Of a stretch of DNA of 64,000 nt, positions 1 to 64,000 are shown in pieces (the first letter of the stretch is position 1; each line of letters begins with the position of its first letter). Both the position numbers and the translations under genes were made by a program. The stretch comes from Brachybacterium equifaecis. GTDB taxonomy: Bacteria > Actinomycetota > Actinomycetes > Actinomycetales > Dermabacteraceae. The stretch covers positions 620,001 through 684,000 of the forward strand of contig NZ_JAKNCJ010000001.1 in NCBI RefSeq assembly GCF_023509525.1, in the 5' to 3' direction. Below the pieces are notes generated by a model, which saw only the letters and a program-made list of their open reading frames with translations, did no database searches and had not been told where the DNA came from.

Positions 1-630
1 CAGATCGGCCGACGCGCCGCGCGCGCTCTGCGCGAGGAACCCGTGATGCTCGCCTACCTCGTGGCCTCGGCGATCTACCGCGACGGCCTCGGCGCGGTGT
101 TCAGCGTCGCCGGCGTGCTCGCCGCCGTGTCCTACGGCTTCTCCACCACGGAGGTGATCGTCTTCGGCATCGCCGCGAACCTCGTGGCCGGGTTCGGCGT
201 GTTCCTGGGCGGCCGGGCCGACGACCGCTTCGGCCCGCGGCGCATCATCATCGCGGGCTGCGCGGGCATCATCGCCGTCGGCTCGCTGATCCTGGCGTTC
301 GACTCGAAGGCGGTGTTCTGGGCGGCCGGTCTCGCGATCTGCCTGTTCGTCGGGCCCGTGCAGTCCTCCTCGCGCACCCTCCTCACCCGCCTCTCGCAGC
401 CGGGCCGGGAGACCGAGAACTTCGGGCTCTACGCGACCACGGGCCGGGCCCTCGGGTTCCTCGGCACTGCCGCGTTCGCGATCACCGTGGGGCTCTTCGG
501 GGACACCCGCATGGGCATCCTCGGCATTCTCATCGTGATCATGCTCGGGCTGATCGCCTTCGTGCCGATCCGGCTGGGCGCAGCGGGCCGGGCCGGGGAT
601 CCCGCGGCCGACGGGGCGCTCGTGCGCTGA
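1..630 (+). CDS. MFS transporter, UMF1/Atg22-like, C-terminal part
   Basis: The frame is open from base 1, so the 5' part lies outside the window. About 209 residues are visible, with roughly six hydrophobic segments and a short basic loop (ADDRFGPRR near residue 76) typical of the loop between MFS helices. The opening stretch YRDGLGAVFSVAGVLAAV and the GxxxDRFGxR loop resemble the UMF1/Atg22-like permease family, which is probably an integral-membrane exporter of unknown substrate. It ends convergently 17 bp from the next gene. Family assignment is from pattern only; membership in the MFS is firm, the subfamily moderately so. Confidence 0.75.
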   Translation, partial: QIGRRAARALREEPVMLAYLVASAIYRDGLGAVFSVAGVLAAVSYGFSTTEVIVFGIAANLVAGFGVFLGGRADDRFGPRRIIIAGCAGIIAVGSLILAFDSKAVFWAAGLAICLFVGPVQSSSRTLLTRLSQPGRETENFGLYATTGRALGFLGTAAFAITVGLFGDTRMGILGILIVIMLGLIAFVPIRLGAAGRAGDPAADGALVR

Positions 631-647
631 GGCTCCGGCCGGGCCGC

Positions 648-1526
648 TCAGACGAGGTCGGCGGGGTCCACCAGGAACCCCTCGAGATCCACCACGTAGC
701 CGCCGACGGCCTCGACGATGACGCCCGCGATGCGCCCGGCCCGTCGGTAGACCTGCTCCCAGCGCGCCGCGATCTCGGGCGAGGGCCGCTCGAGGGACTC
801 CTCGGGCTCGTCGGCCAGCAGGTGCACGATCTGGTAGTCCACGGCCCTGCGCAGCCAGGGGACGGCGGCGAGCGCCACCGGCTTCACGCTGGGGCCGAGG
901 CGCACGAGCAGCTCATCGTCCTCGCGCTCGTCGGCGGGCAGGCCGATCTGCGTGGGATCGGTGCCGAAGCTCAGGGCCGCGTCGTCCTGCGCGCGCAGGG
1001 AGAGCGGGATCGCGATCACGTAGCCGGTGGTGTCCACCCCGGGCGGCGGGACCTCCAGGTGCGCCTCCGGCTCGATGGCCTGCAGCAGCGCCAGGAGATC
1101 CCCCGCGATCAGCGGATTCGGGCTGACGACGCTCAGGTCGCGCACCGAGAACGGGTGCGGGGCCAGGCGCTCCCCGCCGTCCGTCACCACTGCACCCCGG
1201 AAGCGGCGTGCGAGCGACACGGCGAGGTCCAGCAGCTCGCGCTCCTCGCCGAAGGGGATGCCGAGCGGGAAGGCACGAGCGTAGCCGCGGGAGTCGGGCG
1301 GAGGGTGCGGATCCTGGGCCTCGCGCGAGCGGGGAGCGTGCAGGGTCCAGACGCTGGGCGTCGCCGCGTCCTGCACGAGCCGCGCTCCCCCGCCGAGGTC
1401 GATCCCCTCGAGATCCTCGCGTGCATCCGGGCGCACGCTGCGGATCATGGCGAGCACCGCTGCGGGATCGGTGCCTGCGGGAAGCTCGAGGCGGTGCTGG
1501 GCGATCTCCGCAGCCGCGCCGCTCAC
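648..1526 (-). CDS. Conserved hypothetical protein downstream of dcd
   Basis: A 292-residue soluble protein with no signal peptide or membrane segment. The start is taken as GTG at 1526, because its GTGA overlaps the dcd stop and any earlier start would run deep into dcd. I recognise no domain. The sequence has mixed alpha/beta character, a Pro/Arg-rich stretch near residues 70-80, and an acidic C-terminal half. Translational coupling to dCTP deaminase suggests shared expression, not necessarily shared function. Codon use matches the neighbours, so the gene is real, but no function is offered. Confidence 0.7.
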
Positions 1527-2113
1527 CCGCGGTCCGCTTCGATGCGGGTGCGGTGGAAGTTCAGGTGCGAGCGCGAGGCCGTCGGGCCGCGCTGGCCGCT
1601 GTAGCGGTTGAGGTTCCCGGCGCTGCCGTAGGGGTTCTCGGCGGCCGAGGACAGCCGGAAGAAGCACAGCTGGCCGATCTTCATCCCGGGCCACAGCGCC
1701 ACCGGGAGGGTCGCCATGTTGGAGAGCTCGAGAGTGATGTGGCCCGTGAAACCGGGGTCGATGAACCCCGCGGTCGAGTGGGTCAGCAGTCCGAGGCGGC
1801 CCAGCGAGCTCTTGCCCTCGAGGCGCGCGGCGACGTCATCCGGCAGCGAGACCTGCTCGTACGTCGAGGCGAGCACGAACTCCCCGGGGTGCAGCATGTA
1901 CGGCTCGTCGGGCTCCACCGCGACCTCGCGGGTGAGGTCTGCCTGCTCGACGGCGGGGTCGATGAAGGCGTGCTTGTGGTTGTCGAACTGCCGGAAGAAC
2001 CTGTCGATCCGCACATCCACGGACGCAGGCTGGATCATCGCGGCGTCGAAGGGGTCCAGTCGGACCCTCCCGGCCTCGATCTGGGCACGGATGTCGCGAT
2101 CGCTGAGCAGCAC
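1523..2113 (-). CDS. dcd: dCTP deaminase (probably bifunctional dCTP deaminase/dUTPase)
   Basis: Deaminates dCTP on the way to dUMP, supplying thymidylate precursors. The 196-residue protein begins [15 protein letters not shown] and carries the trimeric dUTPase-fold signature [20 protein letters not shown] (about residues 100-119) followed by [13 protein letters not shown]. These stretches are nearly the same as in the Mycobacterium tuberculosis enzyme (190 residues), which is bifunctional and releases dUMP directly; that activity is inferred here. The start is GTG at 2113. A TACAGT hexamer lies 6 nt before it and no Shine-Dalgarno is visible, which suggests a leaderless mRNA. The next gene overlaps the stop by 4 nt. 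Confidence 0.95.
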
Positions 2114-2119
2114 GCGGCC

Positions 2120-2125
2120 ACTGTA
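2120..2125 (-). promoter_or_regulatory. Putative -10 hexamer of dcd (leaderless)
   Basis: TACAGT on the minus strand, separated from the GTG of dcd by exactly 6 nt. Transcription would start at or next to the start codon. No clear -35 is seen. Confidence 0.5.
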
Positions 2126-2206
2126 GCGCCCGGAGCCGCAACGGGCCTGCGGCCAGCGGGTTTCCGTCTCCCAGGCCGGGCGCGCTATGCTGGCCGAGCA
2201 CATCAC

Positions 2207-2277
2207 GCGGATGTAGTTCAATGGTAGAACTTCAGCTTCCCAAGCTGATAGCGCGGGTTCGATTCCCGTCATCCGCT
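2207..2277 (+). tRNA. tRNA-Gly (anticodon CCC)
   Basis: A 71-nt cloverleaf: acceptor stem GCGGATG pairs with CATCCGC at 2270-2276 and the discriminator is T. The anticodon stem TCAGC/GCTGA encloses the loop TTCCCAA, giving anticodon CCC for GGG codons. The T arm contains GGTTCGATTCC. CCA is not encoded. A strong terminator hairpin follows 7 nt downstream. It reads opposite to dcd, 93 bp away. Confidence 0.95.
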
Positions 2278-2283
2278 CTCGCT

Positions 2284-2328
2284 GACCTGGGCCGCGGCTC
2301 CCTCTCCGGAGGGGCCGCGGCCCAGGTC
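2284..2328 (+). terminator. Hairpin terminator of tRNA-Gly
   Basis: Arms 2284-2301 and 2311-2328 (18 bp with one G-T pair, core CCTGGGCCGCGGC) around a 9-nt loop, followed by CGTTCTG. The position right after the tRNA fits a factor-independent terminator with a weak U tract. Confidence 0.75.
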
Positions 2329-2423
2329 GTTCTGCGGTGCGGGCAGGGTCATGGGCGGGGGCGGGGGCGATGGCGGTGAGGCCGGCCGCCCGCCTGCCCA
2401 AGCGGCAGGCGATGGGCAGAGAT

Positions 2424-2476
2424 GTCGGCATAGCGACCGACAGGTCCGTACAGCGCTCGCCGATCGCTATGCCGAC
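2424..2476. repeat. 13-bp perfect inverted repeat with 27-bp spacer
   Basis: GTCGGCATAGCGA at 2424-2436 and its exact complement at 2464-2476, in the 333-bp gap (2278-2610) between the tRNA terminator and the arsR-type stop. I see no coding sequence in this gap. It could end transcription of the ArsR/MFS operon, which reads toward it, or be a dispersed palindromic element. Confidence 0.6.
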
Positions 2477-2610
2477 GTTCCTACCCACGGGGCGCGGGCG
2501 CCCCCGGATGCCATCCCCTCGCGGACCCCGCCGCCCCTCGCACTGCCCCTCCCCCTGCAACCCCTCGGCGTCCGCTCGGCACCGCGCACCTTCGCGCCCG
2601 GGCGTCCGGA

Positions 2611-2955
2611 TCACATCCGATGGTGGTGCGGCGTTCCCACCGCGTGCTCAGCCTGCTTGAGCGCTTCGTCGACGAGAACTGCTGCGTGCTCATCGGTCAG
2701 CCGGTAGAAGACGCGAGTCCCCTCCTGGCGCGCGGTGACCACGCGCGCGAGCCGCATCTTCGCCAGGTGCTGCGAGACGGCGGTCGCGGGCTTGTCCACA
2801 CGTTCGGCGAGATGGCCGACGGACAGCTCGCCGTCACGCAGCGCGAGGATGAGCCGGACTCGGGTGGCATCGGCGAGCATCGCGAAGATCTCCACTGCGA
2901 GCTCCACGAAGGGGCTGTCGGGTTGGGAGGCGCCGGCATGGTCGGAGGTGGTCAT
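2611..2955 (-). CDS. ArsR/SmtB-family metal-sensing repressor
   Basis: A 114-residue winged-helix repressor with the ArsR core [19 protein letters not shown] (residues 28-46) and recognition helix [17 protein letters not shown]. The last helix has D88, H90, Q101 and H104, spaced like the alpha-5 metal site (DxH, then +11 and +14), and the tail has three consecutive histidines (110-112). This resembles Ni/Co sensors such as NmtR, so nickel, cobalt or zinc is the likely signal (inference). It overlaps the upstream MFS gene by ATGA, so sensor and transporter are co-translated. The palindrome in front of the MFS gene is the likely operator. Confidence 0.88.
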
Positions 2956-4223
2956 GGGGCCATCCTCCCCTGCCCCGCCGCCTCGAGCGCTCTCGATCCG
3001 CCTCGCCGCCCGCGCGATCCTCCCCGCCGCTCGCTCCGGGCGGCGACTCCTCCCGCGATCGCGATGGCGGCGAGGACGGCGGCCGCGGCCGTCAGGCTCT
3101 CAGCGCCGATCCATCCCGCCAGCGGGTAGGTGAGGAGGAAGCAGGCGTGGGAGAGGGAGAACTGGGCCGTGTAGAGCGAGGAGCGGGTGGAATCGTCGGA
3201 TGCGCGGGCGAGCAGTCGGCCCGAGGGCGTGCCGATCATCGAATTCCCTGCACCGATTGCCAGCCAGAGCGGCAGCAGGAGCCACCAGGCGCCGTCTCCG
3301 CGCCCTGAGGCAGCCCACGCCGTCATGCCGACCGCGCCGATCAGGGCGGCCGAGCTGAGCCCGGCTCCCACGAGCATGAGCCGGCGATCGCTGACGCGCT
3401 CCAGGAGCCGCGGCACAGCGAGCGCGACCAGGAGAGACCCGGTGCCGCAGCAGGCCAGCGCGAATCCGAGACTGCTGCTGCCGAGGTGGAACACGTCCCG
3501 GACATAGACCACCGAGTTCACGACGACGAGGGCGGTGCCAGCGGCGACCACCAGGTTCATCGCCATCAGGAAGCGCAGGCTCGGCGTCCTGGCGAAGATC
3601 CTGGCGCCGAGCGTGGTCCTGTGCCACACCGAGCCTGCCGCCGCGACGGGAGTGCGTGCGGGCAGAGGTGTCGCGAGCACGCACACCGCGGAGAGCGCGA
3701 AGCCGACGGCTGTGCCCGCGAACAGCAGATCGAACTCGATCACGCTCAGGAGCGCGGCGGCCAGCAGCGGGCTCACCAGCGATTCGAGGTCGTAGGCGAG
3801 TCGCGACAGCGAGAGCGCCTTCGTGTAGTCCTTCTCATCGGGCAGGACCACCGGGATCAGCGACTGGAATGCGGGGGTGAACGTCGCCGACGCGGACTGG
3901 AGGACGAACACCAGCACATAGATCTGCCAGATGTCGGTCAGGAACGGGAGGGAGGCCGCGACCGCGAGCCGGATGAGGTCGGCTCCGACCAGCACGGCTT
4001 TCGTCGGCAGCCTGCTCACGACGGCGGCGATCACGGGCGCGACGGCCACGTACGCGACCATCTTGATCGTCAGAGCCGTCCCGAGCACTGCCCCCGCCCT
4101 GGGACCCGCGATGTCGTAGGCGAGGAGCCCGAGGGCGACGGTCAAGAGGCCGGTCCCCACGAGCGCCACCGCCTGGGCAGCGAACAGGTTCCGATAGCGG
4201 GGGTCCCGCAGCACGCTGAGCAC
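2952..4223 (-). CDS. MFS transporter of an ArsR-controlled operon
   Basis: A 423-residue, about 12-helix permease beginning MLSVLRDPRYRNLFAAQAVA; its stop overlaps the ArsR start. The GTG at 4223 is preferred because AGGAGG (4230-4235) sits 6 nt upstream; an ATG at 4244 would include the Shine-Dalgarno in the coding region. Charged motif-A-like loops follow helices 2 and 8. The C-terminus is Arg/Gly-rich and cytosolic. Coupling to a metal-type ArsR suggests efflux of a transition metal or its chelate, but MFS sequence alone does not define the substrate. The operator-like repeat lies directly upstream of the Shine-Dalgarno. Confidence 0.85.
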   Translation of the reverse strand: MLSVLRDPRYRNLFAAQAVALVGTGLLTVALGLLAYDIAGPRAGAVLGTALTIKMVAYVAVAPVIAAVVSRLPTKAVLVGADLIRLAVAASLPFLTDIWQIYVLVFVLQSASATFTPAFQSLIPVVLPDEKDYTKALSLSRLAYDLESLVSPLLAAALLSVIEFDLLFAGTAVGFALSAVCVLATPLPARTPVAAAGSVWHRTTLGARIFARTPSLRFLMAMNLVVAAGTALVVVNSVVYVRDVFHLGSSSLGFALACCGTGSLLVALAVPRLLERVSDRRLMLVGAGLSSAALIGAVGMTAWAASGRGDGAWWLLLPLWLAIGAGNSMIGTPSGRLLARASDDSTRSSLYTAQFSLSHACFLLTYPLAGWIGAESLTAAAAVLAAIAIAGGVAARSERRGGSRGRRGGSRALEAAGQGRMAP

Positions 4224-4235
4224 GACCAGCCTCCT

Positions 4236-4257
4236 TATCTGCATGACTGCGCAGATA
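4236..4257. promoter_or_regulatory. Candidate ArsR operator
   Basis: TATCTGC and GCAGATA separated by 8 bp form a 7-8-7 inverted repeat, followed at 4258-4267 by the 10-bp palindrome CGCAATTGCG. The repeat abuts the Shine-Dalgarno of the MFS-ArsR operon. The A/T-containing dyad in a GC-rich genome and the regulator in the operon make autoregulation the natural reading. The divergent glycosylase promoter is only about 50 bp away. Confidence 0.6.
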
Positions 4258-4310
4258 CGCAATTGCGAGCAGACCGTACCACGCACCTTCGTGGGTGCCG
4301 CGCACCCCGG

Positions 4311-4316
4311 CACAAT
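4311..4316 (+). promoter_or_regulatory. Putative -10 of the glycosylase gene (leaderless)
   Basis: CACAAT ends 6 nt before the ATG at 4323 and there is no Shine-Dalgarno, the same arrangement as at purB and the PF04020 gene. Confidence 0.4.
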
Positions 4317-4322
4317 GGACCG

Positions 4323-5549
4323 ATGCGCTCCCCCTCCCCCTCTGAGCCTGCGCCCTCGTCGGCCCCCTCGTTCCACTCCCTGTTCGAGACCCTCACGGCG
4401 ACGACCAATGCGGGCGACTGGTGGCCGGCGCGCACGCGCTTCGAGATCATCGTGGGGGCGGTGCTCGTGCAGAACACCAACTGGCGGAACGTCGAGACCT
4501 CCCTCGCGCGCCTCGATGCCGCCGGGATGCTGGAGCCGCAGGCGCTGGCCGCGGCGAGCGGCGCTGAGATCGAAGAGCTGATCCGCCCCTCGGGGTTCAT
4601 GCGCGCGAAGGCCGCGAACCTGCAGGGCCTCGCCGCGTGGTTCCTCGAACACGACGAGGAGGCGGCGAACTGGAGCGACGCGGAGCTGCGCACCCGGCTG
4701 CTCGCGCTGCGCGGGGTCGGCGAGGAGACGGCCGACGCTCTCCTGCTCTACGTCTACGAGCGCCCCGCGTTCCTCTTCGACGCCTACGCCCGCCGCGTGC
4801 TCGCGGCCGCCGGCTTCGGCGCATACCCCTCGTATGCCGCCGCGCGGAAGGCGCTGAACGCGCGCGTGCACACCGAGGGCTTCACGGTCGCCGAGCTCGC
4901 CGCTTTCCACGGGCTGATCGTGGAGGCGGGGAAGAAGGCCCGCGACGCCGGGGGCTGGGACAACCACTGGCCCCACCTCGAGGCCGCCGCCGGCACGGCG
5001 CTGCGTCCGCTGCGGGAGAAGGACAGCCCGGCGCTCGAGACCGCGACCCTCGCCACGATGAACTGGTGCGGGGATCGCTTCACCCGCGAGGACATCCGCG
5101 CGAACCCGGCGTTCTCGCACTACACGCGCATGGACGCCTCCCGCGGCGACTTCGGGGTAGTGGCGGTCGCGGCCAGGGCGAAGAGCGCCGCGGAGAGCGC
5201 CGCGGAAGGCACCCCGGAGGGTGCCGCGGACACCGCCGACGAGCAGGTCGCGGGCATCGCCTGGGCGCTTCTGCTGCCGGAATCGGATCGCGGCTACGGC
5301 TGGATGGGCGCGGACGTCCCCGAGGTGAGCCTCTGGGTCGCCTCCGCCCAGCGGGGCCGGGGGCTCGGGCGGCGCCTGCTGCGGGCTCTGCTCGCCGAGG
5401 CGGACGCCCGCGGCATCGCGCGCGTGAGCCTCTCCGTGGAGGAGGGCAACCCCGCGCGCGATCTGTACCTGCGCGAGGGCTTCGTGCCGGTCGCGGGCCG
5501 CGAGGCCGACGGGGTCATGCTGCGCACGGCCCCCGCCGCTCGCTCCTGA
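4323..5549 (+). CDS. HhH-GPD DNA glycosylase fused to a GNAT acetyltransferase domain
   Basis: 408 residues in two parts. Residues 15-230 match the endonuclease III/MagIII-type fold: VGAVLVQNTNWRNVETSL (44-61), the helix-hairpin-helix RGVGEETADALLLY (130-143) and catalytic Asp153 in LFDAYARRV. The Lys used by endonuclease III for lyase activity is Glu135 here, and the four-Cys iron-sulfur cluster is absent, so a monofunctional alkylbase glycosylase of the MagIII/YpcG type is most likely. Residues 280-405 are a GNAT domain with the acetyl-CoA loop QRGRGLGRRLL. A low-complexity Ala/Glu linker (about 258-280) joins them. Each domain is secure; the purpose of the fusion is unknown. Confidence 0.85.
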   Translation: MRSPSPSEPAPSSAPSFHSLFETLTATTNAGDWWPARTRFEIIVGAVLVQNTNWRNVETSLARLDAAGMLEPQALAAASGAEIEELIRPSGFMRAKAANLQGLAAWFLEHDEEAANWSDAELRTRLLALRGVGEETADALLLYVYERPAFLFDAYARRVLAAAGFGAYPSYAAARKALNARVHTEGFTVAELAAFHGLIVEAGKKARDAGGWDNHWPHLEAAAGTALRPLREKDSPALETATLATMNWCGDRFTREDIRANPAFSHYTRMDASRGDFGVVAVAARAKSAAESAAEGTPEGAADTADEQVAGIAWALLLPESDRGYGWMGADVPEVSLWVASAQRGRGLGRRLLRALLAEADARGIARVSLSVEEGNPARDLYLREGFVPVAGREADGVMLRTAPAARS

Positions 5550-5653
5550 GGATCCAGCGCGCCTCGCGGGCGCCACCTGCTCCTCGCATGGCCGTCGGGA
5601 CCGCGCCTCGCGCAGCGGATCGTCGGGACCGCCCGCGGTGCAAGAATGTGCGC

Positions 5654-6232
5654 ATGCCCAAGATCATCGGCGCCTCCCTGGGCGAGCACCGGGAGCGCAC
5701 TCGCGAGAAGGTGTTCGCCGCCCTCGGAGCGCTCATGGAGCACGACGCCTTCGAGGACATCACCTTCTCGCGCATCGCCGAGGCCGCGGGGGTGGGGCGC
5801 ACCGCGATGTACAACCACTTCCCCGACAAGGCGACGCTGCTGGTGGAGTACACCATGCACGAGACCAGCGACTATCTCGAGCGCCTGCGCGCCGGGATCG
5901 ACGGCGCCGATTCGCCCGTGCAGGCGATCGAGCTGTACGTGCGCACCCAGCTGGACCTCACCACGTCCTTCCACATGCCCAGCACCCGCGGCCGCGTGAC
6001 CCTCGACCCGCAGATCGCCGCGAAGATGCGCGAGCACGTGGTGATGATCGAGGACGTCCTGCGCACGATCCTCGAGGCCGGCGTCGCCTCGGGCGATTTC
6101 GCCGCCGATCTCGACGTCGACTCCACGGTGCGCATCCTCAACGCCGCCCTCATCGGGCGCGCGCTCCCGCCGGGCACCGATCCGCTCGCGCTGGTCCGCT
6201 TCGTGCAGCGGGGGCTCGGCGCGCGGGTCTGA
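5654..6232 (+). CDS. TetR/AcrR-family transcriptional regulator
   Basis: 192 residues. The N-terminal helix-turn-helix (about 12-58) has the TetR signature ITFSRIAEAAGVGRTAMYNH followed by FPDKATLL. The remaining all-helical ligand/dimer domain is not diagnostic. It lies 104 bp after the glycosylase-GNAT gene on the same strand with its own AAGAAT hexamer 6 nt before ATG, so it is probably transcribed alone. A GTG two codons upstream is an alternative start. Its target is unknown. Confidence 0.88.
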   Translation: MPKIIGASLGEHRERTREKVFAALGALMEHDAFEDITFSRIAEAAGVGRTAMYNHFPDKATLLVEYTMHETSDYLERLRAGIDGADSPVQAIELYVRTQLDLTTSFHMPSTRGRVTLDPQIAAKMREHVVMIEDVLRTILEAGVASGDFAADLDVDSTVRILNAALIGRALPPGTDPLALVRFVQRGLGARV

Positions 6233-6278
6233 CGCCGACGAGCGCCGGGGGGGCTGAACCGCCCCGCAGCGCTGGGTG

Positions 6279-6305
6279 CCCCGCGCCCGCACTGCAGGCG
6301 CGGGG
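6279..6305. terminator. Shared terminator hairpin
   Basis: CCCCGCGCC and GGCGCGGGG (9-bp perfect arms, 9-nt loop) between the TetR stop and the stop of the convergent membrane protein gene; it would act for both strands. Confidence 0.6.
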
Positions 6306-6315
6306 GCCCCAGCCT

Positions 6316-8928
6316 TCAGCGCCGGGTGCGCTTCTCCCGGCCGGCCCGCCCGCCGCGACCACCGCGCCCGCGCGGGGCGGCGCCCTCGTCATCGCCCTCG
6401 TCGTCGGCCCAGTCCTCGAGCAGCGCGCCCGCAGGCGCCTCCTCGGCGCGACGGGAGAACAGCGGCGCCGACTCCTCGCCGAGGTCGTCCTCGAGGTCGG
6501 GCTCCGGGGCGGTCAGCGCGTAGAGCCAGCAGCCGCCCGCGACGAGCAGGGCGAGGATCGCCGCCCCCCACCGCAGCGCCGGCTCGGTGCCGTCGAGCAT
6601 CGCGTTGACCATCGGGGAGGCCGTCAGCACGCTGATCAGCGCGCCCAGCACGGCGGCGAGCGCGATCATCGTGCCGAGGGCCCCGCGCAGGGCGTCGCCG
6701 AGGGCCGCGGCGCCGAGCGCTCCGGAGTGGGCCCAGGAGCCGCGGCCGCCGTAGCGCCCGGACTCGATCACCTCGAGGGCGGCGCGCGAGGAGCCCGCGA
6801 AGACCGTGCTGCCCACGGCGAGCACGGCGCCTGCGCCCAGCAGCGTCACCACGAACGCCGGGAGGGCCGACGGGCCCAGACCGAAGCCCGCGACGATCGG
6901 CATGAGCGCGGCGGTCGCGACGGGCGCGAGGGCTGCGCGCTTCGCGGCGGCGGGGAGGTCGGAGAAGTCGACGGCGCTCTCCCCTGCGAGCAGAGCGGCG
7001 CGGGTCTCGACCACGGAGGCCGCCCCGAGCCGGCGCTGCGCGGTGAGCATGCCGGCTGCGACGAGGGCCGTCGCGACGAGGGCGAGCGCGATGCCGCCGG
7101 CGACCGGGAGGGCCGACGGGGTCAGCGCGTGCAGGGCGCGGTCCTCCCAGACGGTCCCGGCTCGACCGGCTGCCTGCATCGCGCCGATCATCGGCAGGAT
7201 CAGGGGCAGCGCCGTCATCGCGAGGGCGAGCTGGAGGCTGACGGCCGTCTCCGCGGCGCCGCCGCGACCGGCCGCGCGCACAGCCGCGTCGGTGCCGGGG
7301 CGGTCGGCGAGGAGCTCGGAGGTGTGGAACGCGGCGCTCGCGGCGATCACGAGCAGGGCGCCGAGGCCCGCGAACGCGAGCAGCGCGAGCATCAGCTCGG
7401 GGACTCCCCTGCCGATCACGGAGAGCACGAGCAGCACCGCGCTCAGCGCGCCAAGACCGCCCGCGGCCGCGAGCAGCGCCGAGCCTCCGGACGCAGCGAT
7501 GCCGAGCACCCCGCCCGTGCGGTGGGTGCGGGCGGCGCGCAGGGCCGAGCCTCCCGCCGGGTTCAGCACGCGGGCGGCGAGGAGCTGCGCGGCGAGAGCG
7601 GCGAGCGCGCCGAGCGCGAGGGCGGCGGCCACCACGGCGTTCGGGTGGATGCCATAGAGCGTGAGCAGGTCGAGGAACGCGCTCGCGTAGCGGGACTCGT
7701 CGGTCACGTCGATCCACTGCGTCATGTCCCCGATGGACTGCAGGATCTGCGGCTCGAGGTTCGCGCGGGGAACGGGATCGCTGCCGCCGGTGAGCGCCGG
7801 GTCGGTGAAGCTGTCCATGCCGACGGCCGCGAAACGCAGCGACTGGTAGGCAGAGGGCAGCCACAGGGAGATCGCCGCGGCGGCGGTGCCGACGGCCAGC
7901 AGGGCCGGGACCAGCGCGCCGATGCGCAGGGAGGTGCGCTCGCGGTCCGCGCGCCCGATCGGCGGGATCACGGCGACGAGCAGGGCGATGAGGATCGCGA
8001 CGACCAGCACGAACAGGGGCACGAGGATGCCCTCGGCGCCGAAGACGGGCACGCCGACCCGGATCGAGGCAGCGACGAGGGTCGCGGTGAGCGCCACGAG
8101 AGCGGCGGCGCGGGCGGGGCCGCGGCGCAGGAGCTGGGCGAGCTGCAGGTGCGCGGCGCCGGGGTTCTCCTCACCTTCGAGCGGCAGTCCCTTCTCGTCG
8201 GCCCCGGCGAGCAGCGCGGAGCTGGTGCCGACGGAGCCCGCGAGCCCGGCCACCGCATGCAGCACCAGCGCGAACAGGGCCGCACCGGCGGCGTAGGCGA
8301 TCATCGGCGAGGCGGCGGCCTCGCGCATGAAGTACACGGCGGGCACGATCGGCAGCGCGGCGATGCCGAAGGCGCTGGCGACGAACAGTCCGCCGAAGCG
8401 GGGCAGGGAGCGGGCGCGGTCGGCCGGGGCGATGGCGAGGCCGCCCAGGAGCATGCTGCCGGCGCGCCAGGCCGCCAGGGCGCCTGCGACCAGGCCGACC
8501 AGCACGAACCCGACGCGCAGGATCCGCACGTCGGTCGAGCCGGGCACGAGGGCGAGCAGCAGCATCATCGGCACGCCGACGCTCGCGGCGATCGTGGTCG
8601 CGGTGGTGACGAGCCCGCCGAGCCGGGAGCCGAGGTGGGCGTCGAGCTCCGCATCGCCCGTGTCGGTGACCTCGGCCAGCTCGGCCTCATCCTCGTCCTC
8701 GATCTCGTCGAGCTCCGCCGCGTGGGAGCCGTCGGCCCCGTCGGCCCCCTTCGCGCGGCGGCGCGCGCCTCCCGTCTCCGCGCGGCGGCGCGCGAGCGCG
8801 GCGCCGCGCCGAGCGAGGCGCGGGGGGATCAGCACGCCGAGAGCGATCGCCGCGAGGGCTGCCACCCCCAGCACGAGGAGCAGGACGGCGATGTCATCGC
8901 CGAGGGCGAACTGCGTGATGAGGTCCAC
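6316..8928 (-). CDS. H+-pyrophosphatase-like membrane protein lacking catalytic residues
   Basis: 870 residues, about 15-16 hydrophobic helices, with acidic (70-95) and Arg/Gly-rich (830-870) cytosolic extensions. Several blocks align by eye to membrane-bound pyrophosphatase HppA. IESGRYGGRGSWAH (721-734) mirrors the HppA motif IESGxxGGKGSxAHKAAVVGD. VRAAGRGGAAETAVSLQLAL (550-569) mirrors DAAGNTTAAIGKGFAIG. EGEENPGAAHLQLAQ (251-265) mirrors [21 protein letters not shown]. In each block the Asp and Lys residues that bind Mg-pyrophosphate in real HppA are replaced, so it cannot be an ordinary pump. The start is GTG at 8928 with AGGAG upstream. It follows the thioredoxin/NHL gene on the same strand. 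The function is unknown. Confidence 0.7.
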   Translation of the reverse strand: MDLITQFALGDDIAVLLLVLGVAALAAIALGVLIPPRLARRGAALARRRAETGGARRRAKGADGADGSHAAELDEIEDEDEAELAEVTDTGDAELDAHLGSRLGGLVTTATTIAASVGVPMMLLLALVPGSTDVRILRVGFVLVGLVAGALAAWRAGSMLLGGLAIAPADRARSLPRFGGLFVASAFGIAALPIVPAVYFMREAAASPMIAYAAGAALFALVLHAVAGLAGSVGTSSALLAGADEKGLPLEGEENPGAAHLQLAQLLRRGPARAAALVALTATLVAASIRVGVPVFGAEGILVPLFVLVVAILIALLVAVIPPIGRADRERTSLRIGALVPALLAVGTAAAAISLWLPSAYQSLRFAAVGMDSFTDPALTGGSDPVPRANLEPQILQSIGDMTQWIDVTDESRYASAFLDLLTLYGIHPNAVVAAALALGALAALAAQLLAARVLNPAGGSALRAARTHRTGGVLGIAASGGSALLAAAGGLGALSAVLLVLSVIGRGVPELMLALLAFAGLGALLVIAASAAFHTSELLADRPGTDAAVRAAGRGGAAETAVSLQLALAMTALPLILPMIGAMQAAGRAGTVWEDRALHALTPSALPVAGGIALALVATALVAAGMLTAQRRLGAASVVETRAALLAGESAVDFSDLPAAAKRAALAPVATAALMPIVAGFGLGPSALPAFVVTLLGAGAVLAVGSTVFAGSSRAALEVIESGRYGGRGSWAHSGALGAAALGDALRGALGTMIALAAVLGALISVLTASPMVNAMLDGTEPALRWGAAILALLVAGGCWLYALTAPEPDLEDDLGEESAPLFSRRAEEAPAGALLEDWADDEGDDEGAAPRGRGGRGGRAGREKRTRR

Positions 8929-9013
8929 GGGGGTCTCCTGGGGCGTCCGTCAGCAGGGCCGACGGTCTTCGGGGGTCAGGGCCGGGGCGGCGCCGCGAGT
9001 CGGCGCCGGGGCG

Positions 9014-10978
9014 TCAGCCGAGCAGCGAGAGGTCCAGCGTCGTGCTCGCACCGGGGGCGATGCGGATCGGCACGCCCCAGTCCTGCTGGTGCATGTGGCA
9101 GGCGGGGAACTCGACGGAGGGATCCGCATCGCACGAGGCGGCGCGCGCGCTGACGTGCAGCACGCCCTCGCGGTAAGCGGGATCCAGCGTAATCGCCCGC
9201 TCGAGGTCCGTGCGCATGCCGCCGCCGTCCGTGAGCATCGCGCTCGGCGTGGTGGAGATCGTGACCTGCGTGGACGGGCCGAGGGTGTCGTCGAGCTTGT
9301 GGCCCGGCGGCGGGGTGAAGACGACGCGCACGGTGAGCGGGCCTTCGCCGACGTCGGTCACGGGCCGGGAGGTGCGCTGCTGGCCCTCGTCGATGATGCG
9401 CTCGGCGGCCTTCGCCACCGGCACCCAGGTGACGCGGTGCGCCCCGGACTCCACGACGATCAGCTGGCCGATGCCGTCCACCGGAACGCCGACGATCACG
9501 TCGGAGGGCTCGGCGAGATCCGTGGCGACGGTGACGACACTCGCGGGGGCGTCGCCGCTCTCGCCGCCGGTGGCGTCGATGATGCGGATCGCGCCGTTGT
9601 AGGTGTCGGCGACGGCGATGCGGCCGTCGGGCAGGCCGGTCACGCCGAGGGGGTGCTGGAGGCGCGCGCGGTCGGCCGGGCCGTCCACGTGGCCGAAGTC
9701 GAACAGGCCTTCGCCCACGAGCGTGCGCACCGTGAATGTGCGGGGGTCGAGGATGCGGATCGCTGAGGTCTCGGAGTCGGCGATCGCGAGGGTTCCGTCG
9801 GCCAGCTCCGCGACGCCCGAGGGCTGCGCCCACCAGGAGCGCACGAGGGCGCCGTCGACGAGGCCCTCATTCGTGGTGCCGGCGAGCACGGCGAGCTCGC
9901 GGCTGCGCGGCTCGAAGGACCACATCTGGTGGATGCCGGCCATCGCGATCACGGCGCGGCCCAGCACGTGCGACCAGGCGAGATCCCAGGGCGTCGACAT
10001 CGCGTACGTCAGCGGATCGGCGCCGCCGGTCGCGAGCGGCTGGCCCTGCATCCACTGCGCGCCGGTGCCGGCGACGGTGCCGACGACGGTCGGCGTGCGG
10101 CCGCGCAGGAGGCGGGAGTGGCCGAGCTCGACGGAGCGCAGCAGGTGGTTGGCGCTGTCGGCGACGAGCAGGTCGTAGCCGACGGCGTCGGCGACCTCTT
10201 CGGGCAGCACGAGCACGCCGTTGGGCTCGGCGAAGGAGGCCTGGTCGGCCTCGCCGTCGGCCGCGCCGCGGGCGCCGGAGCCGATGATCTCGGAGACGCT
10301 CACGCCGTCGGGCTCGAAGATCACGAGGCGGTGCTGGCCGGCGTCGGAGACGACGTAGCGGCCATCCGGCAGCGCCTGGATCTTCGAGGGGTAGCGGAGG
10401 GTCTGGGGGACGCGCTCGGCGAGGACCGTCGGCGCGGGGCCGCGGCGCAGGGAGCCGTCGGCCTCGGCTTCTGCGATCAGTCGGCCGATGAGCGCGTCGA
10501 GGTTCGCGGCGTGGCCCTCCCCGGAGAGGTTCGCGGCGATGCGGCCGTGAGTGTCGAGCACCATCAGGGTGGGCCAGGCGCGGGCGCCGTACTCGGTCCA
10601 CGTGGTGAGCTCGGGATCATCGAGCACGGGGTGGGTGACCTCGTAGCGCTCGATGTTCGCGCGCAGGGCGTCGGCGTCCTTCTCGAACTCGAACTTCGGG
10701 GAGTGGACGCCGATGACGACGAGCTCCTGCTCGTACTTCTCCTCGAGCGGGCGCAGCTCGTCGAGGACGTGCAGGCAGTTCACGCAGCAGAAGGTCCAGA
10801 AGTCCAGCAGCACGATCTTGCCGCGCAGATCGGGGAGGTCCAGATCGACCCCGCCCGTGTTCAGCCAGCTGCGGCCGCGCAGCGGGCTCGCATGCACGCG
10901 GACGTCCAGCGTGCCCTCCCGCCCGGTGGGCTGGTCGGGGCGAGGCTCGTGCGCGGAGGTGCTGCCGGAGTGCGTCAT
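9014..10978 (-). CDS. Thioredoxin-like / NHL-repeat protein (NHLRC2-like)
   Basis: 654 residues. The N-terminal third is a TlpA/thioredoxin-like domain with the redox pair C65-C68 in WTFCCVNCLHVLDEL, as in animal NHLRC2 and its bacterial relatives. Residues about 200-500 contain repeated NHL beta-propeller strands (YPSKIQALPDGRYVVSDAG and HPLGVTGLPDGRIAVADTY are two of them), and the last 130 residues form a beta-rich domain. No signal peptide is seen, so it is probably cytosolic. The ATG at 10978 is chosen; an upstream GTG at 11014 is possible. The palindrome GTTCAGTGAAC lies 2 nt upstream of this ATG. The role is unknown even in the family. Confidence 0.85.
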   Translation of the reverse strand: MTHSGSTSAHEPRPDQPTGREGTLDVRVHASPLRGRSWLNTGGVDLDLPDLRGKIVLLDFWTFCCVNCLHVLDELRPLEEKYEQELVVIGVHSPKFEFEKDADALRANIERYEVTHPVLDDPELTTWTEYGARAWPTLMVLDTHGRIAANLSGEGHAANLDALIGRLIAEAEADGSLRRGPAPTVLAERVPQTLRYPSKIQALPDGRYVVSDAGQHRLVIFEPDGVSVSEIIGSGARGAADGEADQASFAEPNGVLVLPEEVADAVGYDLLVADSANHLLRSVELGHSRLLRGRTPTVVGTVAGTGAQWMQGQPLATGGADPLTYAMSTPWDLAWSHVLGRAVIAMAGIHQMWSFEPRSRELAVLAGTTNEGLVDGALVRSWWAQPSGVAELADGTLAIADSETSAIRILDPRTFTVRTLVGEGLFDFGHVDGPADRARLQHPLGVTGLPDGRIAVADTYNGAIRIIDATGGESGDAPASVVTVATDLAEPSDVIVGVPVDGIGQLIVVESGAHRVTWVPVAKAAERIIDEGQQRTSRPVTDVGEGPLTVRVVFTPPPGHKLDDTLGPSTQVTISTTPSAMLTDGGGMRTDLERAITLDPAYREGVLHVSARAASCDADPSVEFPACHMHQQDWGVPIRIAPGASTTLDLSLLG

Positions 10979-11071
10979 GGGTTCAGTGAACACCGCACGC
11001 CGTGGTCGCGCCACTCATCTGCACGCACGGGCCTGGGTTCTCACATGGGCGCGCCGGGCGCGGCGGCAGAC

Positions 11072-11746
11072 TCACCAGGTCGCGATCCACTCCAGCAGGC
11101 CCTCGTCCTCCAGCGTCGCGATGCGCAGGTCGGCCTCATCGACGTCGCCGCCGTGCGGGGGCACGGCGAGCAGTCGCAGACCGGCCGCGACCGCGGCGCG
11201 GGCGCCGACTGCGGAGTCCTCGAGCGCCAGGCACTCCCCCGGCGCGACTCCGAGTTCGCGCGCGGCCTTCGCGTACATATCCGGGGCAGGCTTGCCGTTC
11301 TCGACGGTGTCGGTGGACTGCAGGTTCGCGAACAGGTCGATGATCCCGGCGCGGGTCAGCTTGTCCTGCAGCGCCTCGTGCCAGGAGTTCGAGGCGCAGG
11401 CGATCGGCACGCGCGCGGCAGCGGCGCGCACGATCGCGATCGCCCCCGGCATCGGGTGCAGCTCCTCGCCGAGGTCCGTCAGGAACTGCTCGCGCGCCGC
11501 GGCGAGCACCTCCCCGTAGTCGGCGCCTGCGGCGCGCGCGATGACCTCGGCGGCCTGCTCGAGGGTCGCGCCGATGATGGAGTCGTCCTGCTCGGGGGTG
11601 AGGGTCGCGCCGTAGCGGGCGAGCATCGTCTGCTGGGTGCCATCCCAGACGGATTCCGTGTCCAGGATCAGTCCGTCGCAGTCGAAGACGACGCCCTTCG
11701 GGGTCCAGTCGCCGAATGCGTCGAGGTAGCGATCGATGTCGCTCAT
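11072..11746 (-). CDS. HAD-superfamily hydrolase (beta-phosphoglucomutase/phosphatase type)
   Basis: 224 residues with HAD motif I VVFDCDGLILDTE (nucleophile Asp), motif II ASNSW, and motif III/IV KPAPDMYAKAA followed by LALEDSAVGARAA. The helical cap between motifs I and II places it in subfamily IA with sugar-phosphate phosphatases and phosphomutases. It overlaps the upstream HAD gene by ATGA and resembles it along its length, so the two arose by tandem duplication. The substrate is not predictable. Confidence 0.88.
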   Translation of the reverse strand: MSDIDRYLDAFGDWTPKGVVFDCDGLILDTESVWDGTQQTMLARYGATLTPEQDDSIIGATLEQAAEVIARAAGADYGEVLAAAREQFLTDLGEELHPMPGAIAIVRAAAARVPIACASNSWHEALQDKLTRAGIIDLFANLQSTDTVENGKPAPDMYAKAARELGVAPGECLALEDSAVGARAAVAAGLRLLAVPPHGGDVDEADLRIATLEDEGLLEWIATW

Positions 11747-12447
11747 GCGCGTGCCTCCCAGGTGGCGATCCAGGCCTGCAGCACCGGATCTTCGAGCGTG
11801 GTGATGGTGCGGTGCGCGCGGGGCGACTGCCCCGGCAGCGAGGGGACGGCGATGACCTGCAGTCCCGCGTCATACGCGGCGCGGGCGCCGGTTTCGGAGT
11901 CCTCGAAGGCGAGGGCGCGTGCGGGATCGACACCGAGGCGCCGGGCGGCCTCGACATAGATGTCGGGGGCGGGCTTCGGATGGGCGACGTCGTTCTCGCT
12001 CACCGAGGCGGTGAGCACGTCGGCCACACCGATCTGCGCGATCGCGGCGTCGAGCAGGTCGCGCGGGGAGTTCGAGGCGATGGCGACGGGCACCTTCGCG
12101 GCGACCGCGCGGACAGTGTCGACGGCGCCCGGCATGAGCACCGGGGCCGCGCTCTGGCGCTCGATGTGCATCTGCTTCAGCTCGTCGCCCGCGGCGTACG
12201 GATCCTGCCCGGTGATCTCCGCGAGGGACCGCACGACGGTCTCGATGGTGCGGCCGGCGAGTCCGCGCCACTGCTCATCCGTGACGACGGCGCCGCGGCG
12301 TGCGATGTAGTCCTTCTGCGTGAGGACCCATTCGGCCTCGGTGTCGATCAGCAGTCCGTCGCAGTCGAAGACGACTGCGCGCGGGGTCCACTGCGGAGGC
12401 CAGGTCGAGAGCGGGCTGATGAGCGGGTTCGGGTCCTGTGCGCGCAT
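11743..12447 (-). CDS. HAD-superfamily hydrolase, tandem paralogue
   Basis: 234 residues with motif I AVVFDCDGLLIDTE, the threonine/serine motif IASNSP, and KPAPDIYVEAARRLG followed by LAFEDSETGARAA. It has the same subfamily IA layout as the downstream gene, including the IATW near both C-termini. The ATG at 12447 has GAGGA upstream at good spacing. Divergent from the VOC gene with 54 bp between starts. Probably a sugar phosphatase; substrate unknown. Confidence 0.88.
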   Translation of the reverse strand: MRAQDPNPLISPLSTWPPQWTPRAVVFDCDGLLIDTEAEWVLTQKDYIARRGAVVTDEQWRGLAGRTIETVVRSLAEITGQDPYAAGDELKQMHIERQSAAPVLMPGAVDTVRAVAAKVPVAIASNSPRDLLDAAIAQIGVADVLTASVSENDVAHPKPAPDIYVEAARRLGVDPARALAFEDSETGARAAYDAGLQVIAVPSLPGQSPRAHRTITTLEDPVLQAWIATWEARA

Positions 12448-12501
12448 GATGTCCTCAGCGTATCCGGCAGGGATGCGAGGACATCGAGAGGGAGACGGGT
12501 C

Positions 12502-13299
12502 ATGGCGGGGCGACTGGGACAGGCGACGTGGCTGGAGTACCTCACGGGGAGCCTCGAGAGCGGCGCTGCGTTCTATCGGCGCCTCGCCGGGTGGGAGATC
12601 GCCGAGGGCGAGGGCGCAGCTTCTGCGCGGCAGCTTCTCGCCACGGCCGACGGGGAAGCCGTCGCGAGCCTCCTCGACACCACCGGCATGCTGTGCCCGA
12701 TGGGCCGCACGATCCCGACGAAGTGGGAGGTCTACCTGCAGGTCGACGATCTCGATGCGCGGCTCGAGCGGGCACGTGCCGCCGGTGGCGAGGTGATCGA
12801 TGGTCCGCGCGAGGCGATCGGCGGGGCGCGCCTGGCGGTCGTCGCCGACCCCACGGGCTGCCCCGTCGGGCTCTGGGAGGGCGAGGGCTTCGCGGGCCGC
12901 GAGAGCGTCGGGGCGCCGGGGACACCGGTGTGGTTCGAGCTGATGAGCATGGACACGCGCGCATCCCGCGACTTCTACCAGGCGGTGCTCGACTTCGACT
13001 ACCAGGGGATGCCGGGGTCGGAGAGCGAGCCGGGCGGTGAGCCCGGCTACTTCACGAACGCGGGCGGCCAGGAGGCGACCTCCGGGCTGTGCAGCGCGAA
13101 GGAGTGGTTCCCCGCGGGCACCTCGTCCTTCTGGCGCTGGTACCTCGCGGTCGACTCGATGGAGGAGGCCGTTGCCGTGGTGCGCGAGATGGGCGGGAAG
13201 GTGCTCGACGGGCCGATGGACTCCCCCTTCGGCATCGTCGCGACGATCGAGGATCCCGATGGTGCGACGCTGCAGATCCTGGAGGGGCCGCGGGGCTGA
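12502..13299 (+). CDS. VOC-family (glyoxalase/bleomycin-resistance fold) protein, two domains
   Basis: 265 residues made of two VOC modules (about 1-125 and 135-262). Each ends in the typical DPTGCPVGLWE or DPDGATLQILEGP strand. Residues WLEYLTGSLESGAAFYRRLAGW and WFELMSMDTRASRDFYQAV begin the modules. Such tandem VOC proteins are often annotated as hydroxylases or antibiotic-binding proteins, but few are characterised, so no reaction is assigned. Cytosolic. GGGAG lies upstream of the ATG. Confidence 0.82.
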   Translation: MAGRLGQATWLEYLTGSLESGAAFYRRLAGWEIAEGEGAASARQLLATADGEAVASLLDTTGMLCPMGRTIPTKWEVYLQVDDLDARLERARAAGGEVIDGPREAIGGARLAVVADPTGCPVGLWEGEGFAGRESVGAPGTPVWFELMSMDTRASRDFYQAVLDFDYQGMPGSESEPGGEPGYFTNAGGQEATSGLCSAKEWFPAGTSSFWRWYLAVDSMEEAVAVVREMGGKVLDGPMDSPFGIVATIEDPDGATLQILEGPRG

Positions 13300-13336
13300 T
13301 CGCCGGGCAGGGCGGCTGACGGGGCATTGCCCCCAC

Positions 13337-13639
13337 TCAACCGAACGCCGTCGTCCTCGCTTCGACCACATGATGGATCTTCGCGCGATCGGCATCGACA
13401 GCCGTCCAGGCGATGACCCACTGGCGGGGGCCATGGACGATATAGATCATCCATCCCCGGACGGTCCCACCATCGACAGCAAGCTCATAGGGGCCGCGCT
13501 TCGCTCTCGCTGCCCCCACCTCGATCGCATCGAAGGCGTCGTCGAGCTTGTCGAGGAGGTTCTGGTCGCCGACCTTCTCCAGTTCAGTGAGGGCGCGATC
13601 GGCGGCATCGCTGAAGATCAGCGTCCGGCGGCTTGCCAT
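13337..13639 (-). CDS. Putative type II toxin (RelE/ParE-like)
   Basis: 100 residues, basic in the centre. The strand-rich second half (GWMIYIVHGPRQWVIAWTAV followed by DADRAKIHHV) resembles the C-terminal strands of RelE/ParE toxins, where a DR..H element closes the fold. The gene starts 6 nt after the stop of a 78-residue AbrB-like partner, and a leaderless promoter with a dyad lies in front of that partner. Size, order and spacing fit antitoxin-then-toxin. Family membership is an inference from shape; catalytic residues cannot be assigned. Confidence 0.6.
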   Translation of the reverse strand: MASRRTLIFSDAADRALTELEKVGDQNLLDKLDDAFDAIEVGAARAKRGPYELAVDGGTVRGWMIYIVHGPRQWVIAWTAVDADRAKIHHVVEARTTAFG

Positions 13640-13645
13640 GGCCGT

Positions 13646-13882
13646 TCAGCGAGCCTTGAGCTTGCGGCGAGGATGACCCTCATCGAGCCGTTCGCTTGAC
13701 TCCTCGATCGCCACCCGCAATTCCGTGTTCACGTAGATCTCAAGCTCCGCTCGCGTAAGAATCCGGGCCGGTTCGAGCAGGAGGCTACCGTCTTCGAGGG
13801 TTGTCATCTTGAATGTCGTGTCCTTGGCACCGAGGGGCGCGCGACCTCGGCTGTCGGTGGTGATCGTGGTCGTCCCGTTCAT
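13646..13882 (-). CDS. Putative antitoxin, AbrB/MazE-like
   Basis: 78 residues. The N-terminal half (TTITTDSRGRAPLG then TTFKMTTLEDGSLLLEPA) reads as a swapped-hairpin AbrB-type DNA-binding domain; the charged C-terminal half (EIYVNTELRVAIEESSERL) would be the toxin-binding helix. ATG at 13882 is preceded by TAGGCT at 7 nt, so the message is likely leaderless. An 11-bp inverted repeat lies 25 bp upstream and is the natural site for autoregulation by the toxin-antitoxin complex. Confidence 0.6.
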   Translation of the reverse strand: MNGTTTITTDSRGRAPLGAKDTTFKMTTLEDGSLLLEPARILTRAELEIYVNTELRVAIEESSERLDEGHPRRKLKAR

Positions 13883-13889
13883 GCGGTCG

Positions 13890-13933
13890 AGCCTAACACC
13901 CACGGGGGGCAAGTGGGTATTGCCCACTTGCCC
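13890..13933 (-). promoter_or_regulatory. Toxin-antitoxin promoter and operator
   Basis: TAGGCT (-10) occupies 13890-13895, 7 nt before the antitoxin ATG. Just upstream, GGGCAAGTGGG (13907-13917) and CCCACTTGCCC (13923-13933) form a perfect 11-bp inverted repeat with a 5-bp spacer, overlapping the expected -35 region. This is the classical layout for autorepression. Confidence 0.65.
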
Positions 13934-14196
13934 TTGGCGAACCGGCCATGAGCTCCTCGTTGCGGGCGTGCAGACCAGCCCTCCTCCGGCCCCTCCCCCA
14001 CCAACATCACACCGGCCACAGCCCCCTGCGGCCGGTAGAGTGGACGACGGCCTTCGGGCCGCACAACGGCGTATTCGACGACACGACACATGTGGTGGCG
14101 CGGGGATCCTCTGGGTCCCGGCGGCGCGTAAATCTGATCACGGCACAGGATCGAGTGCCTCGCCGTGCCCACTCGTCGTCGATCCCTGGAGCACCC

Positions 14197-16146
14197 ATGC
14201 CCTCCGCGCCTTCTGCGCCCCACGCCGCCCGAAAGCCCGGCCCGATGATCGCGGTCGCCGCTGCGGCCGCCTTCCTCGCCACCTTCAACGAGACGTTCCT
14301 GAACGTCGCCCTCGCGCCGATCATGGCCGACTTCGGCATCGGGGTCGCCACCGCCCAGTGGCTCGCCACCGGCTACATGCTGACCGCCGCCGTGTTCGTT
14401 CCGGTCTCCGGCTTCTTCTACCGGCGCTTCCCCACGCGCGCCCTGTTCGCAGGCGTCGTCGGCCTGATGCTGCTCGGCAGCCTCATCGGCGCTCTCGCCC
14501 CCACCTTCCCGATCCTGCTCGGGGGCCGGCTGCTGCAGGCCATCGGCACGGGCCTGCTGATCCCCATCGGCATGAACATCACCGTCGCCGCCTCGCCCCG
14601 CGAGAAGCTCGGCCTCTACATGGGCATCATGGGCGCGATGACGACGATCGGGCCGTCGGTCTCGATCCTCGTCTCGGGCGCACTGCTCGAGGTGACCACC
14701 TGGCGCACCCTGATGTGGGTGTTCGCCGCGCTCTGCGCGATCGTGCTGTTCGCCGGAGCCGCCGTGCTGCGCACCCTGATCACCCTCGGCCGCCCCCGGC
14801 TCGACGTCCTCTCCGCGGCGCTCATCGCGATCGGCCTCGTGGGACTGCTCTACGGCGTCTCCACCGCCTTCTCCGGAGCCCTCGCGATGGCGTTCGTCTC
14901 GATGCTCGTCGGCATCGCCGCGATCGTGCTGTTCGCTCTGCGCCAGCTGCGCGCGAGCGATCCCCTGCTGAACCTCTCCCCCTTCGCGAATCCCCGCTTC
15001 ACCCTCGGCGTGCTGATGGTGATGGCGACCCTCACGATCGTGTTCGCGATGAACATCGCGATCCCGATCTTCCTGCAGTCCGCACAGGGCCAGTCCTCCC
15101 TGGACGCCGCCCTCACCGTCGCCCCCGCGATCCTGCTCTCCGCAGTCGTCGCCCCGTTCGCGGGTCGTGCCTTCGACCGCAGCGGCATCCGCCCGCTCGC
15201 GGCCACCGGCTTCGTGCTCATCGGCGCGTTCGCGCTGCTCGTCGCCTGGGCCGCGGGCGGCTCCTCGCTGCTGCTGATCGCCGCCCTGTACGTGCCGCTG
15301 ATCGCGGGCACCGCGCTCGTCGTCGGCCCTGTGCAGACCTTCGCCCTCTCGCAGCTCAGCCGTGAGCAGAGCCCCCACGGCGTCACCGTGTTCGGCACCG
15401 GCTTCCAGGTCGCCGGCTGCGTGGGCACGGCGATCGCCACCGGCGTCTACGGCGCCGTCACCGCCGCGCGGGCCAGCTCGGGAATCGCTGCCGCCGACGC
15501 CGCCGTGACCGGCTTCCGGTCCGTCGGCCTCCTGGTCGCGATCATCGCGCTCGCGGGCGTGGTCATGGCCTTCGCCGCCGTGCGCAGCGCCGCTCGCGCG
15601 TCCGCCGCTCCTGTTGCGCCCGCGGCGCTCGCTTCGGCCGACGGAGGAGCCGGTGCCCTCGCCCCGCTGATCGCGCGCGACGTCTTCACCCTCTCGCCCG
15701 AGCAGACGGTCCTCGAGGCGCTGCAGATGTTCGCCGTGCGCGGCATCTCCGGCGCTCCGATCGCTGATCGGAACGGCCGCCTCGTCGGCTTCTTGTCCGA
15801 CGGCGACGTGATGCGCTACCTCGCGGCCGAGCACTCCCTCGCCCGCGGCATGTTCACCGTGGCCGCGAGCACCGGCGGCGCCCCGGGCGCGAGCGAGGAC
15901 GACGCGCTCTCAGTCGCGATGCGCGACCTCATGCAGCTGCCCGTGATGCGTCTCGGCGAGCGGCGGGTCATCACGATCCCCGCGGATGCCTCGATGACCG
16001 AGGCCGTCGCGGCCCTCGCAGACGCGCACCTCAAGAAGGTGCCGGTCGTGGATGGCAAGCGCATGGTCGGGATCGTCTCCCGCTCGGCGATCAACCGCAG
16101 CGCCGTGGCCGCCTACCTCGAGCAGAAGCTGCCCCAGCTGGTCTGA
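14197..16146 (+). CDS. DHA2-type MFS drug/proton antiporter fused to a CBS-domain pair
   Basis: 649 residues. The first 480 form a 14-helix EmrB/QacA-type antiporter: motif A-like YRRFPTRALF, motif C-like GAMTTIGPSVSILVSGAL, and LATFNETFLNVALAPIMADF at helix 1. After a basic cytosolic linker, residues about 487-649 hold two CBS repeats (IARDVFTLSPEQTVLEAL; RRVITIPADASMTEAVAAL with LKKVPVVDGKRMVGIVSR), a Bateman module that binds adenyl nucleotides. The ATG at 14197 has GGAG at proper spacing. A hairpin follows 18 nt after the stop. CBS control of an MFS exporter is uncommon; nucleotide-dependent gating is my inference. Confidence 0.85.
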   Translation: MPSAPSAPHAARKPGPMIAVAAAAAFLATFNETFLNVALAPIMADFGIGVATAQWLATGYMLTAAVFVPVSGFFYRRFPTRALFAGVVGLMLLGSLIGALAPTFPILLGGRLLQAIGTGLLIPIGMNITVAASPREKLGLYMGIMGAMTTIGPSVSILVSGALLEVTTWRTLMWVFAALCAIVLFAGAAVLRTLITLGRPRLDVLSAALIAIGLVGLLYGVSTAFSGALAMAFVSMLVGIAAIVLFALRQLRASDPLLNLSPFANPRFTLGVLMVMATLTIVFAMNIAIPIFLQSAQGQSSLDAALTVAPAILLSAVVAPFAGRAFDRSGIRPLAATGFVLIGAFALLVAWAAGGSSLLLIAALYVPLIAGTALVVGPVQTFALSQLSREQSPHGVTVFGTGFQVAGCVGTAIATGVYGAVTAARASSGIAAADAAVTGFRSVGLLVAIIALAGVVMAFAAVRSAARASAAPVAPAALASADGGAGALAPLIARDVFTLSPEQTVLEALQMFAVRGISGAPIADRNGRLVGFLSDGDVMRYLAAEHSLARGMFTVAASTGGAPGASEDDALSVAMRDLMQLPVMRLGERRVITIPADASMTEAVAALADAHLKKVPVVDGKRMVGIVSRSAINRSAVAAYLEQKLPQLV

Positions 16147-16164
16147 GCGGCGAATGCATAGCGA

Positions 16165-16199
16165 CGGGCGGGTCGGGGAGGGATCCCCCGGGCCGCCCG
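16165..16199 (+). terminator. Terminator hairpin, copy 1 of a 40-bp repeat
   Basis: CGGGCGG pairs with CCGCCCG with an inner CGGGG/CCCCG step, 18 nt after the MFS-CBS stop. The stretch 16161-16200 recurs with about 85 percent identity at 17013-17051, after the Excalibur gene. Confidence 0.65.
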
Positions 16200-16389
16200 G
16201 CTGCGATCCGGCATAGAGCGAGAGCGCGTGGATGCGGTCCGGGGAGCCGGTCTGCTTCTTGCAGGTGCGGCGGTCACCGCAGGCAGCAGCGGGCTTACCG
16301 GTGCAGCCCCGGCTGTATTCTGCACAGCAGCCACGCACCGCCGCGTCCTCCCTCGCAGCGAGCCCCCCCCCTGCAGCGAAGGATCCCCC

Positions 16390-16998
16390 ATGTCGTCCGT
16401 CCCGCCTTCTTCGGGCTCTTCCGCCGCCCGCCTCCTCGGCGCCACGAAGTCCCTCGGCACCCGCGGCAAGCTCGGGATCGGCGCGGCGGGCTGCTGCAGC
16501 CTCGGCTGTCTCGGCTTCGTCCTGCTGCTGCTCCTCGGCGCGTGCGGCGCGATGCTGCCGCCGACGCCCGCACCCACGCCCTCGCCTTCACCGGCGAAGC
16601 CCGTCGGGATCGTCTCGGCCCCGGCGACCACCCCTGCGCCGACCACGCTCGCTCCGGCCCCGACAACGGTGCCGCCGACAACTCCCCCGCCGACCCCCGA
16701 GCCCGCGCCGACCACGGAGACGCCGACTCCCACTCCGGAGCCCGCACCCGCGCCCTCCCCGGAACCGGAGCCCGCACCAGATCCGGCACCGGCTCCAGAG
16801 CCTGCGCCCGCCCCCACGACCCCTCCGCCCGCTCCTGAACCTGATCCGGCGCCGGCCAAGGCTCCTGCAGCCGGCGTCTACTACAAGAACTGCACCGAGG
16901 TACGCGAGGCAGGTGCCGCCCCGATCCGCCCGGGGGATCCCGGCTGGCAGGACAAGTTCGATCGGGACGGCGACGGCCAGGCCTGCGGAGACGACTGA
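16390..16998 (+). CDS. Membrane-anchored Excalibur-domain protein with Pro-rich stalk
   Basis: 202 residues: a short cytosolic N-terminus, one hydrophobic helix (about 32-52, interrupted by several cysteines), a long extracellular stalk of PEPAP/TPTPEP repeats (55-160), and a C-terminal Excalibur domain. The domain shows YYKNCTEVREAGAAPI and the DRDGDGQACGDD calcium-binding loop that defines the family. Excalibur domains occur in surface proteins and nucleases of Gram-positive bacteria and bind calcium. No enzyme domain is attached here. It stands alone between two copies of a repeated terminator. Confidence 0.9.
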   Translation: MSSVPPSSGSSAARLLGATKSLGTRGKLGIGAAGCCSLGCLGFVLLLLLGACGAMLPPTPAPTPSPSPAKPVGIVSAPATTPAPTTLAPAPTTVPPTTPPPTPEPAPTTETPTPTPEPAPAPSPEPEPAPDPAPAPEPAPAPTTPPPAPEPDPAPAKAPAAGVYYKNCTEVREAGAAPIRPGDPGWQDKFDRDGDGQACGDD

Positions 16999-17016
16999 CC
17001 CCAGTTCCTGCAGCGA

Positions 17017-17050
17017 CGGGCGGCCGGGGGAGGGATCCCCGAGCCGCCCG
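17017..17050 (+). terminator. Terminator hairpin, copy 2 of a 40-bp repeat
   Basis: CGGGCGG/CCGCCCG with an inner GGGG/CCCC step, 18 nt after the Excalibur stop. It is the sister of the hairpin at 16165-16199, so the Excalibur gene is flanked by directly repeated hairpins. Confidence 0.65.
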
Positions 17051-17096
17051 GCACTGCATCTGCTGAACCACAGCTCGCTCTTTCTCGGTGCGATAA

Positions 17097-17543
17097 CTCT
17101 CGCGGGAGGGAGGGATCTACTCGGCACCGCCGCCACCGTCGCCGTCGCCGTCGCCGTCGCCGACCAATGAAGAGGCGGCTTCTATGAACATCGCCTTCAT
17201 GGAGTCGGTGCAGTTGGACGCCTACTTGAAGATCTCCCCGACGCTCCCGACCGCGAATCAGATCGACGAGGCTCACGGGTCGGATGCCTTCCTGTACTAC
17301 TCGAACTTCTACTTGCCGATGTACCACTCCGGCCACTGCGAGGCAGCCTGCACCACCAACCAGTTGCCCGTGGCCATCTGTGATGAGGCTGCACACGGCT
17401 ACTACATCGAGTACAAGTTCCAGAAGTTCATGGAGGAGGCCTTCGCCAAGGCCTAGCCCCAGATGAAGAACTACATGATGCCGCTCATCATCATCCTGCG
17501 CGACAACGAGGAGGATTACACCGAGGACCACTCTGACCAGCCA
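17097..17543 (+). pseudogene. Gene remnant encoding a Pro/Ser stalk and a small Cys-containing domain
   Basis: The frame opens after a TAA at 17094 with no start codon, reads a PSPSPSPSP stalk from a GCCGTC hexamer run, then 90 residues from the first ATG at 17184 (MNIAFMESVQLDAYLKISP to FMEEAFAKA). A TAG stops it at 17454-17456. The same frame continues with strong GC3 for about 27 codons (MKNYMMPLIIILRDNEEDY) before codon bias decays near 17543. An intact 90-residue gene from 17184 is possible, but the Shine-Dalgarno is poor. A stalk without its anchor suggests the 3' end of a truncated surface protein gene. No family recognised. Confidence 0.5.
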
Positions 17544-17895
17544 AATCGAACTCCGATCCCTGCTTGGTCGAACCTCGATCCGAGACCCCATCCACGCAGG
17601 TCAAGCCCAGCGGCCCCCAGCATCGTGGCCTTGACGCCCTCCACCCTCCTTCGCAAGAACGCTCCCGATTTTCTGCGAGCGAACGGCTCCAGCATGCCCT
17701 GCAGTGCTCCCACCACGGCGCCCCCAGCACTCGCGGCACGAGTCTCGGAAAGCGCGATCGTGTAATTCCGCGTGTCGGATCCGCTGACGGCGCTCCGTAG
17801 GATCGGCTCACCGCTCATTCGGAGCGCTCGTGCCAGCCGCGGCTGGCTCCGTCGGTCACTGAAACGAACGACGGACAATCAGGGAAGAAGGTTGG
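17544..17895. other. Gap with no supported gene
   Basis: Open frames exist on both strands here, but codon bias is weak, the minus-strand frame (17516-17878) needs a TTG start and a TAA stop unlike any neighbour, and no domain is seen. It is lower in GC than the rest of the window. Confidence 0.4.
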
Positions 17896-18063
17896 ATGAC
17901 TGCGGCCAATTCACCTCGGAGAGGGTCGTGCAATTGTGAGCGACCGATGATTGGAGCCACGAGAGCCACGGGCGCTGCCTCCCGCGTGAACGGTTGGATG
18001 CAACTGCTCGCGGCTCTCGTGAATATCTCCACTGCGATCATCCGCCTGCTGACTCCTCAGTGA
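17896..18063 (+). CDS. Small ORF, 55 residues, hydrophobic C-terminus
   Basis: ATG at 17896 with AAGG five nt upstream. The peptide starts polar and Cys-containing (MTAANSPRRGSCNCERP), then from residue 31 is amphipathic to hydrophobic (GWMQLLAALVNISTAIIRLL), ending TPQ and TGA. Two hairpins follow immediately. A single membrane-inserting helix and compact transcription unit resemble small membrane peptides, type I toxins or leaderless bacteriocins, but no homologue is recognised and codon evidence is thin at this length. Confidence 0.4.
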   Translation: MTAANSPRRGSCNCERPMIGATRATGAASRVNGWMQLLAALVNISTAIIRLLTPQ

Positions 18064-18086
18064 GCAGGTAGCTCCACAAGGAGCCT

Positions 18087-18120
18087 GGGCCCTGTCCTCG
18101 CTGCAACGAGGGCGGGGCCC
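18087..18120 (+). terminator. Terminator after the 55-residue ORF
   Basis: GGGCCC..CCTCG pairs with CGAGG..GGGCCC around CTGCAA; a smaller hairpin GCTCC-ACAA-GGAGC (18071-18084) precedes it. Followed by ATCCTTGTCT. Confidence 0.65.
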
Positions 18121-18216
18121 ATCCTTGTCTGCGCACCCGAACGCATGAGCGGACCGGCGGAAATCCCAGTCTAGGTCGAGGGGTGAATGGTGGGCCCGCA
18201 GTTGGCGAGCGCCTGG

Positions 18217-18978
18217 TCAGGGCTTCGTGGCGTAGACCCGGAACCTGCGCTGGGTCACGACGATCGGTGCCGACGCCTCCAGGTCGAGCAGGCGCTGTGC
18301 GTGGGCGCGCACGGTGAACCCCGGAGCGTCCCAGGGCACCAGGCCGATGTAGGTGACGAGCGCGCGAGCATCGCGGAAGCGCATCGTGCCGTGCCAGCTG
18401 TCAGCAGTGTCGATGCGCAGCCCTGCATCCTGCAGAGCTTGCGCGTATCCCGCCAGCGTCACGTCGGGGTGGAGGAACTCCCCGCCGAACCATTCGTGGA
18501 TCTCGGGGGCGTCGAGGCCGTCCACCTGCTGCGTGAGGACCCTGCCGCCGGGAGCGAGGACCCGGGCGATCTCGCCCGCGTCGTAGACCTCGTGGCGCGA
18601 CATCACCAGATCCTGGCTCGCATCGGGGAGGTCGAGGGGCTCCCCCACCTCGGCGTCGTATTCGAGCACCGTCACGCCGTGGGCCGCGAGAGTCTCTCTC
18701 GCAACGGGGACGTTCGGCGCCCAGCCCTCCGTCGCAACGACATGGGGCGGACGCACCTGCTCCTGCGCGAGCGACTCCAGCAGCGCCGACAGCCGCTCAC
18801 CGCCGCCGGTACCCAGATCCACAGCGCCGATCCTCGAGCCCCGCAGGGCGCTGCGGCAGTCGTCCTCGAAGTCCCACCACGGACTGTCCGAGACCATCGC
18901 GTCATCCAGGCGCGAGAAGTCCCAGCCGACCATCTCCGCGTCGGCGTGCGCCTTCTCGAGGCTCCCCAGCAGATCCAT
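18217..18978 (-). CDS. Class I SAM-dependent methyltransferase
   Basis: 253 residues with motif I AVDLGTGGGERLSALLES (52-69), an acidic residue after strand 2 (VVATEG) and a post-III region LAPGGRVLTQQV. This is the Rossmann-type methyltransferase fold; the overall layout is that of type 11 small-molecule or uncharacterised methyltransferases. Substrate unknown. ATG at 18978 has AAGGAG at ideal spacing. Monocistronic, 134 bp downstream of metY on the same strand. Confidence 0.82.
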   Translation of the reverse strand: MDLLGSLEKAHADAEMVGWDFSRLDDAMVSDSPWWDFEDDCRSALRGSRIGAVDLGTGGGERLSALLESLAQEQVRPPHVVATEGWAPNVPVARETLAAHGVTVLEYDAEVGEPLDLPDASQDLVMSRHEVYDAGEIARVLAPGGRVLTQQVDGLDAPEIHEWFGGEFLHPDVTLAGYAQALQDAGLRIDTADSWHGTMRFRDARALVTYIGLVPWDAPGFTVRAHAQRLLDLEASAPIVVTQRRFRVYATKP

Positions 18979-19112
18979 GAGTGCTCCTTTGCAGGGTGGG
19001 GCGCGACGACTGAGCGACGCTGGTCGTGCGGAGCGGCACTCGCAGCGCGCCCGTAGGGCTTCAGGCATCGACCCTAGTGCGCCGCCCCCGTTCACTCACC
19101 TGAATGACGCCA

Positions 19113-20408
19113 TCACCCGATCGCTGCGAACCCCTTCTCCAGATCCGCGAGGATGTCGTCGATGTGCTCGAGCCCGACGGAGAGGCGCACGAATCCGGGC
19201 TCGACGCCCGCGGCGCGCTGCTCGTCCGCGCTCAGCTGCGAGTGGGTGGTGGAGGCGGGGTGGATGACGAGGCTGCGCACATCGCCGATGTTCGCGACGT
19301 TCGAGTGCAGCTCGAGGGCGTCCACGAACCGCTTGCCGGCGTCGGCCCCGCCGGCGAGCACGAACCCGAGCACGGAGCCGGCGCCTCGCGGCAGGTACTC
19401 CTGGGCGCGGTCGAAGTAGGGGGAGCTCGGCAGGCCCGCCCAGGCCACGGACTCCACGGCCCCCTGGCCCTCGAGGAACGCGGCGACCTTCCGGGCGTTC
19501 TCGAGGTGGCGGTCCATGCGCAGCGGCAGCGTCTCCAGGCCCTGCGCGATGAGGAACGCGTTGAACGGCGAGACGGCAGGTCCCAGGTCGCGCAGCAGCT
19601 GCACGCGGGCCTTGATGATGAACGGCGGGAGCGAGGGCGGCAGCTGCGTGTACACGAGGCCGTTGTAGGAGGCGTCGGGCTCGTTGAAGCTCGGGAAGCG
19701 TGCGGGATCGGCGGCGAAGTCGAAGGAGTTGCCGTCCACGATCACGCCCGCGATCGAGGTGCCGTGGCCGCCGAGGAACTTCGTGGCGGAATGGACGACG
19801 ATGTCGGCCCCGTGCTCGAGCGGGCGCAGCAGGTAGGGCGTCGCGACCGTGTTGTCGACGATCAGCGGCACGCCGGCCTCGTGAGCGATCTGCGCGACCT
19901 CGCGGATGCGCAGCACGTCCTGGCGGGGGTTCGGGATGGTCTCGGCGAAGAACGCCTTCGTGCTCTCCTTCGCCGCGGCGCGCCAGGACTCCAGATCATC
20001 GGGATCCGCCACGAAGATCGGCTCGATGCCCAGGCGCGCCAGGGTGTGCTTGAACAGGTTGAACGTGCCGCCGTACAGGCTCGGCGAGATGACGATCGAG
20101 TCGCCCGCGCCCGCGACGTTCAGGATCGCGAGCGTGATCGCGCTCTGCCCGGAGGCGACCAGCAGCCCCGCCGCGCCGCCCTCGAGCGCGGCGATGCGAT
20201 CCTCCACCACCGCCTGCGTGGGGTTCGTGATGCGCGTGTAGATCGGGCCGAGATCCGCGAGGGCGAAGCGATTCGCGGCGGTCTCGGCGTCGGGGAACAC
20301 GAAGCTCGTGGTCTGGTAGAGCGGGAGGGCCCGCGCGCCGGTGGCCGGGTCGGGCTCCTGGCCGGCGTGGATCGCGAGGGTCTCGAAGCGGGGGGACTGC
20401 TCGGTCAT
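19113..20408 (-). CDS. metY: O-acetylhomoserine sulfhydrylase
   Basis: Condenses O-acetylhomoserine with sulfide to homocysteine (methionine synthesis), PLP-dependent. 431 residues with the Cys/Met metabolism signature: [16 protein letters not shown] (35-50), [15 protein letters not shown] (81-95), [12 protein letters not shown], and Lys210 in [12 protein letters not shown] for the PLP aldimine. The length and the [17 protein letters not shown] block favour MetY over cystathionine gamma-synthase (about 385). GGAAGG precedes the ATG. No met neighbours and no recognisable SAM riboswitch in the 340 bp upstream. Confidence 0.93.
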
Positions 20409-20748
20409 GGTGCTGCCTTCCGACGGGAGGGATCCGCTCTGCGGGATCCGCGGGCTGGTGAGAGACCCGCCGGGGGGCTGCGCAGCGCGGGGAGCGCGTG
20501 CGCACGGCGAGGAGTGACCGGGACCAGGATTCGGCGCGGCCCGCGCCCCTGCCAAGGTTCGTGAACACGCATGTCCGGACTCTGCTGACGAGCAGCTCGT
20601 GACATCGGCTGCCGGAATGCCCCGATTTCTCGGCTTTCCTGAGCGCGCTGCTCGTCTCCTGCAGGCGCGGTGGAAGCGCTCAGCTCGGCGCGCCAGCTGC
20701 CGCGGCCGATGCCGGGCATGCACTCATGCCCCCAACGAGAGCGAGCTC
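20409..20748. other. Divergent intergenic region metY / exported protein
   Basis: 340 bp without a gene. On the plus strand, GGGCATG (20714-20720) and CATGCCC (20725-20731) form a 7-bp hairpin 17 nt before the exported-protein ATG. Two GGATCC sites flank a short spacer near metY. I looked for the SAM-I/SAM-IV core on the metY side and did not find it. Confidence 0.5.
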
Positions 20749-21707
20749 ATGACCGACAGCACGAACCCCCGCCCCACCCCCTCGATGACCCGCCGCGGCC
20801 TCACAAAGGGCGCCGCCTGGACCCTGCCCGCCGTCGCAGTGGCCTCCGCGGCACCCGCCTTCGCTGCCAGCATCAGCGACTGCCCGACGAACGCCCGGAT
20901 CGACCAGTTCTTCGCGCAGCGCCGCACCGAGGTCGCGAACTACGACGGCTGCGCCGGCACCACCTCGCCGACCTTCACCATCTGGTACGACGGCGGGGGC
21001 GGCGCGAACGTCGCCCTGCAGAACAGCTTCATCAACGTGCGCAACCAGAACAGCTGCACGATCGACCTGCGGGCGTACCCTCTCGCCTTCCGCATCGACA
21101 TCGCGAACAGCGCCGGCGCTGACGTCGCTGCCGACAGGCCCGGCGTGCTGCGTCGCAGCATGACCTCGACCAACTCCTACGGGTACCTCTCCCGCCTCAG
21201 CGCCCCGGGAGTCGAGCGCTGCGGCATCAAGAACGAGACCTACTGGGAGCCCAACGGCACCGAACAGGTGCAGATGTCGGACGGGTCCACGGCGACCCGC
21301 ACCATCTACAGCGCCCGCTGGAACACCGTCCGCGCCGCGACCGTGGTCTCGGGCGAAGACATCGACATCCAGTTCTCCTGGGCCGACGGGCTCGCCGCCG
21401 GCGGCCGCCTCAACAACATCTATCGCCTGGTGCCGCTCGGCATGGCGGCCCCGCAATGGGCCGACCTCACCACTGCCGATTCGGGTGCCTGCGCCGACGC
21501 CTACGCGTACTACTCCGCGAAGGTCGCCGAGTGGTACCGGAACGGCTACGGCTGCAACCCGAACATCCGCTGGAGGTGGGGACGGACGTGACCGCCACCA
21601 GCTTCCGCACCACCTCGAGCTACACCCGCACCCCCATCACCTGCGGCACCGGGATGTGGTCGAACGTGTCCCGGGACTTCACCCCCTCGCACGACGGCAT
21701 CTACTGA
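20749..21707 (+). pseudogene. Twin-arginine exported protein, single-base frameshift near the 3' end
   Basis: The first frame gives 280 residues ending NIRWRWGRT at 21591. It begins with a Tat signal: RRGLTKGAAWTLPAVAV then APAFAAS near residue 40. The mature part is beta-rich, with six or more cysteines and Asn/Tyr-rich loops; no family recognised. Directly after the stop, the -1 frame continues with perfect GC3 (VTATSFRTTSSYTRTPITC and on to HDGIY, stop 21707). Total length is 959 nt, one short of 320 codons, so one base was lost, probably in the GGGG run near 21578-21581. This is decay, a sequencing error, or slippage. The signal resembles that of the protein at 60744. Confidence 0.7.
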
Positions 21708-21804
21708 CCGAGGCGGGCCCGGGAGCGGCTGCTCCGGGGCCCGTGCACTCGCGCAGGGCAGGGGCGGCACGGCGGTCGGAACCGGGGCATGGCATGCTCA
21801 TCCG

Positions 21805-22272
21805 ATGCGCCGTGTCGTCCTCCTCTGCGGTCCCTCCGGGTCCGGCAAGACCACCTATGCCCGCGGTCTCGAGGCCGACGGGTTCACCCGGCTGTCCTTC
21901 GACCAGGAAGCCTGGGCGCTGGGCCTCGCGCCGCTGGACCTGACCCGCGCGCAGCTCGCGCAGATCGACGCGGAGCTGCGCTCCCGCCTGCACGACCTGC
22001 TGCGCGCCGGGCGCGACGTCGTCCTGGACTTCTCGTTCTCGACCCGCTCCCTCCGCGAGGAATGGCGGGCATTGGCCGCTGCCGATGGCGGCAGCACCCT
22101 CACGATCCATCTCGCGACGCCGCGCGAGGTGTGCCTGGCGCGGATGCGGGAGCGCCGCGGCGCGCACGCCGATGACGTCATCCTCGACGAGTCGGCGGCC
22201 GCCCATCACATCGACACCTTCGAGGCGCCGACGGCCGACGAGGGCCCGCTGCGGGTGATCCGCGGCGGTTGA
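21805..22272 (+). CDS. P-loop kinase-like ATP-binding protein
   Basis: 155 residues. Walker A GPSGSGKTTYARGL (9-22), a DFSFSTRSLREEW region (73-85) in place of Walker B/lid, and RMRERRG at the lid. This is the small zeta-toxin/AAA_33 or gluconokinase-like P-loop group, which phosphorylates small molecules or confers resistance. The substrate is unknown. It stands alone between the frameshifted exported-protein gene and a convergent ABC-F gene. Confidence 0.8.
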   Translation: MRRVVLLCGPSGSGKTTYARGLEADGFTRLSFDQEAWALGLAPLDLTRAQLAQIDAELRSRLHDLLRAGRDVVLDFSFSTRSLREEWRALAAADGGSTLTIHLATPREVCLARMRERRGAHADDVILDESAAAHHIDTFEAPTADEGPLRVIRGG

Positions 22273-22335
22273 CCCCGCAGCCTGCCCCGGCCAGGCCCGG
22301 CTGGCGAGGGCGCGGCTCGCGAAGCGCCTCGTCCC

Positions 22336-24090
22336 TCAGCCCTCAGCGGCCCCGAGGTCGATCCGCCGCCCCTCCCACCGCGCCCGCAGCCAGCGGTCGT
22401 GGGAGGCGATGACGACGGTCCCGCCCCAGTCCAGCACGGCCCGCTCGAGGCGGGTGGCGAGATCGAGGCTGAGGTGGTTCGTCGGCTCATCCAGCAGCAG
22501 CACCGAGGGCGGGCTCTGCAGCAGGCGGGCGAGCTCCGCGCGGCGCTGCTGGCCGCGGGAGAGCTCGTGCAGGGGGCGGTCGAGATCCTTCTCGTGGACC
22601 AGGCCCATCAGGTCCGGCGCCTCGGCGTCGTCGGCCCTGCGGCCGAGGAGTGTGCGCACGGAGATATCGGGGTCCAGCAGCTCGTCCTGCGCGAGCACGC
22701 CGAGTTCGGCCGCGACCTCGACGCTCCCGCCGGTGGGCGCGAGCACCCCGGCCAGCACGCTCAGCAGTGTCGACTTCCCCGAGCCGTTCGGGCCCGTGAT
22801 CAGGAGCTTCTCCCCTGCCTGGACCTCGAGAGAGATCGGGGCCAGGCGCCCCGTGACGGCGACCTCCCGGGCGGTGATCACCGGCTGCCCGGTCTCCACG
22901 CTCCTGCCGGGGATCCCGGTGAAGTGCAGCTCCGCAGGGGGCTGGCGCACCTGTGTGCGCTCGAGGATCTCCAGGCGCTGAGCGGCGTTGCGCACCCGGC
23001 GGGAGACGACGCTCGCGTTGCGGTCGGCGTAGAACTTCTTCGAAGCGCGCGCCTCGGTGCGCGGGGGGCGCTCGGCATACCCGACCTCGTGCGCATCCTC
23101 CACGAGCTGGCGCAGCCGCACCAGCTCCTCCTGCTCCAGGCGGTATTTCTTCTCCCAGCGCTCACGGGCGTCGAGCCTCGCCATGAAGTAGTCGGTGAAG
23201 GTGCCCGTGAAGGCCGTCAGCCCGCCCTCGTTCGCGTCGATCCGCGAGGCCGACGGGTCCAGATCGAGCTGCGCGCGGGTCGCGTCGTCGAGAAAGGCGC
23301 GATCGTGGCTCGCCACGAGCACCGGCCCGGGATGCTCGCCGAGGATCCGGGCGAGGAACTGCGCACCAGTCTCGTCCAGGTGGTTGGTCGGCTCATCGAG
23401 CAGCAGGGTCGTGGGCCGGGCGATCAGCAGGTGCGCGAGCGCCAGGCGCCCGCGCTGCCCGCCGGAGATCTCCGCGAGCAGCCGCTCCCGGGGCACGTCG
23501 GCGAGGCCGAGGCCGTGGAGGATCTCGTCGGCGCGCGAATCCGCGTTCCACGCATCGGCGATGCGGGCGCGGGCGAGCAGCTGGTCGTAGCGCGCGCTCG
23601 CGGCGGGCGAGGGATCGGTCTCGAGCGCCTCCCCCGCCTCGGCGAGCAGCCGCTCGAGCCGCCGGGATTCCGCGAGCGCCTCCTCCACGACCATCGCGAT
23701 CGTGGTGGTGCGCGGATCGTGCGGGAGGTCCTGGCGCAGAAAGCCCAGTGGCTTCGGCGTCTTCACGACGCCCTGGGTGGGCTTCTCGATCCCCGCGATG
23801 ATCCGCAGCAGAGTGGACTTGCCCGAGCCGTTCTCGCCCAGCAGTCCCGTCGGCCGGCCGGCGGGGACGACGAGGTTGATGTTCGTCAGCACGCGCAGGG
23901 TGCCGTAGGAGTGGGAGACGCCGTCGACCCGCAGGTGCATGCCCTTCGGCGGGGCGCTGCCGGCGGGGGCGTCCGGGTTCCAGCGCGCGGTGCTCGTGGG
24001 GCGCGGGCGGGAGGCAGGCGCGGGCTGCAGGGGGGCCGACGGGGCGCCCGGCGACGGGGCGGACGGCTGCTCAGCAGAGGAATGGGGCAT
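22336..24090 (-). CDS. ABC-F family ATPase (ribosome-associated or antibiotic resistance type)
   Basis: 584 residues with two nucleotide-binding domains: Walker A GENGSGKST (about 85-93) and GPNGSGKST, signatures ISGGQRGRLALAHLL and LSRGQQRRAELARLL, and two LLLDEPTNHL Walker B boxes. No membrane segment. The linker between domains is long and charged (KKYRLEQEELVRLRQLVEDA), as in ABC-F proteins that act in the ribosomal E site. The first 50 residues are Pro/Ala-rich; MHLRVDGVSHSYG at residue 51 is an alternative start. Resistance versus housekeeping roles cannot be told from sequence. Confidence 0.88.
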   Translation of the reverse strand: MPHSSAEQPSAPSPGAPSAPLQPAPASRPRPTSTARWNPDAPAGSAPPKGMHLRVDGVSHSYGTLRVLTNINLVVPAGRPTGLLGENGSGKSTLLRIIAGIEKPTQGVVKTPKPLGFLRQDLPHDPRTTTIAMVVEEALAESRRLERLLAEAGEALETDPSPAASARYDQLLARARIADAWNADSRADEILHGLGLADVPRERLLAEISGGQRGRLALAHLLIARPTTLLLDEPTNHLDETGAQFLARILGEHPGPVLVASHDRAFLDDATRAQLDLDPSASRIDANEGGLTAFTGTFTDYFMARLDARERWEKKYRLEQEELVRLRQLVEDAHEVGYAERPPRTEARASKKFYADRNASVVSRRVRNAAQRLEILERTQVRQPPAELHFTGIPGRSVETGQPVITAREVAVTGRLAPISLEVQAGEKLLITGPNGSGKSTLLSVLAGVLAPTGGSVEVAAELGVLAQDELLDPDISVRTLLGRRADDAEAPDLMGLVHEKDLDRPLHELSRGQQRRAELARLLQSPPSVLLLDEPTNHLSLDLATRLERAVLDWGGTVVIASHDRWLRARWEGRRIDLGAAEG

Positions 24091-24237
24091 GGATCAGCTC
24101 CGGGTTTCGCAGAAGGACAGGCAGGGCGGGGCGCGGGGCTGATCAGATGCTCATCCGCCCACGGTACCGCGCCCGCGCCTCTGCCCTCGGGACGCCCTGC
24201 CCTGGACTCGGGCCGACTCAGCAGGAAGAGTGGTCGC

Positions 24238-25251
24238 ATGACCCTCACGAGCAGCCCCGACGCCCCTCGCACCCGCGCCGCCCAGTCCGCCCGCTCCACG
24301 AAGCTCGCCGTGATCGGCGCGGGCGCCGTCGGCAGCTCCGTCGCCTATGCCGCCATGCTCCGCGGCAGCGCTCGCACGATCGCGCTGTATGACCTGAAGA
24401 CCGACAAGGTGCGCGCGGAGGTGCTCGACCTCGCCCACGGCTCCCCGCTCGCCTCGGGCACTCGGATCATCGGCGGGGACGACATCTCCTGCGTCGCCGG
24501 GGCCGACGTCGTCGTCATCACCGCGGGCGCCGCCCAGCAGCCCGGACAGACCCGCCTGGACCTCGCGGGAGTGAACGTCGGGATCCTCCGCTCGCTGCTG
24601 CCGCAGCTGCTCGAGCAGGCGCCGGACGCCGTCTACGTGCTGGTCACGAACCCCTGCGACGTGCTCACGGTCGCCGCGCAGCAGATCGTCCGCGCGTACG
24701 ACCCCGCTTTCCCGGACGGCAGGATCCTCTCCTCCGGCACGGTCCTGGACACCTCCCGCCTGCGGAACCTGCTGTCCTGGATGACCGGAGTCGATGCCCG
24801 TTCGATCCACGCCACGATCGTCGGCGAGCACGGCGACTCGGAGTTCGGCCTGTGGTCGAGCGCGAACATCGGTCAGGTGCCGCTCGCGGACTGGGCCGAC
24901 GAGAACGGCGAGCGCCCCTTCGACCTGGACCGCCTCCACGCCCTGGAGCAGGAGGTCGCGGGCGCGGCCTACGAGGTCATCCGCGGGAAGGGCGCCACGA
25001 ACCTCGCCATCGGCGTCGCCGCCGCCCGCATCGTCGAGGCGATCCTGCGCGATGAGCGGGCGGTGCTGCCGGTCTCCACGCCGCTCACGGACTACCACGG
25101 CGTCAGCGGCGTCGCGATGAGCGTGCCCTCGGTCGTCGGCCGCCATGGCGTGGAGCGCACGCTCGACGTCCCGATGGACGAGCGCGAGCTCGCCGCCTTC
25201 GCGCGCTCGGCCGACGCCCTGCGCGCGGTGCAGGAGTCGCTGGGGCTCTGA
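24238..25251 (+). CDS. ldh: L-lactate dehydrogenase
   Basis: Reduces pyruvate to L-lactate with NADH. 337 residues: GAGAVGSSVAYAAM nucleotide-binding loop (28-41), the mobile loop AAQQPGQTRLDLAGVN with catalytic Arg106, NPCDVLT, and the signature IVGEHGDSEF with His198. Gln in the loop before Arg favours lactate over malate dehydrogenase. An 18-residue N-terminal extension precedes the usual KLAVIGAG start. Divergent from the ABC-F gene; GGAAGAG lies upstream of the ATG. Its stop is 11 bp from the convergent RpiR stop. Confidence 0.95.
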   Translation: MTLTSSPDAPRTRAAQSARSTKLAVIGAGAVGSSVAYAAMLRGSARTIALYDLKTDKVRAEVLDLAHGSPLASGTRIIGGDDISCVAGADVVVITAGAAQQPGQTRLDLAGVNVGILRSLLPQLLEQAPDAVYVLVTNPCDVLTVAAQQIVRAYDPAFPDGRILSSGTVLDTSRLRNLLSWMTGVDARSIHATIVGEHGDSEFGLWSSANIGQVPLADWADENGERPFDLDRLHALEQEVAGAAYEVIRGKGATNLAIGVAAARIVEAILRDERAVLPVSTPLTDYHGVSGVAMSVPSVVGRHGVERTLDVPMDERELAAFARSADALRAVQESLGL

Positions 25252-25262
25252 GGGACGCCGCC

Positions 25263-26138
25263 TCAGCCCACCCGCCGCGTCCCGATCGCGGCGCGCGTGC
25301 GGGCGAGCGCGTCGCGGCCGAAGTCCGGCAGGCGGGCGGCGACCGCGACGAACACGCAGTCCACGACCGTGAGCTGCGCGATCCGCGAGGCCGTCGCGCC
25401 CGAGCGCAGGGTTGATTCCACTGCCGAGGTGGCCAGGACGTCGTCGGCGAGCTGCGCGAGGGGACTGCCGACGGATCCGGTCACCGCGATCAGCCGAGCG
25501 CCGCCTTCGCGGGCCAGCCGCGCGGCCTCGAGGATCTCGGCAGTGCGACCCGTGTGGGAGAAGACCAGCATCGCGTCGCCCGCGCCCAGCAGCGCCGCGG
25601 CCGGCAGGGCACTGTGCGAGTCGGTGAAGGCGATCGCGTGCAGCCCCACGCGGGAGAGCTTCTGCTGCTCATCCATCGCGGCGAGGCCCGAGGCGCCGAC
25701 GCCGAACAGCACGATCTTCCGGGCACTCGCGATCGCCTCCGCCGCGCGCGCGAGGACGGCCAGGTCGAGCCCCTGGACGGTGTCCTGGACGGCGCGGGCG
25801 TCGGCGGCGGCGATCTTCGCGATCATCGTCGCGAGGTCATCGGCCGGGTCGATGTCCCCCTCCTCCTCGGCGCCGTCCGTGCGCGCGGCGGCGGTCTCGG
25901 CGGCGACCGCCTCCTCGTGCAGGCGGAAGCGGAGGTCGCGGTAGCCGCGGAAGCCCAGCTCGCGCGCGAAGCGCACGACGGTGGCCTCGGAGCATCCGGC
26001 CTCCTGCGCGAGCTCCCCGATGGTCATGCCCGCGATGCGCGCGGGCGAATCGGCGATGAGATCCGCGATCCGGCCGAGCGCCGGCTGCAGCTCCCCCCGC
26101 ATCCCGCGCAGGCGCAGGACCAGCGGCGGCGTGCTCAT
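25263..26138 (-). CDS. RpiR-family regulator of the MurNAc operon (MurR-like)
   Basis: 291 residues: N-terminal RpiR helix-turn-helix (IGELAQEAGCSEATVVRFA, about 40-58, then LGFRGYRDLRFRL) and a C-terminal SIS sugar-phosphate-binding domain (FGVGASGLAAMDEQQKLSRV; VFSHTGRTAEILEAARLA). Last gene of the operon; its ATG overlaps the murQ stop. In E. coli MurR represses murQP and responds to MurNAc-6-phosphate; the same logic is likely here. Palindromes in the 33.1-33.2 kb promoter region are candidate sites. Confidence 0.88.
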   Translation of the reverse strand: MSTPPLVLRLRGMRGELQPALGRIADLIADSPARIAGMTIGELAQEAGCSEATVVRFARELGFRGYRDLRFRLHEEAVAAETAAARTDGAEEEGDIDPADDLATMIAKIAAADARAVQDTVQGLDLAVLARAAEAIASARKIVLFGVGASGLAAMDEQQKLSRVGLHAIAFTDSHSALPAAALLGAGDAMLVFSHTGRTAEILEAARLAREGGARLIAVTGSVGSPLAQLADDVLATSAVESTLRSGATASRIAQLTVVDCVFVAVAARLPDFGRDALARTRAAIGTRRVG

Positions 26139-27130
26139 CGGCCCGCGCTCTGCTCTCGCAGCTGCCCGGCGTTCTCCGCGCGCAGCAGCGCGACGGCGCT
26201 GCGGATCCCGGCGGGATCGCCCGTGCGCGCCGGATCCTTCGGGAAGCTCTCGAGCGCCGCCGCGGCGGCGGTCGCGTCGGCCCCGGCGAGGAGGGCGACC
26301 AGCGCGGTGCGCACGGATCCGCCGGCTGCCTCGAGCACCGCGGCGGCGTGCTCGGCATCGGCGCCGCTCGCCTGCACGAGCATGCGCACGGTGCGGGCGA
26401 CGAGCTTCCGGTTCGTGGGGCGCACGTCGATCATGAGGTTCCCGAACGTCGTGCCCAGGCGCACCATCGTCGCCGTGGACAGGGCGTTCAGCGTGAGCTT
26501 CTGGGCAGTGGCGGCCTTCATCCGCGTGGAGCCGGTGACGACCTCCGGGCCGACGGCGAGCAGGATCGCGACGTCGGCCTCCGGGGCGAGGGCCGCCTGC
26601 GGGTTCGCGGCGATCAGCCCCGTCGCCAGTCCGCGTGCACGGGCGGCGCGCAGGGCCCCGCCGACGAACGGGGTGCGGCCGCTCGCGGCGAGGCCGATGA
26701 CGACGTCCCCCTCCCCGCAGTGCTCGCGCACGAGGGCGGCACCCGCCTCCTCGTCGTCCTCGGCACCCTCGACGGCGCGCAGCATGGCGTCCGCTCCGCC
26801 GGCGAGATGGGCGGTGACCATCTGCTCGGTCGCGCTGTATGTGGGGACGAGCTCGACCGCGTCCAGCACACCGAGCCTGCCCGAGGTGCCCGCGCCGACG
26901 TAGTGGACGGTCGAGCCCGCGGCGATCGCGGCGACGCAGAGGTCCACGAGCTGCGCGATCTCCGGGGAGACGGTCTGCACGGCGGCGGCGACCTGGGCAT
27001 CCTCGGCGAGGATCGTCGCGACGAGATCCGCGGAATCCAGGGTGTCGAGGTCCATCGTGCGCGGGTTGCGCTCCTCGGTGGGCGAGGCGAGGTCGACCAG
27101 CTCGCGCCAGTCCTGGGTGGTCGCGCTCAT
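26135..27130 (-). CDS. murQ: N-acetylmuramic acid 6-phosphate etherase
   Basis: Cleaves the lactyl ether of MurNAc-6-phosphate to GlcNAc-6-phosphate and D-lactate in cell-wall recycling. 331 residues with the SIS fold and family signature YVGAGTSGRLGVLDAVELVP (78-97); EGAEDDEEAGAAL supplies the catalytic acid region, and GSTRMKAATAQKLTLNALST is the second conserved block. Overlaps anmK upstream and the regulator downstream by 4 nt each. All residues expected of the family appear present. Confidence 0.95.
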   Translation of the reverse strand: MSATTQDWRELVDLASPTEERNPRTMDLDTLDSADLVATILAEDAQVAAAVQTVSPEIAQLVDLCVAAIAAGSTVHYVGAGTSGRLGVLDAVELVPTYSATEQMVTAHLAGGADAMLRAVEGAEDDEEAGAALVREHCGEGDVVIGLAASGRTPFVGGALRAARARGLATGLIAANPQAALAPEADVAILLAVGPEVVTGSTRMKAATAQKLTLNALSTATMVRLGTTFGNLMIDVRPTNRKLVARTVRMLVQASGADAEHAAAVLEAAGGSVRTALVALLAGADATAAAAALESFPKDPARTGDPAGIRSAVALLRAENAGQLREQSAGR

Positions 27131-28491
27131 CGGGAACCTCCTGGAGGGGTGGACTGCGGGGCGACGGGGTGCACGCGCAGGGCGCGCACGGGGACGAAAT
27201 GGAGCGATTCTCCCGGTTCTCCCGCCGCCAGCGGAATCGGCGGGGCGAGGGAGCCGAGCACCACGGGCCGGCGCGCACCGGTGACGGTGCGCTGCGAGCC
27301 CGTGCAGGGATCGGCGCGCGGGACCGCGGGCAGGCCGTGGGCGCTGAGGTATCCGATCAGTGCCATCAGCAGCGCCTCCTTCGCATCCGGCGGCACGCCG
27401 ATCTCCTCGCTGGTCACGAGCGGGATCGGGTCCAGATGCGCGGCGAGGCGCTCCCGCAGGGCGGGGTTGCGCATCCCGCCCCCGGAGCCGACGACGCGCG
27501 CGACCGCGGCGGGCGTGCGTTCACTCGCCGCCCCGCCCGCGCCCGCCCCCGCGCCGACGATCGCGTCGGCGACAGTGCGCGCGGTGAGCTCCGTGAGCGT
27601 CGCGGCGAGATCCTCCAGACGCAGATCTGCCGCACCCGGGGCGCGGCGCAGCACGTAGCCGGCATCGAAGTGCTCGCGGCCCGTGGATCGCGGCAGGGGC
27701 CGCGCGTAGAACGGAACGGCGAGCAGCGCCCCGAGCACCTCCTGGTCCACGCGGCCCGCGCGGGCGAGGGCGCCGTCGATGTCGGCGCTGCGGGCACCGC
27801 CCGTCGCCGCGTGCACAGCGGCATCGAGCAGGCAGTTCGCGGGGCCCGTGTCCCCCGCGCGCACCGATCCGTCCGCCCCGATCAGGGTCACGTTCGCGAT
27901 GCCGCCGAGGTTCAGGAACGCGACCCTCTCCCCGCCTGCGAGCAGCACATCGAGCACCGGGGCGAGCGGTGCCCCCTGGCCCCCGGCGGCGACGTCGGCG
28001 GCGCGCACGTCGTGCAGCACCGGTGTGCTGGTCGCCGCGGCGATGCGGGCGGAATCGCCGATCTGCAGGGTGCCGCGCGCGGCTCCGGTCTCATCGATCC
28101 AGTGGAAGAGGGTCTGCCCGTGGCTGACGATGAGGTCCGCTGCCCCGCAGCGCTCGAGCACCTCGGCCGCGGCGTTCGCGAACTCCTCGCCGACGGCCGC
28201 GTGGAGGCGGGTCCACTGCGCGGGGCCGCCGGGGTCGACGGGACCGCTGGCGGCGCCGTCCTGAGCCGTGGCAGCGGGCGCCCCGACGGCGGCAGGACCG
28301 ACGGGGGCCGCCTCGCCCGTCGGCAGCACCGCGAGCAGGTCTCGTCGCAGGTCATCGGGCCATTCGTGCTCGGCGGCATCGAGCAGCGCGGCGTGCAGCA
28401 CGGACGGATCCGCCGGATCGCGCGTGAACTCCACCAGCGCGGTGTCGATCCCGTCGATGCTCGTGCCGGACATCATCCCGAGGATCCTCAT
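27127..28491 (-). CDS. anmK: Anhydro-N-acetylmuramic acid kinase
   Basis: Hydrolyses and phosphorylates 1,6-anhydroMurNAc to MurNAc-6-phosphate, the substrate of the next gene MurQ. 454 residues with the ASKHA-type opening MRILGMMSGTSIDGIDTALV, NLGGIANVTL, DTGPANCLLD, and GSGGGMRNPAL. It is longer than the usual 370-390 residues owing to an Ala/Pro-rich insert near 55-85 and a C-terminal tail of about 60 residues. Stop and start overlap neighbours by 4 nt. Confidence 0.93.
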   Translation of the reverse strand: MRILGMMSGTSIDGIDTALVEFTRDPADPSVLHAALLDAAEHEWPDDLRRDLLAVLPTGEAAPVGPAAVGAPAATAQDGAASGPVDPGGPAQWTRLHAAVGEEFANAAAEVLERCGAADLIVSHGQTLFHWIDETGAARGTLQIGDSARIAAATSTPVLHDVRAADVAAGGQGAPLAPVLDVLLAGGERVAFLNLGGIANVTLIGADGSVRAGDTGPANCLLDAAVHAATGGARSADIDGALARAGRVDQEVLGALLAVPFYARPLPRSTGREHFDAGYVLRRAPGAADLRLEDLAATLTELTARTVADAIVGAGAGAGGAASERTPAAVARVVGSGGGMRNPALRERLAAHLDPIPLVTSEEIGVPPDAKEALLMALIGYLSAHGLPAVPRADPCTGSQRTVTGARRPVVLGSLAPPIPLAAGEPGESLHFVPVRALRVHPVAPQSTPPGGSR

Positions 28492-29990
28492 GGGCGCGAT
28501 CCGCTCCCCGCGCCCGCTGCGAGCATCCGGCCGACGGCCGCGCGCATCATGGCCAGTCCGCTGCCGAGAGTGCGCACCTGCCGGCGGGATTCCGGAGCGG
28601 CGCCGGGGACGCCGACGTGCACGACGATCGCGTCGGGCCGCGCCGCGAGCACCGCGGCGAGGCGCTCGCCCTCCTCCGGGGATGCCTTCGGCAGGCGCGT
28701 CACCACGAGCACCTCCCGGCCCTCCATGTCCTGCGGATAGTCGGCGAGGATCGCGTCGATCCCGCGCTCGCGCAGGGCGGGCACCAGGAGCGCGGGCCGG
28801 GTGCCCGAGGCGTGGTCGGCCCGCGCCCGCGCATCGACCACGCAGACGGGCCCGCCGCTGAGCGCGGCCTGGCGCAGCGTGATAGCGCGCTCTGCCGCCG
28901 CGGCGCCGAGCTGCGCGATCTGCTCCAGCGCCTGCTCCAGGGAGCGTCGGCCCTCCTCGCGCTCGCGCGTCGATGCCGCGCCGCGGCGCACGCGCAGGGC
29001 GCGGATCTGCCGGGCGGCGTCGGCAGCGCGACGTGCGACGAGATCGCGGGGCAGTCGGCCGCTCTCGATCGCGGCGCAGATCGCGTCGTGCGCCTCGCGG
29101 AGCATCTGCTCGTCATCGCGGCGCAGCGAGGTGCCCAGGCACAGCAGGTGCGCGCCGGCCTCGACGGCCCGCACGGCGGCCTCCCCGTATCCGGGGTCCT
29201 CGGCCACCGCGGCCATGTCCAGGGCGTCGGTGATGACGAGCCCCCGGTATCCGCCGTAGACCATCTCGTCCAGCAGCGCGCGCGACCAGGGGGCGAGCGA
29301 GGCGGGACCCTCGCCGAGCGCGGGCACGAGGATGTGCGCGGTCATCACCGCGTCCAGCCGCGGCGCGATCTCCCACGGCGCCAGGTGCTGCTCCCGCAGC
29401 TGCGCGCGGTCCAGGTCGATCAGCGGCAGGGCGGTGTGCGAGTCCACGGAGGTGGCCCCGTGGCCGGGGAAGTGCTTCCCGCACACGCCCACGCCGGCCG
29501 CGCGCAGCCCGTCGGCGAAGGCGCGGCCGTGGCGGGCGACGAGGTCCGGGTCGTCCCCGAAGGCGCGGGTGCCGATGACGGGGTTCCCCGGATCGGTGGA
29601 GACGTCGAGCACCGGGGCCAGCGCGAGGTCGATGTCGCAGGCGGCGATCAGAAGGCCGAGGGCCTCCCCCGCGCGCAGCGTGAGGGCGGGATCGTCGATG
29701 GCGCCGAGCGCCCAGGCCGTCGGCAGGGAGGAGCCGGTCGCGGCCTGCAGGCGGGTCACGTCCCCGCCCTCCTCGTCGATCGCGATGAGCGCCTGCGGGG
29801 CGCGGGCATGGATCGAGCGGGAGAGGTCGCGGGCGGTCTGGGCATCGGGGGTGTTGTGGCCGAACAGGATGATCGAGGCGAGCCCCGCATCGAGCGCATC
29901 CCCCGCCCAGCCGGGCAGGTCGGTGCCGTCGATGGGGGCCATCATCAGCCCCAGGACGTCCCGGTCCCACTCCCGTGCGGCGGCGCTCAT
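28488..29990 (-). CDS. nagZ: Beta-N-acetylglucosaminidase, GH3 family (NagZ type)
   Basis: Removes GlcNAc from muropeptide disaccharides. 500 residues; catalytic Asp255 in VITDALDMAAV, and the His-Asp dyad element KHFPGHG (172-178) with DSH (183-185) typical of NagZ. There is no signal peptide, so it acts in the cytosol on imported material. The extra 150-residue C-terminal domain resembles the two-domain Bacillus enzyme. Overlaps the permease and anmK genes. Confidence 0.93.
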   Translation of the reverse strand: MSAAAREWDRDVLGLMMAPIDGTDLPGWAGDALDAGLASIILFGHNTPDAQTARDLSRSIHARAPQALIAIDEEGGDVTRLQAATGSSLPTAWALGAIDDPALTLRAGEALGLLIAACDIDLALAPVLDVSTDPGNPVIGTRAFGDDPDLVARHGRAFADGLRAAGVGVCGKHFPGHGATSVDSHTALPLIDLDRAQLREQHLAPWEIAPRLDAVMTAHILVPALGEGPASLAPWSRALLDEMVYGGYRGLVITDALDMAAVAEDPGYGEAAVRAVEAGAHLLCLGTSLRRDDEQMLREAHDAICAAIESGRLPRDLVARRAADAARQIRALRVRRGAASTREREEGRRSLEQALEQIAQLGAAAAERAITLRQAALSGGPVCVVDARARADHASGTRPALLVPALRERGIDAILADYPQDMEGREVLVVTRLPKASPEEGERLAAVLAARPDAIVVHVGVPGAAPESRRQVRTLGSGLAMMRAAVGRMLAAGAGSGSRP

Positions 29991-30847
29991 CCCTTCACTG
30001 CTCCCTGGGTGAGACCGCTGGCGAGGTTGCGCTGGACGAGCACGAAGAAGATCACCACGGGCAGGGCGATGATCGTGGAGGCGGCCATCACCGCCCCCCA
30101 GTTCGCCGTGTTCTGCGTGAAGAAGGTGCGCAGCCCGACGCCGACGGTGTACTTCGAGCTCTCCTGCATGAACGTCAGGGCGAAGATGAACTCGTTCCAG
30201 GCGGTGATGAAGCTGAAGACCGACGTCGCCACCAGGCCCGGCGCGACCAGCGGCAGCAGGATCGAGCGGAATATGCGGAACCAGCTCGCGCCGTCGACGT
30301 AGGCGGCCTCCTCGAGCTCGCGCGGCACGGCCGCGACGAAGCCGCGCAGGTTCCAGATCGCGAACGGCAGGGAGAAGGCGAGGTAGACGACCACGAGCCC
30401 CCACACGGAGTTCAGCATGTGCAGGGTGCGGGCCTGCAGGAACAGCGGGATCACGAGCGCCTCGAGCGGGACCATCTGCACCAGCAGCACCAGGATCAGC
30501 ACCTGCGTGCGCAGGCGGAACCGGAAGCGGGCGACGGCCACGGCCGCGAGCAGCGCGACCGCGGCGGAGATCAGCACGGTGGCGACCGCGATGACGGCCG
30601 AGTTCTTCACGTAGTCGAGGAATCCGGCATCCACCAGCACGTAGCGGAAGTGCTCGAGGGTGAAGCCCGAGGGCAGCAGGCGCGCTCCGCGGGACAGGGG
30701 GCTCGAGTCCACGGCGGTGGAGAGCATCCAGTAGAAGGGGAACAGGCTCCCCACCAGGAGCGCCACCACACCCAGTGCCTTCAGCACTGTGAGGACGGGA
30801 TGGCGCTGCAGAGCGCTGCGGTTGCGGGGCACGGGCGCTGTGCTCAC
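29987..30847 (-). CDS. Carbohydrate ABC transporter permease (MalG type)
   Basis: 286 residues, six hydrophobic helices, and the EAA loop ELEEAAYVDGASWFRIFRSI that contacts the ATPase. GTG at 30847 overlaps the stop of the partner permease. Part of a CUT1-type importer with no ATPase gene in the cluster, so a shared MsiK-like ATPase elsewhere is expected. Substrate inferred from context as an amino sugar or cell-wall disaccharide. Confidence 0.9.
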   Translation of the reverse strand: MSTAPVPRNRSALQRHPVLTVLKALGVVALLVGSLFPFYWMLSTAVDSSPLSRGARLLPSGFTLEHFRYVLVDAGFLDYVKNSAVIAVATVLISAAVALLAAVAVARFRFRLRTQVLILVLLVQMVPLEALVIPLFLQARTLHMLNSVWGLVVVYLAFSLPFAIWNLRGFVAAVPRELEEAAYVDGASWFRIFRSILLPLVAPGLVATSVFSFITAWNEFIFALTFMQESSKYTVGVGLRTFFTQNTANWGAVMAASTIIALPVVIFFVLVQRNLASGLTQGAVKG

Positions 30848-31782
30848 AGCTCGTCCTCCTTCATCAGGGTGCGCATGTAGACCACGGAGATCGCCAGCAG
30901 CAGGACCGTCAGCAGCACGGCGATCGCGGAGCCCATGCCGTACATGCCCTGGCTGAACGACTCGGAGTAGGACCACACGCCGAGGTTCATCACGGAGCGG
31001 TTGGAGCCGTCGCCGCCGGGCATCAGGTAGATCTGCGTGAACACCTTGAAGTCCCAGATCGTCGAGAGGATCACGCAGACTGCGAGGATCGGGCGGATCC
31101 CGGGGATCGTCACGTTCGCGAAGCGCTTCCAGGGGCCGGCGCCGTCCAGCGCGGCCGCCTCATAGAGCTCCTTCGGGACCGTGAGCAGGCCCGCGAGGAC
31201 CGTCACCGCGATGAACGGGAAGCCGTGGTAGACGACGTTGAGGGTCGCGATCGCGTAGAACGCCCAGCGGTTCGTGAACCAGTTCCACGATCCCGCATCC
31301 AGGATCCCCGCGCTGTCGAGCACGGTCGCGACCAGCCCGTTCAGCGGGTCGAACAGCCACACGAACACGTACGTGCCGGTCATCGCCGGGATCGCCCAGG
31401 CGATCATGATCGCGGTGGTGCACACGGCCCGCCAGAACCCGGAGAGCGAGTTGAGGAAGAGCGCGACCGCGACGCCGACGATCATCGTCAGCGCCACGCA
31501 CACGACCGCGAAGCCGACGGTGTTCGGGAGCACGGTCTTCCACAGGAAGCCGTTGCCGAGGATGTCGGTGTAGTTCGCGAGGCCCACATAGTTCGTGTCG
31601 CCGCGCAGCAGGTTCCGCAGCCGGTACTCCTGCAGGGACAGGTCCACCACGCGCACGAGCGGCCAGATCAGGAGGACGCCGAGCAGGATCAGGGAGGGGG
31701 CGAGGAGCAGCCACGGGGCTGCCCCGCGAGCGGCGCGACGGCGCAGGGGCGCCGTGCGCCGCTCGAGGGGTGCGGTGCTCAC
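30844..31782 (-). CDS. Carbohydrate ABC transporter permease (MalF type)
   Basis: 312 residues, six helices, with the EAA loop ELYEAAALDGAGPWKRFANV. An Arg-rich N-terminus precedes helix 1 (PWLLLAPSLILLGVLLIW). GTG start overlaps the lipoprotein stop (GTGA). Forms the channel with the downstream permease. Confidence 0.9.
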   Translation of the reverse strand: MSTAPLERRTAPLRRRAARGAAPWLLLAPSLILLGVLLIWPLVRVVDLSLQEYRLRNLLRGDTNYVGLANYTDILGNGFLWKTVLPNTVGFAVVCVALTMIVGVAVALFLNSLSGFWRAVCTTAIMIAWAIPAMTGTYVFVWLFDPLNGLVATVLDSAGILDAGSWNWFTNRWAFYAIATLNVVYHGFPFIAVTVLAGLLTVPKELYEAAALDGAGPWKRFANVTIPGIRPILAVCVILSTIWDFKVFTQIYLMPGGDGSNRSVMNLGVWSYSESFSQGMYGMGSAIAVLLTVLLLAISVVYMRTLMKEDEL

Positions 31783-33095
31783 TTCGCGGCGGCGAAGATC
31801 TCGTCCATCTCCGCGGCGGCGGCATCGGCCGCCTGTTGGACGGGGGTGCCGCCGAGGATGGTGCCGAGCAGCGTGGACATCGTCTTCTTGCCCTCGATCT
31901 GGCCCCAGGCCGGGGTGACAGGGACGGTCGTGCCGGCCTCGGTCATCTGCTGGGCGAAGACCTTCGTGAGATCGTCGCCCGCGGCGATGACCTCATCGAG
32001 CGCCTTCTGCTCGCCGGGGAAGAAGTTGGTCTCCTGCGCCCACTTGGTGGCGAACTCGCCCGTGGTCATGAGCTGGATCAGCGCGAAGGCGAGCTCGGGC
32101 TCCTCGCAGTCCGCGAAGCGCGCGAGCGCCGAGCCGCCGAGGAACGACGGCGCGATGGCGTTGTCCTTCGCGGGGATGGTGAAGGCGACGAGCTTCTCGT
32201 GGAGCTCGGGGTTGTCGGCCTTGATGGTGGCGGGCACCCACGAGCCGGTCACGAACATCGCGACCTGGCCCTGCTGGAAGGCGGCGAGGGAGTCCGTCTC
32301 CTTCCAGGTGGAGGCGGCGGCCGTCGAGGAGTTGTGCTTCAGCGCGAGGTCGGAGTACCAGGTGAGGCCCTCGACCGACTCGGGCGTGTTGATCGCGGCC
32401 TTCCAGGCGCCGCCGGACTCCTCGGCGATCTTGCCGCCCGCTCCCCACACGAACGGCATCATCGCGAACAGGCTCGCGCCGGGGACGGGGAAGGGGATGA
32501 GGTTCGGATCGTGGGCCTTGAGCGCCTCGATCATCGCGAGGAGATCCTCCCAGCTGGAGGGCTGCTGGTTCACGCCGGCCGCATCGAGGATCTCGCGGTT
32601 GCCGAGGATCGAGCGCACGCCCGCGTACCAGGGCATGCCGTACATCTCGCCGTCCAGGGTCACCGCGTCCACGAGGCCCTGGATGAGGCCGTCCTGCAGG
32701 CCGGCATCGGAGATGTCGGCGGTGAGGGTGTCCAGGCCCCCGGCGTCGGCGAACTCGGGGACCCAGGTGGTGCCGACCTCGGCGACATCGGGGCCGGTGC
32801 CGCCGGACATCGCGGTCACGAACTTGTCGTGCGCGCCGTCCCAGGGCTGGACCTGGACGTCGAGGGTCGCGCCCGTCTGCTCGGTGAAGGCGGTCTTCAG
32901 CTCCTCGATGTAGGCGTCGGCCTTGGCATTGGTGCCCTGCATGATCCACAGGGTGATGGTCTTGCCCTCGCCGTCGACGGCCGCGCCGCCGTCGGACCCG
33001 CCCGAGGTGCTGCTGCCGCCTCCGCCGCAGGCTGCGAGGCCCAGGGCTGCGGAGCCGGCGGCGCCGGCGGCGATGACACTGCGTCGTGTGATCAT
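31779..33095 (-). CDS. Sugar-binding lipoprotein of the ABC importer
   Basis: 438 residues. Signal MITRRSVIAAGAAGSAALGL with lipobox LAAC (Cys23), then a Gly/Ser linker and the family 1 extracellular solute-binding fold (ITLWIMQGTNAKADAYIEEL; GGTGPDVAEVGTTWVPEFAD). The RR pair may allow Tat export. ATG at 33095 has GGAGGAG 7 nt upstream. First gene of the seven-gene operon ending at 25263. The operon content makes MurNAc, GlcNAc or a muropeptide sugar the best guess for ligand. Confidence 0.9.
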   Translation of the reverse strand: MITRRSVIAAGAAGSAALGLAACGGGGSSTSGGSDGGAAVDGEGKTITLWIMQGTNAKADAYIEELKTAFTEQTGATLDVQVQPWDGAHDKFVTAMSGGTGPDVAEVGTTWVPEFADAGGLDTLTADISDAGLQDGLIQGLVDAVTLDGEMYGMPWYAGVRSILGNREILDAAGVNQQPSSWEDLLAMIEALKAHDPNLIPFPVPGASLFAMMPFVWGAGGKIAEESGGAWKAAINTPESVEGLTWYSDLALKHNSSTAAASTWKETDSLAAFQQGQVAMFVTGSWVPATIKADNPELHEKLVAFTIPAKDNAIAPSFLGGSALARFADCEEPELAFALIQLMTTGEFATKWAQETNFFPGEQKALDEVIAAGDDLTKVFAQQMTEAGTTVPVTPAWGQIEGKKTMSTLLGTILGGTPVQQAADAAAAEMDEIFAAAK

Positions 33096-33153
33096 GGGAA
33101 TGCTCCTCCACGCTGTCTCTCGGCGCGGGCCCGGGGGCCGCATCAAGGAGGTC

Positions 33154-33206
33154 CCATCGCCTCGATGCGATGGAGGAAACTTCCCTGGCCGACTATGTTC
33201 ATTGAA
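33154..33206. promoter_or_regulatory. Divergent promoter region with candidate operators
   Basis: Between the lipoprotein gene and the kinase gene (140 bp). CCATCGC (33154-33160) and GCGATGG (33167-33173) form a 7-6-7 inverted repeat in the lipoprotein leader; TTCATTGAA (33198-33206) is a 9-bp dyad closer to the kinase start. Either may be the site of the RpiR-type regulator. No unambiguous -35/-10 pair is assigned. Confidence 0.5.
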
Positions 33207-33235
33207 GTTAGCACGCTCTGAGAGGCGACGACCAG

Positions 33236-35088
<1,853 letters not shown>

Positions 35089-35090
35089 CG

Positions 35091-35132
35091 CTCAGCGCTC
35101 TGCGCTGCCTGACTCTCAGCGCTCTGCGCTGC
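35091..35132. repeat. Two copies of an 18-bp direct repeat
   Basis: CTCAGCGCTCTGCGCTGC at 35091-35108 and 35115-35132, period 24, just after the DUF1345 stop. Local duplication; no function assigned. Confidence 0.7.
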
Positions 35133-35225
35133 GCGGGCTGGATCGCGCTGTTCGCGCTGTGAATCGTGCGCATGGGCCGCGGCTAGGATGACTGCGCCCC
35201 TCACCCCGACGTGGAAGGCTCCGCA

Positions 35226-36761
35226 ATGAACCACGCCTCCGATCTCCCGGAGATCCCGTTCGACGCCCCGGCGATCTCCTTCGCCGACGTGCCCACGCGG
35301 GAGAAGGTGCTCATCGTGGGAGCCGGACCGGCGGGCCTCGCCGCGGCTGCATCGCTGAAGGCGGCCCGCGTGCCCTTCGACCTGGTCGACTCCGCGAGCG
35401 ACGTCGGCGGGATTTGGAACACCGAGCGCGCCGACTCCCCCGTCTGGCCTTCCCTCGAGATGGTCTCCTCGACGCAGTTCACGCAGTTCGAGGACCTCCT
35501 GCAGCCGGTCTCGTTCCCCGCGTACCTGAACCCCGCGCAGATGGCGAAGTACCTGCGCGCCTACGCCGCCCGCTACGACCTCACCGACCAGTTCATCCCC
35601 CGCACGACCGTGCGCTACGCCCGCCCCTTCGAGGAGGGCGTGTGGCAGGTGGAGACCTCCGACGGCGCCGTCTCGGTGTACCGGGGCCTGATCGCCGCGC
35701 ACGGCATCTCCTCCCGCCCGCACCTGCCCGAGTGGGCGGGCTCCGTGCCCGCCGGGATCCGCACGCTCCACTCCTCGCAATGGGAGGGCGCCGCGGGCCT
35801 CGAGGGCAAGCGCGTGCTCGTGGTCGGCTCCGGGCAGTCGGCGGCCGACATCGCCGTGGACGCCGCCCGCCGCGCCCTCGAGGTGCGCTGGTCGGTGCGC
35901 ACGGGCCACTGGATCGTGCCCCGCACGGTCGCCGGCACCCCCGGTGACGTCGCCGCCGCTCGCGAGCCCGCTGTGCTGGGGTCGCTGAACGAGCGGATCG
36001 CCGAGCAGGTCATCACCCGGGCCGTCGGCACCCCCGAGGCGCTTGGACTGCCGCGGCCGGCTAAGCCGCTGCTCGAGGATCGCGTGATCGTCTCCGACGA
36101 GCTCTCCCCGCGGATCCGCGACGGCCGCATCGCCCCGGTGGGCGCGGTGAGCGAGGTGCGGGAGGACGGCTCCGTCTCCTTCGCGCGGGGTGCGGACTAC
36201 CTGCCCGACGTGATCGTCTTCGCGACCGGCTACGAGGGCGGCGCCGACTACCTGCCGGGCGACATCCTGCCCCGCACCGCGAGCGGCGCCCCGGACCTGT
36301 TCCTCGGCACCTTCCCCCGCACGCGCGACGACCTCGTGCTGCTGGGCCAGGCGCGCGTGAACGGCGGCGTGCTGCCGCTGCTCACCCAGCAGGCCGACCT
36401 CGCCGCCTACTTCTTCCAGGCGCAGCTCTCCGGCTCCCCGAAGGCCGACGTGTTCCGCCGCGTGCGCGACGGGGCCGACGAGTCCGTGGACCGCACTCCC
36501 GATCCCGGACTGCGCGAGCGCGTCTCCGCGCTGCTGCCCGCGGCCGGGGCTCTGCGCGGCCGGCGCGCCCACCCCTCCGCAGTGGGAGCGTCCTTCCCGG
36601 GGGCGCATGCCCCCGGTGCGGTCAGCGCGGCGCCGACGGGCCGCGGTGCCCGGGCGGCGCTGCCGCTCGGTGAGGGGGAGGATCAGGCCACGCTGGTCCC
36701 CTTCGTGGACCGCGACCAGCTCGTGGAGCGACTGCAGCGGGTGCGCTCGATCTTCGAGTGA
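35226..36761 (+). CDS. Flavin-dependent monooxygenase (FMO/Baeyer-Villiger type)
   Basis: 511 residues. FAD-binding VGAGPAGLAAAASL (31-44), the NADPH-binding VLVVGSGQSAADIA, and between them GIRTLHSSQWEG, matching the FMO identifying pattern FxGxxxHxxxW/Y in all but the first position. FATGYEGGADYLP near 340 is the second FMO signature. Likely oxygenates a nitrogen, sulfur or ketone substrate using NADPH; substrate unknown. ATG at 35226 has GGAAGG at good spacing. The C-terminal 60 residues are a low-complexity extension. Confidence 0.87.
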   Translation: MNHASDLPEIPFDAPAISFADVPTREKVLIVGAGPAGLAAAASLKAARVPFDLVDSASDVGGIWNTERADSPVWPSLEMVSSTQFTQFEDLLQPVSFPAYLNPAQMAKYLRAYAARYDLTDQFIPRTTVRYARPFEEGVWQVETSDGAVSVYRGLIAAHGISSRPHLPEWAGSVPAGIRTLHSSQWEGAAGLEGKRVLVVGSGQSAADIAVDAARRALEVRWSVRTGHWIVPRTVAGTPGDVAAAREPAVLGSLNERIAEQVITRAVGTPEALGLPRPAKPLLEDRVIVSDELSPRIRDGRIAPVGAVSEVREDGSVSFARGADYLPDVIVFATGYEGGADYLPGDILPRTASGAPDLFLGTFPRTRDDLVLLGQARVNGGVLPLLTQQADLAAYFFQAQLSGSPKADVFRRVRDGADESVDRTPDPGLRERVSALLPAAGALRGRRAHPSAVGASFPGAHAPGAVSAAPTGRGARAALPLGEGEDQATLVPFVDRDQLVERLQRVRSIFE

Positions 36762-36781
36762 GGGACTGAGGCAGTGCGCGG

Positions 36782-36825
36782 CGGGCGGCGATCCTGGGGA
36801 CGGGGTCGCCGCCCGTTGTGCTTCT
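36782..36825 (+). terminator. Terminator of the monooxygenase gene
   Basis: CGGGCGGCGA (36782-36791) and TCGCCGCCCG (36806-36815), 10-bp perfect arms, followed by TTGTGCTTCT. One of the better factor-independent terminators in the window. Confidence 0.75.
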
Positions 36826-36909
36826 ATGCCGCCGCCCGCGGTTGGGCCGCCGCTGCCCTTGAATCCCCCCTCATCGAGTCGTCTCCGCGCACCGCACTGT
36901 CGTCCCACC

Positions 36910-37104
36910 ATCGAGGTGCGTGGAAACGTCGAATGCCACGCCACATTCCGACGTCGCCACGCACCTCGATCGCCTCAACCGCCTTATTCCGACAGTTGCG
37001 CGCACCTCGTCAGCGATCAATACCGAGGCGTACGTCCACGTCAGATAGCGCGCCCATTCCGACGCGGGCGTACGCGTCGATCGCAGGAGCAGCGTCATTC
37101 CGAC
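36910..37104. repeat. Structured repeat cluster with four ATTCCGAC boxes
   Basis: ATTCCGAC occurs at 36945, 36986, 37056 and 37097, spaced 41, 70 and 41 bp. The first box lies inside a hairpin with 14-bp perfect arms (36910-36923 / 36957-36970, ATCGAGGTGCGTGG) and an inner near-palindrome. The others are preceded or followed by GCACCTCG or GTACGC boxes. The 375-bp gap 36762-37136 lies between convergent genes and has no coding bias. Function unknown. Confidence 0.65.
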
Positions 37105-37136
37105 GGTCGTGTACGCGCCGATCCGCGAGCGGAGCC

Positions 37137-39122
37137 TCAGCGAGGGGAGCCGGTGGTCGAGCCGCCACGCGCACACCAGGCGAGCACCAGACCCTGCACC
37201 ACCGCGAGCCCCGCGATGACCCAGCCGGCGTCCCGCTGATCGGCGAGGGTGTCTGCTCGCCAGGTGCGGCCAGTGGCGCCGAACCAGCTCGGCAGCAGGG
37301 CGGTATCGCCGAGGATGAGCACGATCCCGCAGGCCAGGAGCCCGGCCGCGGGAAGGGCGACCGCCAGCACCGCCGTGACTGGGCCGACTGCCATATCCCG
37401 GCGCGCTGCTGCCGAGATCCACACCTGCACGGCCCCGAGCACTGCCGCCCCGACCATCAGCACCAGGTGCATGACGTGCCCTTCCATCGCAGCGCGCAGC
37501 AGGGGCGGATACGCGTACGCCGCCGCAAGCAGCGCCACAGGCACCACCGACAGGACCGGTAGCAGCCAGCGCGAGCGAGCGCACACGCCCGCCAGGATCC
37601 TGGGCGGTGCGAACGCCGCACCGATCAGCGGGCCCGCCACCGCGAACAGCAGCACGTGCTCGATCAGATGCGCGGAGGCGAGCACCTTCGCGTACACCGC
37701 GAGCGGACCGCACGTGACCAGCAGCGCCAGCGCCACCCCCGCGAGGAGCAGAGCGCTCGCCCAGCGCTCTCGGCGCGGACTAGCAGGCCTCCACCACACG
37801 AGCACCAGCGCCGCCGCTGCAGCGAGCGCGAACGCATCCACCCGCCAGGAGCCCAGCACAGCGCCGAAGCTAGGGGCAGGCGGCATCGGATAGCCGGTCA
37901 GAAGCTCCGCGATCGAGCCCGGCACCGGAGTGGCATCGGCCGGGGGCGGGGAGCTGCTCATGGCGGCGGCGAGCGCGATCGCGATTGTCATCAGTCCGAG
38001 CTCGAGCAGCGCGAGGCGGCGGTAGAGCCCGAGGCCCGCTCCCCCGCCCGTCGACACGGCCGCCGCATCTGCGAGCACTCGCCGCTGCTGCCAGCCGATC
38101 ATCCCGAGCACGAGTAGCAGCACGGCCTTCGCGACGCCGAGCTGCACATACGGGCTGGTGAGGATCTCTGCGGGGGTGTTCATGCGCAGCGCGAGCGCCC
38201 ACACCCCGCTCACGGCGAGCGCGATCCAGGAGATGAGGGCGAGATGGGAGTAGCCGCGCACTACTGCCGCGTCATCGCGGTCCGCTACCCCGTGCGCTGC
38301 GCCCCCGCGGGTCCCGCCGGCCGTGTGATCCGCGCGAGGCCCGTCGGCCGCCGCGCTCACACTCCCGCGCGCCCCGACCGGCAGGAGCTGCAGCACTCCG
38401 AGCGCCCCCGCCCAGGCGCCCACGGCGAGCAGGTGCACGAGCATCGTGGAGGTCGCGGCCTCGTGCGCGGAGGCGCCGGAAGCGTGCCCGGTCATGGCTT
38501 TCGCGAACAGCGTCAGCGTCGCCATCACCGTGAGGATCCGGGCGAGGCGCCGGCTGCTGCCGAGCACAGCCACGGTGGTGGTGCCGGCGGCGAGCACCGT
38601 TCCCGCGAGCAGCCACAGCCCGAGCTCCGTGCCGAGGTAGACGTGCAGGTCGGAGCCGAATCGCGGGTCGCCGACGGGCTGCCCGGTCGCGAGCGCATAG
38701 GAGAGCAGCAGGGAGGCGAGCTGGGCGAGGGTCCAGATGCCCGCGGTGATCGCGGCGAGGCCCAAGGCGCGCACGCGGTCGGCGTCGCGGCGCAGGATCC
38801 AGCCGCCCAGCACCGCCGCCCCGAGGGTCAGTGCCCCGCCGAGGTCGGCGAGGAGCGAGGCGATGGGTGCGCCGCGCCGTGCGATCGCGCCCGCGTTCAG
38901 CAGGACCGTGTTCCCGGCTCCTGCGGCCTGGGCTGCGAGCACGGCAAGGCCAGCGGCGAGCAGGAGCCCTGCGCCAGCGGCGATCCAGCCGCTCGGCCTC
39001 ACGGCGAGGGCGGAGGGACGCTCATGCCCCTGCCGATCCTGCCGGGGCTCGTCGGCCCGCCGGGACTCGTCGGCTCGTCGTGACTCGTCGGCCCGCCGCG
39101 ACTTAGGCCCAGCACTGCTCAC
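37137..39122 (-). CDS. CopD copper-transport domain fused to CtaG-type cytochrome c oxidase assembly protein
   Basis: 661 residues with about 15 hydrophobic helices. After a cytosolic N-terminus with three RRADES/RRADEP repeats, residues 40-400 resemble the CopD/YcnJ domain (TGHASGASAHEAATSTMLVH with a conserved His pair) and residues 430-640 the caa3-type CtaG domain (YAKVLASAHLIEHVLLFAV; MEGHVMHLVLMVG with His residues). The fusion is common in Actinobacteria and is thought to deliver copper for oxidase assembly. GTG at 39122 overlaps the crcB stop; an open frame upstream is not needed. His residues expected to bind copper are present. Confidence 0.85.
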   Translation of the reverse strand: MSSAGPKSRRADESRRADESRRADEPRQDRQGHERPSALAVRPSGWIAAGAGLLLAAGLAVLAAQAAGAGNTVLLNAGAIARRGAPIASLLADLGGALTLGAAVLGGWILRRDADRVRALGLAAITAGIWTLAQLASLLLSYALATGQPVGDPRFGSDLHVYLGTELGLWLLAGTVLAAGTTTVAVLGSSRRLARILTVMATLTLFAKAMTGHASGASAHEAATSTMLVHLLAVGAWAGALGVLQLLPVGARGSVSAAADGPRADHTAGGTRGGAAHGVADRDDAAVVRGYSHLALISWIALAVSGVWALALRMNTPAEILTSPYVQLGVAKAVLLLVLGMIGWQQRRVLADAAAVSTGGGAGLGLYRRLALLELGLMTIAIALAAAMSSSPPPADATPVPGSIAELLTGYPMPPAPSFGAVLGSWRVDAFALAAAAALVLVWWRPASPRRERWASALLLAGVALALLVTCGPLAVYAKVLASAHLIEHVLLFAVAGPLIGAAFAPPRILAGVCARSRWLLPVLSVVPVALLAAAYAYPPLLRAAMEGHVMHLVLMVGAAVLGAVQVWISAAARRDMAVGPVTAVLAVALPAAGLLACGIVLILGDTALLPSWFGATGRTWRADTLADQRDAGWVIAGLAVVQGLVLAWCARGGSTTGSPR

Positions 39123-39553
39123 GGGGCGAGCACTCCCCCGAAGAGCTGCGCCGTCATGAGTCCGCTCCACAGAGCCGCCATGCCGATGCCGACGCTCACC
39201 ATCAGGTATCCGGCGGCGATCACGGGCGCCCCTCGGCGCACCAGCGAGACGACGTCCATCGCGGCGGTCGAGAGGGTCGACAGACCCCCGCAGAATCCTG
39301 CGGAGAGCAGCAGGAACAGGGCGCGCGCCGAGCCTTCGGTAGCAGCCCCGAACTCGGTGACGACGATGCCCAGCAGGAAGCAGGCGAGGATGTTCGCGAA
39401 GATCGTCGGCCACGGGATCAGCTCTGCCGCGATCGACGTGGCGCCGCGGCGGGCGAGGCGCCGCAGCCAGGCCTCCTTGATCGCCCAGCGCAGCACGCTG
39501 CCAGCCGCTCCGCCGACGCCGACGGCGAGCAGCAGGACCACCAGGGTGCTCAT
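39119..39553 (-). CDS. crcB: Fluoride channel subunit, FluC/CrcB family
   Basis: 144 residues, four helices; family blocks GGAAGSVLRWAIK and the channel-lining NxxxC element FANILACFLLG, with GFCGGLSTLSTAAMDVV corresponding to GGxTTFSTF. Exports fluoride as a dual-topology dimer; with the adjacent paralogue it probably forms a heterodimer, as in other Gram-positive pairs. Starts within ATGA of the upstream gene. Confidence 0.9.
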   Translation of the reverse strand: MSTLVVLLLAVGVGGAAGSVLRWAIKEAWLRRLARRGATSIAAELIPWPTIFANILACFLLGIVVTEFGAATEGSARALFLLLSAGFCGGLSTLSTAAMDVVSLVRRGAPVIAAGYLMVSVGIGMAALWSGLMTAQLFGGVLAP

Positions 39554-40116
39554 GCGCGCACCTCCGCCGCCGTGCGCTCCGTGCCGCCGCGACCCCCGAG
39601 CCACAGGCCCAGCAGCAGACCGGCGACCGCCCCGCCGATCGCGCCGAGCGCCGTGGTCACCCCGTACGCGAAGGACAGCGCCGGGAAGTTCGCGCCTATC
39701 ATCGCCGAACTCTCCAGCACCACCGCCGAGAACGTCGTGAACCCGCCGAGCAGCCCCGCGCCGACGAGCGGGTGCACCCACTGCGGGGTCTCCGGGCGCT
39801 TCTCGAGGATGCCCGTCAGCACCCCGAGACCCATGCAGCCCAGCACGTTGACCAGCAGCGTCGCGCGCGGCAGCTCGATCAGGGTGGGGGTGGTGAGCGT
39901 CGTCATCGCGAGCGCGATCCCCTGGCGGGCCATCGCGCCGATCGCGCCGCCGAGGGCGACGAGCAGCACGATCTTCCACATCGGAAGCGGCTTCCGCACG
40001 GGCCCGGAGCCGAAGCTGAGCTCCGCCTCCAGCAGATCCGAGAGCCCGAGGGCCTCCATCTCGACCGTGTGCATGCGCGGGTCGTCGCGGCGGCGGGGCT
40101 CCGGGGGGATGGTCAC
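39550..40116 (-). CDS. crcB: Fluoride channel subunit, FluC/CrcB family, second copy
   Basis: 188 residues: four helices from residue 46 (MWKIVLLVALGGAIGAMARQ), VNVLGCMGLGVLTG, and GLLGGFTTFSAVVLES. A 45-residue cytosolic N-terminal extension is unusual; the GTG at 40116 has no good Shine-Dalgarno, and Met15 or Met46 could be the true start. Overlaps its partner by 4 nt. Confidence 0.87.
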   Translation of the reverse strand: MTIPPEPRRRDDPRMHTVEMEALGLSDLLEAELSFGSGPVRKPLPMWKIVLLVALGGAIGAMARQGIALAMTTLTTPTLIELPRATLLVNVLGCMGLGVLTGILEKRPETPQWVHPLVGAGLLGGFTTFSAVVLESSAMIGANFPALSFAYGVTTALGAIGGAVAGLLLGLWLGGRGGTERTAAEVRA

Positions 40117-40141
40117 TCCCCCAGGGTACCGACGGCGGGCA

Positions 40142-41734
40142 TCAGCCCCACACGAGGCCGAGCTGCGGCTGCTCGAGCACCGCCGAGATGTCGCGCAGCA
40201 GCTCGGAGCCGAGAGCGCCGTCGATCAGGCGATGGTCGAAGCTCACCGCGAGCTGCGCGACCTGGCGCACCTCGATGCGCCCGTCCACCACCCACGGTTT
40301 CTCCTTGACGGCGCCCATCCCGAGGATCACGGACTCCCCCGGGTTCAGGATCGGGGTGCCGGAGTCGATGCCGAACACACCGAAGTTCGTGATGGTGATG
40401 GTGCCGCCGCGCGTGGCAGACAGGGGCGTGGCGCCGGCGCGCGCGGTCTTCGCGAGGTCGCCGATCTGCTCGGCCAGCTCCTTCAGGGTGAGCAGGTGCG
40501 CGTCCTTGATGTTCGGCACGATCAGCCCGCGCGGGGTGGCCGCGGCGATGCCGAGGTTCACGAAGTGCTTGTAGACGATCTCCCCTGCCGCCTCGTCCCA
40601 CGAGGCGTTGACCTCGGGGTTCCGACGGATCGCGACCAGCAGCGCCTTCGCGACCACCGCGAGCGGGGAGATGCGCACGTCGGCCCACTCGCGCGATCCG
40701 CGCAGCTGCGCCACGAGCGCCATCGTCGCGGTCATGTCGACCTCGTTGAACACCGTCACGTGCGGGGCGGTGAAGGCGCTGGAGACCATGGCCTCGGCGG
40801 TGCGCTTGCGCACCGAGCGGATCGGCACGCGCGTGGTGCGGTCATCCCGGGTCACGCCCGCGAAGGACTGCCCGGAGGAGCTCGCGCTCTGGGGTGCGGC
40901 CGACGGGGTCATCGGCTGCGTGCGCGCCGAACCCATCGCGGAGGCCAGATCCTCCGGGGCCTGCGGCGACTCGTCGGGGAAGTAGTCCCCCTCGGCGGGA
41001 GCGACGGCGGGGCGGGAGGCACCGGCGGAGCGGGGATCGCCGGTGGCGCGCTGCTGGGCCTGCAGGACGTCCTCGCGGGTGACGACCCCGCCGGGGCCGG
41101 TGGCGAGCACGTCGGCGAGCGCGATGCCGAGGTCCCGGGCGAGCTTGCGCACCGGCGGCTTCGCGAGGATGCGGTCGATCGGCACCTGGGTGTCGGCATC
41201 GCCGAGCGCGGTCGCCCGGCGGCGCCGGCGCACGGAGTCCTCGCGGGCGCCGTAGCCGACGAGGTTCTTCGGCTGCTCCTCGGCGGGCTCGTCGGCAGCT
41301 TCAGCCGACGCGGCCGCGGGCTCGTCGGCAGCGGGCGCCTGCTCGGCGAGCTCCTCGGCGGAGGGGTCGGGCTGCGCGGCGGCTCCGTCGGCCGACGCGG
41401 CGCCGTCGGCAGAAGCCGTGCCAGCGCTCTCGTCGGCCTGCACGTCAGCGGTGCCCGCCGGAGCAGACGGGGCAGCGGCGGAGGCATCGGGGTCCGTGTC
41501 GATCTCGATCAGCGGGGCGCCGATCAGCACCTCCTGGCCGGGCTCGACCATGATCCGCGTGACGCGGCCCGCGATGTGGCTGGGCAGCTCGACGGCCGAC
41601 TTCGCGGTCTCCACCTCGATGACGGGATCGTTGATGGCGACCATGTCGCCGACGTTCACCTTGATATCGAGGATCTCGGCCTCGGTGAGACCCTCACCGG
41701 GGTCGGTGAGGGTGATCATCACCAGGGTGCTCAT
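40142..41734 (-). CDS. 2-oxo acid dehydrogenase E2 (dihydrolipoyl acyltransferase)
   Basis: 530 residues. One lipoyl domain (1-78) with lipoyl-Lys45 in VETAKSAVEL, an Ala/Asp/Pro linker (80-145), a peripheral-subunit-binding domain (PPVRKLARDLGIALADVLA, about 180), another linker, and the catalytic core ending in SFDHRLIDGALGSELL with the acyltransfer His. Transfers the acyl group from E1 to CoA. ATG at 41734 has GGAAGG upstream. E3 is not in the window. Branched-chain versus pyruvate specificity is undecided. Confidence 0.92.
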   Translation of the reverse strand: MSTLVMITLTDPGEGLTEAEILDIKVNVGDMVAINDPVIEVETAKSAVELPSHIAGRVTRIMVEPGQEVLIGAPLIEIDTDPDASAAAPSAPAGTADVQADESAGTASADGAASADGAAAQPDPSAEELAEQAPAADEPAAASAEAADEPAEEQPKNLVGYGAREDSVRRRRRATALGDADTQVPIDRILAKPPVRKLARDLGIALADVLATGPGGVVTREDVLQAQQRATGDPRSAGASRPAVAPAEGDYFPDESPQAPEDLASAMGSARTQPMTPSAAPQSASSSGQSFAGVTRDDRTTRVPIRSVRKRTAEAMVSSAFTAPHVTVFNEVDMTATMALVAQLRGSREWADVRISPLAVVAKALLVAIRRNPEVNASWDEAAGEIVYKHFVNLGIAAATPRGLIVPNIKDAHLLTLKELAEQIGDLAKTARAGATPLSATRGGTITITNFGVFGIDSGTPILNPGESVILGMGAVKEKPWVVDGRIEVRQVAQLAVSFDHRLIDGALGSELLRDISAVLEQPQLGLVWG

Positions 41735-41793
41735 GGCGGTCCTTCCGTGGACGGTCAGCAGCGGCGGGCGCCGGAGTGTCAGTGGCCGTGGTG

Positions 41794-42777
41794 TCAGTAT
41801 GCGAGGGAGCGATCCACCGCGTCGAGCACGCGATCCAGATCCGGCAGGTAGTGCTCCTCGAGGCGGGCCGGCGGGTAGGGCGTGTGGTAGCCGCCCACCC
41901 GGATCACCGGGGCCTCCAGGTGGTAGAAGCAGCGCTCCGTGATGCGCGCGGCGATCTCGCCGCCGATCCCGCCGAACACGGGCGCCTCGTGCACGATCAC
42001 GAGCCGGCCCGTGCGCTGCACGGACGCCTCGATCGTGTCGAAATCCAGCGGAGAGATCGACCGCGCGTCGATCACCTCGAGGGAGATGCCGTCCTTCGCG
42101 GCGACCTGGGCGGCCTCCTGGATCAGGCCGACGCTCGGGCCCCACGCGAGCAGCGTCGCATCACGCCCCTCGCGCAGCACGGCGGCCTGGTGCAGGCCGA
42201 GCTGCGGGCGGGCGCCGGTGTCGACGTCGCCCTTGATCCAGTAGCGCCGCTTCGGCTCGAAGACGATCACCGGATCCTCCGACTCGATGGCCTGGCGGGT
42301 CATCCAGTAGGCGTCGTTCGCGTTCGAGGGCGTGATGATCCGCAGTCCGGCGGTGTGCGCGAACAGCGCCTCCGGGCTCTCCGAATGGTGCTCGACCGCG
42401 CCGATGCCGCCGCCGTAGGGGATGCGGATGACCATCGGCACGTTCACGCGGCCACGGGTGCGGTAATGCATCTTCGCGAGCTGCGTGGTGATCTGGTTGA
42501 ACGCGGGGAAGACGAACCCGTCGAACTGGATCTCCGCCACCGGCCGATAGCCGCGGAAGCACAGGCCGATCCCGGTGCCGATGATGCTGGCTTCCGCGAG
42601 CGGTGTGTCGACCACGCGCAGCGCGCCGAACTCGTCGAAGAGCCCGTCGGTCACGCGGAACACGCCGCCGAGCACGCCGACGTCCTCGCCCATGATGAGG
42701 ACCTTCTCGTCGGCGCGCATCGCGTCGGCGAGGCCCTGGGTGATGGCCTTGGCGATGGGAAGCTTCACGGTGCTCAC
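41794..42777 (-). CDS. 2-oxo acid dehydrogenase E1 component, beta subunit
   Basis: 327 residues of the transketolase pyrimidine-binding fold: MGEDVGVLGGVFRVTDGL (50-67), PLAEASIIGTGIGLCFRGYR, and the C-terminal transketolase domain VIDARSISPLDFDTIEASV. Forms the alpha2-beta2 heterotetramer with the upstream gene, whose stop it overlaps (GTGA). GTG start. Confidence 0.92.
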   Translation of the reverse strand: MSTVKLPIAKAITQGLADAMRADEKVLIMGEDVGVLGGVFRVTDGLFDEFGALRVVDTPLAEASIIGTGIGLCFRGYRPVAEIQFDGFVFPAFNQITTQLAKMHYRTRGRVNVPMVIRIPYGGGIGAVEHHSESPEALFAHTAGLRIITPSNANDAYWMTRQAIESEDPVIVFEPKRRYWIKGDVDTGARPQLGLHQAAVLREGRDATLLAWGPSVGLIQEAAQVAAKDGISLEVIDARSISPLDFDTIEASVQRTGRLVIVHEAPVFGGIGGEIAARITERCFYHLEAPVIRVGGYHTPYPPARLEEHYLPDLDRVLDAVDRSLAY

Positions 42778-43937
42778 TTGCCGGCCTCCTCGGTGTCGTC
42801 GGCGGCCTCGTCCTCGAACTGCGCCTGGTAGCGCAGGAACTGCTCGCGCTCCTCCTGGACCAGGGCGTGCGGCTCGGCGTAGACCTCGTGGAAGATCTCG
42901 ACGGGGTCGGGATCGGGCAGGCCGTGGATGTGGTGGTGCAGCTGCATGGAGAGATCGTGGCCCTCCTCGTCGCAGCGCGCCATGAACGCGTCATCGATCT
43001 CGTCGATCGCGCGCAGGTGCAGGGCGAGGCGCGCGATCGGGTCGCGGCCCTTCCACGTGCTCAGCTCGTCGGCGCTGCGGTAGCGGCCGTCGTCATCGCT
43101 CGTGGTGTGCGCGGCCATGCGATACGTGAGCGCCTCGATGTAACGGGGGCCGCCGCCGGAGCGCGCGGCATCCAGCGCCAGGCGCACCGTCGCGTAGACC
43201 GCGAGGACATCGTTGCCGTCGATCCGGACGCTCGGGATGCCCCAGCCGCGCGAGCGCTGCGCGAGCGGCACTCGCGACTGCACCGTGCTCGGCACGGAGA
43301 TCGCCCACTGGTTGTTCTGCGTGTAGAAGACGGTCGGCGTCTGGAACGAGGCGGCAAAGGTGAAGCCCTCGCTGGTCTCGCCCTCGGAGCTCGTGCCGTC
43401 GCCGAAGAGGGTGAGCACGGCGGTGTCGGTCTCGACATCCCCGGTGCCGACGAGCCCGTCGCGCTGCAGCCCCATCGCATAGCCGACGGCCTGCGGCACC
43501 TGCGCGCCGAGCACCAGCATGTAGGGGTGGGTGCGCAGCTCGTAGGGGTCGTAGCTCGAGTGCGAGATGCCGCGCCAGATGTCCAGCAGGTGCCAGGGCT
43601 CGATGCCGCGGGCCCACGCGATGCCGTGCTCGCGGTAGGTCGGGACGAGGTAGTCCTGCGTGCGCGCGGCGTGGCCCGCGCCGATCTGGGCCGCCTCCTG
43701 GCCGAGCGCGCTCGCCCACAGGCCGAGCTGGCCCTGGCGCTGCAGGGACGTGGCCTCGATGTCGGCCGCGCGGATCATCACCATGTCGCGGTAGTAGGCG
43801 CGCAGGTCCTCCGCGGTGAGATGCGCGAGCGCGGCATCGAGCTCGTCATGGGGCGTGCGGGTGCCGTCCGGCGCGATGAGCTGGACCATCGGCTCGTCGT
43901 CGGCGTTCTCAGGGATGGTGGTGCGGAAGACGCTCAC
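42774..43937 (-). CDS. 2-oxo acid dehydrogenase E1 component, alpha subunit
   Basis: 387 residues. The thiamine diphosphate motif GDGTSSEGETSEGFTFAASF followed by YTQNNQWAISVP, plus the phosphorylation-loop region YRMAAHTTSDD with its active-site His. Decarboxylates a 2-oxo acid (pyruvate or branched-chain) onto E2. GTG at 43937; the TTGGAA-17-TAGGCT promoter puts the transcript start at about the start codon, so it is leaderless and probably controlled through the dyad in its promoter. First gene of E1alpha-E1beta-E2. Confidence 0.92.
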   Translation of the reverse strand: MSVFRTTIPENADDEPMVQLIAPDGTRTPHDELDAALAHLTAEDLRAYYRDMVMIRAADIEATSLQRQGQLGLWASALGQEAAQIGAGHAARTQDYLVPTYREHGIAWARGIEPWHLLDIWRGISHSSYDPYELRTHPYMLVLGAQVPQAVGYAMGLQRDGLVGTGDVETDTAVLTLFGDGTSSEGETSEGFTFAASFQTPTVFYTQNNQWAISVPSTVQSRVPLAQRSRGWGIPSVRIDGNDVLAVYATVRLALDAARSGGGPRYIEALTYRMAAHTTSDDDGRYRSADELSTWKGRDPIARLALHLRAIDEIDDAFMARCDEEGHDLSMQLHHHIHGLPDPDPVEIFHEVYAEPHALVQEEREQFLRYQAQFEDEAADDTEEAGK

Positions 43938-43944
43938 GCCAGCG

Positions 43945-43973
43945 AGCCTAACCTACGGTGCCGTAGGTTCCAA
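43945..43973 (-). promoter_or_regulatory. Promoter and 20-bp operator of the E1-E2 operon
   Basis: -35 TTGGAA (43968-43973), 17-bp spacer, -10 TAGGCT (43945-43950), then 7 nt to GTG. The spacer is filled by the perfect dyad AACCTACGG-TG-CCGTAGGTT (43950-43969). The shape is that of a TetR-type operator that would block RNA polymerase. The regulator is unknown; the TetR at 5654 is only one possibility. Confidence 0.75.
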
Positions 43974-44040
43974 GGAGGGGGTGGGGCGGCGGGGTCGTGG
44001 GGCGGAGGGGGTGCACCCTTCGACGCACGAACCTGGACCC

Positions 44041-44091
44041 GCGCCCAGCTCGCACCCGCGCCCGGCTCGCACCCGCGCCCGGCTCGCACCC
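44041..44091. repeat. Three tandem 17-bp repeats
   Basis: GCGCCCGGCTCGCACCC repeated at 44041, 44058 and 44075 (first copy with one change). In the 303-bp gap between the E1alpha start and the ABC-F stop, which has no gene. Confidence 0.75.
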
Positions 44092-44113
44092 GCGGCAGCG
44101 AACCCGGAGAGGT

Positions 44114-44167
44114 GAGTCGCGTCTGACGTGACGAGAGCGCCCGTTCTCGTCTCCTGGGACGCGACTC
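44114..44167. repeat. Nested inverted repeat
   Basis: Outer arms GAGTCGCGTC/GACGCGACTC (44114-44123, 44158-44167) and inner arms GACGAGA/TCTCGTC (44130-44136, 44145-44151). It would fold as a long interrupted hairpin. Confidence 0.65.
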
Positions 44168-44194
44168 GGTGGAGCGGATCGCGCGCGGCCTCGT

Positions 44195-44250
44195 CGAGAT
44201 CCACGTGAGGAGCCGAGATCGGGGCATCTCGGCTCCTCACGTGAATCTCG
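44195..44250. terminator. 25-bp-arm hairpin downstream of the ABC-F gene
   Basis: Perfect 18-bp arms at 44202-44219 and 44226-44243 (CACGTGAGGAGCCGAGAT) with a 6-nt loop, extended by CGAGAT/ATCTCG across one mismatch. It lies 27 nt past the ABC-F stop, so it probably ends that transcript, although no U tract is present. Confidence 0.6.
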
Positions 44251-44276
44251 AGGCGGGGCAGGATCGAGCCGGGAGC

Positions 44277-45938
44277 TCAGAGCTCCCGCACGCTCCCCGC
44301 CTCCACGTGCCAGCGGCGGTTCGTGCGCACGGTCTCGAGCATCCGGCGGTCGTGGGTGACCAGCAGCAGCGTGCCCTCGTAGCTCTCGAGGGCCTGCTCG
44401 AGCTGCTCGATCGCGGGCAGGTCGAGGTGATTGGTGGGCTCATCGAGCACCAGCAGGTTCACTCCGCGCGCCTGCAGCAGCGCGAGGGCCGCGCGCGTGC
44501 GCTCCCCGGGCGAGAGCTCTGCGGCGGGCCTGCCGACGTGGTCGGCGCGCAGGGCGAACTTCGCGAGCAGCGTGCGCACCTCCGCGGGCGTCATCTCCGG
44601 CACCTCGGCCTCGAAGGCGTCGGCGAGCGCGGCTTCCCCCTCGAACAGAGAGCGGGCCTGGTCGATCTCCCCGATCTGCACGCTCGCGCCGAGCGAGGCC
44701 GAGCCCTCGTCGGGCTCCCGTCGTCCGAGCAGCGTGCGCAGCAGCGTCGATTTCCCGGCACCGTTCGGGCCGGTGATGCCGATCCGGTCCCCGGCGCTGA
44801 CCTGCAGCGACACCGGGCCGAGCGTGAACGGGCCCTGCCGCACGACTGCGCCCGACAGCGTCGCCACCACGCTGCTGGAGCGCGGGGCGGCGCCGATCGT
44901 GAACTGGAGCTGCCATTCCTTGCGGGGCTCCTCGACCTCCTCGAGCCGCGCGATGCGCGATTCCATCTGCCGCACCTTCTGGGCCTGCTTCTCGCTGGAC
45001 TCCGACTGCGCGCGGCGGCGGATCTTGTCGTTGTCGGGAGACTTCTTCATCGCGTTGCGCACGCCCTGGCTGGACCATTCGCGCTGGGTGCGGGCGCGGG
45101 AGACCAGGTCAGACTTCGTGGCGGCGAACTCCTCGTACTGCTCCCGGGCGTGGCGGCGCACGGTCTCGCGCTCCTCGAGATAGGCCTCGTAGCCGCCGCC
45201 GTAGAGGCGGTGCGAGTTCTGCGCGAGGTCGAGCTCGAGCACGCGGGTCACGCAGCGGGCGAGGAACTCGCGATCGTGGCTGATGATCACCGCTCCCCCG
45301 CGCAGCCCCTGCACGAACGCCTCGAGCTTCGCGAGCCCGGCGAGGTCGAGGTCGTTGGTCGGCTCGTCCAGCAGCACGAGGTCGAAGCGCGAGAGCAGCA
45401 GGGCCGCGAGCCCCACGCGCGCGGCCTGCCCGCCGGAGAGGGAGGTCATCATGGTCGCCTCCGCCTCGCGCGCATCGAACGGGAGCCCGAGATCCGCGAG
45501 GACAGCGGGGATGCGCTCCTCGAGGTCGGCGGCGCCGCTGGCCATCCAGCGGTCCAGCGCGGCGGAGTAGACGTCGGCCGGATCCGGACCGCCGGCGGGG
45601 GCGGGCTCCCCGAGCGCGATCGCGGCGGCGTCCATGTCGGCGCTCGCCTGCGCGCAGCCCGTGCGGCGGGCGATGTACGCGGTGATCGATTCGCCCTCAC
45701 GGCGCTCGTGCTCCTGCGGGAGCCAGCCGACGAAGGCGTCCGACGGGGACAGCGTCACTCTGCCCTCGTGGGGCTGCGCGGCGCCGGCGAGCAGCTGCAG
45801 CAGGGTCGACTTCCCGGCGCCGTTCGCGCCCACGATGCCGACCACATCGCCCGGGCCGACCGTCAGGTCGAGCCCCTCGAACAGGATGCGGTGGCCATGG
45901 CCGCCGGCGAGATCATGGGCGACGAGGGTTGCAGTCAT
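44277..45938 (-). CDS. ABC-F family ATPase
   Basis: 553 residues with two ATPase domains: GANGAGKST (about 38) and GPNGAGKST (about 350), signatures LSGGQAARVGLAAL and LSPGERTRAALALL, Walker B LVLLDEPTNDLDL and LLVLDEPTNHLDL. The linker (VRRHAREQYEEFAATK to KVRQMESRIARLEEVEE) is long and helical. No membrane segments. Distinct in sequence from the ABC-F at 22336. Probably acts on ribosomes; may confer resistance to a ribosome-targeting drug. Confidence 0.88.
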   Translation of the reverse strand: MTATLVAHDLAGGHGHRILFEGLDLTVGPGDVVGIVGANGAGKSTLLQLLAGAAQPHEGRVTLSPSDAFVGWLPQEHERREGESITAYIARRTGCAQASADMDAAAIALGEPAPAGGPDPADVYSAALDRWMASGAADLEERIPAVLADLGLPFDAREAEATMMTSLSGGQAARVGLAALLLSRFDLVLLDEPTNDLDLAGLAKLEAFVQGLRGGAVIISHDREFLARCVTRVLELDLAQNSHRLYGGGYEAYLEERETVRRHAREQYEEFAATKSDLVSRARTQREWSSQGVRNAMKKSPDNDKIRRRAQSESSEKQAQKVRQMESRIARLEEVEEPRKEWQLQFTIGAAPRSSSVVATLSGAVVRQGPFTLGPVSLQVSAGDRIGITGPNGAGKSTLLRTLLGRREPDEGSASLGASVQIGEIDQARSLFEGEAALADAFEAEVPEMTPAEVRTLLAKFALRADHVGRPAAELSPGERTRAALALLQARGVNLLVLDEPTNHLDLPAIEQLEQALESYEGTLLLVTHDRRMLETVRTNRRWHVEAGSVREL

Positions 45939-45977
45939 GGGGACATCGTCGCACCGGGGCCCTCCCGCGGTGCGACC

Positions 45978-46835
45978 ATGGACCCTGTGACCTCCCCTGA
46001 TGCGCCCTCCGCCACTCTCACCTTCTCCGGCCTGCCCGCCGAGATCCTGCCCGACGGGTTCAGCGCGACCGGCTGGGCACTGCGCATCGGCGGGATCGAG
46101 CAGTCCCACGTCGACCTCGCCGACCCCCGCACCGTGCGCCACGAGTACCTGCGGCGCGTCGCGAACGTGCTCGACACCGCCGCCGCACCGGGCGAGCCGC
46201 TGTCAGTGCTGCACCTCGGCGGCGGCGCGCTGACCCTCGTGCGGTACGTGCAGGCCACCCGCCCCGGCTCCGAGCAGACCGTCGTGGAGATCGAACCGGA
46301 GCTGATCGACCTGGTCACCGGCGCACTGCCCCTGCCGGAGGGGACGCGGATGCGCGCGCTCATCGGCGACGCCGAGGAGCAGCTCGCCCTGCTCGCGGAG
46401 GCCGACGCGCGCTTCGACGCGATCGTGCTGGACGTCTTCAACGGCTCCGACTCACCCCCGCACCTGGCCCGCGAGCGCTTCTACGCGCGCTGCCTCGAGC
46501 GCCTCACCGAGCGCGGGATCCTGCTGGTGAACATCGGGGACGACGACGGCCTGCGGTTCTTCGCCGACCAGGTGCGCGAGGTGCGAGGCGCCGCCGCGCA
46601 GGCGAGGATGGCGGGCCCGTGGACGCTCACCGACTCCGTTGTCGCGGGGATCCTCGAGGAGGGGAACCTCGTGCTCGCGCTCGGCCCGGGCGTGGAGGCC
46701 GGGGATCTCGATAGCCGACGGGAAGCCTGGCTCGAGGCCGGCCCGCACCCCGTCGCCGTGCTGGACCCGGCGCAGACCGAGGTGCTGCTGCGACGCATCC
46801 CGGAAGATGATCTCGAGGCCGACGAGGAGAGTTGA
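45978..46835 (+). CDS. Spermidine-synthase-like protein
   Basis: 285 residues with the Rossmann fold of polyamine aminopropyltransferases: VLHLGGGALTLVRYV (74-88), VVEIEPELIDLV, and the acidic loop FDAIVLDVFNGSDSP. Real spermidine synthases use a GGGDGG loop with several Asp; here it is GGGALT, so polyamine synthesis is doubtful. Such proteins are widespread in Actinobacteria and uncharacterised. Divergent from the ABC-F gene, 39 bp apart. Confidence 0.75.
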   Translation: MDPVTSPDAPSATLTFSGLPAEILPDGFSATGWALRIGGIEQSHVDLADPRTVRHEYLRRVANVLDTAAAPGEPLSVLHLGGGALTLVRYVQATRPGSEQTVVEIEPELIDLVTGALPLPEGTRMRALIGDAEEQLALLAEADARFDAIVLDVFNGSDSPPHLARERFYARCLERLTERGILLVNIGDDDGLRFFADQVREVRGAAAQARMAGPWTLTDSVVAGILEEGNLVLALGPGVEAGDLDSRREAWLEAGPHPVAVLDPAQTEVLLRRIPEDDLEADEES

Positions 46836-46879
46836 GTCGCCGGTTACGGCGCCGCTCAGCGGCGGGAGCTCCGGCGACT
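46835..46879. terminator. Shared terminator hairpin
   Basis: AGTCGCCGG (46835-46843) and CCGGCGACT (46871-46879) with an inner CGCCGC/GCGGCG stem, between convergent stops. Confidence 0.6.
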
Positions 46880-46919
46880 GCCCCGCGCGGGAGGAGGCTG
46901 CGCGACGTCCCAGCGCCCG

Positions 46920-48137
46920 TCAGCCCAGGTCGCGCCCGCTCTCGACCCAGGCTGCCGCGATCTCCAGCAGGCGGTCGTTCGCCGCGGCCTCGCCGATCGT
47001 GACGCGGACCCCGTCGGCCCCGTAGGCGCGCACGACGAGCCCGCGGGCGTCGGCGAAAGCGGCGAACTCTCCGCTGCGCTCCCCGAGCGGGAAGAACACG
47101 AAGTTGCCCTGGGAGGCCGGGAGGGCGTCGGCCGCACCCACCGCATCGGCCTCACCGCGCGCGTCGGCCCCGCTCGCGCCCGTCCCTCCACCCGCGCGCG
47201 CCGCCCCGGCGATCCGCGCGAGCCCCTCCTGCACCCGGGCCCGCTCGGCGCGGATCCACGCGGCGCGCTCTTCGAGCTCACGGGCGGCATCGGGTGCGAA
47301 GGTCGCGAGCGCCGCCGCCTGGCCCAGCGAGCTCGCGCCGAAGGGCACGGTGACCTGGCCGAGCGCGCGGGCGAGCCGGGGGTGCGCGATCGCGTAGCCG
47401 AGCCGCAGCCCGGCGAGGCCCTGGAGCTTGGAGAAGGTGCGCAGGATGACCACGTTCGGGTGCTCGGCGAACAGACGCGCGGTGTCGGGCCGCAGCTCGG
47501 GGTCCACGAACTCCCGGTAGGCCTCGTCGATCGCGACGGCCACATGCGCCGGCACCTTCTGGAGGAACTCCGAGATCTCTTCGGTCGAGAGCGCGGGGCC
47601 GGTCGGGTTGTTCGGCGTGCACAGGATCACGAGCTTCGTGCGCGCGGTGATCGCCACGGCCATCGCGTCCAGATCGTGCTCGAACGTGCTGGTCAGCGGC
47701 ACCGGAACGCTCACGCCGCCGTGGGAGCCGACGACGATCGGGTACGCCTCGAAGCTGCGCCAGGCGAAGACGACCTCGTCTCCCGCGTCCACCAGCGCGC
47801 GCACCAGATCTCCTGTGACGGCCACCGATCCCGTGCCGAGCACGATCGCCTCGGGGGCGAGGTCGAAGCCGCTCTCGCGGTGGTGCGCGGCGATCGCCTC
47901 CCGCAGCTGCACGGCGCCCATGTCGGGATAGAGGTGGGAGGTCTCCATCGCGCGCGCCACGGCCTGCTGCACGGCGGGCAGGGGTGGGAAGGGCGACTCG
48001 TTGGAGGAGACCTTGAAGCGGTGCACGCCGTCGTCTGGTGCAGGCCGGCCGGGCACGTACGCGGGCAGGGCGTCCAGGGCCGCGCGCAGGCGGATCTGCT
48101 CGTCGGCCGGACCGTGGGCGCTCGCGTTCTCAGGCAT
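46920..48137 (-). CDS. HisC-like aminotransferase (histidinol-phosphate or aromatic type)
   Basis: 405 residues, PLP fold type I: VSSNESPFPPLPAVQQAVA (43-61), CTPNNPTGPALS, VAIDEAYREFVDP, and the PLP lysine in RTFSKLQGLAGLRLGYA. The actinobacterial homologues are usually named HisC or Pat (aromatic amino acid aminotransferase); sequence does not decide. A Gly/Ala-rich insert (about 315-345) is not typical. ATG at 48137 is 6 nt from TACGCT, so leaderless. Not in a his operon. Confidence 0.87.
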   Translation of the reverse strand: MPENASAHGPADEQIRLRAALDALPAYVPGRPAPDDGVHRFKVSSNESPFPPLPAVQQAVARAMETSHLYPDMGAVQLREAIAAHHRESGFDLAPEAIVLGTGSVAVTGDLVRALVDAGDEVVFAWRSFEAYPIVVGSHGGVSVPVPLTSTFEHDLDAMAVAITARTKLVILCTPNNPTGPALSTEEISEFLQKVPAHVAVAIDEAYREFVDPELRPDTARLFAEHPNVVILRTFSKLQGLAGLRLGYAIAHPRLARALGQVTVPFGASSLGQAAALATFAPDAARELEERAAWIRAERARVQEGLARIAGAARAGGGTGASGADARGEADAVGAADALPASQGNFVFFPLGERSGEFAAFADARGLVVRAYGADGVRVTIGEAAANDRLLEIAAAWVESGRDLG

Positions 48138-48143
48138 GCTGCC

Positions 48144-48149
48144 AGCGTA
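48144..48149 (-). promoter_or_regulatory. Putative -10 of the hisC-like gene (leaderless)
   Basis: TACGCT on the minus strand, 6 nt before ATG; the same hexamer and spacing as at 57711. Confidence 0.5.
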
Positions 48150-48299
48150 GACGCGCGGGGCCCACCCCGCCCGGCCGTCCCAGCGCCGCTCCTGGCCCCG
48201 CCCGCCAGGCCCCGTCGGCCGCTCCCCCCGGCCTGCCGGCCCGGCCCTGTCGGGCCCGCCCTGCCGACCCTGCCCCAGGCCGCTGCAATCTCCTCTTGG

Positions 48300-48305
48300 C
48301 ACAAT
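48300..48305 (+). promoter_or_regulatory. Putative -10 of the PF04020 gene (leaderless)
   Basis: CACAAT, preceded by TTGG, 7 nt before the ATG at 48313; no Shine-Dalgarno. Confidence 0.4.
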
Positions 48306-48312
48306 CGGCCCC

Positions 48313-48714
48313 ATGATGCGCTTCCTCGGATACCTCGTCATCGTCGCCGCTGCCCTGTGGCTGACCTCCCTCATCCTCCCCGGCATGCACCTCGGAGACG
48401 GCGGGGAGAGCCTCCTCTCCCAGGCCCTCACCGTGCTCGCGATCGCCCTGATCTTCGCGATCGTCGACGCCGTCGTGCGCCCGATCCTCTCCCTGCTGAC
48501 CCTCCCCATCACGTGCCTGACCCTCGGGCTGTTCATCCTCGTGATCAACGCGCTCATGCTGCTGCTGACCTCGTGGGTCGCGGGCCTCATGGGCCTGCCG
48601 CTCGCCTTCGACAGCTTCTGGTGGGCGCTGCTGGCCGGCATCATCGTCGGCATCCTGTCCTCGATCTTCGAGTCGATCGTCGGCGCAGCGTCGCGCGAGG
48701 ACGCCCGCGCCTGA
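48313..48714 (+). CDS. Phage-holin-family (PF04020) small membrane protein
   Basis: 133 residues with four hydrophobic helices. The central block FAIVDAVVRPILSLLTLPIT followed by CLTLGLFILVINALMLLL is the signature of PF04020, found in most bacteria as a single-copy inner-membrane protein of unknown role; the holin name comes from weak similarity. Not part of a prophage here. Its TGA lies inside the first of two 14-bp repeats CTGAGCGTCGACTG (48711, 48726). Confidence 0.85.
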   Translation: MMRFLGYLVIVAAALWLTSLILPGMHLGDGGESLLSQALTVLAIALIFAIVDAVVRPILSLLTLPITCLTLGLFILVINALMLLLTSWVAGLMGLPLAFDSFWWALLAGIIVGILSSIFESIVGAASREDARA

Positions 48715-48892
48715 GCGTCGACTGCCTGAGCGTCGACTGTCTGAGCGCCTGAGCGCGGCCTGTCTGTCTGGCCGCCCGGTTCCCACTTCTCGGCGCTACC
48801 AGGGCTGATGCGCGGGGCATCCGGAACGTGAGACGCCCCCTTCCTCGAGGGCGGACGAAGGCCGGCGGAATGTCCGCTCGGAGGGCTACTGT

Positions 48893-48926
48893 GACCGTGA
48901 TCCCCCGCACCGCGGGGGTCACGGTC
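48893..48926 (+). promoter_or_regulatory. Leader hairpin upstream of ppdK
   Basis: GACCGTGA-TCCCCCGC pairs with GCGGGGG-TCACGGTC across a 3-nt loop with one bulge, about 100 nt before the ppdK ATG. TACTGT just upstream (48887-48892) could be a -10, placing the hairpin at the mRNA 5' end. The rest of the 309-bp gap 48715-49023 shows only the two 14-bp repeats. Confidence 0.45.
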
Positions 48927-49023
48927 TGGCGCAGTGAAGCGTCGTTCGACGTCATCCCTGCGCTCCCGGCCAGCCCTGCCGACGGCCCTCCCGTCGGTCG
49001 CCCCGAGGAAGGCAGCACGCGCA

Positions 49024-51812
49024 ATGACGACGACCCAGCCCAGCGATCGACCCTCGACCGGTACCGAGGCGCCCCGGGAGAGCAGTGCCGACGGCACCCA
49101 CCCCGAGGGCGGCACCTACGTCTATCCCTTCACCGTCGGCTCAAGGACCAGAAGGACCTCCTCGGCGGCAAGGGCGCGAACCTCGCCGAGATGACCCGCC
49201 TGGGCCTGCCGGTGCCCCCCCCCGGATTCACGATCACCACCGACGCCTGCCGCTACTGCATGCACCACGGCGAGAACCCCGCTGAGCTCGCCGACCAGGT
49301 GGACGAGGCGCTCGCGGACGTCGAGAAGGAGCTCGGTCGGCGCTTCGGCGACTCCGAGGAGCCGCTGCTCGTCTCCGTGCGCTCGGGCGCGAAGATGTCG
49401 ATGCCCGGCATGATGGAGACGGTCCTGAACGTCGGCCTCAACGACGAGACCGTGCGGGCGCTCGCCGAGAAATCGGGCTCCGAGCGCTTCGCGCAGGACT
49501 CCTACCGCCGCCTGCTGCAGATGTTCGGCCGCACGGTGCAGGACATCGACGCCGAGAAGCTCGAGCACGTCATGGACACCGCCAAGAAGGACAAGGGCGT
49601 GGCCAGCGACGTCGAGCTGGACGCAGAGGATCTCGCCAAGGTCGTCGAGCGGATGAAGGCGATCATCCTCGACGAGACCGGCGAGCCGTTCCCCCAGGAT
49701 CCGCGCGAGCAGCTGCGCCAGTCGATCCGCGCGGTCTTCGACTCGTGGAACGCGCCGCGCGCGATCATCTACCGCAACGCCGAGCGCATCGATCACGACA
49801 TGGGCACCGCCGTGAACGTCTGCTCGATGGTCTTCGGCAACCTCGACGACCGCTCCGCGACGCGCGTCTGCTTCACGCGCGATCCCTCCACCGGCCACCC
49901 GGGCGTCTACGGCGACTTCCTCGTCAACGCCCAGGGCGAGGACGTCGTCGCCGGCATCCGCAACACCCGCTCCCTCCCCGAGCTCGAGGAGGTGCTGCCC
50001 GAGTGCTACGCCGAGCTGACGGACATCATGAACCGCCTCGAGGAGCACTACAAGGATCTGTGCGACATCGAGTTCACCATCGAGTCGGGCAAGCTGTGGA
50101 TGCTGCAGACCCGCGTCGGCAAGCGCACCGCCGCCGCCGCGTTCCGCATCGCCACCACCCTGCTGGACGAGGGCACCATCGACGAGCAGGAGGCCCTGCG
50201 CCGCGTCGACGGCGAGCAGCTCACGCGACTGATGTTCCCGCGCTTCGACGACGCCGGCGAGAAGGACCTCATCACCCGCGGCATGAACGCCTCCCCCGGC
50301 GCGGCCGTCGGCAAGGTCGCCTTCGACACCCCGACCGTCGTCTCCTGGGCTCGCGAGGGCACCCCCTCGATCCTCGTGCGCCGCGAGACGAACCCCGATG
50401 ACCTGCAGGGCATGCTGTCGGCCGCGGGAGTGCTCACCTCGCGCGGCGGCAAGACGTCCCACGCGGCCGTCGTCGCCCGCGGCCTCGGCCGCACGTGCGT
50501 GTGCGGAGTGGAGGCGCTCGAGGTCGACGAGAAGGCCAAGGAGATCCGCATGGGCGGCGAGGTCATCGCCCGCGAGGGCGACATGATCTCGATCGACGGC
50601 TCCACCGGCGAGGTATTCCGCGGGGAGGTCCCCGTGGTCCCCAGCGAGGTCGCCCAGTACCTCACGGGCGAGGTCGACCCCGAGAAGGACGAGGTCAGCG
50701 ACCTCGTGCACTCGGTGCACCGCCTGATGCGCATCGCCGACTCCACGCGCCGCCTGAAGGTGCGCGCCAACGCCGACACCCCGGGCGACGCCGAGCGCGC
50801 GGTGAAGATGGGCGCCGAGGGCATCGGCCTGGTGCGCACCGAGCACATGTTCCTCGGGGACCGCCGCGTGCTCGTCGAGAACCTCGTGCTCGCCGCCAAC
50901 GCGAAGCAGCGCAAGAAGGCGCTGAAGGCGCTCATGGAGCCGCAGCGCGACGACTTCATCGGGATCATGGAGGCGATGGGCGACCTGCCCATGACGATCC
51001 GCCTGCTCGACCCGCCGCTGCACGAGTTCCTGCCCGACATCACCGAGCTCAGCGTGAAGGTCGCCCGCGCCGAGGAGTCCGGGGAGGACAGCGACTCCCG
51101 CGACCGGATGGTGCTCGGGGCGGTGCGCCGACTGCACGAGCAGAACCCCATGCTGGGCCTGCGCGGCGTGCGCCTGGGCCTGACGATCCCGGGCCTGTTC
51201 GGCACGCAGACCCGCGCGATCCTCGAGGCTGTGCTCGAGGTCCGCAAGCGGGGCGGGGACCCGAAGGTCGAGATCATGATCCCGCTGGTCTCCTCGATCC
51301 GCGAGCTCTGGGAGATCAAGGCCGAGATCGAGGGCGTCATCAAGGACGTGTGCGAGGAGAGCGGCGAGAGCATCGACGCGCCGATCGGCACGATGATCGA
51401 GCTGCCGCGCGCCGCCCTGCGCGCCGACGAGATCGCCGAGGACGCCGACTTCTTCTCCTTCGGCACCAACGACCTCACGCAGACCACCTGGGGCTTCTCG
51501 CGCGATGACGTCGAGGGCGGGTTCTTCTTCACCTACAAGGACCGCGGCATCCTCACGCACTCCCCCTTCGAGACCCTCGACCAGTACGGCGTGGGCGAGC
51601 TGGTGCGCATCGGCGCCGAACGAGGGCGCCGCACCAAGCCCGACCTCAAGCTCGGCGTGTGCGGCGAGCACGGCGGCGACCCGGACTCCATCCACTTCTT
51701 CCACTGGGTGGGACTGGACTACGTCTCCTGCTCCCCGTTCCGCGTGCCGGTCGCCCGACTCGAGGCGGGCCGCGCGAAGCTGCTGGAGAAGGACTTCACG
51801 CCGCACCACTGA
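49024..51812 (+). pseudogene. ppdK: Pyruvate, phosphate dikinase with an N-terminal single-base frameshift
   Basis: Interconverts pyruvate, ATP and Pi with PEP, AMP and PPi. ATG at 49024 starts a 40-residue leader ending YVYPFTVGS; the family sequence KDQKDLLGGKGANLAEMTRL then continues only in the next frame, from 49143. The span is 2789 nt, one short of 930 codons, so one base is missing after 49142 (a Ser TCN codon). Downstream everything is intact: the phosphohistidine loop GGKTSHAAVVARGLG and the PEP-site VCGEHGGDPDSI. A nine-C run gives PVPPPGF where the family has PVPPGF. Either a sequencing indel or a recently inactivated gene. Confidence 0.85.
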
Positions 51813-51835
51813 TCCGGTGATCGGCTGAGCGGATG

Positions 51836-51873
51836 ACGACGGCCGACGGGGCGGGTGCCCCGTCGGCCGTCGT
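51836..51873 (+). terminator. Terminator of ppdK
   Basis: 17-bp perfect arms (ACGACGGCCGACGGGGC and complement) around GGGT, 24 nt after the ppdK stop. Confidence 0.8.
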
Positions 51874-51904
51874 GCGTCCGCCGCCGGCCCGCTCCCCCAT
51901 CTGG

Positions 51905-51910
51905 GACAAT
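51905..51910 (+). promoter_or_regulatory. Putative -10 of purB (leaderless)
   Basis: GACAAT, 6 nt before ATG; no Shine-Dalgarno. Confidence 0.4.
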
Positions 51911-51916
51911 GGCCCC

Positions 51917-53350
51917 ATGCCTCTCGAGACGCCCCAGTCCCCCGCCTTCCAGAGCTTCGCCGACCTCACGCCGCCCATCGCGCTGACCCCGCTCGACGGC
52001 CGCTACCGCCCGCAGGTCGCGCCGCTGGTGGACCACCTGTCCGAGGCGGCCCTGAACCGGGCGCGCCTGGTGGTGGAGACCGAGTGGATGATCCACCTCC
52101 TGGACCGCGAGGCCATCCCGGGCCTGCGCACCCTCACCGATGAGGAGCGCGCCCTGCTGCGCGCGATCCCCGCCGAGTTCGGCGCCGACGGCATCGCCGA
52201 GCACGCCGAGATCGAGCGGGAGACGATCCACGACGTCAAGGCCGTGGAGTACTACATCAAGCGCCGCCTCTCGGGCACGAGCCTGGAGCCGCTCGCCGAG
52301 ATCGTGCACATCTACTGCACCAGCGAGGACATCAACAACCTCTCCTACGCGCTCATGATCCGCGGCGCTGTGCACGACGTCTGGCTGCCCGCGCTGCGGG
52401 AGGTCACCGCGCAGATCACGCAGATCGCGCGCGATGCCGCAGGCGTCCCGATGCTCTCGCGCACCCACGGCCAGCCCGCGACCCCGACCACGCTCGGCAA
52501 GGAGCTCGGCGTCTTCTCCTACCGCCTCGGCCGCCAGATCCGCCGCATCGAGGCCGACGAGATCCTCGGCAAGATCAACGGCGCCACCGGAACCTACGCC
52601 GCGCACGCCGTCTCCGTTCCGGGCACCGACTGGCAGGAGGTCTCGCGCACGTTCGTCGAGCACCTCGGCCTCACCTGGAACCCGCTGACCACGCAGATCG
52701 AGTCCCACGACTGGCAGGCGGAGCTCTACTCGGACATCGCCCGCGCCGGCCGCATCCTGCACAACCTCGCCACCGACGTGTGGACCTACATCTCGCTGGG
52801 CTACTTCCGCCAGCGGCTGTCGGCCCAGGGCGGCACCGGCTCCTCGACGATGCCGCACAAGGTGAACCCGATCCGCTTCGAGAACGCCGAGGCGAACCTC
52901 GAGATCTCCGGTGCGCTCCTGGACGTGCTCGCCCAGACCCTCGTCACCACGCGCCTGCAGCGCGACCTCACCGACTCCACCACCCAGCGCAACGTCGGCC
53001 CCGCCGTCGGCCATTCGCTGCTGGCGATCCGGAACCTGCAGAAGGGCCTCGCGGGCCTGGACGTCGACGCGGATGCCATGGCTGCAGATCTCGAGGGCAA
53101 CTGGGAGGTCCTCGGCGAGGCCGTCCAGTCGGTCATGCGCACCCTCGGCGTGCAGGGCGTCGAGGGGCTCGACAGCCCGTACGAGCGGCTCAAGGAGCTC
53201 ACCCGCGGCCAGCGGGTGGACGGGGCGGGCATGCGCGCCTTCATCGAGGGCCTCGGGCTGCCGGACGCCGAGCGGGAGCGCCTGCTCGCCCTCACTCCGG
53301 CGACCTACGTCGGGTACGCGCCGCAGCTGCTCGCGCACCTGGAGGGCTGA
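51917..53350 (+). CDS. purB: Adenylosuccinate lyase
   Basis: Removes fumarate from SAICAR and adenylosuccinate in purine synthesis. 477 residues of the fumarase/aspartase superfamily: opening PLDGRYRPQVAPLVDHLSEA (30-49), YCTSEDINNLSYALMI, SRTHGQPATPTTLGKEL with a catalytic His, and the superfamily signature GSSTMPHKVNPIRFENAE with the mobile-loop Ser. Length and the DGRY start fit the PurB subgroup seen in E. coli and Actinobacteria. Probably its own leaderless transcript between two hairpins. Confidence 0.96.
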   Translation: MPLETPQSPAFQSFADLTPPIALTPLDGRYRPQVAPLVDHLSEAALNRARLVVETEWMIHLLDREAIPGLRTLTDEERALLRAIPAEFGADGIAEHAEIERETIHDVKAVEYYIKRRLSGTSLEPLAEIVHIYCTSEDINNLSYALMIRGAVHDVWLPALREVTAQITQIARDAAGVPMLSRTHGQPATPTTLGKELGVFSYRLGRQIRRIEADEILGKINGATGTYAAHAVSVPGTDWQEVSRTFVEHLGLTWNPLTTQIESHDWQAELYSDIARAGRILHNLATDVWTYISLGYFRQRLSAQGGTGSSTMPHKVNPIRFENAEANLEISGALLDVLAQTLVTTRLQRDLTDSTTQRNVGPAVGHSLLAIRNLQKGLAGLDVDADAMAADLEGNWEVLGEAVQSVMRTLGVQGVEGLDSPYERLKELTRGQRVDGAGMRAFIEGLGLPDAERERLLALTPATYVGYAPQLLAHLEG

Positions 53351-53367
53351 GCCCCGCTGGGCACTGG

Positions 53368-53399
53368 CCCGGCAGCGGTGTCAGACCGCCGCTGCCGGG
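53368..53399. terminator. Bidirectional terminator purB / MFS
   Basis: CCCGGCAGCGG (53368-53378) and CCGCTGCCGGG (53389-53399), 11-bp perfect arms, overlapping the 3' end of the convergent MFS gene (stop 53381-53383). Confidence 0.7.
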
Positions 53400-54751
53400 A
53401 CCTGCTCCCGCCCTGCGCGGCGCGGGATCGTCAGCACGAGCGCGGCCGCGCCTGCGCAGAGCATGGCCGCCGTGATCCAGGCCCACTCGTAGCTGCCGGT
53501 GCTCTCGCGCAGCGCTCCCGCGACGCTCGCGCCGATGCCCGCCCCGACCATGTGGGCCGCGAACACCCAGCCGAACACGACGCCTGAGCGCTGGATCCCG
53601 AAGTGCGTGCGGCACAGCGTGACCGTCGGCGGGACGGTCGCCACCCAGTCGAGGCCGTAGAAGACGATGAACGCCCACTTCGGCGGCGCGATGCTGGGAC
53701 CGAGCAGGCTGTGCAGGAACAGCAGGGACAGCCCGCGCAGGGCGTAGTAGGCCATGAGCAGCAGGCGCGGATCCACGCGATCGGTGAGCCAGCCCGAGAG
53801 CAGCGTGCCCACGATGTCGAAGATCCCGACGACAGCCAGCAGCGAGGCGGCGGTCGTCGCGGGCATCCCGTGGTCGTGCGCGGCGGGCACGAAATGGGTC
53901 TGGATCAGCCCGTTCGTCGACCACCCGCACACGAAGAACGTGGCCGCGAGCGCCCAGAACGTCCATCGCGTCGCGGCGATGCGCAGCACTCCGAGGGCCG
54001 ACGGCGCCGGCGGGTCGGCTGAGGCCCGGGCGGCGGGGACAGCATCGTCAGCCGTCTCAGCGCTCGAGTCCGGCGCCGCTCTGACTGTGCGCGCGTTCGC
54101 CGCCGCGCCGCCGCCCTCGAGCGCTGCCGCCCCGTACGCCTCGACCCCGAGGTCGGCCGGGCGGTCCCGCAGCACCGCCCACGCGGCGAGCGCCATCAGA
54201 GCGGCGAGGGCCACCGTCACGCCGGTCGCCCACCGCCAGCCCGGCCCCTCGGCCGCCGCAGCGATGAGCGGCAGGAACAGCAGCTGACCGGTCGCGTTCG
54301 CCGCGGAGAAGATGCCCATGACCAGGCCCCGGTGCGCCACGAACCACCGGTTCGCGATGATCGCCCCGAACACGAGCGCCATCGCTCCGGTGCCGGTCCC
54401 CACGCCGATCCCCCACAGCGCCCACAGCTGCCACGGGGCGGTCATCACCAGGGTGAGGCCGCTGGACAGCGCGATCAGCACGAGCGCAATGGTCGCCACG
54501 CGCCGCACGCCCCAGGTCTCCATGAGCGCCGCCGCGAACGGCGCGACCAACCCGTAGATGACGAGGTTCGCGGTGACCGCGCCGGAGGTGACCATGCGCG
54601 ACCAGCCGAACTCGTGCTCGATCGGGCCCATCAGCACGCCGGTCGAGGAGCGGAACGCGGAGGCCGCCACGAGAGCGCCGAGCGTCACCGCCGCGACGAT
54701 CCAGGCCGGGTGGATGCGGGCGGGGCGGGGGGACGGCGCGGAGGGGATCAC
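53381..54751 (-). CDS. MFS transporter (oxalate/formate antiporter-like, MCT type)
   Basis: 456 residues, 12 helices with a long central cytosolic loop (about 205-255, Ala/Pro/Asp-rich). Features FRSSTGVLMGPIEHEFGWSR after helix 1, GIGVGTGTGAMALVFG, and NRWFVAHRGLVMGIFSAANA fit the monocarboxylate-porter or OFA-like group. Substrate perhaps an organic acid, uncertain. GTG start with TAGGAT 6 nt upstream, so leaderless; it shares a 67-bp divergent promoter region with the next gene. Confidence 0.82.
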   Translation of the reverse strand: MIPSAPSPRPARIHPAWIVAAVTLGALVAASAFRSSTGVLMGPIEHEFGWSRMVTSGAVTANLVIYGLVAPFAAALMETWGVRRVATIALVLIALSSGLTLVMTAPWQLWALWGIGVGTGTGAMALVFGAIIANRWFVAHRGLVMGIFSAANATGQLLFLPLIAAAAEGPGWRWATGVTVALAALMALAAWAVLRDRPADLGVEAYGAAALEGGGAAANARTVRAAPDSSAETADDAVPAARASADPPAPSALGVLRIAATRWTFWALAATFFVCGWSTNGLIQTHFVPAAHDHGMPATTAASLLAVVGIFDIVGTLLSGWLTDRVDPRLLLMAYYALRGLSLLFLHSLLGPSIAPPKWAFIVFYGLDWVATVPPTVTLCRTHFGIQRSGVVFGWVFAAHMVGAGIGASVAGALRESTGSYEWAWITAAMLCAGAAALVLTIPRRAGREQVPAAAV

Positions 54752-54757
54752 CTGCGG

Positions 54758-54812
54758 ATCCTAGGCAGTCGCGCAGGTCGCGCGCGCGGATGTCCGGATC
54801 GCCGCTTACTCT
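54758..54812. promoter_or_regulatory. Back-to-back leaderless promoters
   Basis: Minus strand: TAGGAT (54758-54763) ends 6 nt before the MFS GTG at 54751. Plus strand: TACTCT (54807-54812) ends 6 nt before the GTG at 54819. Two divergent promoters, both in the leaderless arrangement, in 67 bp. Confidence 0.6.
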
Positions 54813-54818
54813 GTCGCG

Positions 54819-56324
54819 GTGAGCACCGCCGTCTCCCTCCCCCTCGCCCCGGCGCGCATCTCCCCTGCGCAGCGCCTGCGCCGTCTGATCGACCCGCCCC
54901 GCATCACGGGCCTGGATGTCGCCCGAGCGCTTGCGATCATCGGCATGATCGGCGCGCACGTCGGGAACATCCCGGAGTTCTCCTTCAACGATCCCCTCTC
55001 CTACCTCGGCATCGTGCATGGGAACTCCGCGATCCTCTTCGCGGTTCTCGCCGGGATCTCGATCTCCCTGCTCACCGGGCGCATGCGCATCCCGGAGCCG
55101 GCCGACCTTCCCCGGCTGCGGCTCGCTCTCGTCGGCCGCGGGGCGTGCATCTTCCTGATCGGGCTGGGCCTCGAGATGCTCGGCACCGTGGTCGCCGTGA
55201 TCCTCACGTTCTGGGGCGTGCTCTACATCGCGGCGCTGCCCGCGCTGCGCTGGCCGGCGAAGCGCCTGCTCCTGGTGGCCGTCGGCATCGCGCTGCTGGG
55301 GCCGGTCCTCGCGGAGGCCGCGAACCTCCTCGCGCTGCAGGCGGGCGGCGCCGGCTCGAATCTCGTGCTGACGGGCATCTACCGCGTCACCACGTGGGTG
55401 CCGCTGCTGCTGGTCGGCATGGCGCTCGGCCGCATGGACCTCACGCGCACGCGCGTCGCAGTGTGGATCGCGGCGGCCGGGGTCGCCGTCAGCACCGCCG
55501 CGCACGTGATCATCACGCTGGTGGTGGGCGTGCTCGCGATGGTCGCCCCGGTGTACGCGCAGGCCATCGTGCAGGGCACGTACAGCCTCTCCGGATCGCA
55601 GGTGTATTCGGGGTCCGGGTGGAGTGCGGTCGTGGGCGGCGGAGCCGGGACCAGCGCCTCTGATGCCGGCGGATCCGTGTCGGGGTCGGCATCGTCCGCT
55701 GGGGCCGACGGCCTCGTCCCCGCCTCGTCCATCGATATGGACGGTCTGGTGTGCTACCCGCCGATGTCGCACGAGGACTTGGTGAGCTGCGCTCCGCCGG
55801 ACGTCTTCGGAGGCTCCACCAGCTCCTCCGGCTCAGGCATGGGGATGATGGGCGGCTGGGCCGACTACCCCGCATCCTTCTGGGAGCAGCAGCCCGGCCC
55901 GATGCTCGCGCACGCGTTCTTCGGCAGCTCTCCGCACTCGGGCGCGACCATGGAGATCTTCGGCTCCGGGGGCCTCGCACTGGTCGTCATCGGGGTGATG
56001 CTGGTACTGGCGCCCCTGCTGCGCTGGGCGCTGCTGCCGCTCGCGGCGATGGGTTCGATGCCGCTGACCTCCTACGCGCTGCATGTGCTTGTGATCCTGG
56101 TGGTCGGCGGGCCGATGTCGATGATCGCGAGCAACGGGGTGTGGGCTGGCATGGTGGCGGGGCTGCTGGTGCTCACCACGGCGTGGGCCGCGCTGCGCGG
56201 GCGCGGGCCGCTCGAGCAGCTCACCGCGTGGGCGGCGCGGCGCGCGGCCGCCGGCGCCGGGGCGGGCAGTGCGGGGCCGAGCACGCTGCCGACCGATTCC
56301 CTCAGCGGGGGCGGACCGAGATGA
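54819..56324 (+). CDS. Acyltransferase-like multi-pass membrane protein (HGSNAT/DUF418 type)
   Basis: 501 residues, about ten helices. RITGLDVARALAIIGMIGAH (28-47) is the typical first helix of the heparan-alpha-glucosaminide acetyltransferase-like and DUF418 families, with LDVARA as signature and a His (GAHVGN) at the membrane face. An extracellular Gly/Ser-rich insertion (about 255-340) carries two Cys that may form a disulfide. These proteins probably acetylate cell-surface glycans; not proven. The GTG start is leaderless. Its 3' end overlaps the convergent SDR gene by 23 bp. Confidence 0.75.
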   Translation: MSTAVSLPLAPARISPAQRLRRLIDPPRITGLDVARALAIIGMIGAHVGNIPEFSFNDPLSYLGIVHGNSAILFAVLAGISISLLTGRMRIPEPADLPRLRLALVGRGACIFLIGLGLEMLGTVVAVILTFWGVLYIAALPALRWPAKRLLLVAVGIALLGPVLAEAANLLALQAGGAGSNLVLTGIYRVTTWVPLLLVGMALGRMDLTRTRVAVWIAAAGVAVSTAAHVIITLVVGVLAMVAPVYAQAIVQGTYSLSGSQVYSGSGWSAVVGGGAGTSASDAGGSVSGSASSAGADGLVPASSIDMDGLVCYPPMSHEDLVSCAPPDVFGGSTSSSGSGMGMMGGWADYPASFWEQQPGPMLAHAFFGSSPHSGATMEIFGSGGLALVVIGVMLVLAPLLRWALLPLAAMGSMPLTSYALHVLVILVVGGPMSMIASNGVWAGMVAGLLVLTTAWAALRGRGPLEQLTAWAARRAAAGAGAGSAGPSTLPTDSLSGGGPR

Positions 56325-57012
56325 CGTCGAGGCTCGCGTCGTCGCTCGCGCGCACGGCGAGGCCGACGGCGGTCGCGACGGACTGCGGGCGCAGGTAGTT
56401 CTCCGCCTCGTAGTCGCCGTCCTCATAGGCACGCAGCTCGTGCTGCATGTCGGTGTCCACTCGGCCCGGGTGCACGGAGCTGACGCGCACGCCGTGCTCG
56501 CGCTCCTCCTCGCGCAGGGCATCCGTCAGCGCCCGGAGCGCGAACTTCGAGGCCGAATAGGCGCCCCCGCCCGCGCCGGAGGTGAAGCCGGAGCCCGAGT
56601 TGATCGTGACGATCGTGCCGCCCGCGCGGCGCAGCTCCGGGAGGAGCTGGCGGGTGAGGTCGGCGACCGCGACCACGTTCGTCGCGAGGGAGCGGGTCCA
56701 GTCGGCGGCGCTGAGCTCGGCGACCGTGCCCGAGACGAGGATGCCGGCGCTGTGCACGAGAGCGTCGAGCCCGCCCGGAAGGTCCAGGCTGTCGACCGCC
56801 GCGGCAACGCTGCGCGGGTCGGTGAGATCGGCCGAGAACGCCTGGGCGCTCGGGAAGCGGGCGGCGAGCTCGCGCAGCTGCTCCCGGCCCCGGCCGCCGA
56901 GCAGGAGGCGGTGATCGGGGGCGAGCTCCTCGGCGATCGCGAGGCCGATGCCGCGCGAGGCGCCGGTGATGAGAGCAGTGGGGCGCGGGGCAGCGGAGTT
57001 CGTGTCAGCCAT
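56302..57012 (-). CDS. Short-chain dehydrogenase/reductase
   Basis: 236 residues. Cofactor loop TGASRGIGLAIAEEL (16-30), LVHSAGI at the NNAG position, catalytic Ser in TINSGSG and YSASKFALRAL with Tyr and Lys. GGRG after strand 2 suggests NADP(H) preference. Classical SDR; substrate unknown. Overlaps the convergent membrane-protein gene tail to tail. GATACT lies 6 nt before ATG. Confidence 0.9.
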   Translation of the reverse strand: MADTNSAAPRPTALITGASRGIGLAIAEELAPDHRLLLGGRGREQLRELAARFPSAQAFSADLTDPRSVAAAVDSLDLPGGLDALVHSAGILVSGTVAELSAADWTRSLATNVVAVADLTRQLLPELRRAGGTIVTINSGSGFTSGAGGGAYSASKFALRALTDALREEEREHGVRVSSVHPGRVDTDMQHELRAYEDGDYEAENYLRPQSVATAVGLAVRASDDASLDVISVRPR

Positions 57013-57115
57013 GCCAGCAGTATCCCGCGCGCACCGGCGGCCTCCCTGACCGGGGCCCGCCGCAGCAGGGTGTTCTCCCGTCTGTCGCCCTCGCGTCACC
57101 GCAGCGCGCCCACCG

Positions 57116-57163
57116 GTTCAGGAGCGCGCCGGCTCAGGAGCGCGCCGGTTCAGGAGCGCGCCG
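57116..57163. repeat. Three tandem 16-bp repeats
   Basis: GTTCAGGAGCGCGCCG at 57116, 57132 (one change) and 57148. The 710-bp gap 57013-57722 contains this array and two hairpins, no gene, and at its right end GGCCGG-rich simple sequence. Confidence 0.8.
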
Positions 57164-57181
57164 AGCGCAGTGCCAGCAGAT

Positions 57182-57241
57182 TCGTCGGCCCAGGAGCCGG
57201 TCACGTGCAACGGTGCACGTGGGCGGCCCCTGAACCGACGA
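57182..57241. repeat. 60-bp imperfect palindrome
   Basis: Ends TCGTCGG/CCGACGA, core CACGTGCA-ACGG-TGCACGTG (57202-57221), and a mostly paired middle (CAGGAGCCG against its near complement). About 30-bp arms with a 4-nt loop. Confidence 0.75.
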
Positions 57242-57447
57242 CTCTGCGCGCCGCCCTCGCCGAGCCTCTGTCACCCCGCCGCAAGCAGGGCGGCCCAGGC
57301 AGCAGGAGCCCGCCGGGTCGTGGCAGCCACGCACTCTGTACTTCGCACCACGCGCACCGAACTCCGCCCCCGCGCACCGCACTCGCAACCGCAGCCGTAG
57401 CCGCAGCCGCGCCCTTTCCCCGTCCCCTCAGCAAAAACATCGCTCCC

Positions 57448-57485
57448 AGAGCCGCTCACCTGGACCAGTCCACGCGACCGGCTCT
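57448..57485. repeat. Nested palindrome
   Basis: AGAGCCG, 6 nt, TGGAC, CA, GTCCA, 6 nt, CGGCTCT: outer 7-bp and inner 5-bp arms are perfect and symmetric about the same centre, as in cruciform or dimeric protein sites. Confidence 0.65.
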
Positions 57486-57710
57486 GACACCGAGGACTTT
57501 GCGGTGAGGCAGAGGCGAGAAGCCCCAGGGCCACCCGGCTGCCCGCGCCGCCGGCTGCCCGCAGCGCCGGCACCGGCGGGCGCGCAGGCCGCACAGGCCG
57601 GGCGGGCCGGCCGCCCTTAGCACCGGCGCAGGCGCACAGGCTGCTCAGACCAGGCGGGTGGGCTAGGCGCGCAGGCCGGGCAGGCCGGGCGCGCGGGCCG
57701 GGCGCCTCGA

Positions 57711-57716
57711 TACGCT
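57711..57716 (+). promoter_or_regulatory. Putative -10 of the aldonolactone oxidase gene (leaderless)
   Basis: TACGCT, 6 nt (GGCTGC) before ATG; no Shine-Dalgarno. Confidence 0.5.
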
Positions 57717-57722
57717 GGCTGC

Positions 57723-59024
57723 ATGCCTTTCGCACTCCCGCCCCGCGCCGCTCTCGAGGCGCGCGCCAACAATTGGGGCGGCAACCACCGCTTCACGCCT
57801 GCCGTGACCGTCTCCGCCGAAAGCGCCGCCGACGTCGCCGCGGCTGTGCGCTGGGCGATCGCCCACCGCCTGCCGGTGCGGCCGATGGGAACGGGCCATT
57901 CGTTCTCCGCCCTCGTTCCCACCGGCGGGGTGCTCGTGCGCACGCCAGACCTCAGCGGCATCACGGGGGTCGACTCCCGGACCGGGCGCGTGCGCGTCGG
58001 CGCGGGGACACCGCTCGCACAGCTGAACGAAGAGCTCTGGGAGCACGGCCTCGCCCTGCCCACCCTCGGGGATGCCGACAAGCAGCAGGTCGCCGGGGCG
58101 CTCGCGACCGCGACCCACGGCACGGGCCTCGCCACCGGATCCCTCTCCAGCCTCATGACGGGGATCCGTCTCATCACCGGGACGGGCGAGGAGGCGTGGA
58201 TCGATGAGTCCGCGCCCGAGCAGCTGCGCGCCGCCCGCGCGAGCCTCGGCGCACTCGGCGTCGCGCTCGAGGTCGAGCTGCAGGCCGTTCCCGCGTTCCA
58301 CCTGACCGATTCGCGCACGCTCACGGATGCGGAGGATCTGCGCGCGCAGTGGGACGGCCTCACCGATCCCGCGCGACCGGCCTCGTTCCAGTGGCTGCCC
58401 GGGGAGGATTCCGCATCACTCCTGGAGCTGCCCGCGCCGGAGGGCGAGCCCTCAGCCGGGCGTGCGCTTGTGCGCCGCTCCGCGCGCGCCGCGACGACCG
58501 CACTGGTGGAGGGCACCGGCTCGCCGACAGGTGCCCCCGACTCGCCGACAGCTGCCCCCGGCCCCGTGAACGCCGACGGCACCGACCGCTCCTACCGGGT
58601 GCTCGTCGGCCGGTCGATGAAGCCGTTCCACGAGATGGAGCTGCTGGTGCCGCTCGATCGCGCCCGAGAGGCCTTCGATGCGCTCACCGCGCTACTCGCC
58701 GAGGACTTCCCTGAGCACCAGCACCCGATCGAGGTGCGCTTCGTGGGGCAGGACGACGCCCACCTCTCCCCCACCGAGGGCGGCCCGCGCGCGGCGCTGT
58801 CGATCCCGGTGAAGACGAGCGCCGACTACTGGCCGATGCTGATCGCCATCGACGCGCTGCTGGAGCCGCTGGGCGCCCGCCCCCACTGGGGCAAGCTGCA
58901 CCTCCTGGACCGCGAGCGGGTGGCGGCGCTCTACCCGCAGCTCGGGGCCTTCCAGGGCGTCCACGCCCAGCTGGACCCCCACGGGATCTTCCTCAACGAC
59001 CACCTGCGCGCGCTGCTCGGCTGA
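57723..59024 (+). CDS. FAD-linked aldonolactone oxidase (D-arabinono-1,4-lactone oxidase family)
   Basis: 433 residues. N-terminal FAD domain with MGTGHSFSALVPTGGVLV: His59 is the usual site of covalent flavin in this family. The C-terminal ALO domain contains RPHWGKLHLLDRERVAALYP with the HWGK motif, and ends LDPHGIFLNDHLRALLG. Oxidises a sugar lactone or alditol with O2 or another acceptor. An Ala/Pro linker insert lies at 255-285. Substrate unsettled: mycobacterial gulonolactone dehydrogenase and alditol oxidase share these motifs. Confidence 0.87.
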   Translation: MPFALPPRAALEARANNWGGNHRFTPAVTVSAESAADVAAAVRWAIAHRLPVRPMGTGHSFSALVPTGGVLVRTPDLSGITGVDSRTGRVRVGAGTPLAQLNEELWEHGLALPTLGDADKQQVAGALATATHGTGLATGSLSSLMTGIRLITGTGEEAWIDESAPEQLRAARASLGALGVALEVELQAVPAFHLTDSRTLTDAEDLRAQWDGLTDPARPASFQWLPGEDSASLLELPAPEGEPSAGRALVRRSARAATTALVEGTGSPTGAPDSPTAAPGPVNADGTDRSYRVLVGRSMKPFHEMELLVPLDRAREAFDALTALLAEDFPEHQHPIEVRFVGQDDAHLSPTEGGPRAALSIPVKTSADYWPMLIAIDALLEPLGARPHWGKLHLLDRERVAALYPQLGAFQGVHAQLDPHGIFLNDHLRALLG

Positions 59025-59091
59025 GCGCGCAGCGCTCGATTCTCGGGCCCGATTCCCCCTCGCCGAGACGGCATCGACTGCGGCTCGCAGC

Positions 59092-59985
59092 TCACTCCCC
59101 CCATGCCCATCGCAGTCCCACCAGACCCGGGCCGACGTCGTGCGCGGAGACCCGTACGCGGTTCGAGGCGTTGATCAGGGCGGGCTCCGCCGTCTCCTCG
59201 CCTCCGGCCCGGATCCTTCTCTCGCAGCGCACCGGCTCCTGCTCGGGCGCGAACTGCACCTGGATGAGGACCTCCCTGGCTTTGCGGGAGAACGAATAGG
59301 TCGCTTCCCTGATCGCCGACGGCGGCAGGGCGAAATGCACCCGGTACTCGCAGTACGCCAGGTCTCCGACCTGCAGGTCCTCGTCCATGATGAGCTCTGC
59401 ACCGTGCGTGCGCAGGTCGGGCCGGTCGATCTGCCTGCCGACGGCGCACCCCAGCAGCGGCTCCAGAACAGGCCGCGCACCGGGCTCGTCGGGGGCCATG
59501 ATGTGGACAGACGGCAAGTGGCACCGGCCCGCCCTCAGAGCCCGCATCAGGATCCGGAACTCGAAGACCACGGTTCCATCCCCCCGCGAGAGATCAACCT
59601 TCTCGACGACGTAGAGCTCGTGCGGAAGCTCCTCATCATCCTCGAAGCCGAGGGCCGTGAGCGCAGCGCTCGCGATGTCCCGATGCGGCATCTGCTCATG
59701 AAGAGGCTCTTGGAGGAGCGGCCGTCCAGCGCGCCGAGGCGCGCCGATGGCGTCGCGCAGATGCCCGGACTCGCACCCGAGGATCTCCTCCAGCGCTTCC
59801 ACTGCGCGCAGCGACTCCGCCTTCTCGGGCTGGCGTGCCCCCGACTGCCACATGCTCAGCGCCGAGATGCTGACCCGATGCCCGCGCGCCTCCAGGCGGT
59901 CCTTCACAGCACGCAGCGTCAGCCCGGCGGCGGTGATCGACTCTCGCAGGCGGGACGCGAAGCTCTCGCCCCCGGGGTCCGTCAC
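59092..59985 (-). CDS. XRE-type regulator with a large unknown C-terminal domain
   Basis: 297 residues. The N-terminal helix-turn-helix (about 8-72: FASRLRESITAAGLTLRAV to RVSISALSMWQSGARQP) is lambda-repressor-like. Residues 95-297 are beta-rich with conserved-looking acidic/aromatic patches and no known domain; perhaps a ligand sensor. GTG at 59985. The dyad TATGAC-CA-GTCATA lies 46 bp upstream, and the divergent 384-bp gap toward the exported-protein genes is rich in GTGAA half sites. It probably regulates itself and these genes. Confidence 0.7.
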   Translation of the reverse strand: MTDPGGESFASRLRESITAAGLTLRAVKDRLEARGHRVSISALSMWQSGARQPEKAESLRAVEALEEILGCESGHLRDAIGAPRRAGRPLLQEPLHEQMPHRDIASAALTALGFEDDEELPHELYVVEKVDLSRGDGTVVFEFRILMRALRAGRCHLPSVHIMAPDEPGARPVLEPLLGCAVGRQIDRPDLRTHGAELIMDEDLQVGDLAYCEYRVHFALPPSAIREATYSFSRKAREVLIQVQFAPEQEPVRCERRIRAGGEETAEPALINASNRVRVSAHDVGPGLVGLRWAWGE

Positions 59986-60031
59986 AGAGCGGCCTTCGCG
60001 CGGGTCAGCGGGAGGCAGCTGCGGGATCGGC

Positions 60032-60045
60032 TATGACCAGTCATA
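60032..60045. promoter_or_regulatory. Dyad upstream of the XRE regulator
   Basis: TATGAC-CA-GTCATA, 6-bp perfect arms, 46 bp before the regulator GTG; a likely autoregulatory operator in an otherwise GC-rich region. Confidence 0.55.
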
Positions 60046-60112
60046 ACCCGATGATGACATAGAGACGGCTTCCAGAAAATTGCTCCGGGCCCGACAAGAA
60101 AGCGCGCAAGGT

Positions 60113-60252
60113 CGTTCACGTGTTTTGCGCCCCGCGTGAACGCCCCTCGTCGGCGAACCCCCGATCAGGCCGAGCCCAGGCACGGATGCGCAGCGCGGGA
60201 CCAGTAGATTTCACACATTTCTCCAGTCCGTGAACGCCGACGCAATTCACGG
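60113..60252. promoter_or_regulatory. Cluster of GTGAA/TTCAC half sites before the exported-protein genes
   Basis: CGTTCACG (60113-60120) and CGTGAACG (60135-60142) form an 8-bp inverted repeat with 14-bp spacer; CCGTGAA (60228-60234) and TTCACGG (60246-60252) a 7-bp repeat with 11-bp spacer. Single half sites occur near 60210 and 60266. Position between a regulator and its divergent neighbours suggests operators. Confidence 0.45.
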
Positions 60253-60369
60253 GTTGCGAACTCCTGTGAATCCCCGGCACTTAATCTCCCCGTGTTCCGC
60301 TCTCGCGGAGCGCCGATCGGCGCTCTGTGAGCGCCCGGTCCTCCGCACACGCTTCCGAAAGGCGGCGCC

Positions 60370-60702
60370 ATGCACGCGATCCCCCGTTCCACGTTCCTCA
60401 CCGGAGCACTCACCGCCGTCGCGGCCCTCGGCCTCGGCACCTCCGCAGCCTCCGCACACGGGACTGCCGGCTCGAGCGGAGCCCCGAGCACGACCTACAC
60501 CTGGGGCACCGCGTACACCTTCGCGAACACCGAGCGGTACGTGTACCTGCGCGAGGCGCGCACTGGATACGTCCTCATCTTCCAGCGCTCCCGCTCCGGC
60601 AGCTACTGCCTGTACCGCCGCACCTGCTGGATCCCGTGCGGAGCAGTCCCGGCCACGATCCCTGAGCCCGAGGACAACGCCGAGCCTCTGTTCGCACCCT
60701 GA
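60370..60702 (+). CDS. Small exported protein
   Basis: 110 residues. A Sec-type signal (STFLTGALTAVAALGLGTSA then ASA) leaves a mature part of about 80 residues with a Tyr-rich middle (YTFANTERYVYLREARTGY) and three Cys in SYCLYRRTCWIPCG. The tail is acidic and Pro-containing. No family recognised. Followed 41 bp later by another exported-protein gene, so an operon is likely, controlled from the half-site cluster upstream. Confidence 0.7.
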   Translation: MHAIPRSTFLTGALTAVAALGLGTSAASAHGTAGSSGAPSTTYTWGTAYTFANTERYVYLREARTGYVLIFQRSRSGSYCLYRRTCWIPCGAVPATIPEPEDNAEPLFAP

Positions 60703-60743
60703 CCTCTCCGCCCCCGGCCCTCCGCGCACCCAAGGACACAGAC

Positions 60744-61445
60744 ATGACCTCCACTGCCGGAGACACAGCTCCCCCGCCCCGCCCTACGCGCCGGGCGCTC
60801 GCACGCGGCACATTCTGGGCGGTGCCGACAGCCGTCGTCGCCGTCTCCGCCCCCGCCTTCGCCTCGAGCACGCCCGTCACGCCTCCCGACCACGGCGATT
60901 CCACCATCGGGCTCCAGGGCCTGCTGAACGTCGGCAAGGGATGCTCCGGGTACGGGGGCGGCCCCTACGATCTGGTCGTCAACGCCCAGGATCTCTCCTC
61001 GACGAAGCCGGTCTACGACGAGAACGGCGTCCTGGTGAAGTACGGCTTCTACGTGCTGGGGGCGACGGCCTCGCAGCGGCCTGCGAATGCTCGGTTCACG
61101 ATCTATCTGCCGTCGGCGCTCGGCTCGATCGCCTGGACGAACCGGGCGACCACCTCGGGGTGGACGAATCTCATGAAGGACTCCTCAGTGCCCCAGTACA
61201 GCGGCATGACCGCCTACACCACCACGTTCCAGGGGACCTGGCGCTACTCGGTGGTCGACGGGGTCGGACGATGGGCGGCCGGGGGCAGCGCCCCTTCATG
61301 GGGTGCCAACCCTCCTGCTCTGGATGCGAACGGAACTGCGCGCCAGTACTGCCCGAACGGCACGATGCCTGCAACCGCCTTGCGCCGGGTCATCGTGGAC
61401 GGCGAGGAGCTGAGCTTCCAGCGCAGCGTGCGTCGACCCGTCTGA
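60744..61445 (+). CDS. Twin-arginine exported protein
   Basis: 233 residues. N-terminal RRALARGTFWAVPTAVVAV followed by APAFASS, closely similar in design to the signal at 20749 (RR-x-L-x2-G-x2-W-x2-P and APAFA). The mature domain is beta-rich with Gly/Tyr/Trp (GFYVLGATASQRPANARFTI) and two cysteines that could pair. AAGGA precedes the ATG. Unknown function; cell-surface or secreted. Confidence 0.75.
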   Translation: MTSTAGDTAPPPRPTRRALARGTFWAVPTAVVAVSAPAFASSTPVTPPDHGDSTIGLQGLLNVGKGCSGYGGGPYDLVVNAQDLSSTKPVYDENGVLVKYGFYVLGATASQRPANARFTIYLPSALGSIAWTNRATTSGWTNLMKDSSVPQYSGMTAYTTTFQGTWRYSVVDGVGRWAAGGSAPSWGANPPALDANGTARQYCPNGTMPATALRRVIVDGEELSFQRSVRRPV

Positions 61446-61499
61446 GGGCGCGCGGTCTGCTCTCGCCTCGCATCCGACCCGCGTGCACGGGCCGGACGC

Positions 61500-61823
61500 T
61501 CAGAGCACCCGCGGCTCCTGGTCGCCGTCGGCCACCATCGGCAGGCCCTGCTCGAACCACTCGTCCATGCCGCCGGCGACGTTGATCGCGTCGTAGCCGT
61601 TCTGGTTCAGCCACATGGTGGCCTGCGCGCTGCGGCCGCCGGAGCGGCACACGATGTAGAGGTCGCCCTCCTCAGGCAGCTCGCCGAGGTGCTCGACGAT
61701 CGAGCTCGCGGGCACATGCTGGGCGGTCGGCGCATGGCCGGCGTCCCACTCGTTCTGCTCGCGCACGTCGATGAGGTGCGCGCCCTCGGGGATGTCTCGG
61801 GGCTGCACGGATTCGATGCTCAT
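61500..61823 (-). CDS. Rhodanese-like sulfurtransferase
   Basis: 107 residues, a single rhodanese domain: DVREQNEWDAGHAPTA (19-34), active-site Cys59 in VCRSGGRSAQAT, and NVAGGMDEWFEQGLP. The CRSGGR loop fits a persulfide-carrying single-domain enzyme (GlpE/PspE type). Cytosolic, monocistronic; sulfur acceptor unknown. Confidence 0.92.
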   Translation of the reverse strand: MSIESVQPRDIPEGAHLIDVREQNEWDAGHAPTAQHVPASSIVEHLGELPEEGDLYIVCRSGGRSAQATMWLNQNGYDAINVAGGMDEWFEQGLPMVADGDQEPRVL

Positions 61824-61862
61824 GGGGGCTCCTGGATCGATCGGACGGTCCCGTTCAGACTA

Positions 61863-61895
61863 CGCGGGCCGCCTCCTCCGAGGGGGCGGCCCGCG
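61863..61895. terminator. Terminator of the ABC exporter operon
   Basis: CGCGGGCCGCC and GGCGGCCCGCG, 11-bp perfect arms with an 11-nt loop, 9 nt past the permease stop at 61905. Confidence 0.7.
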
Positions 61896-61904
61896 CGCCG
61901 CGCC

Positions 61905-63275
61905 TCACTTTCCGGTGAGCGCACCCCGGCGCACGATCGGCCCGGAGACCAGCACCGCCGCGGCGACCAGGCCGTATGCCGCCGCCGCCGAGACAAGCAG
62001 CTGCAGGACCAGCGGCAGCGGGTTCTCCGCGACCTGGCCGATCGCCGGGGTGAGCAGCAGCAGCGCCGTCATGACGGCGACCACGGTGCTGAGCGCGAGC
62101 GGGATCGCGATCTCCATCCACCGCGCCGCGTGCAGCTGGCGCACCTCGGCGCCGCCGACGTGCTGAGAGCGCAGCACCGGTGCCTGGTCGACGGCCCGGG
62201 CGGCCTGGGTGACGCCCGTGGAGACGGCGGCGAGCACGGCGGCGATGGCGAGGGTGAGCATCCCGCCGGTGTGCATTCCGGTGAACATGCGCACCTCCTC
62301 CGGGCTGGTCGGCTCCGAGACGACCTGGATGAAGCCGAGGAAGCCGGCGATCACGAGTGCCACGGTGATCCCGGAGACCGCGCGCCATCCCCCGCGAGGA
62401 TCTGCCGCCAGGCGCCGGGCGCCGACGAGCAGGGCCGGCCCCCGCGCGATCCGAGGGATGATCCGCGCCGCGGCCCACACCAGGAAGGGCCCGATGATGG
62501 CCAGGCTCAGCATCACCAGTCCCATCATCACCACCAGCACCACCACGACCAGTGCATCCCCGCCGAGGACCTAGAGCTGCCCCGTGGAGCGGGCGGCGAT
62601 GAAGAACCCCAGCATCAGCGCGCCCCACAGCGCGACGCGGGCGATCGACATCCGCACCGAACGGGACTGGCGCGCCACACCGAGCGGCGTCACGGCGACC
62701 CCGAGCAGGGAGACTGCGGCAGAACCCGCAGCGAGCGCCACGATCCCGAGCAGTACGAGCGGATACCCCCACCACGGCAGCAGCAGCTCACGGGCCGTGG
62801 ACGGATCGATCCCGAAGTCGAGCGTCGTCATCAGCGGCGTCGCCGCCAGATGCAGCCCGAGTCCGACCATCGCGCCGGCGACCGCCTGCACGACGACATC
62901 GGCGACCGCCACCAGGCCGACCTGCGCGGTCGTACCGCCGACCAGGCGCATCGCGGCGAGGTCCCTCTCGCGCCGGGCGAGGGAGAGCCGGGCGGCCGCG
63001 CCGCCGAGGCCGAGAGCGCTCGGCACCAGCAGCGTCGCCGCGATGCACGCGCACACCAGGAAGAACAGGAGGATCGAGGCCTCCTCGCTCTGCCCCGCCC
63101 CCGCCGCACCTGCGGCGTCCGAGGCGCCTCTCGCGCGCGCGAGGAACGCGCCGACGCCCCCGAGGACGGTCATCAGGATCCCGCTCGCCGCGGCGAAGGC
63201 GATGACGGGCAGGAGATCGGCGAGCGCACCGCGACGGCGCAGGAGCAGGGGCGCGGAGGAGAGGAGGACGGTCAT
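61905..63275 (-). pseudogene. FtsX-type ABC permease split by an in-frame TAG
   Basis: From ATG at 63275 the frame gives 234 residues (helix 1 DLLPVIAFAAASGILMTVLG, the coupling region RRERDLAAMRLVGGTTAQV) and stops at TAG (62571-62573) after FFIAARSTGQL. The same frame then reads VLGGDALVVVVLVVMMGL and continues 222 residues with the second set of helices to TGA at 61905. The junction is inside the expected permease, so one substitution (for example CAG to TAG) explains it. Two separate polypeptides, readthrough, or a sequencing error are alternatives. ATGA overlap with the ATPase upstream. With it, an exporter of peptide or lipoprotein type. Confidence 0.75.
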
Positions 63276-63970
63276 CGCGCATCGCCCCCGCGCAGGTGCT
63301 CCGCCGCGATCCGGCCGTCCTGCATCATGATCGTGCGCTCGCAGGCGGCGGCGACGTGGGGGTCGTGCGTGACCATCACCAGACTCGCACCGACCTCCTG
63401 GCACGCGTCCGTCAGCACCGCGAGGACCTGCTGGGAGGTGGACTGGTCCAGCGCTCCCGTCGGCTCGTCGGCGAAGACGACCGACGGCCCGCCGGCGAGG
63501 GCCCGCGCGATCGCGACGCGCTGCGCCTGACCGCCCGAGAGCTGGCCGGGGCGGCGCCCGTGCAGTCCCGTCAGACCCAACCGGTCCAGCCACTGCGCGG
63601 CCTCCATGCTCGCAGACTGCCGCGAACGGCCCTCGAGCATCCGCGACAGGATCACGTTCTCCAGCGCGGTCAGCTCGGGCAGCAGCTGGCCGTCCTGGAA
63701 GACGAAGCCGAAAGCGCTGCGTCGCAGCCGGGTGCGCGCGGTATCGGAGAGGCGGGCGAGGTCGGTGCCCGCGTGGAGCACCGTGCCGGAGGTGGGTCGG
63801 AGGATCCCACCGAGCACGTGCAGCAGGGTCGTCTTGCCCGAGCCCGAGGGGCCCATGATCGCGAGCGACTCAGCGGGGCGCACGTCGAGATCCACGCCGT
63901 CCAGGGCGACGGTCTGCGCGCTGCGGTCGCCGTAGGTGCGGGTGAGGCCGCGCGCGCTGAGCACGGCCAT
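63272..63970 (-). CDS. ABC transporter ATP-binding protein (MacB/LolD type)
   Basis: 232 residues: Walker A GPSGSGKTTLLHVLGG (40-55), Q-loop FVFQDGQLL, signature LSGGQAQRVAIARAL, Walker B VVFADEPTGALD, and H-loop MVTHDPHVA. The pattern GxLDxxTSQQVL and small size mark the MacB/LolD/SalX group, whose partners are FtsX permeases, as here. First gene of the two-gene operon; the ATG at 63970 is 30 bp from the window edge. Confidence 0.92.
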   Translation of the reverse strand: MAVLSARGLTRTYGDRSAQTVALDGVDLDVRPAESLAIMGPSGSGKTTLLHVLGGILRPTSGTVLHAGTDLARLSDTARTRLRRSAFGFVFQDGQLLPELTALENVILSRMLEGRSRQSASMEAAQWLDRLGLTGLHGRRPGQLSGGQAQRVAIARALAGGPSVVFADEPTGALDQSTSQQVLAVLTDACQEVGASLVMVTHDPHVAAACERTIMMQDGRIAAEHLRGGDAR

Positions 63971-64000
63971 CGACGCGGAGGCGGCGGGAGCTGGAGCAGT

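Follow-up and report, generated by a model that had tools for sequence, protein, structure and literature searches.

A probable pseudoenzyme branch of the membrane pyrophosphatase fold in Dermabacteraceae

Introduction

Membrane pyrophosphatases (M-PPases) are described, in PMC10897367, as enzymes with completely conserved active-site residues, among which D6.43 and D16.39 form the Asp pair at the nucleophilic water. For K5.58, K16.38 and the gate residues, the roles used here follow PMC10897367 and PMC5150537, the latter of which presents M-PPases as homodimers. Two other systems are of interest for what follows. The iRhom pseudoproteases are, according to PMC6451368, inactive relatives of a membrane enzyme that have been kept for another role, and human NHLRC2 carries a thioredoxin-like domain followed by NHL repeats (PMC6107167). 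A search of mostly open-access papers, preprints not included, found, among the papers listed, no report of a non-catalytic M-PPase branch.

Here we analyse a window, namely a stretch of 64,000 nucleotides of Brachybacterium equifaecis (contig NZ_JAKNCJ010000001.1, positions 620,001 to 684,000), in which a gene encodes an M-PPase-like membrane protein, hereafter pHppA, as distinct from the canonical HppA. As judged from its sequence and those of its orthologues, pHppA is probably a vertically inherited pseudoenzyme branch of the M-PPase fold with a different job.

Sequence sets and numbering

The pHppA alignment contains 37 rows, that is, 43 loci minus three with broken frames (G003, G027, and G006) and three fragments (G026, G029, and G032). 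The canonical comparison consists of 20 HppA rows, two of them from viral-contig records, in which the compared sites are identical or nearly so (at least 18 of 20); L058, truncated at a contig end, was omitted, L063 was trimmed to 745 residues, and L122, L125, and L126 were left out of the analysis. L123 and L124 are full-length canonical HppAs whose active sites are intact; they lie on contigs recorded as viral, which could be host DNA. Site labels such as 5.58 or 6.43 were placed on the Brachybacterium numbering by motif and by the Vigna numbering. For the topology of pHppA we assume that of Streptomyces HppA, which we take to have 17 helices and an outside N-terminus.

Homology of pHppA to membrane pyrophosphatases

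Single-sequence searches pick up chiefly the C-terminal block of pHppA. The match to PF03030 has an E value of 3.5e-6 and 26.4 bits by hmmscan, and 29.9 bits in the genome search, around a cut-off of 29.7 bits; that to NCBIfam NF001952 has an E value of 2.8e-11, and phmmer gave zero matches among PDB sequences. Aligned as a profile to HppA with hhalign, pHppA matches over 708 columns, spanning residues 6-821, with an E value of 4.8e-33, the underlying 31-row set including L008 (G006), whose N-terminus is out of frame. Moreover, hmmsearch reaches the Thermotoga M-PPase 4av3 with an E value of 1.8e-11. The homology is thus full-length, pHppA has the 16-helix fold of M-PPases, and the resemblance to HppA lies far above chance. 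The sequence-only reading had aligned the 870-residue protein to HppA in at least three blocks; the likeness in fact spans the whole protein, the structural match is strong, and one of those blocks is the motif of the loop between helices 15 and 16 (residues 723-738). A first structure model (A1, 12 orthologues) reached a pLDDT of 48, because of which it was replaced by a second one on changed input, comprising residues 95-815, two extra orthologue pieces and two canonical HppAs from viral-contig records. Best-profile scores point to a duplication from the NF001952 type as the candidate origin of pHppA, and profile scans of viral contigs found no relatives of it.

In the genome of B. equifaecis (3.08 Mb, 23 contigs, 99.56% complete), pHppA is the sole match to PF03030, and its nearest named relatives belong to Brachybacterium, with at most 60% identity. 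The features of the locus are collected in Table 1. A sequencing or assembly error in the window gene was rejected, since the frame is open in 37 aligned orthologues. Promoter and terminator scans at the locus gave no match, a result of little weight in a high-G+C actinobacterium.

Table 1. Features of the pHppA locus, in positions of the window.
Feature	Position	Strand	Basis or remark
pHppA	6316..8928	-	870 aa, GTG start; M-PPase fold, without catalytic and ion-gate residues
AGGAGA, ribosome-binding-like site before the pHppA GTG	8934..8939	-	read from sequence
Helix 1-2 loop, Arg-rich then acidic (residues 39-98)	8635..8814	-	alignment
Helix 5, loop 5-6 and helix 6 (residues 224-279), Mg-PPi site in HppA	8092..8259	-	
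Loop 8-9 insertion (residues 357-428), predicted outside	7645..7860	-	side inferred from M-PPase topology
Loop 9-10 motif ARTxRTGG (residues 462-476), predicted cytosolic	7501..7545	-	alignment
Loop 12-13 motif WEDRALH (residues 586-603), predicted outside	7120..7173	-	alignment
Loop 15-16 motif GRYGGxGSWxHSGALG (residues 723-738), predicted cytosolic	6715..6762	-	Pfam (C-terminal block), alignment
DLED tail motif (residues 811-814), after the last helix	6487..6498	-	alignment
NHL-propeller and thioredoxin-like protein (NHLRC2-like), directly upstream of pHppA	9014..11014	-	Pfam, locus comparison
TetR-family regulator, convergent to pHppA	5654..6232	+	locus comparison; start inferred
HAD hydrolase, conserved neighbourhood	11072..11746	-	locus comparison, Pfam
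Second HAD hydrolase, tandem paralogue	11743..12447	-	locus comparison, Pfam; start inferred

Loss of catalytic and ion-gate residues

In the segment of pHppA that corresponds to the Mg-PPi site of HppA (residues 224-279), the Lys/Asp set is gone and position 6.43 is occupied by Arg. Across the 37 orthologues, D6.43 is replaced by Arg in 33, His in two and Ala in one, remaining Asp in a single row, while D16.39 has become Ser (19), Gly (8), Ala (6), or Asn (4), and both water-contacting Asp residues are missing together in 36 rows. K5.58 and D5.65 are retained in none, D16.31 is Ala, Thr or Val throughout and never Asp, and Arg takes the place of K16.38 in 32 rows, of N232 in 29, of N459 in 28, and of D6.39 in 22 (with Asp in two). 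The ion gate has been affected as well: E6.53 is Ala in 33 of 37 rows and never Glu, S6.54 is always Leu or Val, K16.50 is always Leu, Val, Ala or Ile, and neither Asp nor Asn is found at 16.46 in any row (three gaps), with D6.50 kept in 29 rows and R5.50 in 30, the window protein lacking both. pHppA has, therefore, neither the Asp pair of a functional pump (D6.43/D16.39), nor its phosphate-binding Lys residues (K5.58 and K16.38) and Mg-binding Asp/Asn, nor its ion gate (E6.53, D6.50, S6.54, D/N16.46, and K16.50). Judged on these replacements, pHppA has almost certainly lost both the known mode of Mg-PPi binding and ion pumping.

The claim that all Asp and Lys residues of these motifs are replaced holds for the catalytic set but goes too far for the rest, since the window protein keeps identity or charge at E245, D542, H734, R470, N255, and E251. 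Among the 37 orthologues, E245 and R470 are universal, D542 is kept in 33 (plus two with Glu), H734 in 33, N255 in 31, and an Asp or Glu at 251 in 34. Retained features such as R5.50, D6.50, E245, and R470 are structural or near the gate. D745 of the window protein aligns with the canonical D683, as in no other row.

Conservation shifted from the core to the loops

The inner ring of helices in HppA shows higher conservation than the outer one (3.88 vs 3.54 bits, p 4e-15), whereas in pHppA the order is reversed (2.74 vs 2.90 bits, p 0.007), conservation rising above that of the helices in loop 9-10 (p 2e-4), loop 15-16 (p 8e-6), and, weakly, loop 12-13 (p 0.04), although not in the 8-9 insertion as a whole (p 0.64), all of these p values being indicative only because alignment columns are not independent. 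Besides the start, 26 columns are invariant in the 37 rows. According to the assumed topology, loops 8-9 and 12-13 are predicted to lie outside, and loops 9-10 and 15-16, together with the tail, in the cytosol.

Loop 8-9 comprises 67-82 residues in all 37 pHppAs vs 19 in 16 of the 20 HppAs, the remaining HppAs having 35 and 48 (L063 and L064) or a single residue (two viral-contig rows). Here, at least 36 of the 37 rows share W356, P358, Y361, L364, R365, G370, R388, and D420. The long acidic and Arg/Gly cytosolic tails that had been proposed are borne out in part: an Arg/Gly C-terminal end exists and is variable, but the acidic stretch is no tail, being the loop between helices 1 and 2, which has 54-92 residues in eight of 37 orthologues and 6-15 in the rest. 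The conserved part of the C-terminal tail is DLxD, whose D811, L812, and D814 are invariant in all 37 pHppAs and unconserved in HppA.

The residues gained in the pocket are compatible with a repurposed transporter or channel, in which the acidic Mg-PPi funnel would have turned into an Arg-lined pocket that binds or conducts an anion, be it phosphate, Mg-free PPi, a nucleotide or some other acid. This agrees with the Arg gains at 6.43, 16.38, 232, 459, and 6.39, as well as with the net charge at 36 mapped functional sites, which moves from between -7 and -10 in the 20 HppAs to between -3 and +4 in the 37 pHppAs. However, a functioning transport path should show the reverse of a core that is less conserved than the outer ring; the Arg set varies, since position 6.39 is Gln in the clade of the window protein and position 232 is Gln in the window protein itself (Arg in its four nearest relatives); and the positive-inside rule alone can yield Arg at cytosolic helix ends. 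We consider a transporter rather unlikely.

Far less probable is a pHppA that has remained an enzyme, for PPi or some other substrate, by means of different residues. The preserved pocket residues, such as E245, D542 and the acidic residue at 251, along with Arg at K16.38, speak for it, yet almost every row lacks both Asp residues at the nucleophilic water, and inner-ring columns that are at least 80% charged fall from 40 in HppA to 10 in pHppA, those at least 80% acidic from 28 to four. These four all align with acidic canonical columns and, thus, catalytic Asp residues at shifted positions, which were looked for, do not exist as a newly placed set.

Distribution and co-occurrence with true HppA

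When 47 Dermabacteraceae genomes were searched with the protein, 44 matched, G044 through its true HppA, so that 43 carry a complete or partial pHppA. These are 37 of the 38 genomes from the genus of the window and, among the nine others, six (g2 with four, g3 and g4 with one each). G044, G045, and G046 lack it, and G030 counts as a genome without a match solely because its contig ends inside the NHL gene (see below).

Beyond the family, 396 genomes of the order were searched with the profile; among the matches listed, the full-length ones lay only within Dermabacteraceae, and those outside it were partial and mostly C-terminal (E 4e-4 to 2e-26). This search scored at most two candidates per genome and can overlook distant orthologues, since it missed G038 and G041, which the protein search found. 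A protein search of 297 genomes of the order yielded 28 matching genomes at E <= 1e-12. Of these, 23 belong to Dermabacteraceae, with G038, G040, and G043 recovered (g2 to g4), and the five others (G147, G154, G206, G223, and G274) match only in the C-terminal part (E 5e-14 to 8e-13). Seven outside matches, the six best of the profile search plus G223, all have intact HppA motifs. In a class sample of 394 genomes, only the window's genome and G019 match at E <= 1e-24; PF03030 matches 313 genomes of that sample, with best E values <1e-100 except in G000, G430, and G548. Among the genomes sampled, pHppA is seen only in Dermabacteraceae, although orthologues more distant than those of g2 to g4 may escape these searches.

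Full-length HppA (>600 bits) occurs in 19 of the 47 family genomes (18 of the window's genus and G044), and 17 of the 43 pHppA-bearing genomes carry it as well. One of the 18, L064 (G017), is full-length and divergent, with 34% identity to the Brachybacterium HppA L054 and its active site kept, and looks acquired from elsewhere. The homodimeric state of M-PPases (PMC5150537) invites the idea that pHppA is a regulatory subunit forming a heterodimer with true HppA, and among genomes at least 90% complete that bear pHppA, 16 of 38 do have both. Nevertheless, the other 22, the window's own included, have pHppA without full-length HppA, and the two genes lie at different genome places where both occur. 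pHppA is, thus, not bound to HppA, and a heteromer as its main role was rejected on this count; we hold such a subunit to be very improbable. PF03030 matches in Dermabacteraceae genomes need not mean PPi-driven energy conservation and should be read with caution.

Purifying selection

Pairwise NG86 dN/dS values are 0.09-0.39 in the 25 closest of 435 pHppA pairs (30 sequences) and 0.09-0.18 in the 12 closest canonical HppA pairs. For the window protein against its four nearest relatives, pS is 0.40-0.42 and pN 0.27-0.28, a higher dN/dS that is poorly measured because these relatives are far. The pHppA branch is, thus, kept under selection, as seen in close pairs. That pHppA is a decaying gene without function is hardly credible: it evolves faster than its neighbour (43-60% vs 71-78% full-length identity to the window proteins within the genus, for pHppA and the NHL protein, respectively), its frame is broken in G003, G027, and G006, and it is cleanly absent from G045 and G046, but the frame is open in 37 of 43 loci at identities down to 32-37% between genera, the low dN/dS and the invariant columns speak against decay, and the break in G027 (85% complete) is likely a sequencing error since the NHL gene is broken there too. 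In the near-complete genome G003, pHppA is split across two frames (G003:C1:1121221-1123619), for which error and real loss both fit.

The NHL-thioredoxin gene and its neighbourhood

The protein encoded directly upstream combines a thioredoxin-like domain (Thioredoxin_8, residues 65-159, E 6.2e-11) with NHL repeats behind it (E 1.1e-17), in the NHLRC2-like order, and a CVNC motif can be read from its sequence. Its gene is found in all 47 family genomes (as a fragment in G030), adjoins pHppA on the same strand in all 43 pHppA genomes by coordinates, and precedes it in each of the 22 loci compared with the window genes. The HAD genes lie before the NHL gene in all of these loci but the short L040, the pair not being separable in L108 and L111, where both queries match one gene. 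The two HAD_2 hydrolases of the window (11072-12447, minus strand) look like mutual paralogues, and HAD genes are a recurrent feature of this locus throughout the family. A convergent TetR gene, followed by dcd, is present in Brachybacterium loci with enough flank; a convergent TetR is also found in G042, and no TetR match was obtained at the g2 and g4 pHppA loci.

With pHppA starts set by the conserved N-terminus (L117 not placed), the NHL-pHppA gap is 85 bases in the window, 24-150 in 13 other Brachybacterium loci, and 101 in L116. Among six loci of other genera, five of g2 and g4 show a 1-4 base overlap (four loci) or a 4-base gap, and G042 has a gap of 59. The NHL-thioredoxin gene also occurs without pHppA in G044, G045, and G046 and, hence, its protein does not need pHppA. 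In the small genomes of genus g6 (G045:C9 and G046:C1; L128 and L129), the NHL gene is followed by TetR, inverted relative to Brachybacterium, with pHppA missing; the NHL-gene tree is compatible with these genomes having lost pHppA or never having had it. The constant adjacency and the start/stop overlaps argue for a shared task and suggest that both genes likely form one operon, though the NHL protein manages without pHppA.

Proposed role of pHppA

The sequence-only reading of a non-pumping pseudoenzyme on an M-PPase fold is supported by the loss of residues, the strong fold match and selection. As for the new job, the conservation pattern and the gene pairing favour a scaffold or receptor over a gate. 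We propose that pHppA would be a membrane platform or receptor instead of a pump, in which conserved outer-face positions, in the 8-9 insertion and WEDRALH, may sense or bind something in the envelope or beyond it, while the conserved cytosolic loops (RTGG and GRYGG.GSW.HS) and the DLxD tail would dock a partner in the cytosol, for which the product of the upstream NHL-thioredoxin gene is the most plausible candidate. Such a platform suits the data better than a pump or pore because selection acts on both faces and the core is relaxed. We infer the partner, the docking sites and the direction of signalling, the docking sites from conservation, and the mechanism as a whole, combining outer-face sensing with cytosolic docking, is offered tentatively, as plausible but somewhat short of probable. 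Against a platform, the partly conserved Arg residues of the former Mg-PPi site would be equally compatible with a pocket for a ligand. A more specific version of the receptor, in which the enlarged outer loop reads an extracellular or envelope cue, the Mg-PPi cavity, its charge inverted, serves as an Arg pocket that binds an anionic ligand free of metal, and the closing motion formerly coupled to pumping controls the cytosolic NHL-thioredoxin partner, is distinctly unlikely as it stands. If the receptor reading were true, pHppA would, according to the literature searched, be the first case in which the fold of this primary ion pump is conserved in a lineage without catalysis.

Comparison with known systems

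The upstream protein shares the domain order of human NHLRC2, although the accessible portion of the NHLRC2 source mentions no membrane partner of the M-PPase fold (PMC6107167). With respect to HppA (PF03030, actinobacterial type NF001952), the 37 pHppA rows have lost the catalytic, PPi-binding and ion-gate residues, loop 8-9 is several times longer than in most HppAs, the DLxD tail is new, and conservation has moved from the core to the loops. The lineage indicates that the M-PPase scaffold has uses apart from pumping, because the fold is kept under selection while catalytic and gate residues have been dropped, and it provides natural data on which M-PPase residues serve structure and which serve catalysis. 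The likeness to the iRhoms, as these are described in PMC6451368, is that of catalytically inactive relatives of membrane enzymes, and an analogy only. To our knowledge, the iRhom and M-PPase folds are unrelated and share no ancestry. By fold and descent, pHppA belongs with the M-PPases, whereas by function it appears to fail their defining features.
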